Shown here piece by piece: positions 1 to 64,000 of a DNA stretch of 64,000 bases. The DNA comes from Bacteroidales bacterium. Its GTDB lineage: Bacteria; Bacteroidota; Bacteroidia; Bacteroidales; F082. The notes under the pieces were generated by a model. The model saw nothing but the letters and a program-made list of their open reading frames with translations. It did no database searches and was not told where the DNA came from. Made by a program: the position numbers and the translations under genes. Position 1 is the first letter of the stretch. Each line of letters starts with the position of its first letter. The stretch lies in assembly GCA_015709215.1 (NCBI GenBank), contig JACCQN010000009.1, positions 1-64,000 on the forward strand, read 5' to 3'.

Positions 1-135
1 GGAAAAGATTACAAAGCTGAAGATGTGGTGGGTTATGATATTGTTGTGGCCAAAGGCGGAAAAGTGGAAACCATTGAGCTTGTGAAAGGGTTCTCAACAA
101 CTACTATTTTACAAAAAATCATTGAAAACCCTTAA
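1..135 (+). CDS. hldE: Heptose 1-phosphate adenylyltransferase (RfaE2/HldE C-terminal domain), 3' end only
   Basis: Only the last 44 residues are in the window, read in frame 1 from the first base to a TAA at 133-135. They match the end of the nucleotidyltransferase that activates D-glycero-beta-D-manno-heptose 1-phosphate for lipopolysaccharide core synthesis in the cytoplasm: a GKDYKAEDVVGYD segment, then a GGKV turn, then the closing GFSTTTIL motif that ends RfaE2-type enzymes. The N-terminal HxGH nucleotide-binding motif lies upstream of the window, so I cannot tell whether this is a stand-alone RfaE2 or the C-terminal half of a kinase-adenylyltransferase fusion. Confidence 0.75.
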   Translation, partial: GKDYKAEDVVGYDIVVAKGGKVETIELVKGFSTTTILQKIIENP

Positions 136-177
136 TTCGATAAATCAGACATTCGTTTTTCTAAAAAAACATAAATT

Positions 178-742
178 ATGAAAGAATAATGGTTTCTTAG
201 CATAGCTTTAGCATTCTTTTTTACGCCTCAGCCCAGAGCACAAAACATTGAAATTCTTGCAAATAAAGGCTTACTCAGTACGGCTGATGTTGACAATTTT
301 TTTTAGCGATTTGATTATCTGCACCATTACTATTGAAATTTATACAACAGATAATTCAACAAGTATGGTGGCATTTGGTGCTTATTACCGGCATTTTTAA
401 TCGGATCACTTCAAAATTGGTGGATTGTTCCGCTATCAGGCCATCAACAGGGAAGTATTTTTTACAGAAGCAAAAGTGAGTCATATGACTAATAATTTCT
501 TCACTTTTTACCTCCTATCAATTATGAATTTACCATCAAAAAAATGGATTAAAATATACTCCGGTAATGGATTGGAGACAGCCATCAGGGAGCAACAATT
601 TAAATCAGAGACCCAAAATTATAAGATGAAAAAAACTTTTATCCTGTTGTTTAATTACCGTTTAAATGCCATTGAAACCAGCGTTGGAAATGCTTTTGGA
701 GCCTCGCTTGAGTTTACCGCCAGCACGGATTACTGCTTTTGA
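178..742 (+). pseudogene. Decayed signal-peptide-bearing, probably outer-membrane beta-barrel protein
   Basis: A start at 178 opens a reading frame with a TAA at codon 4, followed in the same frame by a clear export signal (WFLSIALAFFFTPQPRAQN) and then a further TAG near 304. Protein-like stretches continue in other frames: a VAFGAYYRHF segment before 400, GGLFRYQ from about 419, and a block from 425 to 742 ending FGASLEFTASTDYCF. Alternating aromatic residues across the three frames suggest a former outer-membrane barrel of a few hundred residues. Several frame changes and stops make a functional product unlikely. The family cannot be named. Confidence 0.45.
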
Positions 743-743
743 T

Positions 744-775
744 TTTGCACTACAAGCCCCTTTGAATTACTTTTG
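744..775 (+). promoter_or_regulatory. Bacteroidota promoter for ade
   Basis: A -33 box TTTG at 744-747 and a -7 box TACTTTTG at 768-775 are separated by 20 bp. This is a full match to the Bacteroidota vegetative promoter (TTTG N19-21 TAnnTTTG). It ends 15 bp before the adenine deaminase start codon. Confidence 0.75.
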
Positions 776-790
776 TAAAAAACCTAAACT

Positions 791-2434
791 ATGTCAGCAA
801 ATACTTTTACTGTAAGTGGTCAGATTGTGGATCTGCACAAAAAAAAGATTTTTCCAGGTACAATTACAGTTGAAAATGGTATAATTAAGACCATAACAAA
901 ATCTGAATCAGCACCTGAAAATTATATTCTCCCTGGCTTTATAGATGCCCATGTGCACATCGAAAGTTCGATGCTTGTACCGGCTGAGTTTGCCCGTTTG
1001 GCTGTGGTTCACGGAACTGTTGCTACCGTTAGCGATCCGCATGAGATAGCCAATGTACTTGGAATTGAAGGCATTGATTTCATGATTGAAAATGGAAAAA
1101 CAGTGCCTTTTAAATTTTACTTTGGCGCTTCGAGCTGTGTGCCCGCCACAGGTTTTGAATCTTCAGGAGCTAATCTGGGTGCCGATGCCATGGAAAAATT
1201 GCTCTCACGGCCTGAGATTAAATATATGGCTGAGATGATGAATTATCCCGGCGTTTTGTTTCAGGACAAAATGGTGATGGAAAAACTGGCTGTTGCCAAA
1301 AAGTATAACAAACCCATCGACGGACATGCGCCAGGCCTGAAAGGCGAAGATGCCCGAAAATATATTGAAGCAGGAATAACCACTGATCATGAATGCTTTA
1401 CGATGGAAGAAGCATTGGATAAAATTCAGTATGGTATGAAAATCCAGATTCGTGAAGGCAGTGCTGCCAAAAATTTTGAAGCACTGATTGATCTGATGAA
1501 AGACCATGCCGACAAAGTGCTGTTTTGCAGCGACGACAAACATCCGGATGATCTGGTAAAAGGCCATATCAATCAGCTTGTAAAACGTGCCGTTGATAAA
1601 GGTTATCCGGTAATGGATGTGCTGCGGAGTGCTATTTTAAACCCTATCGAACATTACAATTTGGAAGTGGGAACTTTACAAACAGGCGATCCGGCTGATA
1701 TGATTGTGGTTGATAACCTGACCGATTTCAATGTGCTACAAACCTACGTGAATGGACAATTAGTTGCCGAAAATGGCCAAAGTTTGATAGAAACTCAACA
1801 AACCACTACTCCAAATAATTTTGTTGCTGATTTTGTTACAACTGATGACTTTTTTGTAGAAAACACCGGCAAAGCTATCAAGGTGATTGAAGCACTTGAA
1901 GGCCAGCTGATAACAAATACAGTTATCGGACAGGCAGTTGCAGATGGTGAAAATTTAACCAGTAATACTGCTGAAGACATTTTGAAAATTGCTGTGATAA
2001 ACCGTTACCAAAAAGCTAAACCTTCGATAGGATTTATCAAAAACATCGGGCTAAAACGGGGTGCCATCGCCTCAACAGTTGCTCACGACAGCCACAACAT
2101 CATTGTTGTTGGAGCTGATGATACGGCCATGGCCAAAGCTGTAAACCTCCTGATCGAAAGCAAAGGCGGTGTGGTAGCCTGCGACGAAAACATTGTCAGT
2201 TTATTGCCGCTGCCCGTTGCCGGACTGATGAGCAATCAAAATGCTTACGAAGTTGCCAAAGCCTACGAAAAAACAGATGCCGCCGCCAAAGCACTTGGCT
2301 GTAGCCTGCATGCGCCATTTATGACGCTTTCGTTTATGGCACTGCTTGTAATCCCACAGCTAAAACTGAGCGACAAAGGTCTGTTCGATGGCGGAAAATT
2401 TGAGTTTACAGATTTGTATGCTGAGGTGGGGTAA
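791..2434 (+). CDS. ade: Adenine deaminase
   Basis: Hydrolyses adenine to hypoxanthine and ammonia (EC 3.5.4.2) in purine salvage; a cytosolic metal-dependent amidohydrolase. The 547 residues are the usual length for the bacterial Ade family. Visible landmarks are the metal-binding GFIDAHVHIESS near residue 55, SDPHEIANV near 82, the substrate-pocket DGHAPGLKG near 177, TTDHE near 198, REGSAAKN near 220 and FCSDDKHP near 245, followed by the Ade-specific C-terminal domain. It has its own consensus promoter (744-775), no obvious Shine-Dalgarno, and stands alone. Identification is secure. Confidence 0.96.
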   Translation: MSANTFTVSGQIVDLHKKKIFPGTITVENGIIKTITKSESAPENYILPGFIDAHVHIESSMLVPAEFARLAVVHGTVATVSDPHEIANVLGIEGIDFMIENGKTVPFKFYFGASSCVPATGFESSGANLGADAMEKLLSRPEIKYMAEMMNYPGVLFQDKMVMEKLAVAKKYNKPIDGHAPGLKGEDARKYIEAGITTDHECFTMEEALDKIQYGMKIQIREGSAAKNFEALIDLMKDHADKVLFCSDDKHPDDLVKGHINQLVKRAVDKGYPVMDVLRSAILNPIEHYNLEVGTLQTGDPADMIVVDNLTDFNVLQTYVNGQLVAENGQSLIETQQTTTPNNFVADFVTTDDFFVENTGKAIKVIEALEGQLITNTVIGQAVADGENLTSNTAEDILKIAVINRYQKAKPSIGFIKNIGLKRGAIASTVAHDSHNIIVVGADDTAMAKAVNLLIESKGGVVACDENIVSLLPLPVAGLMSNQNAYEVAKAYEKTDAAAKALGCSLHAPFMTLSFMALLVIPQLKLSDKGLFDGGKFEFTDLYAEVG

Positions 2435-2639
2435 CCAAGTAGCCTGTTAAGGTTTATATTGATTATCAGCTTTGAATATTGTCAGGATATTGTCAGTTTT
2501 TAGGTAAAGAACCCAATTAATCCTTTATAAACTATTTGTTGCATTAAAATTTTCATACTCAATTGTAATTCATTGTTTTTGCAGAACTTAAATTATCAAG
2601 CGTTGTTTTGTAATGCAGACTCAACAAAGCTCACAAATA

Positions 2640-2804
2640 ATGAATAAAAAACAGCATCTGCCTACAAAAATCTGCTTGGTTTGCGGCCGCCCATTTACCT
2701 GGCGCAAAAAATGGGAAAAAAATTGGGATGAGGTAAAGTTTTGCAGCGAAAAATGCAGAAGAAATAAAAAAGGCTTCATCGACTCCCCTAATGAAAAAGT
2801 TTAG
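2640..2804 (+). CDS. DUF2256 zinc-ribbon-like small protein
   Basis: A 54-residue protein of the DUF2256 family, whose function is unknown. It carries a [14 protein letters not shown] block and a second CSEKCRR pair, so four cysteines are arranged as a likely zinc knuckle, with many basic and tryptophan residues. Family members normally begin a few residues before LPTKIC, so the ATG at 2640 ([10 protein letters not shown]) is preferred over the in-frame ATG at 2613, which would add nine residues lacking family character. In other Bacteroidota such genes often sit near photolyase-type genes; none is visible here. Confidence 0.85.
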
Positions 2805-2868
2805 TGAAACTCTAAGCAGCAAAAAGCTTTTTTTATTTAGACCGTTTTTATATTAGCCAAAAACCTAA

Positions 2869-2894
2869 AACATATGCACATATGCAGTTATGTT
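2869..2894. promoter_or_regulatory. Palindromic candidate operator upstream of the ArsR gene
   Basis: AACATA at 2869-2874 and TATGTT at 2889-2894 form an inverted repeat symmetric around a central CATATG at 2879-2884. It ends 15 bp before the -7 box of the ArsR-family gene, so it overlaps the expected RNA polymerase -33 region. ArsR/SmtB proteins bind AT-rich interrupted palindromes at their own promoters, so autoregulation is the natural inference. Confidence 0.5.
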
Positions 2895-2909
2895 AGCGTT
2901 TAGAAGTTG

Positions 2910-2917
2910 TATTTTTG
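2910..2917 (+). promoter_or_regulatory. -7 box of the arsR-type gene
   Basis: TATTTTTG matches TAnnTTTG exactly. It lies 14 bp upstream of the ATG at 2932 and inside any reading frame begun at 2890, which supports 2932 as the true start. No clear TTTG was found 19-21 bp upstream. Confidence 0.6.
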
Positions 2918-2931
2918 CCAAAAATTGGCTC

Positions 2932-3240
2932 ATGGAAACACTCGAATTAACCGAACAAAGCATTATAAAGCTCGAAAAAGTTGCTGGCAGATTGCGTGCT
3001 ATTGCACATCCGGTACGTTTGGCAATCATTAATATGCTTACTCAAAGTGCCAAAATGAGTGTTACTGAAATTTATCTGAAACTGGATATTGAGCAAGCCG
3101 CAGCATCCCATCACCTCAATATCATGAAAAACAACGGCATACTGGAAGCCAAACGTGACGGAAAAAAAATATTCTATTCATTGCGCAACAAAACACTCTC
3201 CGACATTATCACCTGCATCGATCAGTGCAAAGATTGCTAA
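2932..3240 (+). CDS. ArsR/SmtB-family winged-helix transcriptional regulator
   Basis: A 102-residue DNA-binding repressor of ArsR type. The winged helix spans about residues 18-95: AHPVRLAIINML in helix 2, a recognition helix around AAASHHLNIMKNNG, and the wing AKRDGKKIFYSL. The C-terminus has three cysteines in CIDQCKDC that could bind a thiophilic metal or act as a redox sensor; the classical CxC motif of arsenic sensors in the recognition helix is absent, so the effector is unknown. The start at 2932 is preferred because the -7 box lies just before it. A palindrome at 2869-2894 suggests autoregulation. Its stop overlaps the stop of the convergent lipoprotein gene. Confidence 0.88.
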   Translation: METLELTEQSIIKLEKVAGRLRAIAHPVRLAIINMLTQSAKMSVTEIYLKLDIEQAAASHHLNIMKNNGILEAKRDGKKIFYSLRNKTLSDIITCIDQCKDC

Positions 3241-5099
3241 TTTGAAGGTTGACCCTCTAAAGATAAGTCCCACTGTTCTTCCTGATCCCAATTTGCCCTG
3301 ATTTCGATAGTTTTTGGGAAATACATAACGCGTTCTGGCTGTTGCTTTTTGAGGTAGTCGCCTGTGTCCCAGCGCCTGTTTCCGTTACGATCGAAAATTA
3401 CTTTTAACAAGTATTTCCCGGGGATTAAAAAAGGATAAGCTAAGCGTTCTGAAGCTGATAGGTGTTGCTCAATCAGAACCTTCTCCTTTTCATCAAGCAG
3501 TTGCACAATGATATTCCTTTCCATTTCGGGGATTATCATTTCAAGAAACAGGTTTCCATACTGATCCAGAGGCGGAACATTGAAATTAAGCTGAGTGGTA
3601 TCATTTGTTTTTCCACTATAGCCAAAGAAAACTGAATCCGGAAAGCGAATCATCACACGGCTACCTGGCTCAAAAGTAGTGTCAATTTGATATTTAAACC
3701 CAAGTGAATCAACCTTTTTAAATTGCAACCGATTAATCAATGTATCTTCATTAATAATCATCCAACTCGTATCACGCATCCTATAAGTCAAAACCGGCTC
3801 ATCAAATCGAATCTGCAATGGTTTGGGAAGATCCAGTTTTCGTGATTTAGTATTAAAAGAAATACCGAGCACCGGAGGTTTTTCATCTTCTGGCTTTTTT
3901 CGGCGTGAAGCTGTTGTCTGTTTGGGAGCAAGCGAAACAACAACAGTATCATTAATTATTGTATCCTGCTGCACCAGTAAAAACAGGCTGTCAGTGATTT
4001 GAGGCGGATAATACCAAAGCAGGGTATCAGCAGCCTGTGAATACACTTCAATAATTTCAAAGCTATCGGGTAATGGTCTTAATTCGTTGATTATTAAATT
4101 TTTTACAGGATATCTAAATGCAAACTGCAATAATCCAGGCCTTAGCATATCGGTGTGTAAAAGCCGTTGAACAGAATCTTGTTCTTCAAACATAAACAGA
4201 TGAATGTCCAGCTCGGGCAGGAAGTCATTTACAGTTACTAAAGAATCAGCAATTGTATCCGTAAGTTGCTCTATTTCTGTGCGTAAGCTGTCCGAAACAA
4301 GTAATGAATCAAAATACGTGGAATCGTTCAGCAGGCTGTCGCTCAACATGTCAATTGAATCTGTAAAATTCTCTTCCACATAAACTGGCTGAAGCAAACT
4401 ATCCAGAAAAGCGATTTTTTCGCCAGGCATATCGTAAAGCAGATTACTATTCATGTCGCTAAGCACAAATAACTGATATACAGTATCTTTAAGGTTATTC
4501 AAATTGAAATGCCCTGCTTCATCAGTGCGTGTAATATAACGCGGCCTGATAAGATACGGCACAGAATCCGGTTTAACAGTGTCAGGGATACTGGCATAAA
4601 GCATTACATAAGCCTGTTCGGGAGGCACAAGATCAAAAGCATTGAGCACAATACCTCCCAAACTCAGAGAATCGAGGACTGATCCTGTAGAAAAAACATA
4701 ACTAAAACCACTAAGCGGGTTGCTCTCGGTAAGATCAACAATAGCATCACCAAAAAACAAAGTGTAAGTCGTTTCTTTTAACAGCGGTTCTTCAAAAATT
4801 ATTTGGAGTGTTTTACCCCGGAGACGAAATTCGGGATTTTTACCAACGGGAGGAGAAATCAACAAGTTTTTTTGCATATTGGTCACTTTTACAAACTCAT
4901 CAAAAGAGATTTCGATTCGTTTTGCAGCAAAGTTTACCGAATAATTTTCAGGAATAGCCGACAGCACCTTGGGTGGTTCTGTGTCCTTTGGCCCTCCGCC
5001 TGGCATCACCGGATTAGCACATTGTTGCAGAAGCAAAGCACTCAATAGCAAGGTGATAACAAGTTTTACAAATAAGATATGCTTTATTGATTTCACCAT
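3237..5099 (-). CDS. Ig-like-domain lipoprotein (SbsA Ig-like/Big_5)
   Basis: A 620-residue predicted lipoprotein typical of Bacteroidota. The N-terminus has a hydrophobic segment ending in a lipobox with cysteine (LLLQQCANP), directly followed by the family's PGGGPKDTEPPKV linker. An SbsA-type Ig-like domain covers about residues 40-145 (RIEISFDEFV; KETTYTLFFG); a serine/aspartate-rich middle follows; a second Ig-like unit begins near residue 405, and the C-terminal 80 residues (FDRNGNRRWDTGDY) resemble DUF2141-like beta domains. The start at 5099 was chosen because it gives a normal signal peptide; 5111 is possible. The role is probably in envelope structure, with no known enzymatic function. 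Confidence 0.85.
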   Translation of the reverse strand: MVKSIKHILFVKLVITLLLSALLLQQCANPVMPGGGPKDTEPPKVLSAIPENYSVNFAAKRIEISFDEFVKVTNMQKNLLISPPVGKNPEFRLRGKTLQIIFEEPLLKETTYTLFFGDAIVDLTESNPLSGFSYVFSTGSVLDSLSLGGIVLNAFDLVPPEQAYVMLYASIPDTVKPDSVPYLIRPRYITRTDEAGHFNLNNLKDTVYQLFVLSDMNSNLLYDMPGEKIAFLDSLLQPVYVEENFTDSIDMLSDSLLNDSTYFDSLLVSDSLRTEIEQLTDTIADSLVTVNDFLPELDIHLFMFEEQDSVQRLLHTDMLRPGLLQFAFRYPVKNLIINELRPLPDSFEIIEVYSQAADTLLWYYPPQITDSLFLLVQQDTIINDTVVVSLAPKQTTASRRKKPEDEKPPVLGISFNTKSRKLDLPKPLQIRFDEPVLTYRMRDTSWMIINEDTLINRLQFKKVDSLGFKYQIDTTFEPGSRVMIRFPDSVFFGYSGKTNDTTQLNFNVPPLDQYGNLFLEMIIPEMERNIIVQLLDEKEKVLIEQHLSASERLAYPFLIPGKYLLKVIFDRNGNRRWDTGDYLKKQQPERVMYFPKTIEIRANWDQEEQWDLSLEGQPSN

Positions 5100-5156
5100 G
5101 CAAAGATGCAAATAATATCGCAGCGAATGCCAGTTGCAGAAGCAGTTTGAACAGCA

Positions 5157-5843
5157 CTAAAGCAGTGTAAACCTAACCGGAATAGTAAAACGTACTCGTA
5201 CCGGAATATTGCGCTGCTTGCCAGGCTTCCAGGGTGGCATATTTTTCACAACGCGAATAGCTTCTTCATCGCAGCCTCCACCGATACCTCTAAGCACTTT
5301 CACTTGCGAAACAGAGCCATCGGGTTCTACTACAAAGCCAACATACACAGTTCCCTGGATTCCCATTTCGCGGGCCTCCTGTGGATAATGGATATTTTCA
5401 GCAAAATAAGCCCTACGTGCTGCTTCACCTCCCGGAAATTCAGGTTGTTCTTCAACAATCAGAAATATTTCCGGCTCTATAATAGCCTCTTCCTCTGGCG
5501 GCCGCTCAACAGGAATATACTCCGGTATCTCAGTTTTTTGATCAATTTCAGCCTGAATATGGATTTCTGTTTCAACCTCCTCTGTGTTATCAACAACAGT
5601 TAATAAGGTTATTTGCTGTCTTGGCTGCTTGGGAGGCGGAGGTGTAGTGGGTTGATGCGTCTGGATCATCTCCTCCTGAATGATATTTAGTTCGCCATAG
5701 TCAAAATCGAGTGTTGTAGTACGCAATGGTCGCTTGATCTGGAAGACTAAAAAAATACTTAATAAGGCAACCGCTAATCCGATTTCAAAAAACAGGCCCC
5801 TCTTATTCTCAAGATCAGCCTGTGGTGTTTTATAACTGATCAT
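5157..5843 (-). CDS. TonB-family energy transducer
   Basis: A 228-residue inner-membrane protein that would couple the ExbBD proton channel to outer-membrane transporters. It has a short cytoplasmic N-terminus, one membrane span at about residues 16-35, a proline- and acid-rich periplasmic stretch (about 55-130), and a C-terminal TonB domain marked by EFPGGEAA, YPQEAREMGIQGTVYVGF and PPWKPGKQRN. No exbB, exbD or receptor gene is adjacent. It lies 57 bp downstream (in transcription) of nothing obvious and 58 bp before the Ig-like lipoprotein gene on the same strand, so the two could be co-transcribed. Confidence 0.9.
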   Translation of the reverse strand: MISYKTPQADLENKRGLFFEIGLAVALLSIFLVFQIKRPLRTTTLDFDYGELNIIQEEMIQTHQPTTPPPPKQPRQQITLLTVVDNTEEVETEIHIQAEIDQKTEIPEYIPVERPPEEEAIIEPEIFLIVEEQPEFPGGEAARRAYFAENIHYPQEAREMGIQGTVYVGFVVEPDGSVSQVKVLRGIGGGCDEEAIRVVKNMPPWKPGKQRNIPVRVRFTIPVRFTLL

Positions 5844-5908
5844 GGCTTTTAGGTATTGATTTACAGACTAAAAGCACCAAAAAGCGTGCCGTATTAACAT
5901 GGAATATA

Positions 5909-6508
5909 TTACTTCCGCAACTGCCCGATATTAAAAATACTACCTGTTAAAAACGATCTTTTTTTGGTAGCCCTAAAATAGCCTTCGTTCACCTGCTGCA
6001 CCTCTTCAATAGTATAAAATGCATGTGGATTGTGCTGATTAATAATTGATAAGGCATCAGCTAAGTCTTTCTTTTTTACGATGCTAAAAATCATTTGAAC
6101 CGGTCCGCTTTTGCCGGTTGCTTCAACAGACGTAACACCATAATTTGCTTCACGAAGGTGTGCTATCAAGTCGGCTGTGTCTTTCTTTGGAATGATTCGG
6201 ACAACAACAGTTCCGATCGACATTTTCTCAACCAGCCTAATTCCGATATAATTGCCCATGGCAAAACCGGCTCCATAACCAATATAACACATAATATTAT
6301 CAAGCTGTTGCATAATTTGACCAATCGCCAGCAGCCAGATGATTACCTCAAAAAATCCCAGAATGGGCGCCAGATATTTGTAGCCACGTGATACAAATAT
6401 CAAACGTATAGTGCCTACAGTTACATCCATCACACGAGCCAATGCAATTAACAAGGGCAGGATCACCCAGTTATAGACCTCACTATCAAAAATTTCTGCT
6501 GTTATCAT
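5909..6508 (-). CDS. UPF0316/DUF2179 membrane protein (YebE-like)
   Basis: A 199-residue protein with three hydrophobic segments in its first 90 residues (around VILPLLIALARVM, YLAPILGFFEVIIWLLA and YIGYGAGFAMGNYIG) followed by a soluble DUF2179 domain at about 95-180 (VVRIIPKKD; GPVQMIFSIVKKKD). This is the layout of the UPF0316 family. DUF2179 domains also occur in YitT-type proteins and are thought to bind a small ligand, but no biochemical function is established. A TAATTTTG promoter box lies 25 bp upstream. Confidence 0.85.
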   Translation of the reverse strand: MITAEIFDSEVYNWVILPLLIALARVMDVTVGTIRLIFVSRGYKYLAPILGFFEVIIWLLAIGQIMQQLDNIMCYIGYGAGFAMGNYIGIRLVEKMSIGTVVVRIIPKKDTADLIAHLREANYGVTSVEATGKSGPVQMIFSIVKKKDLADALSIINQHNPHAFYTIEEVQQVNEGYFRATKKRSFLTGSIFNIGQLRK

Positions 6509-6533
6509 TTATTCTTGTTGTAAAAAACACCCG

Positions 6534-6541
6534 CAAAATTA
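6534..6541 (-). promoter_or_regulatory. -7 box of the UPF0316 gene
   Basis: Reading the minus strand, TAATTTTG matches TAnnTTTG exactly, 25 bp before the start codon at 6508. A TTC lies 20 bp further upstream, an imperfect -33 box. Confidence 0.55.
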
Positions 6542-6823
6542 CGCTATATTCTATCTGTCTTGAATTTAGTGCCTTCATTAAATAATTTACATGATATAAG
6601 GCAAGCTGAAACATTGCATGAGAAAAACCTATACCTAAAACGGTAAAAATGATTCTCTTCCTTAACGAAATATTTGGTAAGTATATTCCCTTGACTCAAA
6701 ATTAACCTATGCTTTTTTGGGGCATACTCAAAGGCTGAAACTCAATTTCCAAGCTGGCTGCAGGATCCAATTATCAACCAATTCTTTATCAAATTAATGG
6801 AAAGCTTTTATCAGATGTTTCAA

Positions 6824-6858
6824 CATTAAAAAAAGCCGATCAAAAACTGACCGGCTTT
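6824..6858 (-). terminator. Intrinsic terminator of the carboxylase operon
   Basis: On the minus strand AAAGCCGGTCA and TGATCGGCTTT pair (one G-U) around a five-base loop and are followed by a run of seven T. It lies 25 bp past the stop codon of the beta subunit gene, as expected for the end of the three-gene operon. Confidence 0.85.
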
Positions 6859-6882
6859 ATTAAAAATTAATTTTCAATTATT

Positions 6883-8418
6883 TTAAAGTGGAATATTTCC
6901 ATGTTTCTTGGGTGGATTAAGTTTGGTTTTCGACTGTGTCATGTCGAGCGTCTGAATCAGCTTTTTACGGGTTTCGTGCGGATAAATAATCTCGTCGATA
7001 TAGCCTAATGCAGCAGCTTTGTAAGGGCTGGCAAAGGTTTTGCGATAATCGTCGATAGCTTTTTGCCTTTCTTCTTCGTTCAACTTGTTTTTATAAATAA
7101 TATTAACAGCACCTTCGGGACCCATTACTGCAATTTCGGCTGTGGGATAGGCAAAATTCATATCAGCACCAATATGCTTGCTCGACATCACATCATAGGC
7201 ACCACCATATGCTTTGCGAGTGATAACGGTGATTTTTGGAACGGTAGCTTCGGCAAAGGCATAAAGCAATTTCGCTCCATGTTTGATAATTCCGCCAAAC
7301 TCTTGTGTAGTACCCGGCAAAAATCCCGGCACATCTTCAAAAGTGATTAACGGAATATTGAAAGCATCGCAAAAACGTACAAAACGAGCGGCCTTTGTTG
7401 AGCTGTCGATATCCAGCACACCGGCCAGTACAGCAGGCTGATTGGCAACAATACCAACAGGTTTTCCGCCAAGGCGGGCAAAACCAATAATGATATTTTT
7501 AGCGTAATAAGGCTGAACTTCAAAGAAATGATGATCATCTACTACTTTGCTGATGATATCGTGCATATCATAGGGTTTGTTCGGATCGTCGGGAACGATG
7601 GTGTCGAGGCTGTCGTCTTCGCGATTGATGCTATCCGTGCAAACTTTCACCGGTGGATCTTCCATATTATTGGAAGGCAGGAAGCTCATCAGCTCACGCA
7701 ACATCATCATAGCCTGTTCATCATTTTCGGCCATCAGATGAGCCACGCCACTTTTGGAGTTGTGCGTCATGGCGCCACCCAGTTCATCTTTTGTAACTTC
7801 TTCGTGTGTAACGGTTTTTATCACATCAGGCCCCGTAACAAACATATAAGAAGTGTCCTTTACCATCATAATAAAATCGGTAATGGCCGGCGAATACACA
7901 GCACCACCGGCACAAGGTCCGAGGATTGCCGAAATTTGTGGAATAACACCCGACGACATCACATTGCGGTAAAAGATATCTGCATAACCACCCAGGCTTT
8001 CCACGCCTTCCTGAATGCGAGCGCCACCTGAATCGTTAAGGCCAATTATCGGCGCACCCATTTTCATGGCCAGATCCATAACCTTCACAATTTTGTCAGC
8101 ATTGGCACGACTCAGCGAACCACCAAACACCGTGAAATCCTGCGCAAAAACATATACAAGACGGCCATCAATTTTCCCATAACCGGTAACCACACCATCG
8201 CCCAAAAATTTCTGCTTATCCATTTCAAAGTCAGTAGAACGGTGAGTCACAAATTTATCAATCTCGGCAAAAGTGTTAGGATCTAGCAAGTCGAGCAGTC
8301 GCTCGCGGGCCGTTTTGCGCCCGGCTGCATGCTGTTTGTTAATACGATCTTCCCCGCCACCCAGCTCAGCTTGTTGATCTTTTTCCTGAAGCAGTTTAAA
8401 TTTATTTTCTGTTGACAT
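6883..8418 (-). CDS. pccB: Acyl-CoA carboxylase, carboxyltransferase (beta) subunit, propionyl-CoA type
   Basis: Transfers the carboxyl group from carboxybiotin to an acyl-CoA, most likely propionyl-CoA to give methylmalonyl-CoA (or the reverse in succinate-propionate metabolism). The 511 residues are the standard length. The N-terminal half has [17 protein letters not shown], the oxyanion segment [12 protein letters not shown] and [14 protein letters not shown]; the C-terminal half has [18 protein letters not shown] and [13 protein letters not shown]. It is the last gene of an operon with the biotin carrier and biotin carboxylase, which points to an acyl-CoA carboxylase rather than a sodium-pumping decarboxylase, whose membrane subunits are absent. 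MmdA remains an alternative name for the same fold. Confidence 0.93.
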
Positions 8419-8442
8419 GGCTTTTTGTTTTACTATTGATTT

Positions 8443-8949
8443 TTATTCGATAATTACCATTGGCTGATCTCCGGCTACTGTATCTCCTTCTTTCACCAGC
8501 ACCTTCTTAATTACCCGATCCTGTTTCACCTTGTACTCGCTCTCCATTTTCATGGCCGAAACAACTACAACGGTTTCTCCTGCCTTCACTTCATCTCCTT
8601 CTTTTACAAGTACCTTCACAACCTTACCGGGCATTGGTGAAGCTATTACCTTCTCATCTTCACCATCATCTTTTTTACGATTCATCAGATATTTAGCTTC
8701 TGCATCAATGATTTGAACATCAAATGATTCGTAAAGTGTATTTACAATGTAACTCTTGGCATTTTTTGCTTGGACCAGCTCTACATTAAATGAGGTATTC
8801 TGGTGTATTATGCTATAAACCCCCCGTTCAACCTCCACAATATCAAGATCATAAAGCTTGTTATCAAGCATCACCTGGATTTGATTTCCGTTTCTGCTAA
8901 GTAGCTCAACCTGAGCAATGCGATCGTTTACTTTTATTTCGTAGGACAT
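8443..8949 (-). CDS. Biotin carboxyl carrier protein of the acyl-CoA carboxylase
   Basis: A 168-residue carrier. The C-terminal biotinyl domain (about 98-168) contains the AMKM biotinylation motif with lysine at residue 134, preceded by SPMPGKVVKVLVKEGD. The N-terminal 90 residues form a separate beta-rich region also found in stand-alone propionyl-CoA carboxylase carriers and in the C-terminal part of fused alpha subunits. An acidic and basic linker (KKDDGEDEK) joins the two. It lies 24 bp from the beta-subunit gene and 20 bp from the carboxylase gene, so it is translated from the same message. Confidence 0.93.
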   Translation of the reverse strand: MSYEIKVNDRIAQVELLSRNGNQIQVMLDNKLYDLDIVEVERGVYSIIHQNTSFNVELVQAKNAKSYIVNTLYESFDVQIIDAEAKYLMNRKKDDGEDEKVIASPMPGKVVKVLVKEGDEVKAGETVVVVSAMKMESEYKVKQDRVIKKVLVKEGDTVAGDQPMVIIE

Positions 8950-8969
8950 TTCTTCACAAATTTGTTAAA

Positions 8970-10478
8970 TTACAATCTTAAAATAGAGCGTTTGCGACCA
9001 AAATCTTTCCAGCTGCTGCCCAGTTCCTTATTAGGAGGCTGAGGCTGAAGGTTTTCAAGTTTGGTCAGGTAATCAAAAAACGCGGTAATGACAGCTACAT
9101 CCTCACAACGATCGCTACAGTTTGTTCGAGGTTTGAGGTATTTTTGGTTTTCTTCAATAAAATGGGTGTTGTAGCGACCTTCAACAAAAGCAGGAACTTC
9201 CAGGATACGATGTAAATATGGAATAGACGTTTTTACACCTGTTATTTTATAGTTGTAAAGTGCACGTTTTAGTCTGGCAATGGCTTCGGAACGGGATTCT
9301 CCCCAAACGATCAGTTTTGAAATCATGGGATCGTAATACATCGGAATTTCATAACCTTCGTAAGCATATCCATCATGACGTACGCCCAATCCCAGGGGTT
9401 CTGTAATATGTTTGATTACACCTGGTGAAGGCATAAAATTATTGTCGGAATCTTCGGCATAAATACGCACTTCGATAGCATGTCCACTTTGCCGGAGATT
9501 TTCCTGTTTAAAAGCCAGGGGCAAACCGTTAGAAATATTAATCTGCTGTTTTACCAAATCGACCCCTACTACCCTTTCGGTGATAGGATGTTCTACCTGA
9601 AGCCTGGTATTCATCTCAAGGAAATAGTAGTTCAGGTTGTCATCAACAATAAATTCAATGGTTCCTGCTCCGTGATAATTTACTGCTTTGGCAGCCGCCA
9701 CTGCAGCCTCGCCCATCCTGGCCCTCACTTCAGGAGTCATAATAGGAGATGGAGTTTCTTCTACTACTTTTTGGTGTCGCCGCTGTACCGAACATTCCCT
9801 TTCGAATAAATGCACTACATTGCCATGCTTGTCGCCTAACACCTGAAACTCAATATGATGTGGCGATGAAATATATTTTTCGATATACACTGCATCATCT
9901 CCAAAAGCCGCTTTGGCTTCAGAACGCGCTGCCGAAACCGCTTCCAATATTTTTGATTCCTCTTTTACAAGACGCATTCCTTTTCCACCACCACCCGCGC
10001 TGGCTTTGATCATCACAGGTAAACCGATCTCCAGAATTACTTCTACGGCTTTTTTGAGATTGGTAATGGGCTCGGTAGTACCCGGAACAACAGGAACATT
10101 AGCAGCAATCATCGTTTTGCGGGCTGTAATTTTATCCCCCATTGTTTCGATGGCATAAGGATCGGGGCCGATAAAAATAATGCCTTCTTTCTGGCACAAA
10201 GCCGAAAAGGAGGCATTTTCGGATAAAAATCCATATCCGGGATGAATGGCATCGGCGCCGGACTGCTTTGCTATCTCCATCATTTTATCCATACGCAGGT
10301 AGCTTTCCGCTGATGGCGACGGACCAATGTAATAGGCCTCATCAGCATAGCGCACATGCATCGAGGTGCGATCAGCATCAGAATATACAGCTACGGTTTC
10401 AATGCCCATTTCTCTGCAAGAACGCATGATGCGTATGGCAATCTCGCCCCTATTGGCTACTAAAACTTTTTTGATCAT
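8970..10478 (-). CDS. accC: Biotin carboxylase subunit of the acyl-CoA carboxylase
   Basis: Carboxylates the biotin of the adjacent carrier with ATP and bicarbonate. The 502 residues contain the ATP-grasp core: KVLVANRGEIAIRI at the start, HPGYGFLSENA near 80, the glycine-rich loop KASAGGGGKGMR near 160, the HxE-type EYISSP/EKYISSPHHIEFQV region near 200, RECSVQRRHQK near 230, and FLEMNTRLQVEHPITE near 288. About 50 residues beyond the usual AccC end (RCEDVAVITAFFDYL) are typical of the alpha subunits paired with PccB in Bacteroidota. It is the first gene of the operon. Confidence 0.94.
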   Translation of the reverse strand: MIKKVLVANRGEIAIRIMRSCREMGIETVAVYSDADRTSMHVRYADEAYYIGPSPSAESYLRMDKMMEIAKQSGADAIHPGYGFLSENASFSALCQKEGIIFIGPDPYAIETMGDKITARKTMIAANVPVVPGTTEPITNLKKAVEVILEIGLPVMIKASAGGGGKGMRLVKEESKILEAVSAARSEAKAAFGDDAVYIEKYISSPHHIEFQVLGDKHGNVVHLFERECSVQRRHQKVVEETPSPIMTPEVRARMGEAAVAAAKAVNYHGAGTIEFIVDDNLNYYFLEMNTRLQVEHPITERVVGVDLVKQQINISNGLPLAFKQENLRQSGHAIEVRIYAEDSDNNFMPSPGVIKHITEPLGLGVRHDGYAYEGYEIPMYYDPMISKLIVWGESRSEAIARLKRALYNYKITGVKTSIPYLHRILEVPAFVEGRYNTHFIEENQKYLKPRTNCSDRCEDVAVITAFFDYLTKLENLQPQPPNKELGSSWKDFGRKRSILRL

Positions 10479-10794
10479 AATGTAATTGTATGTTGTTCTA
10501 TTTCAAATTATAACATAATAAACAACCTAAAATAAAGCGGGTAAAGATACAACATAATTCAAAAAGCGGTAATTTAGACCAAATAAGAATAGTGTTAATT
10601 ATTTCACAGTGAGAGGTTTGAGAAATGGGGAATATCGGTTTCATAATAAATCCAAATTCAATAGTGAACGATAAATCATCCGAGGTGTTTTTGATTGATG
10701 TAAGTCGTCTCGGGCAAAACTCATTCTGGATTTAAGCAATAAAAACACGGATACGAAATTTAGTTTAACTTTGTGTAAGCAAACTCCGGCAGCT
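10479..10794. other. Divergent intergenic region between accC and the hybrid kinase gene
   Basis: About 316 bp separating two divergent genes. It holds the TAACTTTG box of the kinase gene at 10766-10773. A 36-codon frame at 10625-10735 exists but has no similarity I recognise and no promoter of its own, so I do not call it. Confidence 0.5.
10766..10773 (+). promoter_or_regulatory. -7 box of the hybrid kinase gene
   Basis: TAACTTTG matches TAnnTTTG exactly and lies 21 bp before the ATG at 10795. It overlaps a TTG at 10771 that could otherwise be taken as the start, so the ATG is the better start. Confidence 0.55.
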
Positions 10795-12717
10795 ATGCAA
10801 CACCAATTGTTGAGTAACTTATTTCCAATACTATACAAAAGTATCGCAACAACTCGGCTTGCTTTGTTAATGTTGCTAATGCTGCTTTTTTCGGGTCTTT
10901 TTAAAAATACCAATGCGCAATCAGCACACCTTGTTATTAGAATCGACAGTCTTGAAAAAAAACTTTCCGAATCCAAAAAACATGCACAAGCTGCTTTGCG
11001 TTTGGATCTTGCAAGAGCATATCTGAGTTTTGATACAACAGCAGCGTTGCTGCATTTAAGGGCTATCATTACTGATACGCAACAGTATGCAAATTCCAGC
11101 ACAAGTCGTATTATTGCTTTGCAACTCCTTGCCCAAATTCAAGCGGCACAAAATAAATTCGATAGTGCCAATTATAACATGAACAAAGCCCTGAATCTTC
11201 TCGCACAACATGAAAATGAAGCTGTTAGTCAAATATCGAAACCGTTTGCGGTTTTTTCAGAAAAAAAACAGGAAAAACTTTTCGACTGGCCGCTAATTTT
11301 ATTGTTTACCGCTTTGGTGTTCTTATTTATTGTTTCTGTTTTTTCATTTTTTAGCAGAAAAAAACTCAACAATAACCTTCAGATGCTTCAGTTGGAAAAG
11401 CAGCAGCTTTTAAATGAATATCAACAAAAAGAAGCTGCAATTGAAGAAGAAGTAAAAAGCCGGACAGCAGAACTGGAGGCGCGACTAAACGAAAGACGTG
11501 AAAAAGATCTCAAACTCAAACTTGCCCTCAAAAAAGCGGAAGATGCCAATTACTTAAAAAATGCCTTTTTGGGCAATATGAGCCACGAAATCCGTACTCC
11601 GCTCAATGGTATTATCGGTTTTTCGAGTTTACTTGAAACAGAACTTTCATTAAAAGAGAACAAGGTGCTGTATGAGTATGCCCAAGGAATACAACAAAGT
11701 GGCGATCGCCTCCTCAACCTGCTCAATAATATCATAGATATCAGTCGCATCGAAGCGAATGATATTGAGATAGATTTACATGAATGCTCTATAAATGAGA
11801 TTTTGCAAAATGTGATCGATCTGACGAGCTTCTCGGCTAACGAAAAAGCACTGGTTTTTAAAGCTAAACTTGAAGACGTGCCTGCCATTATTGCTGATAA
11901 TGCCAAGCTTATGCGGGTTTTTCATATCCTTGTGGATAATGCCATCAAATACACCAACGAAGGGTTTGTTACAATCCAAAGCCAATATGATCAACGAGGC
12001 AATCGCGTGTTAATTAAGATTAAAGATACCGGTGTTGGTATGGAAGATGATTATCAGCACCACCTTTTTGAAGCTTTCAGGCAGGAAAGCTCGGGTTATG
12101 GCCGCTCCTACCAGGGCGCCGGATTAGGTCTTCCCCTGGCCAAAAGGTTGCTGACTTTGATGCATGGTGAAATTCAAATCGATAGCAAACGCAATGTTGG
12201 CACTACTGTTACTGTTAGTATGCCGTGCACCGTTAATACTACGGAAAAGCAAGCAGTTATGTCAGCATTTCCCATTCCGAATGCACCAGAAATAGGCAAG
12301 CTGGACATATTTATTGTTGAAGACGACCGTATGAATCGTCTTGTGCTTCAGAAAATCCTTCAAAAAACCGGACACATCACCATGGCAGTTGATGGAGAAG
12401 AAACACTAAAGATTATTCGGGAACGTCATAAAAAGAATCATGTTTTTCAGGTGATGCTTTTCGATATCAACCTGCCATCGCCCTGGGATGGTATTCAATT
12501 GATGCACAAGATAAAGGCAGATTTTCCGGTTTATAAAAACATTCCTTTTATTGCCCAAACGGCCTATGCCATGGCTGGCGATCGCGAAAAAATGCTCAAC
12601 TCGGGTTTCGATGATTACATTGCCAAACCCATCAATAAAAATGAGCTAATGACGATTATAAAAAATCAACTCGATAAACTCAGTAAATTGGATCTACCCG
12701 CTAAAACACTAACATAA
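10795..12717 (+). CDS. Hybrid sensor histidine kinase/response regulator
   Basis: A 640-residue membrane kinase. It has a signal-type segment ending near residue 40, a helical, TPR-like periplasmic region (about 45-140), a membrane span near 163-190, a coiled coil (about 190-245), a HisKA dimerisation helix with the phosphorylated histidine in MSHEIRTPLNG (His264), a HATPase domain (N box VDNAIKYTNEGF; G boxes IKDTGVGM and GAGLGLPLAKRL), and a C-terminal receiver with acceptor Asp557 in LFDINLP and TAYA/AKP motifs. There is no output domain, so the phosphate must go to another protein not encoded nearby. The signal is unknown. The start at 10795 follows the promoter box. Confidence 0.92.
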   Translation: MQHQLLSNLFPILYKSIATTRLALLMLLMLLFSGLFKNTNAQSAHLVIRIDSLEKKLSESKKHAQAALRLDLARAYLSFDTTAALLHLRAIITDTQQYANSSTSRIIALQLLAQIQAAQNKFDSANYNMNKALNLLAQHENEAVSQISKPFAVFSEKKQEKLFDWPLILLFTALVFLFIVSVFSFFSRKKLNNNLQMLQLEKQQLLNEYQQKEAAIEEEVKSRTAELEARLNERREKDLKLKLALKKAEDANYLKNAFLGNMSHEIRTPLNGIIGFSSLLETELSLKENKVLYEYAQGIQQSGDRLLNLLNNIIDISRIEANDIEIDLHECSINEILQNVIDLTSFSANEKALVFKAKLEDVPAIIADNAKLMRVFHILVDNAIKYTNEGFVTIQSQYDQRGNRVLIKIKDTGVGMEDDYQHHLFEAFRQESSGYGRSYQGAGLGLPLAKRLLTLMHGEIQIDSKRNVGTTVTVSMPCTVNTTEKQAVMSAFPIPNAPEIGKLDIFIVEDDRMNRLVLQKILQKTGHITMAVDGEETLKIIRERHKKNHVFQVMLFDINLPSPWDGIQLMHKIKADFPVYKNIPFIAQTAYAMAGDREKMLNSGFDDYIAKPINKNELMTIIKNQLDKLSKLDLPAKTLT

Positions 12718-12751
12718 AAATCAAATAAATTCATAACATAATTTTTTAACC

Positions 12752-13831
12752 ATGTCGAACAAATTATCAGATCTCGTAAAACCAGGTGTTGCCAGTGGCG
12801 ACGACCTGCAAATTATTTTCAAATTTGCTAAAGCAGACCATTTTGCCATGCCGGCTGTAAATGTTATTGGAACAAACTCTGTTAATGCTGTATTGGAAGC
12901 TGCACGCGAAGTGCATTCGCCTGTGATTATCCAATTCTCAAATGGAGGAGCAGCTTTTTATGCTGGCAAAGGCCTTTCGAACGAAAGCGAAAAAGCAGCT
13001 ATTGCCGGGGCAGTTTCGGGAGCATATCATATTCATCAATTAGCCGAATACTACGGTGTTCCTGTTATTTTACATACCGATCACGCAGCTAAAAAACTTC
13101 TTCCATGGATTGATGGACTGCTAGATGCCGGAGAGGTTTTCTACAAACAACACGGAAAGCCCTTATTCAGCTCGCATATGCTTGATCTTTCAGAAGAACC
13201 CCTGGAAGAAAACCTTGAAATAAGCAAACGCTACCTCGAGCGTATGTCGAAAATGGGTATGACACTCGAGATAGAGTTGGGGATCACCGGAGGTGAAGAA
13301 GATGGCGTGGACAACAGCGGTGTCGACAACTCAAAACTTTATACCCAACCCGAAGAAGTAGCCCGCGCTTTTGACGTGCTAAGCAAGGTGAGTGATCGCT
13401 TTACTGTTGCTGCCGCCTTTGGAAACGTGCATGGCGTTTATAAACCGGGTAATGTAAAATTGCAACCCATTATTTTGCATAATTCCCAGAAATTTATCCA
13501 GGAAAAGTACAATACAGATTTCAATCCTGTGAATTTTGTATTCCATGGAGGTTCAGGATCAGAGCCTGCTCAAATTAAAGAAGCCATTGGTTATGGTGTG
13601 GTAAAAATGAATATCGACACTGATACACAATGGGCTTTTTGGGATGGTGTACGCAAATTCGAAGCAAAGAATCACGATTACCTGCAAGGCCAGATTGGTA
13701 ATCCGGAAGGCGAAGACAGCCCCAATAAAAAATTCTATGATCCACGCAAATGGCTTCGCGAAGGCGAAAAAGCTATGATCGAACGTTTAAAAATTGCTTT
13801 TAACGATCTGAATTGCGTTAACAGGTATTAA
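12752..13831 (+). CDS. fba: Class II fructose-bisphosphate aldolase
   Basis: Zinc-dependent cleavage of fructose 1,6-bisphosphate into dihydroxyacetone phosphate and glyceraldehyde 3-phosphate (EC 4.1.2.13) in glycolysis and gluconeogenesis. The 359 residues and the N-terminus (FAMPAVNVIGTNSVNAVLEA) match the long FbaA-type subgroup. Zinc-binding and catalytic motifs visible are HTDHAAKK near 108, ELGITGGEEDGVDN near 172, HGVYKPGN near 226, FHGGSGS near 265 and MNIDTDTQWAF near 288. It stands alone and is closed by the bidirectional terminator at 13851-13884. Confidence 0.96.
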   Translation: MSNKLSDLVKPGVASGDDLQIIFKFAKADHFAMPAVNVIGTNSVNAVLEAAREVHSPVIIQFSNGGAAFYAGKGLSNESEKAAIAGAVSGAYHIHQLAEYYGVPVILHTDHAAKKLLPWIDGLLDAGEVFYKQHGKPLFSSHMLDLSEEPLEENLEISKRYLERMSKMGMTLEIELGITGGEEDGVDNSGVDNSKLYTQPEEVARAFDVLSKVSDRFTVAAAFGNVHGVYKPGNVKLQPIILHNSQKFIQEKYNTDFNPVNFVFHGGSGSEPAQIKEAIGYGVVKMNIDTDTQWAFWDGVRKFEAKNHDYLQGQIGNPEGEDSPNKKFYDPRKWLREGEKAMIERLKIAFNDLNCVNRY

Positions 13832-13850
13832 CCTTTTAGTGTTAAAACGA

Positions 13851-13884
13851 AAAATGCCGGAGAATTTGTTTTTCGGCATTTTTT
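13851..13884. terminator. Bidirectional intrinsic terminator between fba and the pseudouridine synthase gene
   Basis: AAAATGCCG pairs with CGGCATTTT across a 14-base loop. On the plus strand it is followed by six T; on the minus strand by TTTTTCGTTTT. It sits between the stops of two convergent genes (13831 and 13893), so it can end both transcripts. Confidence 0.85.
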
Positions 13885-13892
13885 ATAAGCCT

Positions 13893-15023
13893 CTATTTCA
13901 ACATTTTAAGCATCGATACTTCCTTTTCGGATAAATGACGCCAATGTCCACGCGGAAGATTAATCTTTGTGAGGCTGGCAAAACGCACACGATCCAGCTT
14001 TTCTACTTTATAGCCAAGACTTTCAAAAATACGTCTTACAATTCGGTTGCGTCCGGAGTGCAATTCTATTCCTACCTCTTTTTTCGACTCAACCCCTGTT
14101 ACCCAGGCAATAGAATCAGCTTTAATTGGACCATCTTCAAGTTCTATTCCGTCGGCAATTTTTATCAGATCATTTTTGGTAAGTGCCTTATCCAGCGTAA
14201 CATGATACAGTTTCTTTACGCCATATTTTGGATGTGTAAGCTTTTTGGCAAGTTCCCCGTCGTTGGTTAGCAAAAGCAGGCCAAGCGTATTTCTATCCAG
14301 GCGGCCAACAGGATAGATGCGTTCGTCGCAGGCTTTGGCAACTAATTCCATCACTGTTTTGCGATCCAGGGGATCATCAGCAGTTGTTAAAAAGCCTTTT
14401 GGCTTATTAAGTAACACATAGCGAAGCACTTCACGTTTCAAAGTTTGACCGCCATAAGCCACCTTATCATCACGGTTTACTTTTGTTCCCAGCTGAGTTA
14501 CTACTTTTCCGTTTACGGTAACCGCTCCGGCCTCTATCAGTTTGTCGGCTTCGCGTCGTGAACACACACCTGAATCGGCAAGGTATTTATTCAGTCTGAT
14601 CAGTCCGTTATCTTCTCTTTCAAAGCCTTTTGGTGTGGCAGGTTTACGCGAAAATGATCTTTTACCATGATGATCCGTTCCACCGCGATCAGCGCGTTCG
14701 GGATGTTCAAATTCATGGCTACCGCCTCTTGAAGGTCTTTCTCTGTATCCGCCCTGTTTACTGTCAGTTCTTCTTCGGTCTTTGTTGAATTGCGGTTTAG
14801 AATAACTTCTGTCACTTCCAGTCCGCTCATCAGTGTTCCGGCTGTTTGAGGGTCGTTGATCTTTGTTTCCGGCGGATTTATAAGGTTTACGCTCCGGTTT
14901 TCGACCATCTTCATCTTCTTTATGGTAAGGCTTCGAAAACCGGCTTTTTTCCGGCCTATCCTTGCTGCGTTCATCTGTTTTACGAATACGGGGTCTTTTT
15001 CCGGATTGATCTTTTGAGTTCAT
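13893..15023 (-). CDS. rluB: Pseudouridine synthase, RluB/RsuA family, with long charged N-terminal extension
   Basis: Isomerises a uridine in ribosomal RNA; the closest type is RluB, which modifies 23S rRNA near position 2605 in E. coli. Of 376 residues, the first 140 or so are an almost uncharged-free, low-complexity tail rich in Arg, Lys, Ser, Asp and Gly, without fold. The S4 RNA-binding domain follows (IRLNKYLADSGVCSRREADK), then the catalytic domain with YPVGRLDRNTLGLLLLTNDG, which holds the catalytic aspartate, and RNRIVRRIFESLGY. The start at 15023 follows a full consensus promoter whose -7 box is at 15044; a longer frame to 15068 would run across that promoter. Confidence 0.92.
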   Translation of the reverse strand: MNSKDQSGKRPRIRKTDERSKDRPEKSRFSKPYHKEDEDGRKPERKPYKSAGNKDQRPSNSRNTDERTGSDRSYSKPQFNKDRRRTDSKQGGYRERPSRGGSHEFEHPERADRGGTDHHGKRSFSRKPATPKGFEREDNGLIRLNKYLADSGVCSRREADKLIEAGAVTVNGKVVTQLGTKVNRDDKVAYGGQTLKREVLRYVLLNKPKGFLTTADDPLDRKTVMELVAKACDERIYPVGRLDRNTLGLLLLTNDGELAKKLTHPKYGVKKLYHVTLDKALTKNDLIKIADGIELEDGPIKADSIAWVTGVESKKEVGIELHSGRNRIVRRIFESLGYKVEKLDRVRFASLTKINLPRGHWRHLSEKEVSMLKMLK

Positions 15024-15043
15024 TATCAGAATTTTTGGGGCGG

Positions 15044-15073
15044 CAAAGATAGTCTGAATTAACGACATAACAA
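15044..15073 (-). promoter_or_regulatory. Promoter of the pseudouridine synthase gene
   Basis: On the minus strand TTG, 19 bp, then TATCTTTG (box at 15044-15051) fits the Bacteroidota consensus. The box ends 20 bp before the ATG at 15023. Confidence 0.7.
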
Positions 15074-15252
15074 GGTTTTATCTCCGTCAAAAAAGATTAC
15101 TCTTGCATTGGAATAATGGGTTATAACGTACAAAATTCCTATTGATACTGGTTACATGAGATTAACTTTAAAAAAAAGGTTGCTTTTAGGCTTAAACTTT
15201 TGTATATTAGATGGTTTTTAGGAGGTGAAAAAAACACTTAATAATTGATCTT

Positions 15253-16383
15253 ATGCAAACATCTGTCATGAATGAACCCGCAATAATCCATCTTGGAACA
15301 TACACTTATTCAAGGGCATTGCTGATTAAAGTTCGCCTGGAATCAGAAGATATTCCTTGTTTTATGAGTCAGGCTTCGGGATCAACTTCCGAAGTGATGC
15401 TTCATATTAACGAAAGCGACCTTCCTGATGCACAGCGCTATATAAGTGAATTAACCCTTGCAAGCGGCAGTGAAAAGGAAAAAAGCATCAAACTATTACG
15501 CAGTGTAAGGCGGATATTGGTTCCTATTGATTTCTCGGAAGAAAGCGAGAAGGCGGCGCGCTATGCACTTAAACTGGCCGCTTTTATGAAGGCAGATATC
15601 CGGCTGATGCATGCCTGGATGCCGATAGCAGCCGATCATTTTGCCTGGGGCGAAATGTATGCTATGCAAACCAATATTGAGGCAAAGCTTAAACTAGAAG
15701 AAACCGAAGCAGCAGAACGACTTCAACTTTTTCAGGAAGAGTTGAAATTGCAGATTAAGAGAAAGCACATTAAAGGTGTTGATATTGATTTTGATTTAAT
15801 CAGAGGAAATGCTTCCGATGCTATTTCTGCTGTGGCACATCATTACAAACCCGGGCTTATTGTGATGGGGACCAAGGGCAAACAGCGTTTTGAAAGAGGA
15901 TTTTTTGGCAGCACAACACTCAAAGCTATTTCAAAAGGTAAGATTCCTGTGCTGGCGATTCCTCCCACATATGACGAAAGCAGCTTTGAACACACAAAAA
16001 AACTGCTCTATGTTACCAGTTTTGATGACACGGATTTCGACAGCCTGAGTCGATTGATGGCCTTCGTAAGGCCTTTCAATGCGCGCATTTACTGTTTGCA
16101 CATACATCAACAGGGAAGCCTTTTGGTTGACGAAACACGTATGCGAATCATGCGCGAACATTTTAATAAATTCTATCAGGGATATGATGTTGAATGCGGG
16201 CTGCTTGAAAGTGAAGATGTTTTAGATGGAATTGAACGTTTTATTCAGGATCAACACATTGATGTGATGGCTATTACGGCTAAAAAACAAAACCTCCTAT
16301 CGCAATTGTTTGAGCCTGAATTGAGCCGCAAATTATTATTCCGCTCATCGATACCCTTGCTGGTTTTTGGAGGAGTAAAATAG
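15253..16383 (+). CDS. Tandem universal stress protein with N-terminal DUF2007-like domain
   Basis: A 376-residue cytoplasmic protein. Residues about 8-70 (LGTYTYSRALLIKVRLESED) resemble the DUF2007 putative signal-transducing domain. The first UspA domain spans about 85-240 and has the ATP-binding signature G-x2-G-x9-G-S in GTKGKQRFERGFFGSTT near 206. The second UspA domain (about 245-376) lacks that signature, so only the first is predicted to bind nucleotide. A GGAGGTG at 15221 lies too far (about 25 bp) from the ATG to be a normal ribosome site. The stop is 7 bp from the convergent kinase gene. The DUF2007 plus double Usp arrangement is uncommon in my experience. Confidence 0.85.
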   Translation: MQTSVMNEPAIIHLGTYTYSRALLIKVRLESEDIPCFMSQASGSTSEVMLHINESDLPDAQRYISELTLASGSEKEKSIKLLRSVRRILVPIDFSEESEKAARYALKLAAFMKADIRLMHAWMPIAADHFAWGEMYAMQTNIEAKLKLEETEAAERLQLFQEELKLQIKRKHIKGVDIDFDLIRGNASDAISAVAHHYKPGLIVMGTKGKQRFERGFFGSTTLKAISKGKIPVLAIPPTYDESSFEHTKKLLYVTSFDDTDFDSLSRLMAFVRPFNARIYCLHIHQQGSLLVDETRMRIMREHFNKFYQGYDVECGLLESEDVLDGIERFIQDQHIDVMAITAKKQNLLSQLFEPELSRKLLFRSSIPLLVFGGVK

Positions 16384-16390
16384 TTTCAAA

Positions 16391-17896
16391 TTACTTCAAG
16401 CGCAACATAATACGGAAAGTTGTACCTTCGTTGATGGTGGATGATTTCACAAATATTTTCCCTTTGTGATAATCCTTGATGATGCGTTTAGCCAATGATA
16501 AACCCAAGCCCCAGCCTCGCTTTTTACTGGTATATCCCGGATTGAACACTGCTGAAAACTCAGATTTGTGCATGCCCTTTCCGGTATCCTGCACATCAAT
16601 TATCAGGTAACGATCTTCAGAATGCATTTTCAGCCTGATGGTTCCCTGCCCGCTCATAGCATCAATAGCATTTTTGCACAGGTTTTCGATCACCCAACGA
16701 AAAAGTGAAATATTTAGAGGAATGATAACCGGTTCATTCGGTATATCAAGCTGATAAATGATCTTTTTGGAGCTTCTTTTTTTGAGATAATCGATCGTTT
16801 CTTCAATAACCTCATTGATATTGGCGGGTTCCAAAACAGGTGAAGAGCCAATACGGCTAAAGCGTTCGGTAATGGTTTCGAGTCGTTGCACATCCTTTTC
16901 CATTTCATCCACACCTTCAATTTTTTCAGGACGCATTTTAAGCAATTCAATCCAGGCCATAAGCGATGATAATGGGGTGCCAATTTGATGAGCCGTTTCT
17001 TTGGCCATACCTGCCCACACCTGATTTTGCTCCGAACGGCGAGCATAGCTGAAAAGCAGATAAGCCATTACCAAAAACAAGGTGATAATCAAAATTTGAA
17101 GCAATGGAAAAAACTGCATCTGAAGCAATAAATCAGAACTTCTGTAAAAAATGAAAGTCTGGCCAACATTTTCCAGATTAATAGTAATAGGCATATTTTC
17201 AGAAGCCATTTCATCAAGTTGTTGTTTCACAAAATTGTCATCACGCATGCTAATTTCATCCAGATTTCCAAATTGTATCACATGCTTTTGAGTGCTATCT
17301 GTTATAATTACCGGCACACTGACTGCATTTAAGGCTACTTCATTAAAAAAAGAGCTCACCAAATCATCCAGTACATTTTTCATTTCAGTAAAAATGACTG
17401 ATTCTTTGTAGTAAACCATGAGTTTTTTAGTTCCTCCCAAACTAATTTCGATGGGGTCGTAAACGGTATATTCGGTTATCAGCTCATCCGTTAAGCTATC
17501 CAAATCCTGCTGATGAGGTGGCAAATTTGCGCCTAATTGAATGTGACGGTTTTCGTCGGTAATAATTACCGGAATACTGTTGTTGTTGGAAATTATTTCA
17601 AGGTAAAAATTCAGATTTTCATTAGGTGCATCGGCAAGTAATCTGCGATAAGCCGAAGCAAAAAGCTCGATGCGCTTGCGTTCCTGCTCGCGCACCTCAT
17701 CAAAAAATGCTTCGGTAATATTCATCAGGCTGGCACGACGCTGAACAGCATCAGCCCAAACCCTGATCTGAATACGTTCCTGCATGGCAAAACGATTGAC
17801 CAGCAAATTAGTATAATAAACAGAAGCCCCGATAATGACCAAAGCGATAATGGCCAGGACGATCTTCCAACGTTTTTTCTGTGCGTATAAATTCAC
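16391..17896 (-). CDS. Membrane sensor histidine kinase
   Basis: A 501-residue kinase with membrane spans near 12-34 and about 235-257, enclosing a periplasmic sensor region of some 200 residues. The dimerisation helix carries the phosphorylated histidine in KETAHQIGTPLSS (His303), a variant H-box with GTP after the histidine that is usual in Bacteroidota kinases. The HATPase domain has the N box ENLCKNAIDAMSG, DTGKGM, and GLGLSLAKRIIKDY. No response regulator is adjacent. It is the last gene of a cluster after the U32 peptidase and PHP genes, 63 bp from the latter, so co-transcription is possible. Confidence 0.92.
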   Translation of the reverse strand: MNLYAQKKRWKIVLAIIALVIIGASVYYTNLLVNRFAMQERIQIRVWADAVQRRASLMNITEAFFDEVREQERKRIELFASAYRRLLADAPNENLNFYLEIISNNNSIPVIITDENRHIQLGANLPPHQQDLDSLTDELITEYTVYDPIEISLGGTKKLMVYYKESVIFTEMKNVLDDLVSSFFNEVALNAVSVPVIITDSTQKHVIQFGNLDEISMRDDNFVKQQLDEMASENMPITINLENVGQTFIFYRSSDLLLQMQFFPLLQILIITLFLVMAYLLFSYARRSEQNQVWAGMAKETAHQIGTPLSSLMAWIELLKMRPEKIEGVDEMEKDVQRLETITERFSRIGSSPVLEPANINEVIEETIDYLKKRSSKKIIYQLDIPNEPVIIPLNISLFRWVIENLCKNAIDAMSGQGTIRLKMHSEDRYLIIDVQDTGKGMHKSEFSAVFNPGYTSKKRGWGLGLSLAKRIIKDYHKGKIFVKSSTINEGTTFRIMLRLK

Positions 17897-17959
17897 TGAG
17901 GGTTAACGTATAAGTGAGGTGTAAAAGTATAAAAACCAGCAGATTTAGTAAAAAGATGA

Positions 17960-18805
17960 TCAGAACAACGGCATCTCTAGCCATTGTTTGTGTTGGAACT
18001 TCCAAATGCTGCGATACCCTGCCCTTTTTAACGCTTCAATTGCATCATCAAATAACAAAACGATTTCATGAGCCTGATGGGCGTCTGAGCTAATAATCAC
18101 CGGGATTTTCAGCGCTTTCATTTCCTTTAAAATCCAATCCGAAGGGAAAAGACTATCGGAACGACCTTTGTATTTACCGCGTGTGTTAAGTTCTGCCACA
18201 ACGTCAGTTTCTTTTATCAGATGAAGTGTTTCGCGCACTAAAGTACGATACCAGGGCTCATCCTCCCGAAAAAATCGATTTTGATTGTGCATCTTGATTT
18301 TATCCAGATGACCAATAATATCAGGAGTTTGCTGTTCGAGCATCCGGTTGGTTTGATGATAAAATGCTTTTACCGCTTTGCGGATATCACCGCTATAAAA
18401 CTGCTGCAGGCCATCGTCATAAATTTTGCGCTTAGACCCGTCGATAAACCAGAGATTTGCCTGATCACGCTCACCAACCAGATGAACTGACCCAATGGTA
18501 TAATCCAGTTTTAAATCATTATTTTGAATAAAAAAATCATCCATCATACCCGGGATATGATCCACTTCAAGGCTTAACAGTATTTCTATCTTATCCGCAT
18601 ATTTGGTTTTAAGCTGCTCAATTTTAGCGATATAATTTGACAACTCCCCGTCGGCGATACTAAAAGAATTTTGAAAAGGCACAGGCGCATGATCGCTAAA
18701 ACCCAGACTATGAAGCCCGGAATCAATCGCTGATTTAACAACATCTTCGGGCGTGGATTTGCCATCAGAAAAAATTGTATGAGTATGCAGGTTTTGTGTT
18801 ATCAT
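17960..18805 (-). CDS. PHP-domain phosphatase, histidinol-phosphatase type
   Basis: A 281-residue metal-dependent phosphoesterase of the PHP superfamily. It has the expected metal ligands in order: NLHTHTIFSDGKS at the start, GFSDHAPVPF near 36, EVDHIPGM near 80, GSVHLVG near 105, GHLDKIKMHN near 167 and SSDAHQAHEI near 245. Its closest named group is HisK-type histidinol-phosphatase, which removes phosphate from L-histidinol phosphate. No other histidine gene is nearby, so its true substrate is uncertain. Its ATG overlaps the stop of the upstream U32 gene by 4 bp (ATGA), showing translational coupling. Confidence 0.85.
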   Translation of the reverse strand: MITQNLHTHTIFSDGKSTPEDVVKSAIDSGLHSLGFSDHAPVPFQNSFSIADGELSNYIAKIEQLKTKYADKIEILLSLEVDHIPGMMDDFFIQNNDLKLDYTIGSVHLVGERDQANLWFIDGSKRKIYDDGLQQFYSGDIRKAVKAFYHQTNRMLEQQTPDIIGHLDKIKMHNQNRFFREDEPWYRTLVRETLHLIKETDVVAELNTRGKYKGRSDSLFPSDWILKEMKALKIPVIISSDAHQAHEIVLLFDDAIEALKRAGYRSIWKFQHKQWLEMPLF

Positions 18806-20061
18806 GAGGCTTGCAATTTGGTTTCAACCAGTTTGTACACCTTGTCTCCTCTGCGAACCAGTGTATTGACAGGGATAGAGCACAAGTCACCTTTTTTGGT
18901 TTGTTCAATTTGTTGAAGCTCTGATCTAATTTCTGTTATTTGCTCTTCCACAACTCCAGTTGTAGGTCCTATGATCAGGATTTCATCTCCTAAAGCCATG
19001 CTGTGAGTTTCCATTTTTATTTCAGCCACCCCGATCTTAGTGAAATAATTGGTAACCAAACCCACATAAATCTTTCTTTTAGTAGCCTGTGAACCATACG
19101 ATTCTGTCCATTCACCTATTTTTTTGCCCAGGTAATAACCATCCCAAAAACCTCGGTTATAAACTTCGGAAAGACGGTTTTGCCAGCCTTCCACTTTCTG
19201 CTGATCAAAAGTGCCATCCAACACAGCCTCAACAGCTTCGTGATAAACTTTGGTAACAACTTTTACGTATTCCGGTGAGCGGCCACGCCCTTCAATCTTG
19301 AGCACTTCGACGCCAGCATTCAGCAGTTTATCCAGAAATGGCAAGGTGTTCAGGTCTTTTGGCGACATAATATACTCATTATCCACCTCCATTTCGAGCT
19401 CGCTGTCGCGATCTTTAACCGAATAACCCCTTCGGCAGGGTTGCAAACAGGCGCCGCGATTGGCAGACGAATTCAATAAATCGAGGCTGAGATAACATTT
19501 TCCGGAAACCGCCATGCACAAAGCCCCATGAACAAACACTTCAATCCGCACCAGCTCGCCTGATGGCCCTGTGATTTGCAGCTGCTGGATTTTTTCGGTG
19601 ATGGCTTTCACCTGTTTTAGGTTTAGTTCGCGAGCTGTTACCATCACATCGGCAAACTGCGCATAATAGCGAATAGCTTCAATATTGGTGATATTGGTTT
19701 GGGTGGACATATGTACTGTAACCCCCTGCTGCCGGGCATATTGTATAACTGCCTGATCCGAAGCAATAACAGCGGTGATACGATTGGCTTTTACAGCATC
19801 CACCAGCCGTTTCATCTCATCGAGTTCTTCATCAAAAATCACGGTATTGATTGTAACATAACTGCGCACCTGATGCGCTTCACAAATCGTGGCAATCTGT
19901 TGTAAATCGCTAAGCGTGAAATTTTTAGATGACTTCGAACGCATATTCAGTGCCCCAATACCAAAATACACCGAGCCAGCTCCGGCCTGAATAGCAGCCA
20001 TCAGCGACTCATACGAGCCAACAGGCGCCATGATCTCAATGGAATAAGGTTTTTTAATCAT
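18802..20061 (-). CDS. Peptidase U32-family protein (RNA hydroxylation type)
   Basis: A 419-residue protein of the U32 family. The N-terminal half is the TIM-barrel-like region (IEIMAPVGSYESLMAAIQAG), and the U32 signature lies around residues 165-215 (EVFVHGALCMAVSGKCYLS; NRGACLQPCRR) with the cysteines that in relatives bind an iron-sulphur cluster. Although named peptidases, characterised members such as TrhP and RlhA hydroxylate tRNA or 23S rRNA; that role is more likely here but unproven. The start at 20061 gives the usual IEIMAPVG opening; the longer frame to 20115 adds no family sequence. It overlaps the PHP gene by 4 bp. Confidence 0.88.
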   Translation of the reverse strand: MIKKPYSIEIMAPVGSYESLMAAIQAGAGSVYFGIGALNMRSKSSKNFTLSDLQQIATICEAHQVRSYVTINTVIFDEELDEMKRLVDAVKANRITAVIASDQAVIQYARQQGVTVHMSTQTNITNIEAIRYYAQFADVMVTARELNLKQVKAITEKIQQLQITGPSGELVRIEVFVHGALCMAVSGKCYLSLDLLNSSANRGACLQPCRRGYSVKDRDSELEMEVDNEYIMSPKDLNTLPFLDKLLNAGVEVLKIEGRGRSPEYVKVVTKVYHEAVEAVLDGTFDQQKVEGWQNRLSEVYNRGFWDGYYLGKKIGEWTESYGSQATKRKIYVGLVTNYFTKIGVAEIKMETHSMALGDEILIIGPTTGVVEEQITEIRSELQQIEQTKKGDLCSIPVNTLVRRGDKVYKLVETKLQAS

Positions 20062-20210
20062 GCTGCAAAAATAGCGATTTGCTTTGCTTATTGTTTTGAT
20101 TGTTTGAACTTGCAAATTGTTGTCGGTGCTTTTTTTAAATACTATCTTGGTTAATAGTTTCTATTCTTCACTCAATAGCAGCCTTTAAGCAATTGATTTT
20201 TTATTTATCC

Positions 20211-21884
20211 TCACTGCGCAATATCTTTTTTAAACCTTTCCCATTCCTTGCGGAGGGCATCATCTTTGTTCAGGCGTTGTTGCTTGCCTGGCTTGAGGGT
20301 ATTGACCAGCCCGTTTTCGATAGTTTTCCAATACATATTGAAAAAACCTTTGTATGGAACCCTCGCTGTTTGCATCTGCACCTGACGAATGCCATCGCCT
20401 TCGGCAGGATTTTCGCGCCGGAGAATCAAATTAGCAACAAGGCTTAGAAATTTATTGGGATTGTTAGACCGTTTTTGTGTAATATCAACCACAAGGTCGT
20501 GATACCGCATTTCGAATATTCCTGAAGCAGCATCCTGATTTCCCAAACCTTTGAAAATAACAGAATCTATAATCCCCGAACGAAAAGCAGCGCCGGCAGC
20601 AGTTTCACTTACAACGTTAACAGCATTTGCATTCATACTTCCCAATCGACCATAAAAATCAAAACTATTTTCGGCTGTAAAATGCCATTCTATATGATTT
20701 TCGAAATGTGCCTCTCCAAATAAAACGCCTTTACTATTTGCAATTAATGCAGGACGCTCAGCATTCGCTTTATCCCTGGAGGCAAAACCAGTAATCAAAG
20801 TGAACAAACTATCAAAATTAACGCTGGGTGTATCGGGTTTTTCTCCCATCAGCTCGGTATATACTACACTGGCATTTTGAAGCACAATACTATCGATACC
20901 GAAGTTTCCTCTGATACTTTTTAAAGCTTGCTGAGGCATTTTCGGGCGACGATCTTCGTCCATTGGTAGTCGTTTGTCGCGGATCAGGTGAATCTGTGGA
21001 TGTTCCAGAAGCAACTTACGCATATAAAGGCCATGTCCGTTAAGCAATTTGTCCAGATCAAGTCCGTAGGTTTGCAGTCTCATTAATCCAATTTCAAAAA
21101 CATCGTCCTGTTTTCTAAGCCCCACTGCCTGAGCATGTAAACCCCGAATTGGATATAGTTTTATGCCGGTTAATTTCAATTCTTTCTCTTGCTGTAGGAT
21201 TTCGGAAGTATTCACAAACAGTTTGTAATAAGTTCCCGGAAGCCTAAAGCTTAGCGAATCTATTTGCATTTGTGAGGCTAATGAAATGCCTAATTGGGGT
21301 TTGTGGCTGATACTGTCGAAATTCACATGGATACCTTCGAGTTTTAGACTTACTGATGGCACAAAAATTTCATTCTCTTTTTGATTTGTTGTTTGAATAC
21401 TTAAAAACCCATCTTCGAGAATAAATCGATCCAAAACAATCTTTTTAAGTCCCTGTTTTTTTGTTGTGTCGTTTTTCTTTGAAGCCTGAAACAACTTTTT
21501 ATCAGGAAGTTCACCAACTTCCAGGCGGGGTTGATCCAACAAAATTTCTGTAGCATAAAGCTCTTTTTTGCTGATTAATCGTTCTACATCTAATTGCTTC
21601 AGTTCCAGTCGGTTTATTTTTAAACTCGCCTTGGGCATCAAAAGTGCAGCCGTATCATCTGTTTCAATAGGAATCAGGCTCAACTTGCGTAAGATCAAAT
21701 TCTGTGTAAGAAAATCAAGACCAACACTTTTGATTTTTAGCTCGTAAAACGCACTGATTGGCGTTTTTTCAAATTGGATATAAAGTTCTTTTTTAATCCT
21801 CCAGACAGCATAAAAATAGATACCCGCTCCAATCGCAAATAAAAAGAACAAGCTAATAACAACCCATTTGGTAAGCCTTCGCAT
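20211..21884 (-). CDS. Large AsmA-like envelope protein of unknown function
   Basis: A 557-residue protein with a single N-terminal membrane anchor (WVVISLFFLFAIGAGIYFY, about 7-26) and an otherwise periplasmic, beta-strand-rich body with alternating hydrophobic residues and repeated LxLxxI-type strands. The layout (anchor, INRLELKQLDVERLI region, long repetitive beta body) resembles AsmA/DUF748 proteins, which form grooves that carry phospholipid across the periplasm; no diagnostic motif clinches this. It is preceded on the same strand by the S9 peptidase, 89 bp away. Confidence 0.55.
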   Translation of the reverse strand: MRRLTKWVVISLFFLFAIGAGIYFYAVWRIKKELYIQFEKTPISAFYELKIKSVGLDFLTQNLILRKLSLIPIETDDTAALLMPKASLKINRLELKQLDVERLISKKELYATEILLDQPRLEVGELPDKKLFQASKKNDTTKKQGLKKIVLDRFILEDGFLSIQTTNQKENEIFVPSVSLKLEGIHVNFDSISHKPQLGISLASQMQIDSLSFRLPGTYYKLFVNTSEILQQEKELKLTGIKLYPIRGLHAQAVGLRKQDDVFEIGLMRLQTYGLDLDKLLNGHGLYMRKLLLEHPQIHLIRDKRLPMDEDRRPKMPQQALKSIRGNFGIDSIVLQNASVVYTELMGEKPDTPSVNFDSLFTLITGFASRDKANAERPALIANSKGVLFGEAHFENHIEWHFTAENSFDFYGRLGSMNANAVNVVSETAAGAAFRSGIIDSVIFKGLGNQDAASGIFEMRYHDLVVDITQKRSNNPNKFLSLVANLILRRENPAEGDGIRQVQMQTARVPYKGFFNMYWKTIENGLVNTLKPGKQQRLNKDDALRKEWERFKKDIAQ

Positions 21885-21973
21885 GAGTAAAATTTAGGGT
21901 AAAAGTAAGACTTCTACTCTAACTGATCAACTTTCTATTTTCTAAAAAAGTCTAAAACAACCCCAAAAAACCA

Positions 21974-23833
21974 CTAATTAAGCAAATGATTCTTTAGAAA
22001 TGCTTCCATTGCCCGGTAAAAATCAAAGCGGTTTTCTTCGTTTCTGAAGCCGTGACCTTCGTTATCTTTCACCATATATTCTACTTCAATACCTCTTGTA
22101 CGCAAAGCCTCAACAATTTGATCTGATTCGGCCATGTTTACACGCGGGTCATTGGCTCCCTGAGCCACAAACAATGGAGCAATAATTTTGTCGGCATTCA
22201 TGGCGGGTGAAGTGGCTTCAAACTGTGCTTTGTCGCGCTCCGGATTGCCCACCATTTCGTACATCATATCCAACATAGGTTTCCAATAAGGCGGGATAGT
22301 TTGCATAAAAGTAAAAAGATTCGAAACGCCAACATAATCAACACCGGCTGCATACAGTGTTGGGGTAACAACAAGTCCCTGCAAAGTTGCATAACCGCCA
22401 TAGCTGGCGCCGTAAATTGCTATACGATTCTTGTCGGCAATGCCTTTGCGAATGAGCCAGTAAACACCATCGGTGATATCGTTTTGCATGCTCAAACCCC
22501 ATTCCTTGAACGAAGCTTCCCAAAAGGCTTTTCCATATCCGGTTGAGCCTCTGAAATTCATCTGCAGCACAGCAAATCCACGATTGGCCAAAAACTGAAC
22601 TTCAGGATTAAATCCCCAGTTGTCGCGTGCCCACGGGCCGCCATGCGGATTTATAACAACAGGCAGATTTTTAGCCTCAACGCCCTTGGGTAAAGTAAGG
22701 TAGCCCTGAATAATTAAACCATCGCGCGAGCGATATTGAATGGGTTTTACCTCTGCCATTTGATCTTCATTAAGCCATGGACTCACTTCCTGTATTTTGG
22801 TGAGTTTTTCTTCCTTTTTATCATAAAGATAATAGGCTCCCATCGAGCGATCGCTGTAAGTGCGGATGATGTAGGTTTCTTCGGCTTTGTCGCTGGCTGC
22901 TATGGTAATTTCATAACCACTCAACAAAGATTCGAGTTTTTCGAACATTGTTTTTGCCTCTTCATCAAAGAAATGACGTTCGCGCTTCCATGAAGTATAG
23001 CTGGCTGCTGTAATCACCTTGCGTTTGCGGGAATAACCGATTCCACTCACATCATATGCGTCATTTTCGTATAACACTTCTATTTCCCTGGCTGTTTTGG
23101 GATCAAAAATCACAGCAGCTGATTTATCACGACCAAGATTGGAAGTGGCGTATAAATATTTATTGTCGAAGGTGAAAAAATCAGGGTTCACCGACTGTTT
23201 GAAGTTGGTAGTAAGCACGGCTTCAAATTCCTGGGATTCATCATCGCGGTAAAGCAATTGAGCGTTAACACCATCAACAATGGCAATGGCGATGCGCAAT
23301 TTACCTTGGTGATCGATCATCCAACCCTGGATATTACCCGGATTTTCGGCCAGTATTTCCATTTCGCCTGTTTTGATGTTGAGCCGATAAGGGTCGAAAA
23401 CCATGGCATCGCGTTTGTTGAGGCCGATAATTACGAAGTCGGGCTGGTCTTCCAATTCGTCAATAATCTGCGTACGAACATTCTCAAAGCAAGTGAGGCA
23501 TTTAGCGTTTTTTCCATCTTTATCTACGCCAAAAAGGGCAAAGTTTTCATCTCCACCACTGTCTTTCAAAAACAGAATACGGTTATCATTTGCCCAGTAA
23601 TAGCCGGCAATATCGCGGTCTGTTTCGGAAGTGATACGGGTAGCTTGTTCGTTTCCAACCTTTTGAACAAAAATATTCATCCGGCTTTCGTAAGGAGCCA
23701 TAAAGGAAATGAATTTTCCGTCAGGACTAATTTGATAAGCACTTTTATCCGGATTTTTAAAGAAATTTTCTAATGGAATTTGTGGGGCCATAGCAGCAAA
23801 AATTTGTTGAGAGAACAGTAAAAAGATCATCAT
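21974..23833 (-). CDS. S9-family serine peptidase (prolyl oligopeptidase/acylaminoacyl peptidase type)
   Basis: A 619-residue exported peptidase. The N-terminal two thirds is a beta-propeller (SPDGKFISFMAPYES), and the C-terminal alpha/beta hydrolase carries the triad: nucleophile in YGASYGGYATL near 478, aspartate in AQGANDPRVNM near 557 and histidine in DNEGHGF near 592. The annotated start (ATGATG at 23833) leaves a signal peptide with no basic n-region. In the same frame a better start lies at 23875 (MKKSIHLTW), but an amber TAG at 23846-23848 (codon 10) separates it. Either a point mutation or a base error has cut the signal peptide, so export may be impaired. Confidence 0.88.
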   Translation of the reverse strand: MMIFLLFSQQIFAAMAPQIPLENFFKNPDKSAYQISPDGKFISFMAPYESRMNIFVQKVGNEQATRITSETDRDIAGYYWANDNRILFLKDSGGDENFALFGVDKDGKNAKCLTCFENVRTQIIDELEDQPDFVIIGLNKRDAMVFDPYRLNIKTGEMEILAENPGNIQGWMIDHQGKLRIAIAIVDGVNAQLLYRDDESQEFEAVLTTNFKQSVNPDFFTFDNKYLYATSNLGRDKSAAVIFDPKTAREIEVLYENDAYDVSGIGYSRKRKVITAASYTSWKRERHFFDEEAKTMFEKLESLLSGYEITIAASDKAEETYIIRTYSDRSMGAYYLYDKKEEKLTKIQEVSPWLNEDQMAEVKPIQYRSRDGLIIQGYLTLPKGVEAKNLPVVINPHGGPWARDNWGFNPEVQFLANRGFAVLQMNFRGSTGYGKAFWEASFKEWGLSMQNDITDGVYWLIRKGIADKNRIAIYGASYGGYATLQGLVVTPTLYAAGVDYVGVSNLFTFMQTIPPYWKPMLDMMYEMVGNPERDKAQFEATSPAMNADKIIAPLFVAQGANDPRVNMAESDQIVEALRTRGIEVEYMVKDNEGHGFRNEENRFDFYRAMEAFLKNHLLN

Positions 23834-23875
23834 ACCAGGGGTTCTCTACCAGGTTAAGTGAATAGATTTTTTCAT
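23834..23875 (-). pseudogene. Detached N-region of the S9 peptidase signal peptide, cut by an amber codon
   Basis: ATG at 23875 opens MKKSIHLTW, then TAG at 23846-23848, then RTPG leading straight into the called start MMIFLLFSQQIFA, all in one frame. Together they form a textbook signal peptide with a basic n-region. One substitution at the TAG would restore it. Confidence 0.6.
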
Positions 23876-23916
23876 GATATTGTTATGGATAACATTTAAA
23901 AGTAGGATTAGTTTTG

Positions 23917-24828
23917 TTACATCCAGCGGCGGCGTTTAAAATAAATGATCATTATACCACTGATAGCTGCCATGGCAGCAAGCAAAAGCCAAAAGGCTGT
24001 TTTGTTTTCGGCTAAGGGCAACATCACATTCATACCATAAAGGCTGGTAATAAAGGTGAGAGGCAATATGATTGACGAGATCAGGGTAAGAATTTTCATG
24101 ATCTCGTTGGTTTTATTGGTCTGCATACTGTCAAAAGTTTTGGAGAGGCCTTCGATCAGCTCTTCGTAATCTTCGGTCATGTCCCACATTTTTTGGTAAT
24201 AGTCGAGGATATTGCCCCAGTAATCTTCCATTTCCTCGCCGGCAAAACCACTGATTTGTCCAGTTTCAAATTTATGAAACAGCCTAAGCTGTGGCTTAAA
24301 AATTGTGTTAAGCAAAATAATATTCTTCCGGGTTATCGAAATTCTTTCGATGATTTTTACCTGTCTATTACTAAAAAGTTCGCGATTGATCAGTTCCAGA
24401 TCAAGCCCGACTTTCCTCAAAAGATAAAGCGATTCACGCATTAATCTTTCCAAAATTCTATAAAGAAACGCATCCGAAGTTTCGATTCTTAAATCTTGTT
24501 CCTGTTTACCAAACTCTTTGTATTCATCGAAAAGCTGACTGGCCAGCCAGGGCGATTTTTCGATGGTGATGATAAATTCTTCGCTCCAAAACATTTTTAT
24601 TTCCTTGGTCTTGATAAACACATTCTGGCGATCAAAATTCGGAAAGTGAAGAATCAGAAAATAGTAATCGTCATAAATATCAATTTTAGGTCGCTGATTA
24701 AGCGAGCGGCAGTCTTCAATATCGAGGGGATGAAAGTGATGCCTGTTACTTAAAAACTCAAAATCTTCTTCCGTTGGGCTTTGAATATGATGCCATTTTA
24801 TTCTTCCCATCTGTATGGTTTCCATCAT
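23917..24828 (-). CDS. corA: CorA magnesium/cobalt transporter
   Basis: A 303-residue inner-membrane divalent-cation channel. The large cytoplasmic N-terminal domain with the long stalk helix occupies about residues 1-240. Two membrane helices follow, the first ending in the selectivity motif YGMN (about residue 264) and the second near 279-297, with a basic C-terminal tail (YFKRRRWM). Length and topology are normal for CorA. Transcribed alone, away from the degraded region upstream. Confidence 0.93.
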   Translation of the reverse strand: MMETIQMGRIKWHHIQSPTEEDFEFLSNRHHFHPLDIEDCRSLNQRPKIDIYDDYYFLILHFPNFDRQNVFIKTKEIKMFWSEEFIITIEKSPWLASQLFDEYKEFGKQEQDLRIETSDAFLYRILERLMRESLYLLRKVGLDLELINRELFSNRQVKIIERISITRKNIILLNTIFKPQLRLFHKFETGQISGFAGEEMEDYWGNILDYYQKMWDMTEDYEELIEGLSKTFDSMQTNKTNEIMKILTLISSIILPLTFITSLYGMNVMLPLAENKTAFWLLLAAMAAISGIMIIYFKRRRWM

Positions 24829-24981
24829 AAACTTTTCTCCTCTTTCTTATTAAAGTGTACACTTACATTTTCATTTCTGTTTTTCCTTTCGGAAAAAAGC
24901 CAAAAGTAAGGCCTTTTTTACAGACCAGCCTTATTAATCAAGTCATCTTATGGAATAGGTATTTTTTTGCGTTGTAAAAAA

Positions 24982-25288
24982 TCAGACACTTTCATTTGAA
25001 TCACCTAAGTTCCACCCGTCAAAGCTATTAGCTAAAGATCTCTTTGCTTTTGTCCTTCCTGTCGTAAACTCAAATCCAGCATTTTGCAATCGCTCAACTT
25101 ACGCTAAACTCAGCTGAGGTTCAATAAAATGCCTTTCTTTTAAAATACCGGCATCCAATGGAATATCCAGCATTGCAATTTGCTCTAAACAGGTGTTGCT
25201 AATATCACTACGGATCTTTTGATCCGATTCCGGCTAAGTCTAAACCTAAAAAATAATAGCCCTAATAAACAACAAACAGTTTTCTCAT
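24982..25288 (-). pseudogene. Decayed gene, family uncertain
   Basis: On the minus strand, an ATG at 25288 opens MRKLFVVY, a stop, then GYYFLGLDLAGIGSKDP. After a frame change the reading resumes at 25206 with DISNTCLEQIAMLDIPLDAG, passes one TAA, and continues FEFTTGRTKAKRSLANSFDG to a stop at 24982. The GLDLAG opening recalls DUF429 proteins, but this is a weak impression. Multiple stops and a frameshift mark it as a remnant. Confidence 0.35.
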
Positions 25289-25494
25289 GAAAAAATATTT
25301 AAGGTTGATTCTGAATGAAATACAGTTCATCTAAAAGTTTTATAAACCTCTGATTGGTAAAAGTATAAAAAATGGGTTTAGCCGGATATTTTCAAGAAAA
25401 ATGAAAATTCTCAGACACTTTGTTCCTTTATTTGAATCGGGTATAAATTGTCGCATTTTAAGCCCGTTTCGCTGTCTAATCAGCCCACTTTTAG

Positions 25495-25502
25495 TATGTT
25501 TG
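25495..25502 (+). promoter_or_regulatory. -7 box of the glutamine synthetase gene
   Basis: TATGTTTG matches TAnnTTTG exactly, 28 bp before the ATG at 25531. No clean -33 box is visible. Confidence 0.5.
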
Positions 25503-25530
25503 CAGCCTATTTGATTTAATTATTTGACCT

Positions 25531-27033
25531 ATGAATGAATTCACTGCAATGAACCCCAATCCGCTGGTACAATATCTGAACAAACCGGCATATGAATTTA
25601 CACGTGTTGATTTGATTCGTTTTATTGAAGATAATGATATTGAGATGATTAACTTTCGCTATGCTGCCTGGGATGGCAGGTTGAAAACACTCAATTTTAT
25701 TATCAACAGCCGCGAGCATCTCGAAACACTGCTTTCATCGGGCGAGCGGGTCGATGGTTCCAGCCTGTTTCCATTTATCGAAGCCGGATCAAGTGATTTG
25801 TATGTGATTCCAAAATACAAAACCGCTTTTGTAAATCCTTTTACCGAAGTACCCACACTGGATTTATTGTGTTCATTTTACGATCGCCACGGAAAGCCAT
25901 TCGAAAGCTCTCCGGAATATATCCTCAAAAAAGCCAATCGAATGATGAAGGCAGAAACAGGATTAGATTTTGAAACGATGGGCGAGCTCGAATATTACAT
26001 CATTGCAGATGAAGAAGAACTTTATCCTGCTGATAATCAAAAAGGTTATCACGAATCTTCACCTTTTAACAAATATGGCGATTTTCGTCGCGAAGCCTTA
26101 CGTCTGATAGCTCAAAGCGGTGGACAGATTAAATATGGCCATGCTGAGGTAGGAAACTTTTCGCTGGATGGTAAAAACTACGAACAAAACGAAATCGAAT
26201 TTCTACCCACCAATGTTGAAGATGCAGCTGATCAATTGGTTGTGGCCAAATGGATTATGCGTAAACTGGCCTATCGTTATGGTGTTACGATCACTTTTGC
26301 GCCAAAAATTACTGTTGGAAAAGCCGGAAGCGGCATGCATGTGCACACCCGCCTGATGAAAGACGGAAAAAGTGTGATGATGAAAGACGGCCGTTTAAGC
26401 GATGAAGCCCGCAAAGCCATTGCCGGCTATCTTACTCTGGCGTCCTCTTTAACCGCTTTTGGAAACACAAATCCTACCTCCTATTTCAGGCTTGTGCCGC
26501 ATCAGGAAGCACCAACAAATATCTGCTGGGGCGATCGCAACCGCTCTGTATTGGTGCGTGTGCCATTGGGCTGGAGCACTATAACTGATATGGTTGCTGA
26601 TGCTAATCCTCAGGAAACACCTGTAAAACTCGACTTTTCTCAAAAACAAACTGTTGAATTCAGGGCTCCTGACGGATCAGCTGATATTTATTTGCTTATG
26701 GCTGGTTTAACTGTTGCTGCACATCACGGTCTTACTATGGAAAATGCACTTGAATTTGCTGAAAAAACTTATGTTGATGTCAACATCTTTGATGAAGAAC
26801 ATAAAAGCAAACAGGCCGAGCTGGAACAATTGCCAACAAGCTGCGTTAAGTCGGCCGAAGCATTGGAAAAACACTTTCACTTCTACACCAAAAATGGTGT
26901 GTTTTCTGATAATATCCTGAATTTCATTATCAAAAACCTGAAAGCATTTAACGATTTAAATCTGCGACAGGAAATTGGTAAAGATGAAGAAAAAATTTTA
27001 AAACTGGTGAGCAAATATTTCCATTGTGGATAA
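25531..27033 (+). CDS. glnA: Glutamine synthetase (Bacteroidota type, about 500 residues)
   Basis: Forms glutamine from glutamate, ammonia and ATP. The 500 residues contain the beta-grasp N-terminal domain with the FRYAAWDGRLK segment near 40 and the catalytic domain with GELEYYIIADEEEL near 150, KYGHAEVGNFS near 202, APKITVGKAGSGMHVHTRL near 260, NPTSYFRLVPHQEAPTNI near 315 and WGDRNRSVLVRVP near 335. The unusual length and KAGSGMHVH (instead of the more common form) fit a subgroup common in Bacteroidota. The ATG at 25531 and that at 25549 are both possible. No nitrogen regulator is adjacent. Confidence 0.93.
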   Translation: MNEFTAMNPNPLVQYLNKPAYEFTRVDLIRFIEDNDIEMINFRYAAWDGRLKTLNFIINSREHLETLLSSGERVDGSSLFPFIEAGSSDLYVIPKYKTAFVNPFTEVPTLDLLCSFYDRHGKPFESSPEYILKKANRMMKAETGLDFETMGELEYYIIADEEELYPADNQKGYHESSPFNKYGDFRREALRLIAQSGGQIKYGHAEVGNFSLDGKNYEQNEIEFLPTNVEDAADQLVVAKWIMRKLAYRYGVTITFAPKITVGKAGSGMHVHTRLMKDGKSVMMKDGRLSDEARKAIAGYLTLASSLTAFGNTNPTSYFRLVPHQEAPTNICWGDRNRSVLVRVPLGWSTITDMVADANPQETPVKLDFSQKQTVEFRAPDGSADIYLLMAGLTVAAHHGLTMENALEFAEKTYVDVNIFDEEHKSKQAELEQLPTSCVKSAEALEKHFHFYTKNGVFSDNILNFIIKNLKAFNDLNLRQEIGKDEEKILKLVSKYFHCG

Positions 27034-27177
27034 TGTTTCTCTCTGTCTTTTTAACTAAATATTTTCGGCCATTCACCGACTACTTTCCTCTGTTCGCCTA
27101 CTTTTTATTGAACCCACCTGTCGGGTGTTGTACTTTCGCTAAAAATTGAATTAGTAATTTTTATAAACGAAAACACT

Positions 27178-27918
27178 ATGGAAAATAAACACTCATCAAT
27201 CGACAGACGGGTAGTAACAGGTTTACTACTTATCCTCGCCGGTGGATTGCTTTTACTCGATCAGCTGGATTTACTCTCTTTTAATTTAAGCTACTACCTG
27301 ATTTCCTGGAAAACCCTTCTTATCGGTATCGGAATCATCACCCTTTCGAATAGCCAAAACCGTACCACAGGATTTATTCTGATCGGATTGGGTATTATGT
27401 TTTGGCTTCCCGAACTTCTCGATTATCGCATCCGGTTTAGCACAATCTTCTGGCCATCATTATTGATCGGAATTGGTTTGATTATCCTCACCCGCCGAGG
27501 AGAAAGTGGAGCAGAAAAATCAAATCGCAGAAGCCGTCAGCATGTTTTTAATGCGAACAACAATCCAAACACCAACCCCGATGAGTACATTGATGAGCTG
27601 GCCATATTTGGTGGAGGCCACACACGTGTTACATCCGATAACTTCAAGGGAGGCAAAATTACTGCCATTTTTGGTGGAGGCGATATCGAAATGAAATCGG
27701 CCAAGCTTTCGCCCGAAGGTGCTGTAATTGATACTTTTGTGCTCTTTGGCGGATCAAATCTTATCGTTCCCGACGACTGGAAAGTGAAATCTGAGGTGGT
27801 CTCGATACTGGGTGGTTTTAGTGATAAACGACTTATCGTGCCTAATCCGGATACCGAAAAAACACTCCTGGTAAAAGGTGTTGTTATTTTTGGTGGGTTA
27901 GAACTCAAAAGTTATTAA
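27178..27918 (+). CDS. LiaF-like membrane protein (DUF5668 plus cell-wall-active antibiotics response domain)
   Basis: A 246-residue protein with four membrane segments in its first 105 residues (GLLLILAGGLLLL; LLIGIGIITL; FILIGLGIMFWLP; LLIGIGLIIL), then a soluble beta-helical domain with repeated FGGG/FGG turns (IFGGGHTRV, IFGGGDIEM, LFGGSNLIV, ILGGFSD, IFGGLEL). This is the LiaF/YvqF arrangement. In Firmicutes LiaF inhibits a kinase that senses envelope stress. Here it directly precedes a LytS-type kinase and a LytTR regulator, 66 bp and then 27 bp apart, which suggests a similar modulating role. Confidence 0.88.
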   Translation: MENKHSSIDRRVVTGLLLILAGGLLLLDQLDLLSFNLSYYLISWKTLLIGIGIITLSNSQNRTTGFILIGLGIMFWLPELLDYRIRFSTIFWPSLLIGIGLIILTRRGESGAEKSNRRSRQHVFNANNNPNTNPDEYIDELAIFGGGHTRVTSDNFKGGKITAIFGGGDIEMKSAKLSPEGAVIDTFVLFGGSNLIVPDDWKVKSEVVSILGGFSDKRLIVPNPDTEKTLLVKGVVIFGGLELKSY

Positions 27919-27984
27919 ATGTAACTTTTACCCGCCTGCCTCGTCCTATTAAAGTTTTAACCAACTCACCAAACGGCTTTTACT

Positions 27985-29049
27985 ATGCTTAATCCCCTTG
28001 TAAAAAACCGCAGCTACCTTATCATATACCTGGCTGTTTGGGTGTCGTTGATGCTCATCCAAACGGCCATTCTTAATTATTATCAGAAACTCAATTTGGT
28101 TTCAAGTTTAAACGATGCTGTTGTTTTCAATGGCCTGCTCGCCCTGATTGGATTTAATATCTGGTATGTATTGAGATTTAATATGAAGGATGAACAGCGT
28201 AACTTTGATCTGATAATCAATCATATGCTTATTGGAATTGTTACTATTGCCATCTGGTTGACGAGTGGTTATTTTTTAATGCAGGCTCTGGAACCCACCA
28301 ACGAAGTTTACCTTGATTTTTTATACAACTCGCTTCCCTGGCGCGCTGTAATCGGTGCATTTTTTTACCTCATCTTCATCCTGATTTATTATATGATGTT
28401 GTATTATGAAGACCTCCAGCAGAAAATGCGTGTCGAAACCGAACTTAACAATTTGGTGCGCGAAGCCGAATTGAACGTCCTCAAATCTCAAATCAACCCG
28501 CATTTTTTATTTAACAGCCTTAATTCTATCAGCTCGCTCACCATGAGCAGCCCCGAAAAAGCACAGGAAATGGTGATTAAACTTTCTGATTTTCTGCGCT
28601 ATGCACTTAGCCACGACCGAAATGAAACCACAAGCCTTAAAAAAGAACTCGAAAACATCGAACGCTACCTCGATATTGAAAAAGTACGTTTTGGCCACCG
28701 GCTTAAATACGAAAAAAGTGTTCCGGAAGCCTGTTTACAAGCTGAAATCCCCAATATGATCCTGCAACCCCTTTTCGAAAATGCCATCAAGCATGGTGTT
28801 TATCACAGCACAGAGGAAGTATTGATCGAAATGCGCTGCCTGCCTAACGATCAATTTATTGAATTACACATCCTAAACGATTTTGATCCGGAAGCTGCCA
28901 CACCCAGGGGAGAAGGTATAGGGTTGAAAAATATCCGTAACAGGCTTCAACTGATTTATCAGCGTGCTGATTTGCTGGAAATTAAACGCGAAAAGATTTC
29001 TTTTGAAGTGATTTTACGTATTCCACTTCAAAAACATAAAAAACACTAA
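27985..29049 (+). CDS. LytS/YehU-type sensor histidine kinase
   Basis: A 354-residue kinase with four membrane helices in the first 145 residues, then a His_kinase (PF06580-type) domain whose phosphorylated histidine lies in QINPHFLFNSLNS near 171, followed by an HATPase domain with NMILQPLFENAIKHGV near 256 and GIGLKNIRNRL near 312. This class pairs with LytTR regulators; the partner follows 27 bp downstream. Signal unknown; the LiaF-like protein upstream suggests envelope stress. Confidence 0.93.
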   Translation: MLNPLVKNRSYLIIYLAVWVSLMLIQTAILNYYQKLNLVSSLNDAVVFNGLLALIGFNIWYVLRFNMKDEQRNFDLIINHMLIGIVTIAIWLTSGYFLMQALEPTNEVYLDFLYNSLPWRAVIGAFFYLIFILIYYMMLYYEDLQQKMRVETELNNLVREAELNVLKSQINPHFLFNSLNSISSLTMSSPEKAQEMVIKLSDFLRYALSHDRNETTSLKKELENIERYLDIEKVRFGHRLKYEKSVPEACLQAEIPNMILQPLFENAIKHGVYHSTEEVLIEMRCLPNDQFIELHILNDFDPEAATPRGEGIGLKNIRNRLQLIYQRADLLEIKREKISFEVILRIPLQKHKKH

Positions 29050-29076
29050 GTTTGTCCTTAAAATCATCACCTAATC

Positions 29077-29835
29077 ATGAAAGTTGCTTTACGAACCCTG
29101 ATCATCGAAGATGAAGCTCCGGCACGTATGCTGCTGCAACGTTTTTTAAGCGATCACGAAGCTATTGACATCATTGGTGAATTTTCTGATGGTTTTAGCG
29201 GTCTGAAAGGCATACAGGAAAATAAACCCGATTTGGTGATTCTGGATATTCAAATGCCAAAACTGACAGGATTTGAATTATTGGAATTGCTGGACGAAGA
29301 CTTGCCTGAAATCATTTTTACCACAGCCTACGACCAATATGCCATCAAAGCTTTCGAAATGAATGCGGTGGACTACTTGCTCAAACCCTTTTCAAAAGAT
29401 CGGCTTCATCAAGCTGTTGACAAGGTATTGGAGCGTTTCAAACATAAGCTGCAAGAAAATGAAATAGTTAAAAAACTTGTAAACAATTTGCATGAGCAGC
29501 AAGATACGCTGGAACGAATCGTTGTAAAAAACGGCGTCCGGATTCATGTTATTCCCATCGAAGATGTAATCCAACTTGAGGCCCAAGATGATTATGTGAT
29601 GATCCACACTCCTGAAGGCCGGTTTATGAAAAAAGACACCATGAGTTATATGGAACAACACCTTCCGGCTGAGCAGTTTATCCGCATCCACCGATCCAAT
29701 ATTGTGCAGATTAAACACATCAAAAAGATGGAACAATACGGCAAGGAAAGCTATGTGATTATCCTTTCGAACGGCAATCATGTGAACGTGAGCAAGAGCC
29801 GTATTAAAGATTTGAAACGGGAATTGAACTTTTGA
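29077..29835 (+). CDS. LytTR-family response regulator
   Basis: A 252-residue regulator: receiver domain (1-125) with acceptor Asp57 in VILDIQMP, acidic pocket EDE at 11-13, and YLLKPF near 105; a helical linker; and a C-terminal LytTR DNA-binding domain (about 150-250) with VIQLEAQDDYVMIHT and FIRIHRSNIVQI. Controlled by the LytS-type kinase just upstream. LytTR proteins bind direct repeats; none was recognised in front of this operon. Its stop faces the aspS stop across 21 bp with a hairpin. Confidence 0.94.
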   Translation: MKVALRTLIIEDEAPARMLLQRFLSDHEAIDIIGEFSDGFSGLKGIQENKPDLVILDIQMPKLTGFELLELLDEDLPEIIFTTAYDQYAIKAFEMNAVDYLLKPFSKDRLHQAVDKVLERFKHKLQENEIVKKLVNNLHEQQDTLERIVVKNGVRIHVIPIEDVIQLEAQDDYVMIHTPEGRFMKKDTMSYMEQHLPAEQFIRIHRSNIVQIKHIKKMEQYGKESYVIILSNGNHVNVSKSRIKDLKRELNF

Positions 29836-29847
29836 TTATTAGTTCAA
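29824..29847. terminator. Hairpin between the convergent LytTR and aspS genes
   Basis: TTGAACT at 29824-29830 pairs with AGTTCAA at 29841-29847 across a ten-base loop. It covers the end of the regulator gene and lies just before the aspS end. There is no T run, so termination is only possible, not clear. Confidence 0.35.
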
Positions 29848-29856
29848 ACTAACTCC

Positions 29857-31614
29857 CTAATCCTCAACTTTTTTCAATTGCAAATAAAGCTCTTCAAGTT
29901 GTGCATCAGCAATGGTCGAAGGCGAATCGATCATCACATCCCTGCCAGCATTGTTTTTAGGGAAAGCAATTACATCCCGAATGCTGTCGAGGCCGGCAAA
30001 CATAGCCGTCAACCTATCAAAGCCAAGTGCAATCCCGCCATGTGGAGGAGCGCCGTATTCGAAAGCATTCATTAGGAAACCAAACTGTTTCTGAGCTTCC
30101 TCATCCGTAAATCCTAAAATACTAAACATTTTACGCTGCAATTCGCGATCGTGAATACGTATCGAACCTCCGCCAATTTCCACCCCATTGATTACCATAT
30201 CGTAAGCATTGGCGCGCACATCGCCAGGATTGGTATTTAACAAATCAATATCTTCCGGCCTGGGTGAGGTAAATGGATGATGCATGGCATAAAAACGTTG
30301 TGTTTCTTCGTCCCACTCCAACAATGGAAAATCAGTAACCCACAGTGGTTTAAAGATTTTTGGATCACGTAATCCCAATTGATTTCCCATCTCAAGTCGC
30401 AGCTCATTCAACTGTTTGCGGGTAGCATTGGCAGCGCCGGATAAAATCAAGAGCAAATCACCTGACTTTGCTTCAAAACGATTGGCCCAGCTTTGCAATA
30501 TTTCGGGTGCATAAAATTTATCTACAGACGATTTGATACTTCCATCAGCATTTAGTTTCACATAAACGAGTCCTTTGGCACCAAGCTGCGGACGTTTCAC
30601 AAAATCGGTAAGGGCATCCAGTTGCTTGCGCGTGTATTCGGCACAACCTTCTGCTTTGATGCCCACAACCAGTTCTGCATCATCAAACACTTTAAATCCA
30701 TGACCCTGAGCGATATCGTTCAGCTCTTCAAAAGCCATTCCAAAACGCAGATCGGGTTTGTCAGAGCCATAACGTTTCATGGCAGTGGCATAATCCATGC
30801 GTTCAAAATCACCTATTTCAACGCCCTTCACCTCGTGGAAAAGATGATGCGCCATGCCTTCAAAAGTATTAAGCACCTCTTCTTGTGTCACAAATGCCAT
30901 CTCGCAGTCGATCTGCGTAAATTCTGGCTGGCGATCGGCGCGAAGATCTTCATCCCTGAAACAGCGCACAATCTGAAAATACCGGTCATAACCTGCAACC
31001 ATCAGAATCTGCTTGAAGGTTTGAGGAGATTGTGGAAGAGCATAAAATTCATTGGGATTCATGCGCGAAGGCACCACAAAATCGCGCGCACCTTCGGGAG
31101 TGGACTTGATCAGGTATGGCGTTTCTATTTCCAGAAAACCCTGACGATCGAGGTAAGCACGGGTTTCGAGTGCCAGCTTATGACGAAGGATCAAATTGTT
31201 TTTCAAAGGATTACGTCGCAAGTCAAGATAACGATACTTCATACGCAACTCATCACCTCCATCCGATTTTTCTTCAATGGTAAAAGGAGGTGTTTTGCTG
31301 GCATTGAGCAATTCTATTTTTTCAGGGCGCACTTCTATTTCGCCAGTAGGCAGATGAGGGTTTTTCGATTCACGTTCAACAACAATTCCTTCTATACGAA
31401 TCACAAACTCACGACCCAGCTCACGAGCAGCTTTTAGCAGTTCGGGAGCACTCACACCCTCTTCCAAAAAAATCTGCGTGATGCCATAACGATCGCGCAG
31501 GTCGATCCACAGCAAGCTGCCTTTGTCGCGCACACGCTGCACCCAACCGCTTAAGGTTACTGCTTTGTTAACATCGGAAAGGCGCAATTCGCCACAAGTA
31601 TGAGTTCTGAACAT
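29857..31614 (-). CDS. aspS: Aspartyl-tRNA synthetase
   Basis: Charges tRNA-Asp with aspartate. The 585 residues match bacterial AspS: N-terminal OB-fold anticodon domain ([20 protein letters not shown]), class II motif 1 region ([18 protein letters not shown]), motif 2 ([18 protein letters not shown]), the bacterial insertion (GAD) domain, and motif 3 near the end ([14 protein letters not shown]). The ATG at 31614 (MFRTHTCG) is the normal family start; 31623 adds three residues. A TAATTTTG promoter box lies 29 bp upstream. Whether it is discriminating or non-discriminating is not visible. Confidence 0.96.
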
Positions 31615-31643
31615 AGTGATCAATCCTTTAAGGTTTTGCGGCG

Positions 31644-31651
31644 CAAAATTA
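31644..31651 (-). promoter_or_regulatory. -7 box of aspS
   Basis: TAATTTTG on the minus strand matches TAnnTTTG exactly and lies 29 bp before the ATG at 31614. Confidence 0.55.
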
Positions 31652-31718
31652 CGAAAAAGAATGCAGGAGGCTCAGGTCGTTTAAAGATTTAGAGCTTGTG
31701 AAGGTTAGAAACAGTTTA

Positions 31719-32024
31719 TTAGTTCTGTTTCATATAGAAAATCTTCCCAACCCTTTGAATATGCTCTATCAAGCTTTCCGATTCTAATTGATTAAAAACC
31801 GATAAATCAATGAGATATGGTGTATTAAGTTCATCTAACATCAGCCAAACCTGTTTCCTGATTGCTTCGTTCAAATCATCACCAACCAAACACAGATCAA
31901 TATCACTTCCCTCTCTAAAATTTCCCTTAGCCCTTGATCCGTAAATAATTACTTTTTCTATCTCAGGAAATGAAGCAAAAGTTTTGTTAAACTTAAAACG
32001 TAAATCTTCACCTAATCCAAACAT
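31719..32024 (-). CDS. MNT-type minimal nucleotidyltransferase
   Basis: A 101-residue protein with the nucleotidyltransferase signature GSRAKG near residue 29 and DIDLCLVG near 41. It belongs to the small MNT group paired with HEPN or HI0074-type partners. In characterised HEPN/MNT toxin-antitoxin systems the MNT protein adenylylates the HEPN toxin. The gene starts on the last base of the partner's stop codon (TGATG), so the two are translated together. The partner is interrupted, so this may be an orphan antitoxin. Confidence 0.85.
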   Translation of the reverse strand: MFGLGEDLRFKFNKTFASFPEIEKVIIYGSRAKGNFREGSDIDLCLVGDDLNEAIRKQVWLMLDELNTPYLIDLSVFNQLESESLIEHIQRVGKIFYMKQN

Positions 32025-32425
32025 CAGATTTTAGATTTCATGTGATTATAAAACGCTTTCAACAACGGAAAATATTCTTCAACGATGTTTTTAAATTCTT
32101 GCTCTAAAATATTTTCTATATAGGTATGCACTGTCTTATTGCGGCTTTCAATCATCTTCATCCAACTATTTCCATGTGATATCAGTCCTTTATTAAACGC
32201 TTCCCTCGTGGCTGATCTTGAACCTGTAATATTGTTGATACCTTCATATTCTAAAAAATCTTTCATCACTTTCCAGGCTAATTCATGCGTGAATTCAAAA
32301 CGATGAATTGTCCCCTCTTTTTCCAGATCAGTTAATTTACCCGCCAATTCGACGGCTTTTTGAAGCTGATTATAAGCTTGTTAAAAATTCTGAAAACGTT
32401 GCTTCCAGCGAATATCCGCTTCCAT
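32024..32425 (-). pseudogene. HI0074-family (HEPN-like) nucleotidyltransferase partner, interrupted by a TAA codon
   Basis: The full frame from ATG 32425 would give 133 residues: MEADIRWKQRFQNF, then TAA at 32381-32383 (codon 15), then QAYNQLQKAVEL and onward through the family core IHRFEFTHELAWKVMKD and SRNKTVHTY to a TGA at 32024. All parts are in one frame and the N-terminal helix after the stop matches the family, so a single nonsense change is the simplest reading. An intact shorter frame from a TTG at 32347 (107 residues) lacks the first helix. Members form four-helix bundles that bind the nucleotidyltransferase encoded next. Confidence 0.7.
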
Positions 32426-32478
32426 ATTATCGAAAAATTTAGTTCATCTAAAGTAAGGCATTTACGGTAATTCTTCCT

Positions 32479-32486
32479 TACTTTTG
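32479..32486 (+). promoter_or_regulatory. -7 box 6 bp before the Gfo/Idh start codon
   Basis: TACTTTTG matches the consensus. Only six bases separate it from the ATG at 32493, so transcription should begin at or within a few bases of the start codon. Confidence 0.6.
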
Positions 32487-32492
32487 TTTTGC

Positions 32493-33482
32493 ATGCTTAT
32501 TAATTGGGGAATATTGGGTTTAGGCAAAGTGGCCGAAAAATTCGCTGCTGATTTGCTCCTTTCAAAAGATGCAAAACTTGCAGCTGTGGCTTCCCGCGAT
32601 AAAACCAAAGCCGAAGCTTTTGGGGAAAAATTTCATGCTGCATACTCTTACGATTCTTATGATGCTTTGGTGCAAAACCCTGAAATTGATATAGTTTATA
32701 TCGCCACACCACACAGCTTTCATTTTGAGCACTGTATGCTCTGCCTCAAAAATGGCAAATCCGTTCTCTGCGAAAAACCCATGGGAATGAATTTTGGCGA
32801 GGTGAATGCCATGATTGCAGAAGCAACAAAACGAAATCTATTCCTGATGGAAGCCATGTGGACGCGTTTCATTCCGGCAACTGAAAAACTGATCAATTTG
32901 CTTCAGGAAAAAATAATCGGTGAATTATCCTATATCCGTGCCGACTTTGGATTCAAATCAACGGCAGCGCCCGAAAGCAGGGTTTTCAATAAAGCACTTG
33001 GTGGTGGCGCATTGCTGGATATTGGTATTTATCCGCTTTATCTCAGCCTGATCACGTTGGGAATTCCAACAGAAATCAAAGCGGTGGCCAAAAAAACAAA
33101 TCAAGGCGTTGACAGTGTTAGTGCACAGCTTTTAAGCTATGCCCATGGCGCAAAAGCAATTCTTGAATCAACAACAGAGGCTGATACTCCAGTTGAAGCC
33201 ATAATATACGGAAGTAAAGGAACAATTAAGCTTTTCAGTAGATTTCATCATTGCGAGCATATTGCGATTTTTCGCCACGGCGAAGCTGAAAAATCCCTTC
33301 AAATACCCTATATTGGCAATGGCTATTTTCATGAAATTGAGGAGGTGAATCACTGTTTGTTTGCCGGTGCTAAAGAAAGCGATAAAATGCCGCATCAAAT
33401 GAGCTTAAACCTGATCAAATTAATGGATAAAATCAGGAAACAAACAGATTTACATTATCCTGCCGATGAAAGATTTTCATAA
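32493..33482 (+). CDS. Gfo/Idh/MocA-family NAD(P)-dependent oxidoreductase
   Basis: A 329-residue sugar-type dehydrogenase. The N-terminal Rossmann fold has WGILGLGKVAEKFA and the conserved CEKPMG block near residue 95; the C-terminal domain has the GGGALLDIGIYPLYLS motif near 170 with the catalytic-region aspartate and tyrosine. The closest described enzymes are trans-1,2-dihydrobenzene-1,2-diol or D-xylose dehydrogenases, but the substrate cannot be read from sequence. The ATG at 32493 is preferred: the -7 box occupies the region of any upstream start. Confidence 0.9.
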   Translation: MLINWGILGLGKVAEKFAADLLLSKDAKLAAVASRDKTKAEAFGEKFHAAYSYDSYDALVQNPEIDIVYIATPHSFHFEHCMLCLKNGKSVLCEKPMGMNFGEVNAMIAEATKRNLFLMEAMWTRFIPATEKLINLLQEKIIGELSYIRADFGFKSTAAPESRVFNKALGGGALLDIGIYPLYLSLITLGIPTEIKAVAKKTNQGVDSVSAQLLSYAHGAKAILESTTEADTPVEAIIYGSKGTIKLFSRFHHCEHIAIFRHGEAEKSLQIPYIGNGYFHEIEEVNHCLFAGAKESDKMPHQMSLNLIKLMDKIRKQTDLHYPADERFS

Positions 33483-33484
33483 GC

Positions 33485-33511
33485 AGAGATAGCAGTTAAT
33501 CTCTTATTTTT
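33485..33511 (+). terminator. Terminator of the Gfo/Idh gene
   Basis: AGAGAT and ATCTCT pair across an eight-base loop and are followed by TATTTTT. It begins just after the stop codon at 33482. The stem is short, so efficiency is uncertain. Confidence 0.45.
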
Positions 33512-34025
33512 AAACCACTTTTGGCAGTTCCACCTCAATATCTTTCAAAAAATCGAGCTGATTGTAAAGCAGTGGCGCCACGTTTTCGACGGTTTCGTAA
33601 AACATGGAACTTTGGCGTGTTTTTTCATTAATCAGATCGCTGCCAAAACCAATGTAATTGAGCAACATAATCAACAAACTTAAAATCAACATGCCCTTTA
33701 GCACGCCAAAAACGCCGCCAGTCAGTTTATTCAAAAACCCAAGCAGCAAAATATCTATCACTTTTTCAAGTACCCTGCCTATTGTTACTACTCCAATCAC
33801 AACCAAAATAAAGGTAAGTACAAAAGCAATAAGTGAGAGGTATTTTTTGCCAACATTGAAATATTCCACAAGAAAGTCTGCTGTTACATCGGAAAAAAAC
33901 ATGGCAACATAAATTCCAAGCACCAGAGCAACCAGAGAAACCAGCTCAATCACCAGACCTTTGGAATAGCCCCTGTAAGCAAACCATGCCAGCACAAGAG
34001 CGATAATTAAATCAATGTAATTCAT
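33510..34025 (-). CDS. cvpA: CvpA-family membrane protein
   Basis: A 171-residue protein with four predicted membrane helices (from YIDLIIALVLAWFAYRG onward) and the family pattern RGYSKGLVIELVSLVALVLG near 18-40. CvpA was named for colicin V production, and relatives affect envelope and purine-related phenotypes, but the molecular role is unsettled. It begins 4 bp after the end of the MlaF-type ATPase gene, so it is the third gene of that operon. Confidence 0.88.
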   Translation of the reverse strand: MNYIDLIIALVLAWFAYRGYSKGLVIELVSLVALVLGIYVAMFFSDVTADFLVEYFNVGKKYLSLIAFVLTFILVVIGVVTIGRVLEKVIDILLLGFLNKLTGGVFGVLKGMLILSLLIMLLNYIGFGSDLINEKTRQSSMFYETVENVAPLLYNQLDFLKDIEVELPKVV

Positions 34026-34029
34026 GGAG

Positions 34030-34776
34030 TTATTTTTTAATGCGTCGTGTCAACTCTGTTGAAAACACAAATTCCTGTAATTCAGGATTTTCTTCTTCCA
34101 GTATAGTATGCATATCGCCCTTCCACCATAGCTGTCCTTTGTAAAGAAAGTTAATCCGCTGCCCGATTTGCAGTACCGAATTCATATCATGTGTATTGAT
34201 GACGGTAATCATATCATATTCTTCCGTAATCTCGCTAATCAGCGCATCAATAACTTCGGCTGTTTTAGGATCAAGTCCCGAATTGGGCTCATCACAAAAC
34301 AGGTATTGAGGATTATTTGAAATGGCCCTTGCAATAGCCACACGTTTCATCATGCCGCCACTTATTTCGGAAGGATAAAGCTTGTTTACGTTTTCAAGAT
34401 TCACCCGTTTAAGCACAAAATTGACACGATCCAGTTTTTCTGACAAACTCATTGTGGTGAACATATTAAGTGGAAACATCACATTTTGTTCCACATTAAA
34501 AGAATCAAACAATGCACCACCCTGAAAAAGCACACCCATATCCTTGCGGATGTCTTTCTTTTTTTTCTCAGCCAAACGCGAAAACGGTCTTTGATCAAAT
34601 AAAATTTCTCCTTCATCAGGATCAATAAGGCCTATACAGCTTTTCATCATCACAGTTTTTCCGGAACCACTTTGCCCGATGATAAGATTCGTTTTGCCTT
34701 TTTCGAAAATGGTACTTACATTTTTTAGCACCTGATTATCGCCAAATGCCTTAGAAATATTTTTAACTTCTATCAT
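34030..34776 (-). CDS. mlaF: MlaF-type ABC transporter ATP-binding protein
   Basis: A 248-residue ATPase of the group that powers phospholipid traffic between membranes. Walker A is GQSGSGKTVM near 36, the signature is EISGGMMKRVAIARA near 140, Walker B is YLFCDEPNSGLDP near 160, and the H-loop is INTHDM. Its ATG overlaps the stop of the MlaE-type permease by 4 bp, which assigns it to that permease. No MCE-domain (MlaD) gene follows; CvpA does instead. Confidence 0.9.
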   Translation of the reverse strand: MIEVKNISKAFGDNQVLKNVSTIFEKGKTNLIIGQSGSGKTVMMKSCIGLIDPDEGEILFDQRPFSRLAEKKKKDIRKDMGVLFQGGALFDSFNVEQNVMFPLNMFTTMSLSEKLDRVNFVLKRVNLENVNKLYPSEISGGMMKRVAIARAISNNPQYLFCDEPNSGLDPKTAEVIDALISEITEEYDMITVINTHDMNSVLQIGQRINFLYKGQLWWKGDMHTILEEENPELQEFVFSTELTRRIKK

Positions 34777-35507
34777 GTCAGCAATAATTGAGTGAGTACT
34801 AAATCGAAAAAGATTATCAAAATGCTGCTGTAAACCACTGCCTTAGTACTGGCCTCTCCCACCTCTACCGAACCACCTTTAATGCTGTAGCCCAGATACC
34901 CCGAAACAGAAGATATGATAAAAGCAAAAACCAGCGTTTTGATGATAGCATAAGTTACAGTAAAAGGCTCGAACCAGCTTCGTAATCCCATAATAAAATC
35001 TGTTGAAGTGACTAAACCTGTAACAATACAAGCCAACCAGCCACCACATAATCCCAATCCCATGCTAAAAACGATCAAAACCGGATTGAATAACATACTG
35101 GCTGTTATTTTAGGAAGAATCAAATAGTTAGCAGGATTCACCCCCATCACACGCAAAGCATCTATCTGTTCGGTAACGCGCATCGTTCCTATCTCGGAAG
35201 CGATTCGCGACCCAACTTTTCCAGCTAAAATAAGGCTGATAATAGTAGGCGAAAACTCCAAAATCATCATCTGTCGTGTGGTGAAGCCAACCGTCGATAA
35301 AGGTATAAGCGGAGAATCGATATTATAGGCTGTTTGTATAGCAACAATTGCTCCTGTAAAAATGGATATGATGGCAACAATACCCATTGAATCGATGCCT
35401 AATCCTACAAATTCTATCAGCAGCCGTCTTCTAAAAACCGGACCTTTATCAGGTCGTTTGAAAATTTCAACTAACAAAATAAGATATTCTCCCAGCATTT
35501 TCAGCAT
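34773..35507 (-). CDS. mlaE: MlaE-type ABC transporter permease
   Basis: A 244-residue integral membrane protein with five or six helices and the MlaE hallmarks VAIISIFTGAIVAIQ near 45, LILAGKVGSRIASEIGTMRV near 93 and EQIDALRVMGVNP near 114. It works with the overlapping ATPase in transport of phospholipid or similar lipid across the inner membrane. The ATG at 35507 is preferred to a TTG at 35549, which overlaps a TACTTTTA promoter-like box at 35539-35546. Confidence 0.9.
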   Translation of the reverse strand: MLKMLGEYLILLVEIFKRPDKGPVFRRRLLIEFVGLGIDSMGIVAIISIFTGAIVAIQTAYNIDSPLIPLSTVGFTTRQMMILEFSPTIISLILAGKVGSRIASEIGTMRVTEQIDALRVMGVNPANYLILPKITASMLFNPVLIVFSMGLGLCGGWLACIVTGLVTSTDFIMGLRSWFEPFTVTYAIIKTLVFAFIISSVSGYLGYSIKGGSVEVGEASTKAVVYSSILIIFFDLVLTQLLLT

Positions 35508-35635
35508 ATGCGAAGTTTTTTGGGTCTGTTTTAAGGGATAAAAGTACAATTTTTTAATGCATATGGCACTCCATTATTTTCTTTTGATTACTGTTTTTAA
35601 GCTTAACAAGAATCCTATTTAAAAATGAATTACTG

Positions 35636-35643
35636 TACTTTTG
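35636..35643 (+). promoter_or_regulatory. -7 box 4 bp before the purN start codon
   Basis: TACTTTTG matches the consensus and is separated from the ATG at 35648 by four bases. Given the usual distance from the box to the transcript start, the message would begin at the A of the ATG. Confidence 0.6.
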
Positions 35644-35647
35644 TCTT

Positions 35648-36223
35648 ATGAAACGATTGGCAATTTTTGTTTCGGGCAGTGGAACCAATATGCACCGCAT
35701 TGCAAACTATTTCAGTAATCATCCTCAAATTGAAATAAGCCTTGTTGTGTGCAACAATCCAAATGCAGGTGCCATAGCCAGAGCAAAATCGCTCGGTATT
35801 CCATTGCTGATGATTAATCGAAAAAGTTTCAAAAATCCTAAGACCCTGATTGATGAGCTTTATAAAAAACAAATCGACTGGATTATCCTTGCCGGTTTTT
35901 TATGGTTGATCCCTAAAGCACTTATTCAGGCTTATCCCAACAAAATCGTAAATATCCATCCCGCGCTTTTACCTGATTATGGAGGCAAAGGAATGTACGG
36001 AGAAAAAGTTCATCAGGCTGTGATCAATAATGGAGAAAAAAAATCCGGCATCACCATTCATTTTGTGAATGAACATTATGACGCAGGTGCTGTAATCTTT
36101 CAACAACAGCTTGAACTTCATGCCGATGAAACACCCGAAAGCCTTGCCAGACGCATCCACGAGCTGGAATACAAACATTTTCCCGAAGTAATTGCTCAGC
36201 TGGTTTTAAAGGCTGATAACTAA
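35648..36223 (+). CDS. purN: Phosphoribosylglycinamide formyltransferase (GAR transformylase)
   Basis: Adds the formyl group of 10-formyltetrahydrofolate to glycinamide ribonucleotide, the third step of purine synthesis. The 191 residues have the N-terminal phosphate loop VSGSGTNM near 8-15, the folate-site block LAGFLWLIP near 82, the catalytic NIHPALLPDYGGKGMYG near 103 with the conserved Asn-His, and GITIHFVNEHYDAGAVI near 130 with the catalytic aspartate. It lies apart from purH, the other purine gene in the window. The stop shares CTAA with the convergent PspC gene. Confidence 0.95.
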   Translation: MKRLAIFVSGSGTNMHRIANYFSNHPQIEISLVVCNNPNAGAIARAKSLGIPLLMINRKSFKNPKTLIDELYKKQIDWIILAGFLWLIPKALIQAYPNKIVNIHPALLPDYGGKGMYGEKVHQAVINNGEKKSGITIHFVNEHYDAGAVIFQQQLELHADETPESLARRIHELEYKHFPEVIAQLVLKADN

Positions 36224-36420
36224 GCTCCAAAGGGTTCCTCAGGAATAACAATCCAGCAGATAATGTAGGCCAAAATACCTGCACCACCTATAAGGGTCAA
36301 CAACAGCCAAAGCAATCGCACGATGGTAGGATCCATATTGAAATATTTGGCCATTCCGTTACATACTCCTCCCAATACTTTATTAGTAGTTGAACGATAC
36401 AAACGTCTTACATCACTCAT
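36220..36420 (-). CDS. PspC-domain membrane protein
   Basis: A 66-residue PspC-type protein: the domain runs from RRLYRSTTNKVLGGVCNGMA through NMDPTIVRLLWLLL to one long membrane helix (LTLIGGAGILAYIICWIVIP) and the closing PEEP. In enterobacteria PspC senses envelope stress; short stand-alone versions are common in Bacteroidota and their partners are unknown. Its stop overlaps the purN stop. Confidence 0.9.
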   Translation of the reverse strand: MSDVRRLYRSTTNKVLGGVCNGMAKYFNMDPTIVRLLWLLLTLIGGAGILAYIICWIVIPEEPFGA

Positions 36421-36486
36421 AGTTCATGGTTTTTGACACACGAAAATACACATTCTTTTTGTAATTTCGCCACAAACACTTAAACA

Positions 36487-38433
36487 TTGATTCCACAAAA
36501 TATCGTTGCAAATATTCTTGAATCAGCCCGCATCGAAGAGGTAGTGGGTGAATTTGTAAGCCTCAAACGCCGAGGAAGCAACCTGATCGGGCTTTGTCCG
36601 TTTCATCAGGAAAAAACACCTTCATTTACGGTATCACCATCAAAAGGAATTTTTAAGTGTTTTGGATGCGGCAAAGCAGGTGATTCGGCACGCTTCATTA
36701 TGGAGCACGAACATTATTCCTATCCCGAAGCATTGCGCTATCTGGCAAAAAAATATAATATCGAAATAGAAGAACGTGAGCCAACTGCCGAAGAATTGGT
36801 AGCACAAAACGCGCGCGAAAGGATGTTTAATGTGAACACCTTTGCACAGCAATATTTCAGCCAGGCACTTTTTGAAACGGAAGAGGGGCGCTCAATAGGA
36901 TTAAGCTATTTTAAAGAAAGAGATTTCAGAGAAGCTACCATCAAAAAGTTTCAGCTGGGTTATAATCCGGATGGTCGTGATATTTTTAGCAAACACGCCA
37001 TCAAAAATGGTTATAGCATTGAAGCTTTGCTGCAAACTGGACTCAGCACAGGCAACGAAGAACGTTTTTACGATCGTTTTCAGGCACGTGTGATCTTCCC
37101 GATTCACAACCTAACCGGAAAAGTGATTGGTTTTGGTGGCAGGATTTTGCAGTCGGACAAATCGAAAGCGAAATACCTTAACTCACCTGAATCGGAAATA
37201 TATAACAAGAGTAAAACCCTTTACGGAATTTACTTTGCCAAGAATGCCATCAGCCGTCAGGATCAATGTTTGCTGGTTGAAGGCTATACCGATGTAATCA
37301 GTATGCATCAGGCTGGTATTGAAAATGTTGTGGCAAGTTCCGGGACCTCACTCACAACCGATCAAATCAGATTGATCCGGCGCTATACGCAAAACATCAC
37401 CATGTTGTATGATGGCGATAAAGCAGGTATCAGCGCTTCGCTGCGCGGCACCGACATGATTTTGGAAGAAGGCATGAATGTACGCGTGGTGGTGCTTCCC
37501 GAAGGGGAAGACCCTGATTCCTTTGTGCGTAAAAACCGCACGGCAGACGTGGAAGCGTTTATTCAAAAGCAATCAAAAGATTTTATCAGTTTCAAAACAG
37601 ACCTGCTTTTGAAAGAAAGCGCCAACGACCCCATCAAAAAGGCTGGATTGGTAAAGGAAATCGTGCACACCATCTCGCTTATTCCCGATCCCATTTATCG
37701 CACAGTTTACATCAAAGAGTGCAGCCGCATGCTGGATGTGGCCGAAAACACCCTGATGAATGAGCTGAATAAGCTCTTGCGGCAAAAGTTGAAAAAGGAT
37801 CTTGGAAATGCCATTCCAGAGCCATCTACCGAACACCAGCCGCAGCAAGAAGAAGCCAAAAGACCAGAGGACGATTTGCCTCCCGGATATCATCAGGAAC
37901 GCGAACTGGTGAAATTGTTGTTGCACTATGCTGATGAACAAATTACACAGGAAACACAGGATGAAGAAGGATTTCCTGTTCAATACACTGAATCATTGGC
38001 GGCTTATGTAATCAATGATTTAAAGAATGATCATTTGCGCTTTCACGATGCTACACATCAAAAAATATTGGACATCTATGCTCATTCGCTCGACGAGGGG
38101 ACAATACCCGAAACACAAGTTTTTATTTCGAGTCCCGAGCCTGATATTGCGCTCCTGGCCAGCGATTTATTAAGCACGCCTTATGAGCTTCACGACTGGA
38201 AACGGAAGAATATTTTTGTTAAAACAGAATTGGAAGTGCTACCCGTTATGCTTGACAATGCATTGCTGATGTACAAAAAAAGAATACTGGAATCGCGCAG
38301 AGATCAGATCAATGCACAACTAAAAACAGAAGCAGACCAGGAAATGCAATTGGCTATGATTCAGCAGAAAATGAAGATTGAAAAAAAACTGGTTATCATC
38401 AATGGAATCCTGGGATCTGTAATTACAAAATAG
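36487..38433 (+). CDS. dnaG: DNA primase DnaG
   Basis: Makes RNA primers at the replication fork. The 648 residues contain the CHC2 zinc domain (Cys37, His40, Cys58, Cys61; CPFHQEKTPSF and CFGCGKAGD), the RNA polymerase core, and the Toprim domain with LLVEGYTDVISMHQAGI near 260 and LYDGDKAG near 305. The C-terminal helicase-binding region is present. The start is a TTG: the codon before it but one is a stop and the next ATG lies inside the zinc domain, while IPQNIV is the normal family N-terminus. A stand-alone gene; rpoD and rpsU, its usual neighbours in other phyla, are absent. Confidence 0.95.
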   Translation: MIPQNIVANILESARIEEVVGEFVSLKRRGSNLIGLCPFHQEKTPSFTVSPSKGIFKCFGCGKAGDSARFIMEHEHYSYPEALRYLAKKYNIEIEEREPTAEELVAQNARERMFNVNTFAQQYFSQALFETEEGRSIGLSYFKERDFREATIKKFQLGYNPDGRDIFSKHAIKNGYSIEALLQTGLSTGNEERFYDRFQARVIFPIHNLTGKVIGFGGRILQSDKSKAKYLNSPESEIYNKSKTLYGIYFAKNAISRQDQCLLVEGYTDVISMHQAGIENVVASSGTSLTTDQIRLIRRYTQNITMLYDGDKAGISASLRGTDMILEEGMNVRVVVLPEGEDPDSFVRKNRTADVEAFIQKQSKDFISFKTDLLLKESANDPIKKAGLVKEIVHTISLIPDPIYRTVYIKECSRMLDVAENTLMNELNKLLRQKLKKDLGNAIPEPSTEHQPQQEEAKRPEDDLPPGYHQERELVKLLLHYADEQITQETQDEEGFPVQYTESLAAYVINDLKNDHLRFHDATHQKILDIYAHSLDEGTIPETQVFISSPEPDIALLASDLLSTPYELHDWKRKNIFVKTELEVLPVMLDNALLMYKKRILESRRDQINAQLKTEADQEMQLAMIQQKMKIEKKLVIINGILGSVITK

Positions 38434-38456
38434 AATCAGCAGCCTAAATCAAAACA

Positions 38457-38502
38457 TAAAAAAACCGGAAACCCATTCTTTTGATCGAATCGACTTCCGG
38501 TT
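38457..38502 (-). terminator. Intrinsic terminator of the structured RNA
   Basis: On the minus strand AACCGGAA and TTCCGGTT pair, enclosing a 24-base loop that itself can pair ATTC with GAAT, and are followed by seven T. This is a strong terminator and lies 25 bp past the dnaG stop, which is on the other strand. Confidence 0.85.
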
Positions 38503-38715
38503 CAGCCTTCATTAGCCATAGCCAATGAATACTGGCAAGTTAAGCTCACGGACTGTTCATTCAGGCTTTCGCCTCCTGTGTTGCCGTAATCGGATTTTTG
38601 TTTTCTGTTTGTTGCCGTAGCAACGCCCCTACTCACTTTCCGTTTTCGCGTTTTGACAAATGTGACTCACTTTTCAGTTTGTCTTGTCATCGCATCAGGC
38701 TTTTTTTGATGCTCC

Positions 38716-38811
38716 TCAACAACAAAACGTTCCTTTCGGTGTGTTTTGCCAATTGATGCAGAAACATATAGAAGAACGCTTTTGCAAGTGGTCTTCAAGC
38801 TTCTTCATCAT
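38716..38811 (-). CDS. Possible 31-residue peptide inside the structured RNA
   Basis: ATGATG at 38811, about 23 nt from the predicted 5' end, opens MMKKLEDHLQKRSSICFCIN and closes with a cysteine-rich tail (GTFCC) before TGA. It could be a dual-function RNA or leader peptide, or chance. The frame overlaps the first hairpin and nothing in it matches a family I know. Confidence 0.2.
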   Translation of the reverse strand: MMKKLEDHLQKRSSICFCINWQNTPKGTFCC

Positions 38812-38838
38812 TGCCTGGTTTATGCTCACTTGCTGAAA

Positions 38839-38869
38839 CAAAAATAAGCAATCAGAGGCCTTTTGTCAA
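38839..38869 (-). promoter_or_regulatory. Promoter of the structured RNA
   Basis: On the minus strand TTGAC (TTG at 38867-38869), then 20 bp, then TATTTTTG at 38839-38846. This is one of the best consensus promoters in the window and points only at the non-coding region. Confidence 0.75.
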
Positions 38870-38960
38870 GTCAAAATCAGGTTTTCTTATTCACCATCAA
38901 TTAACAAGACTTATTAACAATGGTTAATAACTCACGAATGACCTGTTAAATATACACTTT

Positions 38961-39407
38961 TCAACGTCTTTGTTTAAAAAAAAGTTTAAGGATGCCACTA
39001 CTTTCTGTTTCGAGCAAACCTTTTTGCACTTCTGTTTTTGGGTGAAGCAAGTTACCAAAACGCATAAATCCACCTTTAGCATCACTGGCTGCCCACACTA
39101 CTTTGGCAAACTGCGCGTGATACAGTGCTCCGGCACACATTGGGCACGGCTCGAGGGTGACGTAAAGCGTGCATTCGCTGAGGTATTTTGCTCCAAAATG
39201 ATTGGCAGCAGCAGTAATGGCTAGCATTTCGGCATGGGCCGTAACATCCTGCAATTGTTCTGTTTGGTTGTGCGCCCGTGCAATGATCGTATTGTTGCAA
39301 ACCACCACAGCACCTACCGGAACTTCGCCTTCCGATTCGGCTTTCGCTGCTTCTTTTAAGGCTTGCTGCATGAAATAAGTATCAGAAAATACAGTGAGTT
39401 TTTCCAT
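38961..39407 (-). CDS. tadA: tRNA-specific adenosine deaminase TadA
   Basis: Converts adenosine 34 of tRNA-Arg (ACG) to inosine. The 148 residues contain the zinc-binding catalytic motifs: HAEMLAI near 58 with the proton-shuttling glutamate, and LEPCPMCAGALYHA near 87 with two zinc cysteines. The N-terminus (YFMQQALKEAAKAESEGEVP) is typical of TadA rather than guanine deaminase. It follows the symporter gene by one base, so it is co-transcribed with it, which is an unusual partner. Confidence 0.93.
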   Translation of the reverse strand: MEKLTVFSDTYFMQQALKEAAKAESEGEVPVGAVVVCNNTIIARAHNQTEQLQDVTAHAEMLAITAAANHFGAKYLSECTLYVTLEPCPMCAGALYHAQFAKVVWAASDAKGGFMRFGNLLHPKTEVQKGLLETESSGILKLFFKQRR

Positions 39408-39408
39408 T

Positions 39409-40836
39409 TTACACTTTTTTAGTCAGGGAAATTCTAAAAATCAGAACTATAGCAGCAACAATAAAAGCCGGAATAAATGATGATTTGGGTTCAAATTGTT
39501 GTGGTGCGATCACACCCCAAACAAAAAAAAGGGTATTCACAACAAACCCACTCAACACACTCCACATAGCTGCCCTGTGATATCGCTGTGCATCAGTACG
39601 AAGCAATGCCAAAACCGTTACCGGCACAAAAATCACAATCGTGCCAATGCCAACCACCATCAAATCTACAATATCAGGTAGCACGAGCGCCATCGCCAAT
39701 GCTACTATACCAAAAACCAAAGTCATCACCCTGATTTGCTTTTGACCGCGTATCAGATCATCCACAGTTTTACGGCGCCACCCACTAAAATCGCGCACGG
39801 CCGAAATAGCAATGATATTTAAAAAACTATCTCCCGACGACATCAATGCAGCCAATAAACCTGTGACGGAAAAAGCAAGAAAAAAGGGCGTACCATGTTG
39901 CTCAAGAAATAGATAAGTGGCATCATTGGCATTGATTAGATCGCCAAGCGAGATGCGAACACTCATGCCTACCAATGGAAAAATGAGATAAAAAGGCAGC
40001 ATTCCAATACCACTCCATAAGCTGGCCTTACGGGCTGTTTTGGCATCTTTGGCCGAAAGTATGCGCTGCCAGATGTCCATCCTCACCAAAACTGAAGGCG
40101 ACAGAAACAACAGTAAACCAATTAAAAAAGTCCAGCCATAAAAACTTCCGTTAAGCATATTGTTTGGCAGCTCATTCAACCGATTAAAGTTTGCTGTATC
40201 CGTAAAAATCCCTGGCAAAAAGATAAAGAAGATCAAAATCAAGATCACCACAAATTGAATCATATCTGTGTAAATCACGCCGGATAATCCTGAAATAGCA
40301 GTATAGCCAATCACAATCACAGCCGAAAGCACTGCTGCTGACTGATATCCCCATCCAAAACCAAACTTCAGCAAACTGGCCATCCCCACAAACTGTGCAG
40401 CCAGCAAAAAGAAAAAAATGAAAATGTTTACCCCACTTACTAGCGCTGAAAAACTACGATCAAATCCGGAAAAAGATTGCTGATTATCGTATTTTGGACT
40501 GAATCGGCTAATCAAAAACTGTGGAAAGGAATAAATTTTTTCCTGTGCACCCCAGTCTCTGATCTTTCCGGCATAGCGCATCATCAGCATAAAACCCAGC
40601 ACATAAGCCAGCCCAATCCCAACAGCTGCAAAACCCGAACTATAACCCATGGCAATAAGGCCAATAGATGTACCGCCACCAACAAAAGTGGCCAGAATTG
40701 TAAAAACCAAAGGCAACAGGCCTGTGCTGCGGTTGTTAACAAGGTAAGACTCAGGATTACTGCTTTTTAGATGATGAAAAGCCAGCAGCAAAACTACCGC
40801 CAGATATATTGCCATCCAAAAAAGCAACCAATTCAT
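39409..40836 (-). CDS. Sodium:solute symporter (SSS family)
   Basis: A 475-residue inner-membrane transporter with about 13 predicted helices. The SSS core features are visible: VFTILATFVGGGTSIGLIAMG near 45-65, YSFPQFLISRF near 105, TAISGLSGVIYTDMIQFVV near 180 and LMSSGDSFLNIIAI near 330, where serines in relatives bind sodium. The substrate (sugar, amino acid, pantothenate or other) cannot be told. It lies 7 bp after the secreted VPS10-like gene and 1 bp before tadA, forming a compact operon. Confidence 0.9.
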   Translation of the reverse strand: MNWLLFWMAIYLAVVLLLAFHHLKSSNPESYLVNNRSTGLLPLVFTILATFVGGGTSIGLIAMGYSSGFAAVGIGLAYVLGFMLMMRYAGKIRDWGAQEKIYSFPQFLISRFSPKYDNQQSFSGFDRSFSALVSGVNIFIFFFLLAAQFVGMASLLKFGFGWGYQSAAVLSAVIVIGYTAISGLSGVIYTDMIQFVVILILIFFIFLPGIFTDTANFNRLNELPNNMLNGSFYGWTFLIGLLLFLSPSVLVRMDIWQRILSAKDAKTARKASLWSGIGMLPFYLIFPLVGMSVRISLGDLINANDATYLFLEQHGTPFFLAFSVTGLLAALMSSGDSFLNIIAISAVRDFSGWRRKTVDDLIRGQKQIRVMTLVFGIVALAMALVLPDIVDLMVVGIGTIVIFVPVTVLALLRTDAQRYHRAAMWSVLSGFVVNTLFFVWGVIAPQQFEPKSSFIPAFIVAAIVLIFRISLTKKV

Positions 40837-40843
40837 TTTTAAG

Positions 40844-43573
40844 CTATTCTTTAATTATTTTTTGGGTAAACTGTTGACTGCCGTTATTCAAGCGTAAAAC
40901 ATACTGTCCTGACGGTAAATGTTTCAGACCAATCTGTAAACTATTTTCGGCCTGCAAAAACAGCTTTTCACTCAAAACAATTTTTCCCTGCATATCAAGG
41001 ATCTGTAAATAAAAGTCACCTTCGAGATTAGTTTCCAAACCTACAAAATCAGTCACAGGATTAGGGTAAACCTTAAAGGAAGCCATTTGGTATTGATCTT
41101 CGCTTTCGAAAGTATAAACATCTTTTTCCCAAGGCGTTGTAAACAATCCCCTGCCATGTGTTGCAGCAATTACCGTATTATCAATCAGGCGCATACGCAG
41201 CATATCTATTCTCACATTTCCCATACCTTCGGTGGCGGGCTCCCAAAGCGGCTCTGCTTCAAAAAGCATATTGGTAGTCCATATTCCGGTTTCAGTTGCC
41301 AGCATAGCCTGCTCCGAATTTTCGGGATGCAAGATCGCCCAGCGAACAGGCATATCCGGAAGATTTCCTTCGCGCTCCATCCAGTTTTCACCTCCGTCAA
41401 AAGTGAGCCAAATGCTCGAAACGCCATAGTTGGAAAAACTTACAAGCAAAGTGTCCTCTGAGCCTCCAATGGCAACCGCAGAAACGCTGGCCATTGGAAA
41501 ATCAGGTCTTCCAATTTCGGTAGTTGCCGGAATGGTATTGGCATTTTCAACTTTGTAAAGCCTTCCTGCCCCAGTCCCAGCAAAAATGGTACTGTTTCCA
41601 AGTGTAGAATGCTGCGACCAGGCAATATGTGAAAAAGGTATTGTATTAAAAGTGCCAAGATCAATAAACCCTCCTGATACCTCATTTCCAACATTGGTAA
41701 TCCGATAAATCCTTCCGGCATAATTGCCCAAAAAATCTACTGCATTGGTGTAAAGGATGTTATTAATGTAATCATAATCAGCTGGTGAAACAAAAGTTCC
41801 TGAAACACCATCTATGTAATCGTATTGAATGTTGTTCTTGTAAAAATAATACCTGTTGTAATAAACAGAAGTCATATACAGGTTTGCTTCATTTTGATCC
41901 CAAAAACAAGCTGCTCCATCACCACCGCTCAACATATCATTGATATCGAGGGTATTACCTGTATATTTTAAACTTCCATTATCCTGCAGGCCACCTATCA
42001 TCTGCACACTTCCTGCAGTTGGATTAATGGCTCCACTGTAAAACTGAAGGGTGTTGAAGTTTTGATTGCGTTCAGTAAAAGTTGGGATACTAAAATGGGC
42101 ATTCTCTGAGAGAAAAACACCGCCATCGCAACCAAAAATAGCCGTTGAAGGATCATTAGGTCTGAAAGCTATCTGGTGCTGATCGGCATGCACATATTCA
42201 TCACCACCGCCAAAATACATCAGCACCCAATCAGAAATATGGTTCCAGCTTTGGCCACCGTTTGAGCTTTTCCAAAGATCCAGCCCGCCGGTAAATACTG
42301 CATTAGGATCATCGGGTTGCACTTTCAGGATAAAGGCATGCCAGGCCAGTGTGCTCCAGTCATCAGCTGGTTTGTTCATTGTTGACCAAGTTTCGCCACC
42401 ATCGGTTGATTTGGCCATATAGCGTCCGCGATAATGATAAAAACCATTTTCACTATTGAGATAGCCGGCTGCAAATTGCGCATAGACAATATCCGGATTG
42501 CTAGGTGCGCTGGCTATAATGGTTCGGGCAGGAATATTGTAGTAGTTTTCGCTGTCAATCAAGGTATTATAATCCTCAAAAGTCGTCCAGCTGCCAGATG
42601 TTCCTTCATCTGACCACAAGATGGTTGCCCCTCCCTTGAGTTGTAAGTTTTCGGTTGTTCCAACGAAAATTCGTCCATTTGAAGCTATTTCGATCATAGC
42701 AGGAGCATAAGGCTCATCCGTTTCAGGAATTAAAGGCAATACCTGTTCCCAGCTTTCTCCCTCATCTGTTGAACGATACAAACCATCTGAGGGTAGGCTT
42801 TGATGATCAGTACCCTGATAATTTCCTGAAACCACAGCAGCATAAATTACGCCAACGCCATCTTCGTCGCGCACTTTTACATCAGTTACATAAGCAAAAT
42901 CAGCTGTTGAAGGAATGATTTCCCAGGTATCGCCACCGTCTTCCGATTTAAAAACTCCCATTCCCAGGCCACTGGATTCGCGGTAAATGATTCGTGCAGT
43001 TTGTGCCTCTCCTGTTCCGGCATACATCACCATTGGATCGGTAGGATCGTATGTAAGGCTGCTGATGGCCATATTGGGATAAAAATCACCAATAGGTTCC
43101 CAGTCTTCACTCAGGTCGAGGATGTCGTAATTTACCCACAATCCTCCCGTGACACCGCCGGCAAAAACTTTCTTTCCCTGGCTGTCGTTGGGATCGAAGA
43201 GTAGGGCGCGCGTGCGACCACCCATATCGGCGCGGGTTCCTTCCCACATCAAATTGCGACTGCGGGTGGACTGGGTTTCCAGCATTTGCGCCTGCTCGTA
43301 AGCAGCATATTGCCGTTTAACGGGTACGACACCCAAAGCCGGATCAAGGGTTTGAAAATAGTTCTGCAACGCAGCAACGTCTGGCCGATCAACTTTAGCA
43401 ATAGTATCCAGTTTGCGCGATTGCGTTGGAATTTGTTTCATTACTTCATGTAATTGCTTTTCGTAAGCTGTTCTTTTCGATTCCTTTTTATAATCCTGAA
43501 TTACAGTATTTAACAACACGATTGCAAGTATAATCAACACGATATAACTGCTGATCCGGAAAGTTTTTTTCAT
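40844..43573 (-). CDS. Secreted VPS10/BNR-repeat protein with type IX sorting domain
   Basis: A 909-residue exported protein. It has a membrane or signal segment near 6-24, then a large beta-propeller-like body with many Asp-box style repeats (FKSEDGGDTWEI, YRSTDEGESWEQ, AKSTDGGETWST, KSSNGGQSWNH, LTFDGGENWME), and a C-terminal sorting domain beginning FKVYPNPVTDFVGL with LKHLPSGQYVLRL near the end. Such domains direct export and surface attachment through the type IX system. The Asp-box propeller resembles sortilin/sialidase-like folds; activity cannot be assigned. First gene of an operon with the symporter and tadA. Confidence 0.9.
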   Translation of the reverse strand: MKKTFRISSYIVLIILAIVLLNTVIQDYKKESKRTAYEKQLHEVMKQIPTQSRKLDTIAKVDRPDVAALQNYFQTLDPALGVVPVKRQYAAYEQAQMLETQSTRSRNLMWEGTRADMGGRTRALLFDPNDSQGKKVFAGGVTGGLWVNYDILDLSEDWEPIGDFYPNMAISSLTYDPTDPMVMYAGTGEAQTARIIYRESSGLGMGVFKSEDGGDTWEIIPSTADFAYVTDVKVRDEDGVGVIYAAVVSGNYQGTDHQSLPSDGLYRSTDEGESWEQVLPLIPETDEPYAPAMIEIASNGRIFVGTTENLQLKGGATILWSDEGTSGSWTTFEDYNTLIDSENYYNIPARTIIASAPSNPDIVYAQFAAGYLNSENGFYHYRGRYMAKSTDGGETWSTMNKPADDWSTLAWHAFILKVQPDDPNAVFTGGLDLWKSSNGGQSWNHISDWVLMYFGGGDEYVHADQHQIAFRPNDPSTAIFGCDGGVFLSENAHFSIPTFTERNQNFNTLQFYSGAINPTAGSVQMIGGLQDNGSLKYTGNTLDINDMLSGGDGAACFWDQNEANLYMTSVYYNRYYFYKNNIQYDYIDGVSGTFVSPADYDYINNILYTNAVDFLGNYAGRIYRITNVGNEVSGGFIDLGTFNTIPFSHIAWSQHSTLGNSTIFAGTGAGRLYKVENANTIPATTEIGRPDFPMASVSAVAIGGSEDTLLVSFSNYGVSSIWLTFDGGENWMEREGNLPDMPVRWAILHPENSEQAMLATETGIWTTNMLFEAEPLWEPATEGMGNVRIDMLRMRLIDNTVIAATHGRGLFTTPWEKDVYTFESEDQYQMASFKVYPNPVTDFVGLETNLEGDFYLQILDMQGKIVLSEKLFLQAENSLQIGLKHLPSGQYVLRLNNGSQQFTQKIIKE

Positions 43574-43662
43574 TTTTTGAAAGGTTTTATAATTGTTTAA
43601 AAATCTTCAGGGTGATACTCGCGAAGCCTAAAATCGCTTAATAACAGGAACAATCTCAGAGA

Positions 43663-43670
43663 CAAAAGTA
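43663..43670 (-). promoter_or_regulatory. -7 box upstream of the VPS10-like gene
   Basis: TACTTTTG on the minus strand, about 89 bp before the ATG at 43573, which implies an 80-nt 5' leader. Confidence 0.5.
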
Positions 43671-43731
43671 AACAATCACTGAAACAGGACATTTAACTGA
43701 TCATTTTCTTTTTTGCCCATAAAATCAAAGC

Positions 43732-44724
43732 TTAGTCTTCGGATAAGACCTGATCAATTTCATTTAACTCATCTGCTTCAAAATTTGTGTTTTGAAGTGA
43801 TTTTAGATTTGCTTCCAATTGAGCGGTGCTGCTGGCTCCAATTAAAACACTCGTTATCCTGGCATCTTTCAGCAGCCATGCCAGGGCCATTTGCGCCAGA
43901 CTTTGATTTTTGTTTTGCGCGATATTATTGAGCTTCACAATTTTATGATAAACCCGATCCACCTGTTCTTTCGTAAGGAAAACTTCGCGGGCAGCACGCG
44001 AATCGTTGGGAATACCCTTGAGGTAACGATCTGTGAGCAAGCCCTGCGCCAGAGGAGAATAGGCAACACATCCAACACCTTCATTTTCAAGCAGATTGAT
44101 TAAGTCACTTTCGACCCAACGATCAAACATCGAATAGCGTGCCTGGTGAATCAGGCATGGCGTTCCCAATTCGCGAAGCAAATGAAAAGCTTTTTTGCTC
44201 GCCTCAGCAGGATAATTGGAAATACCTGCATACAAAGCTTTACCAGATTTTACGGCATCTGAAAGGGCGGTCATTGTTTCTTCCAGAGGCGTTTCGGGAT
44301 CGAAGCGATGCGAATAGAAAATATCCACATAATCCAGCCCTATGCGATTCAGGCTCTGATCAAGGCTGGAAAGCAAATATTTGCGGCTTCCCCAATCACC
44401 ATAAGGGCCAGGCCACATGCTGTAACCAGCTTTAGTGGAAATAATCAATTCATCACGAAAAGGTTTCAGGTGGCGCAAGAGTATTTTCCCAAAATTTGTT
44501 TCGGCACTTCCCGGCGGGGGTCCATAATTGTTGGCCAGATCAAAATGTGTAATACCCTGATCAAAAGCCTTTAGAATAATTTTTTCAGCCATTTCAAAAT
44601 TGTCGATATCGCCAAAATTATGCCACAAACCCAGCGATAAAGCCGGAAGTTTTAGCCCGGATCGACCAGAGCGGTTATAAAGCATTTGATCGTATCGCGT
44701 TGAAGCGGGTTGATAATTAATCAT
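43732..44724 (-). CDS. Aldo/keto reductase, L-glyceraldehyde 3-phosphate reductase (YghZ) type
   Basis: A 330-residue NADPH-dependent reductase. The family features are present: FDLANNYGPPPGSAE near 55 with the catalytic Asp and Tyr, STKAGYSMWPGPYGDWGSRK near 95 with the catalytic lysine and the YghZ-specific GPYG loop, YSHRFDPETPLEET near 137 with the catalytic histidine region, AYSPLAQGLLTDRYL near 220, and SVLIGASSTAQLEAN near 300. E. coli YghZ reduces L-glyceraldehyde 3-phosphate and methylglyoxal. Transcribed alone. Confidence 0.92.
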   Translation of the reverse strand: MINYQPASTRYDQMLYNRSGRSGLKLPALSLGLWHNFGDIDNFEMAEKIILKAFDQGITHFDLANNYGPPPGSAETNFGKILLRHLKPFRDELIISTKAGYSMWPGPYGDWGSRKYLLSSLDQSLNRIGLDYVDIFYSHRFDPETPLEETMTALSDAVKSGKALYAGISNYPAEASKKAFHLLRELGTPCLIHQARYSMFDRWVESDLINLLENEGVGCVAYSPLAQGLLTDRYLKGIPNDSRAAREVFLTKEQVDRVYHKIVKLNNIAQNKNQSLAQMALAWLLKDARITSVLIGASSTAQLEANLKSLQNTNFEADELNEIDQVLSED

Positions 44725-44772
44725 GGTATTTAGTGTTTAATAGAACTTATTATTTAATCTTATCCTCCTAAA

Positions 44773-45966
44773 TTAATATAAAAAGCCAAAAAGCCAAAGT
44801 GGAATTTCACGTCCAAACCCTGCTTCCAGGCCGTCTTTTGCAAGAAAAGCATGCTCAATTCCTTGAATTTGTTTGGCATCCTTGTTTTTCCCTCCTACTT
44901 CGAAGGTATATTTCCGATCTACCAAAAAATCACCTTTTTCAGTATAAAAAACCTCATGCTTTGCTGACAATTGATTCAAGAAAAAAGTTTCACGAACTGT
45001 TCCAACATCAGCATCAGATTCAGAAAGGCTATACATTAAATTAGGATGATGTAAATATATTTTTTCGGGTTTTGTCAAACTGCTAATGCCCTTTTTTTCC
45101 GAAAAAAGCAGAGCAATTATTTGAGCCTCATCCAATATATGCAAATATTGTTTTAAGGTATTCCGACTTGTCGCAATTCTTTCACTAATTTTCTGAATAT
45201 TTGGTTTAAAGGGTACACTTTCTGCAATTATATAAAGTAACTGCTTGATATGAAATATTTTACTATGGCTGATTTCAGTATTGTAAGGTAAGTCAATCTC
45301 AAGTGTAAGCGAAATAATTTCTCTTAACTTTTGATGATAGGTTTCCTGATTTTCAAGAAAAAACGGATAATAACCATAAGTCAAATAACTTTCGAAAAAA
45401 GCCAATGGTTTTACAGTTTTCCAAATATCTTTTACAATTTCCTGATGATGTTCGAGTATTTCGCTGAGCTTAAGCACAGGAAATGATTGATTTGTTTTAA
45501 GATTGAGAAACTCCCGGAATGAAAAACCTTCCAAATTAAATACCACAGCTCGTCGCGATAAATCAGCATAAGCTTCCCTGATTTTTAGCATGCTGGAACC
45601 AGTGAAAATAATTTTTAACTGCTTATGCCGATCATAAGCATTCTTAATCTCCTGACTCCAATTTGGATATTTATGAACCTCATCCAGCAATAAATATTCT
45701 CCCCCAAGCGCTACAAAATCATCAATAAAATCAATCAAACGATTTTCAGAGAAAAAAATATCATCCAAAGTCACATAAACAGCCTTGTGATGCGCCAATT
45801 TAGTCTTTATAAATTGTAATAATAAGGTCGTTTTACCAACACCCCGGGCTCCTTTGATTCCAATTAGCCTGTCTGATGTTTCCAAAAGTGCTATTTTACT
45901 CCTGATAAATTCCGTTGATACCTCCGAAACCAATTTATCAGAAAAATACATTAGCTTGTTTATCAT
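44773..45966 (-). CDS. AAA ATPase with DUF4143
   Basis: A 397-residue protein: AAA_14-type ATPase domain (about 20-150) with Walker A KGARGVGKTTLL near 38, Walker B YLLLDEVHKYP near 91 and sensor IFTGSSML near 120, then a winged-helix-like linker and a C-terminal DUF4143 region with the FEVGGKNKDAKQIQG nuclease-like segment near 355. The family is widespread and mobile in prokaryotes; proposed roles in defence or DNA transactions are untested. It has a TATTTTTG box 20 bp upstream and two 12-bp direct repeats beyond it. Confidence 0.9.
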   Translation of the reverse strand: MINKLMYFSDKLVSEVSTEFIRSKIALLETSDRLIGIKGARGVGKTTLLLQFIKTKLAHHKAVYVTLDDIFFSENRLIDFIDDFVALGGEYLLLDEVHKYPNWSQEIKNAYDRHKQLKIIFTGSSMLKIREAYADLSRRAVVFNLEGFSFREFLNLKTNQSFPVLKLSEILEHHQEIVKDIWKTVKPLAFFESYLTYGYYPFFLENQETYHQKLREIISLTLEIDLPYNTEISHSKIFHIKQLLYIIAESVPFKPNIQKISERIATSRNTLKQYLHILDEAQIIALLFSEKKGISSLTKPEKIYLHHPNLMYSLSESDADVGTVRETFFLNQLSAKHEVFYTEKGDFLVDRKYTFEVGGKNKDAKQIQGIEHAFLAKDGLEAGFGREIPLWLFGFLY

Positions 45967-45986
45967 TACTTTAAATATTTATCAGA

Positions 45987-45994
45987 CAAAAATA
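45987..45994 (-). promoter_or_regulatory. -7 box of the AAA/DUF4143 gene
   Basis: TATTTTTG on the minus strand, 20 bp before the ATG at 45966. Confidence 0.55.
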
Positions 45995-46015
45995 ATCAAT
46001 TAATCGATCAATTCA

Positions 46016-46059
46016 TTAACCATTTTTATGTTTTTTTGGTGAATGCGTTAACCATTTTT
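46016..46059. repeat. Pair of 12-bp direct repeats upstream of the AAA/DUF4143 gene
   Basis: TTAACCATTTTT occurs at 46016-46027 and 46048-46059, 32 bp apart, close to three helical turns. Both lie just upstream of the promoter box at 45987-45994. They could be sites for a dimeric regulator acting on this gene. Confidence 0.55.
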
Positions 46060-46106
46060 GCATCAAAACGATTAGTTCATTGATCAAATTTACACAAATT
46101 ATGGCT

Positions 46107-47672
46107 TTAATGGATCATTCTGGCGGCCTGCGTGTGCGAGCCAGAAGTCATTTTCAACAGCCAGGGCCTATTGTTTTTTGGGTGCTTTCTTACAAAATCC
46201 TCAAGCGAAAAGCGATGTATTCCGGCAGATACGTTTTCATTTGTTTGTTGCCAAACCAAACGGCCATTCAAATCAAAAATGCTGATTTGCACCGTTCCGG
46301 CAAGTGGAATCTCAGTCTCACAAACACTGCTGAAATCAAGCGGATTGGGAAAAATAGCTAAAGCGTAAGTTTTTTGATTTTGTTGTGGCAAACCCATCAT
46401 TATATATTCCATAACACCCATATCAATCCGTCCATATTGGATGCGTTCCATGCCCAATAAATCCGTTGGCGGTATTAAAAAACCTGTTGTATCAGGTGTT
46501 CCGGCGTTGATACACGGACTTTCATCCGACAACCAAAATTGTTCAAAAAGCGATGGGTCGACATCCAAATTGTTTTCATAAACACCAATAAAAGAGCTTC
46601 CGCCGAACCATTCGAGCCCGCCCTGTATATCACAATAAAGAAACTCGGGCTCGGAATACACATCCCAAATCCAAACCTGTGAACCCAGGGTGTCGCCGGT
46701 TGTATTGTTCCACAAAATGCTGTTGGCCAAAACAGGATTGGCATGTTCATTGCAATAATAGCCACCGCCCATTGCCGAACTGTTGTTGATAATCGTAAGA
46801 TTTGTCATACGCGGCGATGCCTCCAAACAGGCTATTCCACCACCAAAAAACAGGGAGCTATTTTCGTGAATAAGCAGATTAGCAACCTGTCTTTCGGGTG
46901 TCGCACGAATAAATCCGATAGCGCCGCCCAACGCACTGTAATTTTGATAAAACTCGCAATTGACCAGTTTTGGATCGGAAAATTCAAAAGACAAAGCACC
47001 TCCAACGCCTGTAGAAGAATTGGCTTCGAAATAGGATCCGGAAACTTCGGGAAGCGATGCCCTGAAAGCCACAGCGCCACCATAGCCGTAATCCATGCCA
47101 TCGTTGCCGGCAAAGCTATTCAGAAATTCACATTTTCTGATCAAAATATCAGCCTTGTTGGCATAAACAGCACCGCCGCGATAAAAAGCATAATGATGAT
47201 CGAACGAGCACTGTTCAATACGAATTTTACTGAAATTATCAATCCTGAAAGCGCCGCCATAGCCATTGGCCGAATCGCCGGCTGCCTTACCATAATAAAA
47301 CCTGCAAAACTCAAAAATGGAAGAATCGCTTTCGGGTAATGTTTGCTCAAACCGGAAACCATTCCAACCACCTGATGTGCTGTGATAATCTGCAAATCCG
47401 CTGGTATCAGCAATTGTAAAGCTTACAGGCTGGTTATAGCTGGCACGTGCATCCACACTGCCCAGCACATGGATGCTAAAATAACCTTCGAAAAGCACGA
47501 TTGTATTTGGCGCAATAACAAGCTGTTCGCCTGCCGGAACAATGATGTCGCAACTCACAAAAACAGAGTCGTAATCCCACAATCCGCTTTGGCTTCCGCA
47601 GGCATTGTAATTATTTTGTGCAAAGGCAAAATGAGTTGCCAATAGCATAAATCCTAATAAAAATTTACGCAT
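46107..47672 (-). CDS. Secreted right-handed beta-helix protein with type IX-like C-terminal domain
   Basis: A 521-residue exported protein. A signal peptide (MRKFLLGFMLLATHFAFA) is followed by a parallel beta-helix (about 30-390) with regular coils and GGA turns (GYGGAFRI, RGGAVYAN, GGAVAFRA, GGALSFEF, GGAIGFIR, GGGIACLE), as in pectate-lyase-like and choice-of-anchor proteins. The C-terminal 90 residues (LAIFPNPLDFSSVC; ISIFDLNGRLVWQQ) are a sorting-type domain for the type IX system. Adhesion or polysaccharide binding is plausible; no catalytic residues are evident. Confidence 0.88.
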   Translation of the reverse strand: MRKFLLGFMLLATHFAFAQNNYNACGSQSGLWDYDSVFVSCDIIVPAGEQLVIAPNTIVLFEGYFSIHVLGSVDARASYNQPVSFTIADTSGFADYHSTSGGWNGFRFEQTLPESDSSIFEFCRFYYGKAAGDSANGYGGAFRIDNFSKIRIEQCSFDHHYAFYRGGAVYANKADILIRKCEFLNSFAGNDGMDYGYGGAVAFRASLPEVSGSYFEANSSTGVGGALSFEFSDPKLVNCEFYQNYSALGGAIGFIRATPERQVANLLIHENSSLFFGGGIACLEASPRMTNLTIINNSSAMGGGYYCNEHANPVLANSILWNNTTGDTLGSQVWIWDVYSEPEFLYCDIQGGLEWFGGSSFIGVYENNLDVDPSLFEQFWLSDESPCINAGTPDTTGFLIPPTDLLGMERIQYGRIDMGVMEYIMMGLPQQNQKTYALAIFPNPLDFSSVCETEIPLAGTVQISIFDLNGRLVWQQTNENVSAGIHRFSLEDFVRKHPKNNRPWLLKMTSGSHTQAARMIH

Positions 47673-47704
47673 AAGATCAGGTTTTGGTTTGTTAGGTAAA
47701 AGTA

Positions 47705-47842
47705 CTAAACAATAATGTTCAAAACCTGATCCAGTAGATACTGAATCTTCACAAGCTGATTGCGGATTGCGTAGCGGATAAGCTCAGTATTGTTTCTGAT
47801 GCCGAGTTTTTTATTTAATTGATGCTTGTATGATGGCTTCAT
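47705..47842 (-). pseudogene. Remnant of a LuxR-type DNA-binding domain
   Basis: In a frame overlapping the end of the DUF302 gene, the minus strand reads NKKLGIRNNTELIRYAIRNQ and on to a TAG at 47705. This is the recognition-helix end of a LuxR/GerE domain (typically KLGIRNNTELVRYA) from a response regulator. The first two thirds of the domain and the receiver are missing; an ATG at 47842 would give only 45 residues. The homology begins within a few bases of the DUF302 stop codon, so a deletion probably joined the two. Confidence 0.65.
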
Positions 47843-48284
47843 TTTCTTTAAAAGCATCCGTCATCACCTCATCTACGATGCCTCCCACCAAACGGCCTAA
47901 CAATTTGGAGTTCATACGCGAAAAATATACCTTACCGTCAGCACGTTCGTAAATTGCTACGCGACAGGGCATCATACTGCTCACAATTCTTTCTTCATCT
48001 TCCTTAAGGATTTTTGCAGCATGATCAGGATGGCAAAGTTCAAATACTTTTACGGCACGCACATCGTGACCAAATTTATCCATAGTAGCCTGTAAATCAT
48101 GTACTGCCGGAATTTTCCAATTGGCCTGGGCTACTGATTTTTCAAAACGCTCCACTGTTGTGTTAAAATCATAAGGACTTTCACTCTCAATCAACATCAT
48201 TTTAGGTGCCATGCTATAAACGATTAGCAGTGCCAGCACCACACCAAAAACCAATCCGGCGATTCCAACTCCAATTTGTTTCAT
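47811..48284 (-). CDS. DUF302-domain protein with membrane anchor
   Basis: A 157-residue protein with one N-terminal membrane helix (GVGIAGLVFGVVLALLIVY) and a DUF302 domain (about 35-140), recognisable from the pattern FNTTVERFEKSVAQANWKIP, VFELCHPDHAAKIL and MPCRVAIYERADG. DUF302 proteins are of unknown function and often occur with redox or membrane stress genes. Its 3' end overlaps a LuxR-type remnant in another frame. A TATTTTTG box lies 28 bp upstream. Confidence 0.9.
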   Translation of the reverse strand: MKQIGVGIAGLVFGVVLALLIVYSMAPKMMLIESESPYDFNTTVERFEKSVAQANWKIPAVHDLQATMDKFGHDVRAVKVFELCHPDHAAKILKEDEERIVSSMMPCRVAIYERADGKVYFSRMNSKLLGRLVGGIVDEVMTDAFKENEAIIQASIK

Positions 48285-48312
48285 TTTAATTTAGTTTGAA
48301 TTAATAAGTATG

Positions 48313-48320
48313 CAAAAATA
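48313..48320 (-). promoter_or_regulatory. -7 box of the DUF302 gene
   Basis: TATTTTTG on the minus strand, 28 bp before the ATG at 48284. Confidence 0.5.
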
Positions 48321-48453
48321 CATCAATTTTATATATATTTATCTACATATGTTAAATAAGTAATTGATTTAGTGGTTTATAGTAGTTTAATTACGTAATT
48401 GCAGAGATTAATAATTAAGTAAATTCTTCAAAATCCATAAAACAAAAAAAACT

Positions 48454-48461
48454 TAGTTTTG
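48454..48461 (+). promoter_or_regulatory. -7 box of the small lipoprotein gene
   Basis: TAGTTTTG matches TAnnTTTG exactly, 23 bp before the TTG start at 48485. Confidence 0.5.
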
Positions 48462-48484
48462 CCGGTATTAAAAACCATTGTTGC

Positions 48485-48658
48485 TTGAAAAAGTTTTTTG
48501 TTGTATTAGTTTTTTGTTTTCTAATGGCAGCCTGTTCGAGTCTTCGCAGCCCGCACAGGCCTGTGCAAAAGCCAAAGAAAAAAAGCCGTTGTAATGAATG
48601 TCCTTCCTGGTCGTATGTTAAGCCTGCATCGCACAAATTAAGCATTTATGAAGCCTGA
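48485..48658 (+). CDS. Small lipoprotein overlapping the SprT gene
   Basis: A 57-residue protein starting with TTG (KKFFVVLVFCFLMAAC): a basic n-region, hydrophobic core and a lipobox cysteine at residue 17, then a proline- and lysine-rich stretch (RPVQKPKKKSR) and a short CNECPSWSYVKP tail with two further cysteines. Short Bacteroidota lipoproteins with a similar cysteine/WSY tail are known to me only as hypothetical proteins. The frame ends 11 bp inside the SprT gene, so the two are probably translated together. Its promoter box is at 48454. Confidence 0.65.
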   Translation: MKKFFVVLVFCFLMAACSSLRSPHRPVQKPKKKSRCNECPSWSYVKPASHKLSIYEA

Positions 48659-49268
48659 AGAAAAAGCCATACTTAAGCGTTTCTTGCCGGCCAATTGTCT
48701 TGATATGGTGAGTGAAAGCATCAAAAAAGAAAACATCAGCTTGCGGATTACAGCCAGCCGGTCGACCCGTTTGGGCGATTTCAGGCCTCCAAAACAAAGC
48801 GGTAATCCTTTTCGTATTTCACTCAATCACGATTTAAACCCCTATCAATTTTTGATCACTTTTGTTCACGAACTCGCTCATCTTAAAGTATTTCAGCAAT
48901 ATAAAAGCAAAGTAAAAGCACACGGGCAGGAATGGAAACAATGGTTTCAGTTTTTGATGAGGCCTTACCTAGAATCGGATGTTTTTCCTTCAGATTTGCA
49001 AGATGAACTTGTGCGCTATTTGAGCAATCCCAAAGCTTCCAGCGGATATGACTTGAGTTTGACCCGTTGTTTGCAACACTATGATGCTAAACAAAGAGCC
49101 AACCCAACCGTTGAGGAAATCGCTGTTGGAACAGTTTTCAAAATTCCCAACGGACGCACTTTTAGGAAAGGAGAACGGCTTCGCAAGCGCTTTAAATGCC
49201 AGTGCCTGCACTCAAAACGCTGGTATCTCTTTAATCCTATTACAGAGGTATTACCTGTAGATCAATAA
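48648..49268 (+). CDS. SprT-like zinc metalloprotease-domain protein
   Basis: A 206-residue protein with a HExxH zinc site in FVHELAHLKVF (His74, His78), a nearby histidine in KAHGQEWKQWF that completes zinc binding, and a C-terminal part (NGRTFRKGERLRKRFKCQCL) with two cysteines like the zinc-ribbon tail of SprT proteins. Relatives include eukaryotic Spartan, which cleaves DNA-protein crosslinks; the bacterial role is unproven. The start overlaps the small lipoprotein by 11 bp. Confidence 0.88.
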   Translation: MKPEEKAILKRFLPANCLDMVSESIKKENISLRITASRSTRLGDFRPPKQSGNPFRISLNHDLNPYQFLITFVHELAHLKVFQQYKSKVKAHGQEWKQWFQFLMRPYLESDVFPSDLQDELVRYLSNPKASSGYDLSLTRCLQHYDAKQRANPTVEEIAVGTVFKIPNGRTFRKGERLRKRFKCQCLHSKRWYLFNPITEVLPVDQ

Positions 49269-49313
49269 TTTAAAGCTACATTCATATATTTCGCAGCAAT
49301 TTCTAAAAATCCA

Positions 49314-49321
49314 TACATTTG
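49314..49321 (+). promoter_or_regulatory. -7 box of the GH3 gene
   Basis: TACATTTG matches TAnnTTTG exactly, 23 bp before the ATG at 49345; a TTTC lies 21 bp further upstream as an imperfect -33 box. Confidence 0.5.
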
Positions 49322-49344
49322 CCATACACTCAAACAAAAAACCC

Positions 49345-50886
49345 ATGCCAATTTTAGGTACCATTATTAAAAAGGCCTACGAGCTTAGGAATTTACCAGT
49401 TGAAAAGAAAAAACAAAATCTCCAACCGATTCATACACAATATGTTGTTTTAAAAAAGCTGTTAAGAAAAGCGCAGTTCACAGCATTTGGTGAATATTAC
49501 GATTTCGACAGCATATTAGAAAGTCAAAACATCACCGAAACGTTCAGAAATCAGGTTCCGGTTTTTGACTACAACAGCATGTACAAACAGTGGTGGTATC
49601 GTGCTTTAAATGGAGAACCTTATGTGAGCTGGCCAGGAAAAGTAAAATATTTTGCACTTAGTAGTGGCACTTCAGAAGCCTCAAGCAAACATATTCCTGT
49701 AACAGCTGATATGCTTAATGCCATCAAACGAGCTAGTATCAGACAACTGGTATCCGCCTCAAAATATAATTTTCCGGTTCATTTCTACGAAAAAGGAATG
49801 TTGATGATTGGTGGAAGTACGCATTTGCAATACAACGGAACCTATTACGCCGGAGATCTTTCGGGCATCACAGCAGGGAGCTTGCCCTTTTGGTTTCAAC
49901 ATTTTTACAAACCAGGCAAACGGATTTCAAAAACTGCAGACTGGGCTACCAAGCTCAATGAAATGGTTCGCAAAGCACCAAGCTGGGATATTGGTGTTAT
50001 TGTAGGCGTTCCGGCATGGGTACAGATACTGCTCGAGCGCATCATTAAGGAATATAATCTCAAAACCATTCACGATCTTTGGCCAAACCTTACAGTTTAT
50101 GTTCACAGCGGTGTTTCTTTTGCTCCTTATGTAAAAAGCTTCGAAAAGCTCTTTAGCAAACCCATGATCTATTCCGAAAGTTATCTGGCATCAGAGGGCT
50201 ATATCGCTTACCAGAACAGCCTCGAAAGACGAACAATGGAACTGATCGTGGATAACGGCATTTATTATGAATTTCTTCCTTTCAACGAAGAAAATTTTGA
50301 CGAGGAAGGCAACCTGAAAGATAATCTCAATGTACTGAAACTGGATGAAGTAAAAGAAAACACAGAATACGCCCTTTTGCTTTCCACAAATGCCGGTGCC
50401 TGGCGCTACCTGATCGGAGATACTATTAAGTTTACCAATGTGAACCGTTGCGAAATTGTGATTACTGGGCGCACCAAACACTACCTGAGTATGTGTGGCG
50501 AACATCTTTCGCAGGAAAATATGAATCGGGCAATTGAGCTTTTACAGGAAGAATTTAATATCGAAGTGCGCGAATTTACTGTAGCTGGTATTAGACATGG
50601 ATCTCTTTTTGCACATCACTGGTATTTGGGCACTGATGATAAAATAGACCCGCAGCTTGCTATTCAAAAAATAGATGATTCCCTCAAACAACTTAATGAT
50701 GATTATATGGTCGAGCGCTTGGAAGCTGTTAAAGAATTGTTTATTGATATCCTGCCTTCTCAAGTGTTTTATGATTATATGAAAAAAATGGGCAAAGAAG
50801 GTAGTGCGAATAAATTCCCTCGTGTTTTAAAAGGTCAACGACTGGAAGACTGGGAAAACTATCTAAAATCTATTCACAAATCCTGA
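49345..50886 (+). CDS. GH3-family acyl-acid-amido synthetase
   Basis: A 513-residue member of the GH3 family of adenylate-forming enzymes, which in plants joins amino acids to auxin or jasmonate. Visible motifs are the ATP-binding loop FALSSGTSEASSKHIPVT near 104, SYLASEGYIAY near 281, the adenylate-binding YLIGDTIKF near 353 and the hinge and C-terminal domain start at TGRTKHYLSMCGEHL near 376. Length and order are normal. Bacterial GH3 proteins are common in Bacteroidota but their acyl and amine substrates are not known. It may share a message with the LysE-type gene 16 bp downstream. Confidence 0.92.
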   Translation: MPILGTIIKKAYELRNLPVEKKKQNLQPIHTQYVVLKKLLRKAQFTAFGEYYDFDSILESQNITETFRNQVPVFDYNSMYKQWWYRALNGEPYVSWPGKVKYFALSSGTSEASSKHIPVTADMLNAIKRASIRQLVSASKYNFPVHFYEKGMLMIGGSTHLQYNGTYYAGDLSGITAGSLPFWFQHFYKPGKRISKTADWATKLNEMVRKAPSWDIGVIVGVPAWVQILLERIIKEYNLKTIHDLWPNLTVYVHSGVSFAPYVKSFEKLFSKPMIYSESYLASEGYIAYQNSLERRTMELIVDNGIYYEFLPFNEENFDEEGNLKDNLNVLKLDEVKENTEYALLLSTNAGAWRYLIGDTIKFTNVNRCEIVITGRTKHYLSMCGEHLSQENMNRAIELLQEEFNIEVREFTVAGIRHGSLFAHHWYLGTDDKIDPQLAIQKIDDSLKQLNDDYMVERLEAVKELFIDILPSQVFYDYMKKMGKEGSANKFPRVLKGQRLEDWENYLKSIHKS

Positions 50887-50902
50887 TTCATTTTGGTTGA
50901 TT

Positions 50903-51559
50903 ATGAGTGCGGTATTTTTTGAAGGAATCATATTAGGTTTAACTCTGGCAACATTTTTTGGTTTTGGACCAGCTTTTTTTGCTCTGGTGCAAACCAGTAT
51001 TCACCGCGGTTTTGGGCCGGCAGTTCTTTTGGCAATCGGCATATTTTTTAACGATGTCCTAATGGTAGTATTGTGCCTGATGGGAGCCGTGCAAATTGTT
51101 ACCGCTCCAAGCAACTATCTTTGGTTTGGGATAAGTAGCGGTGTGATTTTAATCATTTTTGGACTGGTAACCTTTAGCCGAAAAGTTTCTGAACCCAACG
51201 AAAATTCAGAGGAAGATATGAAACTTCCGGTAAAGGTGAAAGGGCCGCGCTGGTTTACTTATATCGCAAAAGGGTTCTTCATGAATATTGTCAATCCTTT
51301 CGTCTGGATTTTTTGGGTAGGCGTTGTGGTTGGTATTTCGGCACGCATGGGCGGAGATGAAACACGATTAACAAGCTTTTTCAGTGGAACATTAATCACC
51401 GTTTTGCTCTGCGATCTGCTAAAAGCTTACGGTGCATATTCCATAAAGCGATTTTTTACACAAAAAATGATCGGCCTGTTAAATAAAATTGCCGGTATAG
51501 GCCTCATTATTTTTGGGCTTTTTTTGATTGGAAAAGTTATCTTTGATAATTCGTTTTAA
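50903..51559 (+). CDS. LysE-family translocator
   Basis: A 218-residue inner-membrane exporter with six predicted helices and the LysE pattern ATFFGFGPAFFALVQTSIHRGFGPA near the start (split here only for description: FGFGPAFFALVQ and HRGFGPAVLLAIG). A short charged loop (about 97-115) separates helix 3 from a NIVNPFVWIFW segment that is typical of the family. LysE/RhtB proteins export amino acids; the substrate is unknown. The ATG at 50903 is preferred to a TTG at 50897. Confidence 0.85.
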   Translation: MSAVFFEGIILGLTLATFFGFGPAFFALVQTSIHRGFGPAVLLAIGIFFNDVLMVVLCLMGAVQIVTAPSNYLWFGISSGVILIIFGLVTFSRKVSEPNENSEEDMKLPVKVKGPRWFTYIAKGFFMNIVNPFVWIFWVGVVVGISARMGGDETRLTSFFSGTLITVLLCDLLKAYGAYSIKRFFTQKMIGLLNKIAGIGLIIFGLFLIGKVIFDNSF

Positions 51560-51577
51560 CCTCAAAAATCATAATTT

Positions 51578-52135
51578 ATGAAAACACAAATCACACGCAA
51601 CTGGTGGTCGTTTGCACTCAACGGGCTCATTGCCCTGCTGTATGGGATTCTGGCGCTTACTCTTCCCCAAGATACGCTGATTGTTGTAGCGCGTTATACC
51701 GGAATTATAATCATACTTACTGGTTTGGTTTTTGGGTTGATAAGCTACAATCGTCATGCTAAGGGTTTGCGCTACGGCATTTTGCTCTTGCAAGCCATTA
51801 CGTTTTCGTTGCTCGGAGTGCTTATTTTGGTTTATACAGAAGAAACACTTAACTTTTTTATCACCCTGATTGGGATATGGGCTTTGATAACAGGTATTAT
51901 TCAACTTATTGCTTTGGTAAACCTAAGCAGTAGTCTGGAGTACAGAAACTTCTTTTTGATCGATGCCATCATCAGTTTGCTATTTGGTTTATTGCTGGTA
52001 ATCAATCCATTTGCCGTAGCTAAAACACTAATAGTAATCAGCGGAATACTGGCGCTGTTTTTTGGTTTTGTGATGATTTGGTTTGCTTTCAGCCTGCGCA
52101 ATTTGCATAAAACTACTTTCTTCGAAGACGTTTAA
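51578..52135 (+). CDS. HdeD-like (DUF308) membrane protein
   Basis: A 185-residue protein with six predicted helices, each pair carrying a DUF308 repeat: ALNGLIALLYGILALTLP, LLQAITFSLLGVLILVYT, and IDAIISLLFGLLLVINP. E. coli HdeD is linked to acid resistance at high cell density, but the Bacteroidota relatives are uncharacterised. It lies 18 bp after the LysE-type gene, so the GH3, LysE and DUF308 genes are likely one operon. Confidence 0.88.
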   Translation: MKTQITRNWWSFALNGLIALLYGILALTLPQDTLIVVARYTGIIIILTGLVFGLISYNRHAKGLRYGILLLQAITFSLLGVLILVYTEETLNFFITLIGIWALITGIIQLIALVNLSSSLEYRNFFLIDAIISLLFGLLLVINPFAVAKTLIVISGILALFFGFVMIWFAFSLRNLHKTTFFEDV

Positions 52136-52239
52136 GCTAAAATTTGATAATTTACTAAGTATTCACAGGTAGTTTTTTGTCTGGCAATTCCTTTTATTTA
52201 AGGCAAAAAACCAAACAACAGAATATTATTCAGTTAGCT

Positions 52240-53997
52240 TTAATCCTCCTCAAACTTAATGTCCTTCACATTGAGTTGTAAGGTAACTTTGTTTTTCCAT
52301 TCATTTTCTTCGAGGTGATACACAATACTGAATGGCTCGCCACTGCGGATTCGCTCATAATGGTGAGCCTGTTGAAAAGCAATGCCTGAAACAGCCATAC
52401 TGCGACTAGTCTTTTGCATCATACTGAGCTTGAGGTGTTTTTGCCCAACAATTTTTGAACGTCCGGTATCGATCACCTGCTCCGAAACAAATACGGGCGC
52501 CATATTGCCCGGGCCAAAAGGCGAAAACTGTTTCAGTATGCGCATAAATTTTGAGGTGATATCAGAAAACAATATCGGCAGGTCAATTTCTATTTCAGGA
52601 ATTAATAATTCTTCATCGATATGATCATTTACGTAGGCATTGAATTTATTTCGGAAAAGCTCCAGATTTTCAGGCTTTAACGAAAGGCCGGCAGCATACA
52701 TATGCCCACCAAAATGCTCCAACAAATCAGAACAATGATCAATGGCATCATACACATCAAAATTTTTCACCGAACGCGCCGATCCGGTAATAAAATTATT
52801 TGATCGCGTGAGAATTATCGTTGGCCGGTAATAATTATCCGTTAAGCGTGAGGCCACGATACCGATGACTCCTTTGTGCCAGTTTTCGTTGAATAAAACT
52901 GTACTTTTGGCTGATTTTAATTTCTGATCACCTTCAATCATTGCCAAAGCCTCTTCTGTGATCTGATTATCCAGGTTTCGGCGCTCAGTATTCATATCAT
53001 TAATAGCTTCGGCCAATTTTTCGGCATGGCTGGTTTTATCAGCCAGCAAAAGCCTCACCGAATCGCTGGCTTTCTCAATACGCCCTGCGGCATTGATGCG
53101 TGGCCCGATTAAAAAAACCAGATCACTTATCGTAAGCACCCGGCTGAGCACATTTCCGTCTTTGTCAGGGCCATCTTGCCTACGGATCACATGAGCATAT
53201 TTAAGTACCGCTTCAAACCCGGGTCGTGGATTTGTATTGAGCTGGCGCAAACCAAAATAGGCTAACACTCTGTTTTCGCCTGTTATAGGAACAATATCAG
53301 CCGCAATGCTCACTGCTATCAGATCGAGATAATTTACAAGTTCTTCGAACGGATCCTGCAATTTTTTAGCCAAAGCCGAAATCAGCTTAAACCCAACACC
53401 CGCTCCCGACAACTCCTTGAAAGGATAATTACAGTCGGCCCTTTTGGAATCAAGCACAGCTACCGCCGGAGGCAACTCATCGCCAGGCCTGTGATGATCA
53501 CAAATGATAAAATCCACATGTCGCTCGTTGGCATAGGCAATTTTCTCCACCGCTTTAATACCGCAGTCGAGCGCAATCACAAGATTAACGCTATGATCTG
53601 CCGCATGATCTATTCCTTTGTAAGAAATACCATAACCTTCTTCGTAACGATCGGGTATGTAAAACTCAATACGTTTTTTGAAATACTTCTTTAGGTAGGA
53701 ATAAACGAGTGCCACAGCAGTGGTTCCATCAACATCATAATCGCCGTAAATCAGAATTTTTTCATTATGCTCGATAGCCCGCAAAATTCGATCTACAGCT
53801 TTATCCATGTCCTTCATCAGGAAAGGATCGTGCAAATGTTCAAGCTGGGGTCTGAAAAAATATTTTGCCTCCTCATAATTGCGAATATCCCGCTGTGCCA
53901 ATAATCCGGCCAGCGGTTTTCCGATCGACAAAATTTCTGCCAGATGGTTAACCACTTGCTCATCACCCTTTTTCTTAAATACCCATCTGTTCTCCAT
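52240..53997 (-). CDS. recJ: Single-stranded-DNA-specific exonuclease RecJ
   Basis: A 5'-3' exonuclease in recombination and mismatch repair. Of 585 residues, the DHH domain carries ILIYGDYDVDGTTAVAL near 80, VIALDCGIKAVEK near 137 and IICDHHRPGDELP near 158; the DHHA1 domain has GVIGIVASRLTDNYYRPTII near 350 and GGHMYAAGLSL near 428; an OB-fold end closes the protein. The ATG at 53997 (MENRWVFKKK) is the usual start; the longer frame to 54048 adds unrelated residues downstream of a TATTTTTG promoter box at 54057. Confidence 0.94.
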   Translation of the reverse strand: MENRWVFKKKGDEQVVNHLAEILSIGKPLAGLLAQRDIRNYEEAKYFFRPQLEHLHDPFLMKDMDKAVDRILRAIEHNEKILIYGDYDVDGTTAVALVYSYLKKYFKKRIEFYIPDRYEEGYGISYKGIDHAADHSVNLVIALDCGIKAVEKIAYANERHVDFIICDHHRPGDELPPAVAVLDSKRADCNYPFKELSGAGVGFKLISALAKKLQDPFEELVNYLDLIAVSIAADIVPITGENRVLAYFGLRQLNTNPRPGFEAVLKYAHVIRRQDGPDKDGNVLSRVLTISDLVFLIGPRINAAGRIEKASDSVRLLLADKTSHAEKLAEAINDMNTERRNLDNQITEEALAMIEGDQKLKSAKSTVLFNENWHKGVIGIVASRLTDNYYRPTIILTRSNNFITGSARSVKNFDVYDAIDHCSDLLEHFGGHMYAAGLSLKPENLELFRNKFNAYVNDHIDEELLIPEIEIDLPILFSDITSKFMRILKQFSPFGPGNMAPVFVSEQVIDTGRSKIVGQKHLKLSMMQKTSRSMAVSGIAFQQAHHYERIRSGEPFSIVYHLEENEWKNKVTLQLNVKDIKFEED

Positions 53998-54056
53998 GCA
54001 GGCTGTTTTTTTGAATGGTAAAAATAGCAATAAAATCGGAGCATTCAAGCCTGGCG

Positions 54057-54064
54057 CAAAAATA
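54057..54064 (-). promoter_or_regulatory. -7 box of recJ
   Basis: TATTTTTG on the minus strand, 59 bp before the ATG at 53997 and just after the end of the upstream permease gene. Confidence 0.45.
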
Positions 54065-54117
54065 CCAAATTGATAAACTCAATTGAATGGATAAGTATCC
54101 CGTAAAATCATAGAGAT

Positions 54118-55362
54118 TTAAAAGCTCGACCGCATGGCTTCTACCGGATCGAGACGTGAAGCCGACCAGGCTGGAATAAAGCCTGAAAGCAAACCGATAA
54201 AAGCAGAAACAAAAATCCCCAACAAAATGTTTTGTAACGATAAAACCATTGTAAAACTGGTCGAACTGCTAATCACCAGCGCCAGTGCCATTACAATCAA
54301 TAACCCAACTATACCTCCCAAAATGGATAAAAATATAGCCTCGAATAAAAACTGAAGCAAAACAAAATAATTTTTGGCTCCCAAAGCCTTCTGAATTCCA
54401 ATTTGGCTGGTACGTTCCTTAACCGAAACAAACATGATATTAGCAACACCAAATCCGCCAACAAGCAACGAAAACCCTCCAATTATCCATCCTACAATGG
54501 CAATTACACTAAATAACTGATCAAATCCTCGGTTGATAATATCCATTTCGTTAATAGCAAAATTGTCTTCTGCAGCCGGCTTCAGTTTGCGCAGCGAACG
54601 CATAATTCCCGTAAGCTCATCTTTGAGTTGTTCGTTGGTGACTCCCGGTTTTGATCGTGCCAAAATGCTGGTTCCTGCATTACGCATATCAATCACATTT
54701 CGGGCAAAGTTAATGGTGATAAATGCTGAATTGTCGTCTGAATTGCCAAAAATATTATCACCGGTTTTAGCAAGCACACCAATCACATCCATGCGACGCC
54801 CAAAAACTTTTACAGAACGACCGATTGGATCAGCTCCCGGAAATAATGTTTCTGCCACATCAGCGCCAATGATGATCACATTTCGTCCGGTTTGCGATTC
54901 GAGCGGTGTAAAATATCTTCCATAAGCAATATCCATTGGCATCACACGATCATAATCATGCGAAACGGCATTGATACCGCTATTTTCGATCGTTATGTTG
55001 CCTGCGCTGATATTGCGCGACACTACCACCATAAAGGTAAAAGCTTCTGCTGCATTACTTCGGCTCTGCAGCTCGGCCAGCTCACGTAAATCAGCCTCAG
55101 GCCGTTGCCAGTATTTCCACCAGGGATAATCATTTCCACCCATCATCCATGGCCACTTTTGTATAAATAATACATTGTCGCCCAATGAACTAATATCATC
55201 GCGAATGGCTTTTTCAAGGCTATCAAAAATAGAAAAAACCGCAATGATAGAAAAAATACCAATGGTGATTCCCAAAAGCGATAATACTGTACGTACCTTG
55301 TTCACTATCAAGGCCGATAAAGCCAAATGAAAACTTTCAATGACCAGTCGAAATAAAATCAT
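54118..55362 (-). CDS. MacB/FtsX-type ABC transporter permease
   Basis: A 414-residue permease with the MacB layout: one helix near 20-42 (VRTVLSLLGITIGIFSI), a large periplasmic domain (about 45-275; AYGRYFTPLESQ, NVIIIGADVAETLFPG, VFGRRMDVIGV), and three C-terminal helices within the FtsX domain (IVGWIIGGFSLLVGGFGVAN, RTSQIGIQKALGAK, LSGFIPAWSASRLDPVEAMR). Such permeases work with a LolD-type ATPase and a membrane-fusion protein in efflux or lipoprotein handling, neither of which is adjacent. It ends 120 bp before recJ. Confidence 0.92.
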   Translation of the reverse strand: MILFRLVIESFHLALSALIVNKVRTVLSLLGITIGIFSIIAVFSIFDSLEKAIRDDISSLGDNVLFIQKWPWMMGGNDYPWWKYWQRPEADLRELAELQSRSNAAEAFTFMVVVSRNISAGNITIENSGINAVSHDYDRVMPMDIAYGRYFTPLESQTGRNVIIIGADVAETLFPGADPIGRSVKVFGRRMDVIGVLAKTGDNIFGNSDDNSAFITINFARNVIDMRNAGTSILARSKPGVTNEQLKDELTGIMRSLRKLKPAAEDNFAINEMDIINRGFDQLFSVIAIVGWIIGGFSLLVGGFGVANIMFVSVKERTSQIGIQKALGAKNYFVLLQFLFEAIFLSILGGIVGLLIVMALALVISSSTSFTMVLSLQNILLGIFVSAFIGLLSGFIPAWSASRLDPVEAMRSSF

Positions 55363-55540
55363 AAGCTTATTTTAGGCTGTAAAAATAAGGATTTCGTTTG
55401 GGAAAGCGATCATCAGAAAAATATTCCTGCACAACGAAAACAGTATAATGCAGTTTATCCTAAAAAATAGACCTTATTGATTGCTTCACCTGTCATTTTT
55501 TAATAATCTTGCAGTCTGAAAATCAAAATATTCGCTTGCC

Positions 55541-57055
55541 TTGAAAAAGATCAAAAACGCTTTAATTTCAGTTTTTTACAAAGATAAACTCGATCTGATT
55601 GCACGCTTGCTGCATCAGCTTGATGTAAATATTTATGCCACAGGAGGAACTTACGACTATATCCAAAAATTAAAGCTTCCTGTAACGGAAGTGGAATCGC
55701 TCACAGGCTACCCTTCCATCCTCGACGGACGAGTAAAAACCCTTCATCCAAAAGTTTTTGGCGGCATTTTGGCTCGCAGTTCTCAAAACAGCCACCGCCA
55801 GCAACTCGAACAATATGAAATTCCTGCTTTTGATCTGGTAATAGTTGATCTCTATCCTTTTGAACAAACTGTTGCCGCAAACGCTGAAAAACAACAGATC
55901 GTCGAAAAAATTGATATCGGAGGCATTTCGCTTATCAGAGCAGCAGCCAAAAATTATGAAGAGGTGCTTATTGTACCTTCAGTAAAATATTACGACGACT
56001 TCATCCAGCTGTTGAAAAGCCAAAACGGAAAAACCAGTCTGGAGAATCGCCTTTATTTTGCCGGACTTGCCTTTGGCGTAAGCTCACATTATGATGCAGC
56101 TATTTACAACTGGTTTGGTGGCCGTGCGGATGAAGGTGTCCGGCTAAGTTTAAATCATCCCAAAAAACTACGCTATGGCGAAAACCCGCATCAGGATGCT
56201 TTTTTTTATGGCGAGCTGGATAAACTTTTCATGCAACTTCACGGAAAGGAACTGTCCTATAACAACCTGCTCGATTTGGATGCAGGCCTCAATCTGATCA
56301 AAGAATTTGACACTACTACTTTTGCTATTCTTAAACACAATAACGCCTGCGGAATAGCCAGCCGCGATAACCTAAGCGATGCTTATGAAGCTGCATTGGC
56401 AGGAGATCCTGTTTCGGCCTTTGGCGGTGTGCTGATTAGCAACCACATCATTGACGAAAAGACCGCTAAAATCATCAATAGTCTCTTTTTTGAAATCATC
56501 CTTGCACCTGATTATGAAAAAAATGCGCAACAAATCCTGCAATCCCGAAAAAATAGAATAATTTTGCAGTTGCGGCCTGCTGCATTACCTCAAAGCATTT
56601 ACAAAACAGCATTACACGGTTTTCTGGCTCAGGACAAAGACCTTAAAACAGAAACTGCTACTGATATGAAAGCAGTTACCCATAAGCAACCCGAAAACTG
56701 TCAGTATGACGATTTGGTATTTGCCAACAAGGTAGTAAAGCATACCCGTTCCAATGCTATTGTTTTGGTAAAAAACAAACAATTGCTGGCTGCCGGAGCA
56801 GGACAAACTTCAAGGGTTGATGCCTTGAAGCAAGCCATTGCTAAAGCGCAGAGCTTTGGATTTGATCTTAAAGATGCTGTAATGGCATCAGATGCCTTCT
56901 TTCCTTTTGCCGACTCCGTAAAGCTGGCAAACGAAGCTGGCATAACCGCAATAGTGCAACCCGGTGGGTCAATACGCGATCAGGAATCGATCGATTATTG
57001 TAATCTGCACGAAGTTAGTATGGTATTTACCGGAATCAGACATTTTAAACATTAA
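55541..57055 (+). CDS. purH: Bifunctional purine biosynthesis protein PurH
   Basis: Carries out the last two steps of IMP synthesis: AICAR formyltransferase and IMP cyclohydrolase. The 504 residues begin with the MGS-like cyclohydrolase domain (ALISVFYKDKLDLIARLL, ATGGTYDYI, SLTGYPSILDGRVKTLHPKV), then the transformylase domain with LRYGENPHQDAFFYG near 207 and AILKHNNACGIASRD near 262, and end in QPGGSIRDQE and FTGIRHFKH. The start is a TTG; an in-frame TGA lies 22 bp upstream and no ATG intervenes. The gene is followed after 13 bp by mreB, so the cell-shape operon probably shares this transcript. Confidence 0.95.
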   Translation: MKKIKNALISVFYKDKLDLIARLLHQLDVNIYATGGTYDYIQKLKLPVTEVESLTGYPSILDGRVKTLHPKVFGGILARSSQNSHRQQLEQYEIPAFDLVIVDLYPFEQTVAANAEKQQIVEKIDIGGISLIRAAAKNYEEVLIVPSVKYYDDFIQLLKSQNGKTSLENRLYFAGLAFGVSSHYDAAIYNWFGGRADEGVRLSLNHPKKLRYGENPHQDAFFYGELDKLFMQLHGKELSYNNLLDLDAGLNLIKEFDTTTFAILKHNNACGIASRDNLSDAYEAALAGDPVSAFGGVLISNHIIDEKTAKIINSLFFEIILAPDYEKNAQQILQSRKNRIILQLRPAALPQSIYKTALHGFLAQDKDLKTETATDMKAVTHKQPENCQYDDLVFANKVVKHTRSNAIVLVKNKQLLAAGAGQTSRVDALKQAIAKAQSFGFDLKDAVMASDAFFPFADSVKLANEAGITAIVQPGGSIRDQESIDYCNLHEVSMVFTGIRHFKH

Positions 57056-57068
57056 AAAACAGGGCACT

Positions 57069-58091
57069 ATGGGACTATTTTCATTTTTAAATAAAGAGAT
57101 TGCCATCGACCTCGGAACGGCAAACACAATTATTATTTACAACGACAAAGTGGTAGTTGATGAGCCTTCTATCGTGGCCATACAGCGCGACACAGGTAAA
57201 ATTATTGCGGTTGGGAAAAAAGCTATGATGATGCACGGCAAAACCCACGAAAACATCAAAACCATCAGGCCGCTTAGAGATGGTGTTATCGCTGATTTTC
57301 AAGCAGCTGAATATATGATGCGTGAAATGATCAAAATGATCGGTATCAAAAGCAGACTGTTTCCCCCTGCCCTCAAAATGGTAATCTGTATTCCTTCTGG
57401 TATTACCGAAGTAGAAGAAAGAGCCGTGAAAGATTCTGCCGAACAAGCCGGAGCCAAAGAAGTGCGTTTGATACATGAACCTATGGCTGCTGCAATTGGG
57501 ATCGGTATTGATGTGCTGGAACCTACAGGTAATATGATCATTGACATCGGAGGTGGCACCAGCGAAATTGCAGTAATTGCACTTGGTGGAATTGTAAATA
57601 ACAAATCTATCCGCATTGCAGGCGATGATTTTAATGCTGATATTGAGGAATATATGCGCAAACAACATAATATCAACATTGGCGAGCGCACTGCCGAACG
57701 TATCAAAATTGAAGTTGGAGCTGCCCTGCCAAGTATTGATAATCCACCGGATGACTTCCCTGTCCATGGCCGCGATATGCTCACCGGCATTCCAAAAGAA
57801 ATCAAAGTGAATTATACCGAAATAGCTCATTGTCTGGATAAAAGCATATCCAAAATTGAAGCTGCAGTGCTGAATGCTTTGGAAATGACACCTCCTGAGC
57901 TTTCAGCTGATATCTACCGAACAGGTATTTACCTGGCTGGTGGTGGTTCATTGCTACGTGGCCTCGATAAACGTTTGCATCATAAAACCAAATTGCCGGT
58001 GCATGTTGCCGAAGATCCACTGCGTGCCGTAGCCCGTGGCACAGGAATTGCTCTCAAAAATTTTGATAAATTCCCATTTCTTATCAAATAA
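57069..58091 (+). CDS. mreB: Rod-shape-determining protein MreB
   Basis: A bacterial actin that guides peptidoglycan synthesis along the cell side. The 340 residues include the phosphate-1 loop IAIDLGTANTII near 11, the adhesion segment FLNKEIA, phosphate-2 loop IDIGGGTSEIAVI near 160 and the adenosine motif LAGGGSLLRGLD near 295. The ATG at 57069 is used because family members begin at MGLFSFLNKEI; the open frame to 56964 runs into purH. First gene of mreBCD. Confidence 0.96.
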   Translation: MGLFSFLNKEIAIDLGTANTIIIYNDKVVVDEPSIVAIQRDTGKIIAVGKKAMMMHGKTHENIKTIRPLRDGVIADFQAAEYMMREMIKMIGIKSRLFPPALKMVICIPSGITEVEERAVKDSAEQAGAKEVRLIHEPMAAAIGIGIDVLEPTGNMIIDIGGGTSEIAVIALGGIVNNKSIRIAGDDFNADIEEYMRKQHNINIGERTAERIKIEVGAALPSIDNPPDDFPVHGRDMLTGIPKEIKVNYTEIAHCLDKSISKIEAAVLNALEMTPPELSADIYRTGIYLAGGGSLLRGLDKRLHHKTKLPVHVAEDPLRAVARGTGIALKNFDKFPFLIK

Positions 58092-58112
58092 CAGGAATCC
58101 AGCTTAACAGGT

Positions 58113-58931
58113 ATGATTAACCTGATCCGTTTTATTCAGAAACACCATGTACTGCTGCTATTTTTGCTACTCGAAATTATAGCCTTAAACATGCTTTTTC
58201 GAAGCAATGCCTACCACCGGTCGGCCGCTTTTACAATGAATAGCACAGTAAGCGGAGTTTTTTACCGCATGCATAAATCGATAACGGATTATTTTTATCT
58301 GCAACAAACTAACGAACAACTTGCTCAGGAAAACGCCTATTTGAGGCAACAACTTCAACATAATCCTGTACTTTCCGAAAAGGATTCAATGATCCTGACC
58401 GATACAGTTTTTCATTATATACCTGCCAGAGTGGTGAGTAACAATGTGCATTTTAGAAACAATTATATTGTTTTAAATAAAGGGTATAAATCTGGTATTG
58501 AAAAAGATATGGGAATAATTTCACCAGAAGGTGTAGCCGGAATCATTATAGGCGTAAGTAAAAACTATGCTATTGGAATGAGTATGTTACACAAATTTAC
58601 CGCAATAAGTGTACGGTTTAAAAACAATGGAAATTTGGCCAACCTTAGCTGGCAAGGTGGCGATTACCGTTTTGGAATCATTGATCATATTCCCACACAT
58701 CTTGTTGTGAACAAAGGAGATACATTAATAACAAGTGGGAATTCTCACTTGTTTCCCGAGGGAATTTTAGTGGGGACTGTCGAAAACTATATTACCAGCG
58801 ATGATGGCGCATTAAATCAGGCTCGCATCCGTTTTGCAACAGATTTTAACCGCCTGCGACAAGTTTATGTTGTTGATAATAAACACCGATCAGAATTGGA
58901 TTCACTATTAATGAATCGTGTGGATGAATAA
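58113..58931 (+). CDS. mreC: Rod-shape-determining protein MreC
   Basis: A 272-residue inner-membrane protein: one anchor near 11-29 (HHVLLLFLLLEIIALNML), a coiled coil near 65-95 (EQLAQENAYLRQQLQ), and the two beta-barrel domains of MreC (ARVVSNNVHFRNNYIVLNKG; GVAGIIIGVSKNYAIGMS; TSGNSHLFPEGILVG). It links MreB to penicillin-binding proteins. Translationally coupled to mreD by an 8-bp overlap. Confidence 0.93.
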   Translation: MINLIRFIQKHHVLLLFLLLEIIALNMLFRSNAYHRSAAFTMNSTVSGVFYRMHKSITDYFYLQQTNEQLAQENAYLRQQLQHNPVLSEKDSMILTDTVFHYIPARVVSNNVHFRNNYIVLNKGYKSGIEKDMGIISPEGVAGIIIGVSKNYAIGMSMLHKFTAISVRFKNNGNLANLSWQGGDYRFGIIDHIPTHLVVNKGDTLITSGNSHLFPEGILVGTVENYITSDDGALNQARIRFATDFNRLRQVYVVDNKHRSELDSLLMNRVDE

Positions 58932-59436
58932 TTTTTTACGTCATAGTTTTCGGTTTGTTGCACTTATCTTTATCCAGGTAATGGTGCTCAATCACATCCG
59001 TATCGGCGGTTATGTAAATCCATTTATTTATCCATTATTTATTATGCTTTTGCCTTTCAGTATGCCTCACTGGCTGCTTTTGTTTATAGGTTTTGGCACC
59101 GGATTTACACTCGATTTGTTTATGTCAACGCCTGGTTTACATACAGCTGCAACTGTTTTAGTGGCTTTTGTGAGACCTTATATTGTACGGTTGGCCTCAG
59201 GTGCTCCTTTGCCCGAAAGCGCCTCTGCGCCTACAATTGCAGAAATGGGCAGCAGGTGGTTTTTGAGCTATTCCATCAGTCTGATCATTATACACCATCT
59301 GGCCTTGTTTCTTTTGGAGTCATTTGATCCAGCACATCTAAGCGATAGCATTTACCGAATTTTACTAAGTGTTCCTTTTTCGGAAATATTGATTCTTATG
59401 TTGGTATATTTTTTCCAGCCACCTCGTAAACGCTAA
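58924..59436 (+). CDS. mreD: Rod-shape-determining protein MreD
   Basis: A 170-residue membrane protein with five or six helices and the family start RFVALIFIQVMVLNHIRIGG and the helix FIGFGTGFTLDLFMSTPGLH. Completes the elongasome MreBCD. The ATG at 58924 is preferred to a GTG at 58918. A weak hairpin followed by eight T at about 59438-59460 may end the operon; the usual next genes mrdA and rodA are not present. Confidence 0.9.
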   Translation: MNNFLRHSFRFVALIFIQVMVLNHIRIGGYVNPFIYPLFIMLLPFSMPHWLLLFIGFGTGFTLDLFMSTPGLHTAATVLVAFVRPYIVRLASGAPLPESASAPTIAEMGSRWFLSYSISLIIIHHLALFLLESFDPAHLSDSIYRILLSVPFSEILILMLVYFFQPPRKR

Positions 59437-59484
59437 AACTGATTCAGCTCATTTTTTTTAAGCCAGTAATTGAACAAGAAAACT

Positions 59485-59492
59485 TAGTTTTG
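59485..59492 (+). promoter_or_regulatory. -7 box of the TlpA-like gene
   Basis: TAGTTTTG matches TAnnTTTG exactly, 26 bp before the ATG at 59519. Confidence 0.5.
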
Positions 59493-59518
59493 CGTTCATA
59501 ATCATAAACACTTTCCCT

Positions 59519-60628
59519 ATGAAACGACTTTCGATTGTACTATTAGCATTGATCAGCGTTTTCGCAATTTCATGCCAGTCACCTGAAAAACAGGCTCAAT
59601 TTGCACTAACGGTAAATCTCAGTAATGCCGAAGGCAAACAAATAAAACTCGAACAAAGGGTGAATGATGAATGGGTTGTTGCTGACTCAGCTCATGTAGT
59701 TGAAGGAATAGCAAATTTTTCAGGTTCTGTTGATTCACCTGAAATTTATTATGTTACAATAGAAAGTGTTCGTGGCGCTATCCCGGTTTTTATAGAAAAT
59801 ACAGCCATAAATTTAACAGCTGATGCTTCCAATATCCGTGAATATCAAATAACCGGATCGGCAAGTCAGAATCGCTTAAAAGCATTTGATGAGACAAATA
59901 AAGTATTTGATGAGCAATTAAAGGAGCATTATAATGCCTATCGTGCAGCAGCTACTGAGCAAAATGAGGAAGCCATGGCCGAAGCCGAAGCACTGTACGA
60001 CAAAACGGAGCTTGAGAAAAACAATTATCTGGTTGATTATGTAACGGAAAACAATGCTGATGTGGTTTCACATTATTTGGTTTACAGAAATAGTTATCAA
60101 TTTGATCTTGAATCACTTGAAGGCATTGTTATCAATTTTGCTGAAAAACCCGAATCACCTTATCTTACTGCTTTAAAAGAGCGCGTTAAAACTTTGAAAC
60201 GAGTTGCAGTGGGACAGCCCTTTGTTGATTTTTCACAGGAAAACCCGGATAACGAACTCATAGCTTTGAGTGATCACATTGGTTCTAAATTATTACTGGT
60301 TGATTTTTGGGCTTCATGGTGTCAGCCCTGTCGTGCCGAAAATCCAAATATCGTGTCGATTCACAACGATTACAAGGATAAAGGTTTTGATGTGTTTGGC
60401 GTTTCTTTTGACACCGACCGCGAAAAATGGCTCGAAGCTATTGAAGCCGATCAACTGAACTGGACACAGGTCTCTGATTTAGCCGGATGGGGCAATGCAG
60501 CCGGAAAACCATATGGTGTGCAATCAATTCCACATTCCGTACTTTTAGACGAAAATGGTATTATTATCGCAAAAAATCTGCGCGGAGATAAATTGCGTGA
60601 AAAAGTAGCTGAAATACTCGGTGAGTAA
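59519..60628 (+). CDS. TlpA/ResA-type thioredoxin lipoprotein with DUF4369
   Basis: A 369-residue lipoprotein: signal peptide with lipobox ending FAISC (Cys at residue 19), an N-terminal DUF4369 domain (about 28-125; FALTVNLSNAEGKQIKLEQ), a helical linker with acidic residues, and a C-terminal thioredoxin fold (about 235-369) with the redox pair WASWCQPCRAEN and the cis-proline region QSIPHSVLLDENG. Probably reduces disulphides in periplasmic proteins, for example in cytochrome maturation. Convergent with lutB; no other redox gene adjacent. Confidence 0.92.
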   Translation: MKRLSIVLLALISVFAISCQSPEKQAQFALTVNLSNAEGKQIKLEQRVNDEWVVADSAHVVEGIANFSGSVDSPEIYYVTIESVRGAIPVFIENTAINLTADASNIREYQITGSASQNRLKAFDETNKVFDEQLKEHYNAYRAAATEQNEEAMAEAEALYDKTELEKNNYLVDYVTENNADVVSHYLVYRNSYQFDLESLEGIVINFAEKPESPYLTALKERVKTLKRVAVGQPFVDFSQENPDNELIALSDHIGSKLLLVDFWASWCQPCRAENPNIVSIHNDYKDKGFDVFGVSFDTDREKWLEAIEADQLNWTQVSDLAGWGNAAGKPYGVQSIPHSVLLDENGIIIAKNLRGDKLREKVAEILGE

Positions 60629-60644
60629 TCATTTAAAACTTTTG

Positions 60645-62015
60645 CTATTCGTTACGCTCGCGCCAAAGCTGGCTGAAAGACTTTTTAGCAAATTTTGGCA
60701 AGGTGCGTTTGTCGCCCCACTGTGAAGCAAAGAAATATTTAAGCACAAGGTTTTTAGTACTACTGCCAGCAAAATCAACAAGCTTGCGACTTTTTAGCAC
60801 TCTTGTTGCATTTTTCATAACAAATCTTTCCGAAGGTAAGGTCCAGCCTTCGCTAACTGCCTGAGCTCTGTTAAGTAATAATAATTCGTGCAGCGGAATT
60901 TTTACAGGGCACACTTCCGTGCAGGCGCCACATAAAGAAGAAGCAAAACTTAGGTGTTTATTTTCCTTCATACCCTGCATATGGGGTGTAATTACTGATC
61001 CTATTGGCCCAGTGTAGGTAGTATCATAAGTGTAGCCACCAATATTTTTATACACAGGACAAACGTTTAAACACGCACCACATCTGATACACGATAATGC
61101 CGAGCGCTGCCTGCTCTTTTCAAGCAATTTACTGCGTCCGTTATCAAGTAAAACAACTACCATTTGTGTCGAACTATCCGATTGATGACGGGCAGCAGTT
61201 ACAATTGAATTATAAACCGTCATATGTTGTCCGGTGCCATGTGTGGCTAACAATGGCCAAAATAAATTCAGATCATCCACCGATGGCAATATTTTTTCAA
61301 TTCCTGCTATCACGATATGAATTTTAGGAAAAGCCATAGACATCAGTCCATTACCTTCATTTTCGGTAAGTGCAATGCCACCAATATCAGCCAGTAGAAA
61401 GTTAGCTCCTGTTATTCCGGCTCCTGCCTGCTGAAATTCATCCCTTAAAAGTGAACGCGTATAGGCTGTTATCTGTTCTGGTGTGCTTTGTGGATCAATT
61501 TGAAATTTTTGATGATATAAATCTGCTACATCCTGCCTGGATTTATGCATGGCAGGCGTAACGATATGATAAGGTTTTTCGCCAGCTAACTGAACAATAA
61601 ATTCACCAAGATCTGTTTCTAGTGATTGAATACCATTCATTTCGAGCTGATCATTGAGTTTAATTTCTTCGGTAGTCATTGATTTTGACTTCACTACCTT
61701 CTTTATATTTTCTTCCTTTAGCAGTTTTACAATTTGTGCACAGGCTTCTTCGGCATGACGCGCCCATAAGACTTTACCACCATTTTGCGTAAAATTAGTT
61801 TCAAATTCAACAAGGTATTTGTCGAGTTGTGCCAGGGTTTTATGCTTAATATTTGCTGCGCGTTGTTTGGCAATTTCCAGTTTATCATAACGTTGCTTGC
61901 CATTTACAACAGCACGATCGTACTGGGAAATATTAAAATTTATCTTTTGACGATGACCTTTATCAAAGGCAACCTTTTCAGCATTTTTATTAAAAATAAT
62001 TGCTTTATCGTTCAT
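60645..62015 (-). CDS. lutB: Lactate utilisation iron-sulphur protein LutB
   Basis: A 456-residue protein with an N-terminal LUD domain (about 65-295; VVKSKSMTTEEIKLNDQLE, GITGANFLLADIGGIALTENEGNG is represented by GANFLLADIGGIALTENEG) and a ferredoxin-like segment with two 4Fe-4S motifs: CIRCGACLNVCPVYKNIGG near 313 and CGACTEVCPVKIPLHEL near 363. In the LutABC complex it carries electrons from L-lactate oxidation to pyruvate. The partners lutA and lutC are not in the window, which is unusual, but they may be encoded elsewhere. It lies 26 bp after rpiB on the same strand. Confidence 0.92.
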   Translation of the reverse strand: MNDKAIIFNKNAEKVAFDKGHRQKINFNISQYDRAVVNGKQRYDKLEIAKQRAANIKHKTLAQLDKYLVEFETNFTQNGGKVLWARHAEEACAQIVKLLKEENIKKVVKSKSMTTEEIKLNDQLEMNGIQSLETDLGEFIVQLAGEKPYHIVTPAMHKSRQDVADLYHQKFQIDPQSTPEQITAYTRSLLRDEFQQAGAGITGANFLLADIGGIALTENEGNGLMSMAFPKIHIVIAGIEKILPSVDDLNLFWPLLATHGTGQHMTVYNSIVTAARHQSDSSTQMVVVLLDNGRSKLLEKSRQRSALSCIRCGACLNVCPVYKNIGGYTYDTTYTGPIGSVITPHMQGMKENKHLSFASSLCGACTEVCPVKIPLHELLLLNRAQAVSEGWTLPSERFVMKNATRVLKSRKLVDFAGSSTKNLVLKYFFASQWGDKRTLPKFAKKSFSQLWRERNE

Positions 62016-62041
62016 GTGCTCAAAATGAGAATATTGTTAAA

Positions 62042-62485
62042 TTAAATTTCAATTTTCTGTACCCTTTTTTCGTGACGTCCGCCTGCAAATGCGGTGTTCA
62101 AAAATACCTGAACCATTTCCCAAGCCAGATCAAATGGGATGAAACGGCCTGGCAGCGACAAAATATTGGCATCATTATGTTCACGAGCTAATCTGGCTAA
62201 TTCAACATTCCAGCACAAAGCCGCCCTAACTCCTTTATGTTTATTTGCAGCCAGCTGCGCTCCATTACCACTTCCACACATAATTATTCCAAGAGGAAAT
62301 TTTCGCTGAGCAACAGCATCTGCAAGCGGATGAATCATATCCGGATAATCTACACTTTCGGATGAATGTGTCCCAAAATCAACCACTTCGTAACCAGCAG
62401 CACGTAATTTTTCAGCCAAAAATGTCTTCATTTCATAGCCACCATGATCCGAAGCTATGGGTATCGTTTTGATTTCATTTGTCAT
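62042..62485 (-). CDS. rpiB: Ribose-5-phosphate isomerase B
   Basis: Interconverts ribose 5-phosphate and ribulose 5-phosphate in the pentose phosphate pathway. The 147 residues show the RpiB pattern: IASDHGGYEMKTFLAEKL near 8, VDYPDMIHPLADAV near 45, the active-site IIMCGSGNGAQLAANK near 67 with catalytic cysteine, and the REHNDANILSLPGRF near 104 anion hole. It starts directly beside the DnaA-box cluster, transcribed away from it, with lutB downstream. Confidence 0.94.
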   Translation of the reverse strand: MTNEIKTIPIASDHGGYEMKTFLAEKLRAAGYEVVDFGTHSSESVDYPDMIHPLADAVAQRKFPLGIIMCGSGNGAQLAANKHKGVRAALCWNVELARLAREHNDANILSLPGRFIPFDLAWEMVQVFLNTAFAGGRHEKRVQKIEI

Positions 62486-63000
62486 TGTTGATAATTATTT
62501 TCTACAAAATTATTCATTTTTATCCGGCTTCTACTTTTTGTGCTTTTATTTCAAGGAATTATGTGATTTTTAATAAACCAACTTTAATTATAAATGTTTG
62601 TAAATGTGTTTGTTATTACTTATCAACAATAGGCTTGTTGATAAAGTTGACAAGCTGTTATTAACTTCTGATAACTGTTCGATTATCAACAATTCTTGAT
62701 GCTACTCGTTTTCCATTGTTAATAAAGTGAATTTTATCATCAGTTTTCCACAACTTTTGCACATAATTTTTGAAGGAAATTAACAAGAAGTTATCAACAG
62801 ATTCAAAAAAAATTGAACTCTTTAACTAATTTTTAAGCCTTGAATTTTAATATTTTAGTAAAATAATAAGACCATTTTTTAGTTAATAAATTGTGAATAA
62901 CGATTTATCCAAATTTTTACTCAAAAACTTTTACACCTTATCAACAAAAATAACAACAACAACAATCTTTTTTAAAAATTAATAAGAAAGAATACTATTA
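62486..63000. other. Candidate chromosomal replication origin (DnaA-box cluster)
   Basis: An AT-rich 515-bp region between the divergent rpiB and nadA genes. The 9-mer TTATCAACA, one base from the classical TTATCCACA, occurs exactly six times: 62486-62494 (-), 62620-62628 (+), 62636-62644 (-), 62683-62691 (+), 62791-62799 (+) and 62938-62946 (+). Near matches are TTTTCCACA at 62744, TTATCCAAA at 62905 and TTATTCACA at 62892-62900 (-). A very AT-rich tract at 62813-62900 could be the unwinding element. No dnaA gene is in the window, so this rests on sequence pattern alone. Confidence 0.6.
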
Positions 63001-63057
63001 TTGATGATTTGGCTTGTTGAAAAAAGTGGGGTTTTAAAAAGAACGTTTGAATTATGT

Positions 63058-63065
63058 TAAATTTG
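63058..63065 (+). promoter_or_regulatory. -7 box of nadA
   Basis: TAAATTTG matches TAnnTTTG exactly, 31 bp before the ATG at 63097. Confidence 0.5.
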
Positions 63066-63096
63066 TTGCAGGAATTAATTATAGAAATTTAAAATC

Positions 63097-64000
63097 ATGT
63101 CAACAATAGTAAACGAAATAAACGAATTAAGAAAACAAAAAAATGCGATCATTCTTGCGCATTACTATCAGGTTCCTGAAATTCAGGATATTGCTGATTA
63201 TGTGGGTGATAGTTTAGGCCTGGCGCAACAAGCTGCTCAAACTAATGCTGATATGATTGTCTTTGCCGGAGTTCATTTTATGGCCGAGACTGCTAAAATT
63301 TTGAATCCTAAAAAAAAGGTTGTTTTGCCTGATATGGAAGCCGGATGTTCGTTGGCAGCAAGTGCTCCGGAAGATGATTTCAGGGCTTTTCTTAGCAAAT
63401 ATCCTGATTATAAGGTTATTTCGTATATTAATTGTACTGCTGCAGTAAAAACCATGTCGGATGTGATATGCACCTCCGGAAATGCTGTTCAGATCGTGGA
63501 GTCTTTTCCAAAAGATGCTAAACTAATTTTTGCACCGGACAAGAATCTGGGTGGTTATATCAACAGGCTTACCGGACGAGATATGGTTTTGTGCGACGGA
63601 ACCTGCGAAGTGCATGATATTTTATCAACGGAAGCTATAATAAAGTTGAAAAAAGAAAATCCTGATGCTAAACTTATTGCTCATCCCGAATGCAAGGCGG
63701 CTGTTTTGGAATTGGCTGATTTTGTGGGATCAACAACAGCATTGCTAAATTTTACAAGCCATGATGACAGTCAGAAATACATTGTAGCTACCGAAACGGG
63801 TATTTTGCACAAAATGCAGCAAGCTTCACCTGAAAAGTCTTTTTTAATTGTTCCTTCCGATGAAACTTGCAATTGTAATGATTGTCCTTATATGAAACTC
63901 AATACGATGGAAAAGCTGTTGAAAGCGTTAAAAAATGAACAACCAGCTATTGAGCTTTCTGAAGATGTAATTGAAAAAGCCAAAATTCCGATTGAACGGA
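63097..64000 (+). CDS. nadA: Quinolinate synthase NadA, 3' end cut by the window
   Basis: Condenses iminoaspartate with dihydroxyacetone phosphate to quinolinate, the second step of de novo NAD synthesis, using a 4Fe-4S cluster. The first 301 residues are visible and are uninterrupted: AIILAHYYQVPEIQDIADYV near 17, GDSLGLAQQAA, FAGVHFMAETAKILNP near 60, the first cluster cysteine in DMEAGCSLA near 84, APDKNLGGYI near 145, the second in DGTCEVHD near 169, AHPECKAAV, and CNCNDCPYMKLNTMEKL near 263. nadB and nadC are not seen; they may follow beyond the window. Confidence 0.95.
   Translation, partial: MSTIVNEINELRKQKNAIILAHYYQVPEIQDIADYVGDSLGLAQQAAQTNADMIVFAGVHFMAETAKILNPKKKVVLPDMEAGCSLAASAPEDDFRAFLSKYPDYKVISYINCTAAVKTMSDVICTSGNAVQIVESFPKDAKLIFAPDKNLGGYINRLTGRDMVLCDGTCEVHDILSTEAIIKLKKENPDAKLIAHPECKAAVLELADFVGSTTALLNFTSHDDSQKYIVATETGILHKMQQASPEKSFLIVPSDETCNCNDCPYMKLNTMEKLLKALKNEQPAIELSEDVIEKAKIPIER

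Follow-up and report, generated by a model that had tools for sequence, protein, structure and literature searches.

Only a small number of large RNAs are conserved in bacteria, and some of these have turned out to be catalysts, regulators or cage-forming molecules. ROOL and GOLLD are described as phage- and prophage-encoded, with tRNA islands often close by (PMC12286853). Closer to the organism studied here, Rfp11, Rfp13, Rfp15 and Rfp18 of Flavobacterium psychrophilum are conserved, structured and independent transcripts of Bacteroidota (PMC9723704), and 6S-Flavo (RF01685) and Bacteroidales-1 (which we take to be the name of a known RNA included in the model library) are stand-alone RNAs of the same phylum. 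In this study we analysed a 64,000-nt stretch of DNA from a Bacteroidales bacterium (the window), and found on its minus strand an RNA that shares these general properties with the RNAs of the phylum but has no match to 6S-Flavo or Bacteroidales-1, and that, in contrast to ROOL and GOLLD, lies among ordinary chromosomal genes (ARAGORN found no tRNA gene in the window). We conclude that it belongs to a family that Rfam 15 lacks and that is widespread in Bacteroidales. The parts of the unit are listed below.

38911..38930 (strand.): upstream palindrome TTATTAACcATTGTTAATAA, the genome it comes from (97% complete) has no other exact TTATNAACNATTGTTNATAA site
38897..38906 (-): second half-site of the array, TGTTNAT, four bases off the palindrome
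38886..38894 (-): third half-site of the array, GTGAATAAG; mainly GTTNATA- or GTGNATA-like in relatives
38864..38869 (-): -33 element TTGACA; TTG alone or less in many relatives
38839..38846 (-): -7 element TATTTTTG; compare the Bacteroidota sigma-A consensus TAnnTTTG (PMC9723704, PMC7366714)
38463..38835 (-): RNA gene, about 370 nt; ends inferred, the 5' end from the -7 element and the 3' end from the terminator
38828..38832 (-): 5' strand of P1, CAAGU; CAGGU in relatives
38813..38817 (-), pairing with 38696..38700 (-): helix CAGGC/GCCUG
38765..38779 (-): weak boxA-like stretch GCGUUCUUCUAUAUG; many relatives have GUUCUUU
38611..38624 (-): hairpin GUUGC-UACG-GCAAC; stem varies on both sides across relatives
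38562..38578 (-): hairpin with GGCGAAAGCC, conserved in close members of the genus, altered in G004
38536..38540 (-): 3' strand of P1, ACUUG; ACCUG in relatives, one pair switching between G-C and A-U on both sides
38503..38534 (-): conserved 3' hairpin with loop UAUG/UACG, the loop hairpin being placed at 38515-38523
38463..38502 (-): intrinsic terminator, stem AACCGGAAGUCGAUUC/GAAUGGGUUUCCGGUU and then a U-run

An earlier reading of the window, made without database searches (the sequence-only reading), had proposed a structured RNA here with a full promoter, a strong terminator, several hairpins and no fitting protein gene, and these claims held. The promoter (TTGACA plus TATTTTTG, minus strand) is conserved in relatives; the string alone is no evidence, since its 3 matches in the window are at chance level (2.17 expected), and it is the conservation that counts. 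The terminator stem was confirmed at 38463-38502, and several hairpins were found, among them one with C(UACG)G (38611-38624) and one with GGCGAAAGCC (within 38562-38578; missing from the aligned g4 and g13 sequences). As for coding potential, each forward frame of the window RNA contains 6-7 stops, the longest ATG-initiated ORF has 31 codons, no minus-strand ORF within the RNA exceeds 44 codons when GTG and TTG starts are allowed, and among 12 relatives the longest ORFs and their frames disagree; no ORF is conserved. Folding of the minus strand gives -121 kcal/mol (z = -7.16), a value that none of 100 shuffles reached; for the plus strand z is -3.00, again with none of 100 shuffles at that level. 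The coordinates were corrected: the RNA spans about 38463 to near 38835, and the array at 38886-38930, beyond the proposed range of 38457-38869, belongs to the unit. The abundance that had been claimed is only inferred, from the promoter and terminator and without transcript data, and the earlier reading had missed how widespread the family is, as well as the array upstream and the boxA-like motif.

The computational checks that the sequence-only reading had named as able to overturn it were carried out, and the proposal survived all of them. The proposed novelty was not refuted by comparison with Rfam 15 (4227 families), which gave no family at the gathering score anywhere in the window. A cmscan of the 621-base region with permissive filters returned chance-level matches only (best E 0.096, a microRNA family on the plus strand). 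No Rfam match fell on the RNA in 18 loci from the pattern scan described below (138,571 bases, three of the loci flavobacterial) or, in a permissive search, in 11 loci of which nine are members and two are flavobacterial. Specifically, cmscan gave no match on the RNA for the covariance models of OLE, ROOL and GOLLD or for 6S (RF01685 and RF00013, the latter of which we take to be 6S RNA), and listed none for Bacteroidales-1. RF01685 was unmatched in the own genome as well, as it was in the control genomes.

A referee might suspect a divergent housekeeping RNA (RNase P, tmRNA, SRP or 6S), given the similar size and the similar arrangement of promoter and terminator. Against this, the RNA has no Rfam match, and RNase P and tmRNA are encoded elsewhere in carriers. 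The type A RNase P model (RF00010) is unmatched in the region and has its single match in the own genome at G000:C103:9170-9566, and the tmRNA model (RF00023), also unmatched in the region, has its over-cut-off match at G000:C39:665-1064. Among seven carrier genomes, RNase P scored over the cut-off in 7/7 and tmRNA in 5/7, elsewhere in the genome where positions were given. RNase P and tmRNA are as good as refuted in the own genome, and the housekeeping explanation as a whole can be set aside with hardly any reservation.

When 61 relatives were searched at the DNA level, 13 genomes gave a match, the own genome among them. Near full-length matches (88-93% identity) were found in four genomes of the same genus (G001, G002, G005 and G006), and partial ones in G004, G009, G024 and G036; G028 was matched through its terminator, and its 5' end was recognised on reading. 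After reading, L007-L009 and L011 were retained as homologues, and L010, L012 and L013 were rejected as non-homologous (terminator-like or coding matches). A second DNA search added the g13 homologues. The RNA was not detected in G003, one of the seven genomes of the same genus; an assembly gap is possible there, since G003 also lacks a tadA match at E <= 1e-20. Within the same family, it was not detected in G031 (g13), and there was no strong hit in g3, g5-g8, g11 and g14; we conclude that it has been lost or has diverged in these genomes. In the same genus the RNA lies between dnaG and tadA, as in the window. Homologues occupy the tadA and/or dnaG place in g1, g2, g4, g9, g10, g12 and g16, in all of which tadA is directly upstream on the same strand (adjacency derived from tadA positions and 5' model matches), and g13 and g15 are exceptions with the RNA elsewhere. 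In G024 the RNA adjoins dnaG with tadA on a separate contig, and in G028 it lies at a contig start. In five loci of g2, g9, g12 and g16 (L055, L056, L203, L209 and L221) the middle of the RNA is long and purine-rich, with many small GCAA/GAGA-type hairpins, and carries GGAAGCGCAAGC and similar stretches, as though grown by repeats.

To follow the unit further, contigs of GTDB species were scanned for an exact pattern of palindrome, half-site and promoter (a palindrome near TTATNAACAATTGTTNATAA, a TGTTNAT half-site four bases on, and the promoter at constant distance). This gave 114 stretches, which their record titles assign to Bacteroidota (106), Chlorobiota (3) and other bacteria (5). Directly after the -7 element, 67/114 carry a 5' motif near CARGUGAGCGAUAAAAGG (<=4 substitutions), or 87/114 when the window-type form is included. 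The gap between array and promoter is 52-54 in all 87 loci with the 5' motif, the search having allowed 52-58; among the 27/114 without it, several of them flavobacterial, 18 also have a gap of 52-54. The 3' motif AAUAACNGUARCYUGRC (<=3 substitutions) followed by a terminator is present too in 60/114, and the length from -7 element to terminator in those 60 is 281-645 nt.

Two models were built. R2 represents the promoter and 5' end by sequence only, and R1 represents the 3' end only; for R1, MAFFT misplaced the terminator and RNAalifold retained 9 pairs, and the model was used unchanged. In alignment A1, 37 of the 60 pattern-scan rows were combined with 10 of the 12 rows of window-type and related sequences; A2 consisted of the window and 61 of the 114 loci, after near-duplicates had been thinned by visual inspection. 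R2 matched 34 of the 61 relatives at E <= 0.01 (27 of those below 1e-5), and over the order it matched 95/393 genomes at E <= 1e-6, representing 53/207 genera (about a quarter). For at least five of these 95 (G560, G572, G665, G677 and G733) the match ends at model position 92-102 and is mainly promoter. A search of the phylum matched 42/394 at E <= 0.01, many of them promoter-only. R1 provides the check from the other end: over 50 loci it gave a downstream same-strand match in 41/42 non-flavobacterial and 0/8 flavobacterial loci. Of 28 order-level loci (new R2 loci apart from L172 and L204), 11 duplicate pattern-scan DNA and 17 do not; R1 matches 16/17 of the latter, and the sole miss, L306, is cut off within its 3' region by the end of the contig. 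Close kinship with training sequences is possible for some of the 17. Eight loci of f31 (L173, L174, L176, L177, L178, L180, L181 and L184), which we take to be a flavobacterial family, have no R1 match at E <= 0.1 and were not counted as members.

Twelve genomes in the order-level R2 results have two matches, some close together, as at G783:C1:351800-352722 (0.8 kb), G674:C1:208495-209099 (0.5 kb) and G592:C28:14893-16542 (1.5 kb). Two copies of the unit, together or on separate contigs, are also seen in G043 and other f8 genomes. Three hits of the pattern scan (L058, L108 and L155, two of them labelled Chitinophaga pinensis) share a conserved ATTGTTNATAACCC stretch without the palindrome, which is possibly coding.

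The relatives also allowed covariation to be examined, and covarying pairs stand well above both shuffled and slid controls. Alignment A3 holds 26 of 32 motif-picked distant members, with L066, L100, L115, L132, L141 and L158 dropped as outliers or partial. Over its 118 predicted pairs, 96.8% of cells pair (89.6 shuffled), double changes occur in 53/118 pairs (27.2 shuffled), and the score is 0.276 as compared to 0.143, with 0/500 shuffles as high. Sliding the A3 structure by 1-3 columns leaves only 26-47% of cells paired; this comparison favours the predicted structures because they were derived from the same alignments. Alignment A4 (12 sequences from g1, g4 and g13, the clade of the window) has 53 pairs, with 96.1% of cells paired against 86.7 shuffled, double changes in 17/53 pairs (12.0 shuffled) and in 67 cells (25.0 shuffled), and a covariation score of 0.363 (0.187 shuffled); no shuffle of 500 was as high on any of these measures. 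A weaker measure, further pair types, was reached by 15/500 shuffles. An alignment of 23 sequences is no evidence for AACGTTCTTT, because its sequences were chosen for containing it.

A3 predicts 24 helices. In both A3 and A4, P1 pairs one end of the RNA with the other, through CAAGU/ACUUG in the window and through CAGGU/ACCUG elsewhere. Between P1 and P2 of A3, GAUAAA (columns 17-22) and AAUAACNGUA are invariant or nearly so. The best-conserved part of the RNA is a terminal core of P1, an A-rich internal loop, P2 and a UNCG-type hairpin, and the middle varies. The subgroup of the window does not have the AAUAACNGUA strand that marks this core; G004, of the same genus, retains AACAGUAAUCUGCC, which links the window form to the distant core forms.

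The neighbourhood of the distant members bears on whether the RNA works in cis. A cis-acting leader or attenuator of a downstream gene would find support in a UbiD-like gene on the same strand 52-250 nt past the terminator in 24/60 distant loci, but these loci are mutually related and do not represent 24 independent cases. Moreover, the next downstream gene in the window, dnaG, is convergent, and the next downstream ORF (>=90 codons) is on the opposite strand in 10/60 distant loci, so a fixed co-directional downstream gene, as a leader would need, was seen neither in the window nor across the 60 loci. Upstream neighbours of distant members are enolase (eno)- or L17 (rplQ)-like, and other neighbours are biotin-carboxylase-like or SRAP-like, with tadA on the other side in L137 (gene names at distant loci were assigned by reading N-termini). 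Because neighbours vary and dnaG is convergent, the gene is neither the leader nor the 3' UTR remnant of one mRNA, and we regard the cis reading as very improbable. The varying gene contexts make action in trans the probable mode, an inference from sequence alone. What the sequences do show is a unit that has its own promoter and terminator, that keeps its fold through compensatory changes, and whose ends are conserved while its gene neighbours shift; it has no conserved ORF. That this is a real, conserved RNA gene we consider very likely.

Upstream of the sigma-A promoter lies the conserved array of TGTTNATA half-sites, whose palindrome has a single exact occurrence in the own genome, at the RNA locus. 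A palindrome-like site with one mismatch at 5587-5606 lies inside the reading frame 5157-5843 (whose protein we take to be TonB-like at its C-terminus), and was taken as chance. The half-sites of the array could be read as DnaA boxes, with the RNA as a replication-linked transcript of an origin. The DnaA box consensus is TTATNCACA. In favour of this origin-linked reading, TGTTNATAA resembles a reversed DnaA box, a perfect TGTGGATAA is present in the array of 1/114 pattern loci (L069, the same DNA as L049), and the single exact palindrome in the own genome would fit. Against it, most half-sites have an A where the DnaA consensus has C, and GC skew shows no switch around the RNA or promoter in G004, G350, G378, G286 or the window. 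The sign change in G021 is weak (-0.009 to +0.016) next to a far-left stretch at +0.107 and is not origin-like; G017 has mixed signs. The skew data come from seven genomes (six with both sides, G024 with one) and comprise 38 stretches, each 20 kb long, and the sites in G350, G378 and G286 are promoter-model matches rather than confirmed RNAs. With no origin-like switch at the RNA or promoter across the seven genomes, oriC at the RNA was rejected, and the origin-linked reading as a whole is unlikely. Control of the promoter by DnaA remains conceivable, there being no binding data.

Many members carry a boxA-like motif: GUUCUUU is found in 38/60 members as compared to 1.56 expected (from shuffles that ignore sequence relatedness), and in the largest subgroup the motif reads ACGUUCUUUCAACGAUU. 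It is missing in 22/60 members and the window version is weak (GUUCUUCUAUAUG), so boxA was ruled out as a universal part and retained as a frequent one. A wider search of the 28 order-level loci (GUUCUUU, GUUCAUU/A, GCUCUUU or GUUCUUC within 500 nt) gave matches in 11, one of which (L312) lies only past the 3' end of the RNA. The own assembly has no 16S match, and rRNA leaders were taken from other genomes instead: those of the class (G008, G014, G255 and G350) carry GUUCAUARACAUAWUGAA, and that of G276, from another class, carries GUUCUUUGACA. Since the class leaders have GUUCAUA, the motif resembles the general boxA and not the class's own copy. We interpret it as a frequent aid to transcription, with NusB/S10 binding and Rho resistance inferred, and not as the function of the RNA.

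Taken together, the parts suggest the following working model. A dedicated regulator would bind the half-site array and activate the strong sigma-A promoter; RNA polymerase would then make an untranslated transcript, helped past Rho in many lineages by a boxA-like loading site for NusB/S10. P1 would close the molecule end to end and offer an A-rich internal loop (in most relatives GAGNGAUAAAA opposite AAUAACNGUA) for docking by a partner, either protein or RNA, with the lineage-variable middle serving as peripheral scaffold. By analogy with OLE, ROOL and GOLLD, the product may be an RNP or an RNA-only assembly that is dispensable in some lineages. A function as RNP or RNA scaffold rests on this analogy and has not been shown, and taken as a claim of its own we put it slightly below an even chance. 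For the explanation as a whole, a stand-alone structured RNA gene with a scaffold mechanism in trans, the balance tips modestly in favour.

A rival on function is a base-pairing sRNA, in which the conserved single-stranded stretches would pair with mRNAs and the remainder would be a stabilising scaffold. The gene does stand alone with its own promoter and terminator, and trans-encoded sRNAs are known in Bacteroidota (GibS, Rfp18; PMC9723704, PMC7366714). However, 281-645 nt and 24 predicted helices (A3) far exceed such sRNAs, and much of the conservation is in two ends that pair with each other. We consider this rival unlikely.

Some loci that we take to be flavobacterial (L088, L113, L117, L173-L178, L180, L181, L183 and L184 are those with the array) have the same array and -7 element in front of other transcripts. 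Several of these transcripts, about 400-500 nt long, carry GUUCUUUA and end in a AAAGCCAUAUCA...UGAUAUGGCUUU-type terminator, and four of the loci (L088, L113, L117 and L178) have an L19-Flavobacteria leader within about 1 kb. Their relation to the RNA described here is unproven. A bolder reading would be an ancient class-wide RNA regulon, in which one regulator, perhaps DnaA or a growth-state factor, acts on the shared array in Bacteroidales and Flavobacteriales and drives large boxA-equipped RNAs. If this were true, the conserved two-strand core would dock on the transcription or translation machinery and tie its capacity to growth or replication, and the flavobacterial transcripts would be fast-evolving members of the same family. 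We think this joint claim improbable.

Transcription, abundance, partner and phenotype are all without experimental data, and the structure is predicted, not solved. The family is undescribed in the literature we searched (broad result sets were covered only partly, and supplements were excluded); the novelty lies in an RNA family without a known relative, and new biochemistry is not claimed. Its interest is that a large structured RNA with a dedicated promoter element, recognised through promoter and 5' end in about a quarter of the order's sampled genomes, has no match in Rfam 15. For further work the family offers alignments of tens of diverse members as well as short forms of about 280 nt. 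Perlabentimonas gracilis M08_MB (L092), a named strain that has the promoter followed by no less than 154 nt of the RNA's 5' part (the sequence stretch stops there), is a possible entry point for partner and knock-out studies.

Compared with known systems, the RNA recalls rRNA leaders and other boxA-bearing untranslated transcripts through a boxA-like GUUCUUU in 38/60 members (weak in the window), but the leaders of the class have GUUCAUA, and the RNA has no rRNA downstream and stops at its own terminator. With OLE, ROOL and GOLLD it has in common that it is large, intricately paired and noncoding, and with GOLLD in particular that a conserved 3' part is joined to a less conserved part (PMC12286853). 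While a member of none of these by the tests run, in the way it would work it resembles, by analogy, the large ornate RNAs most.
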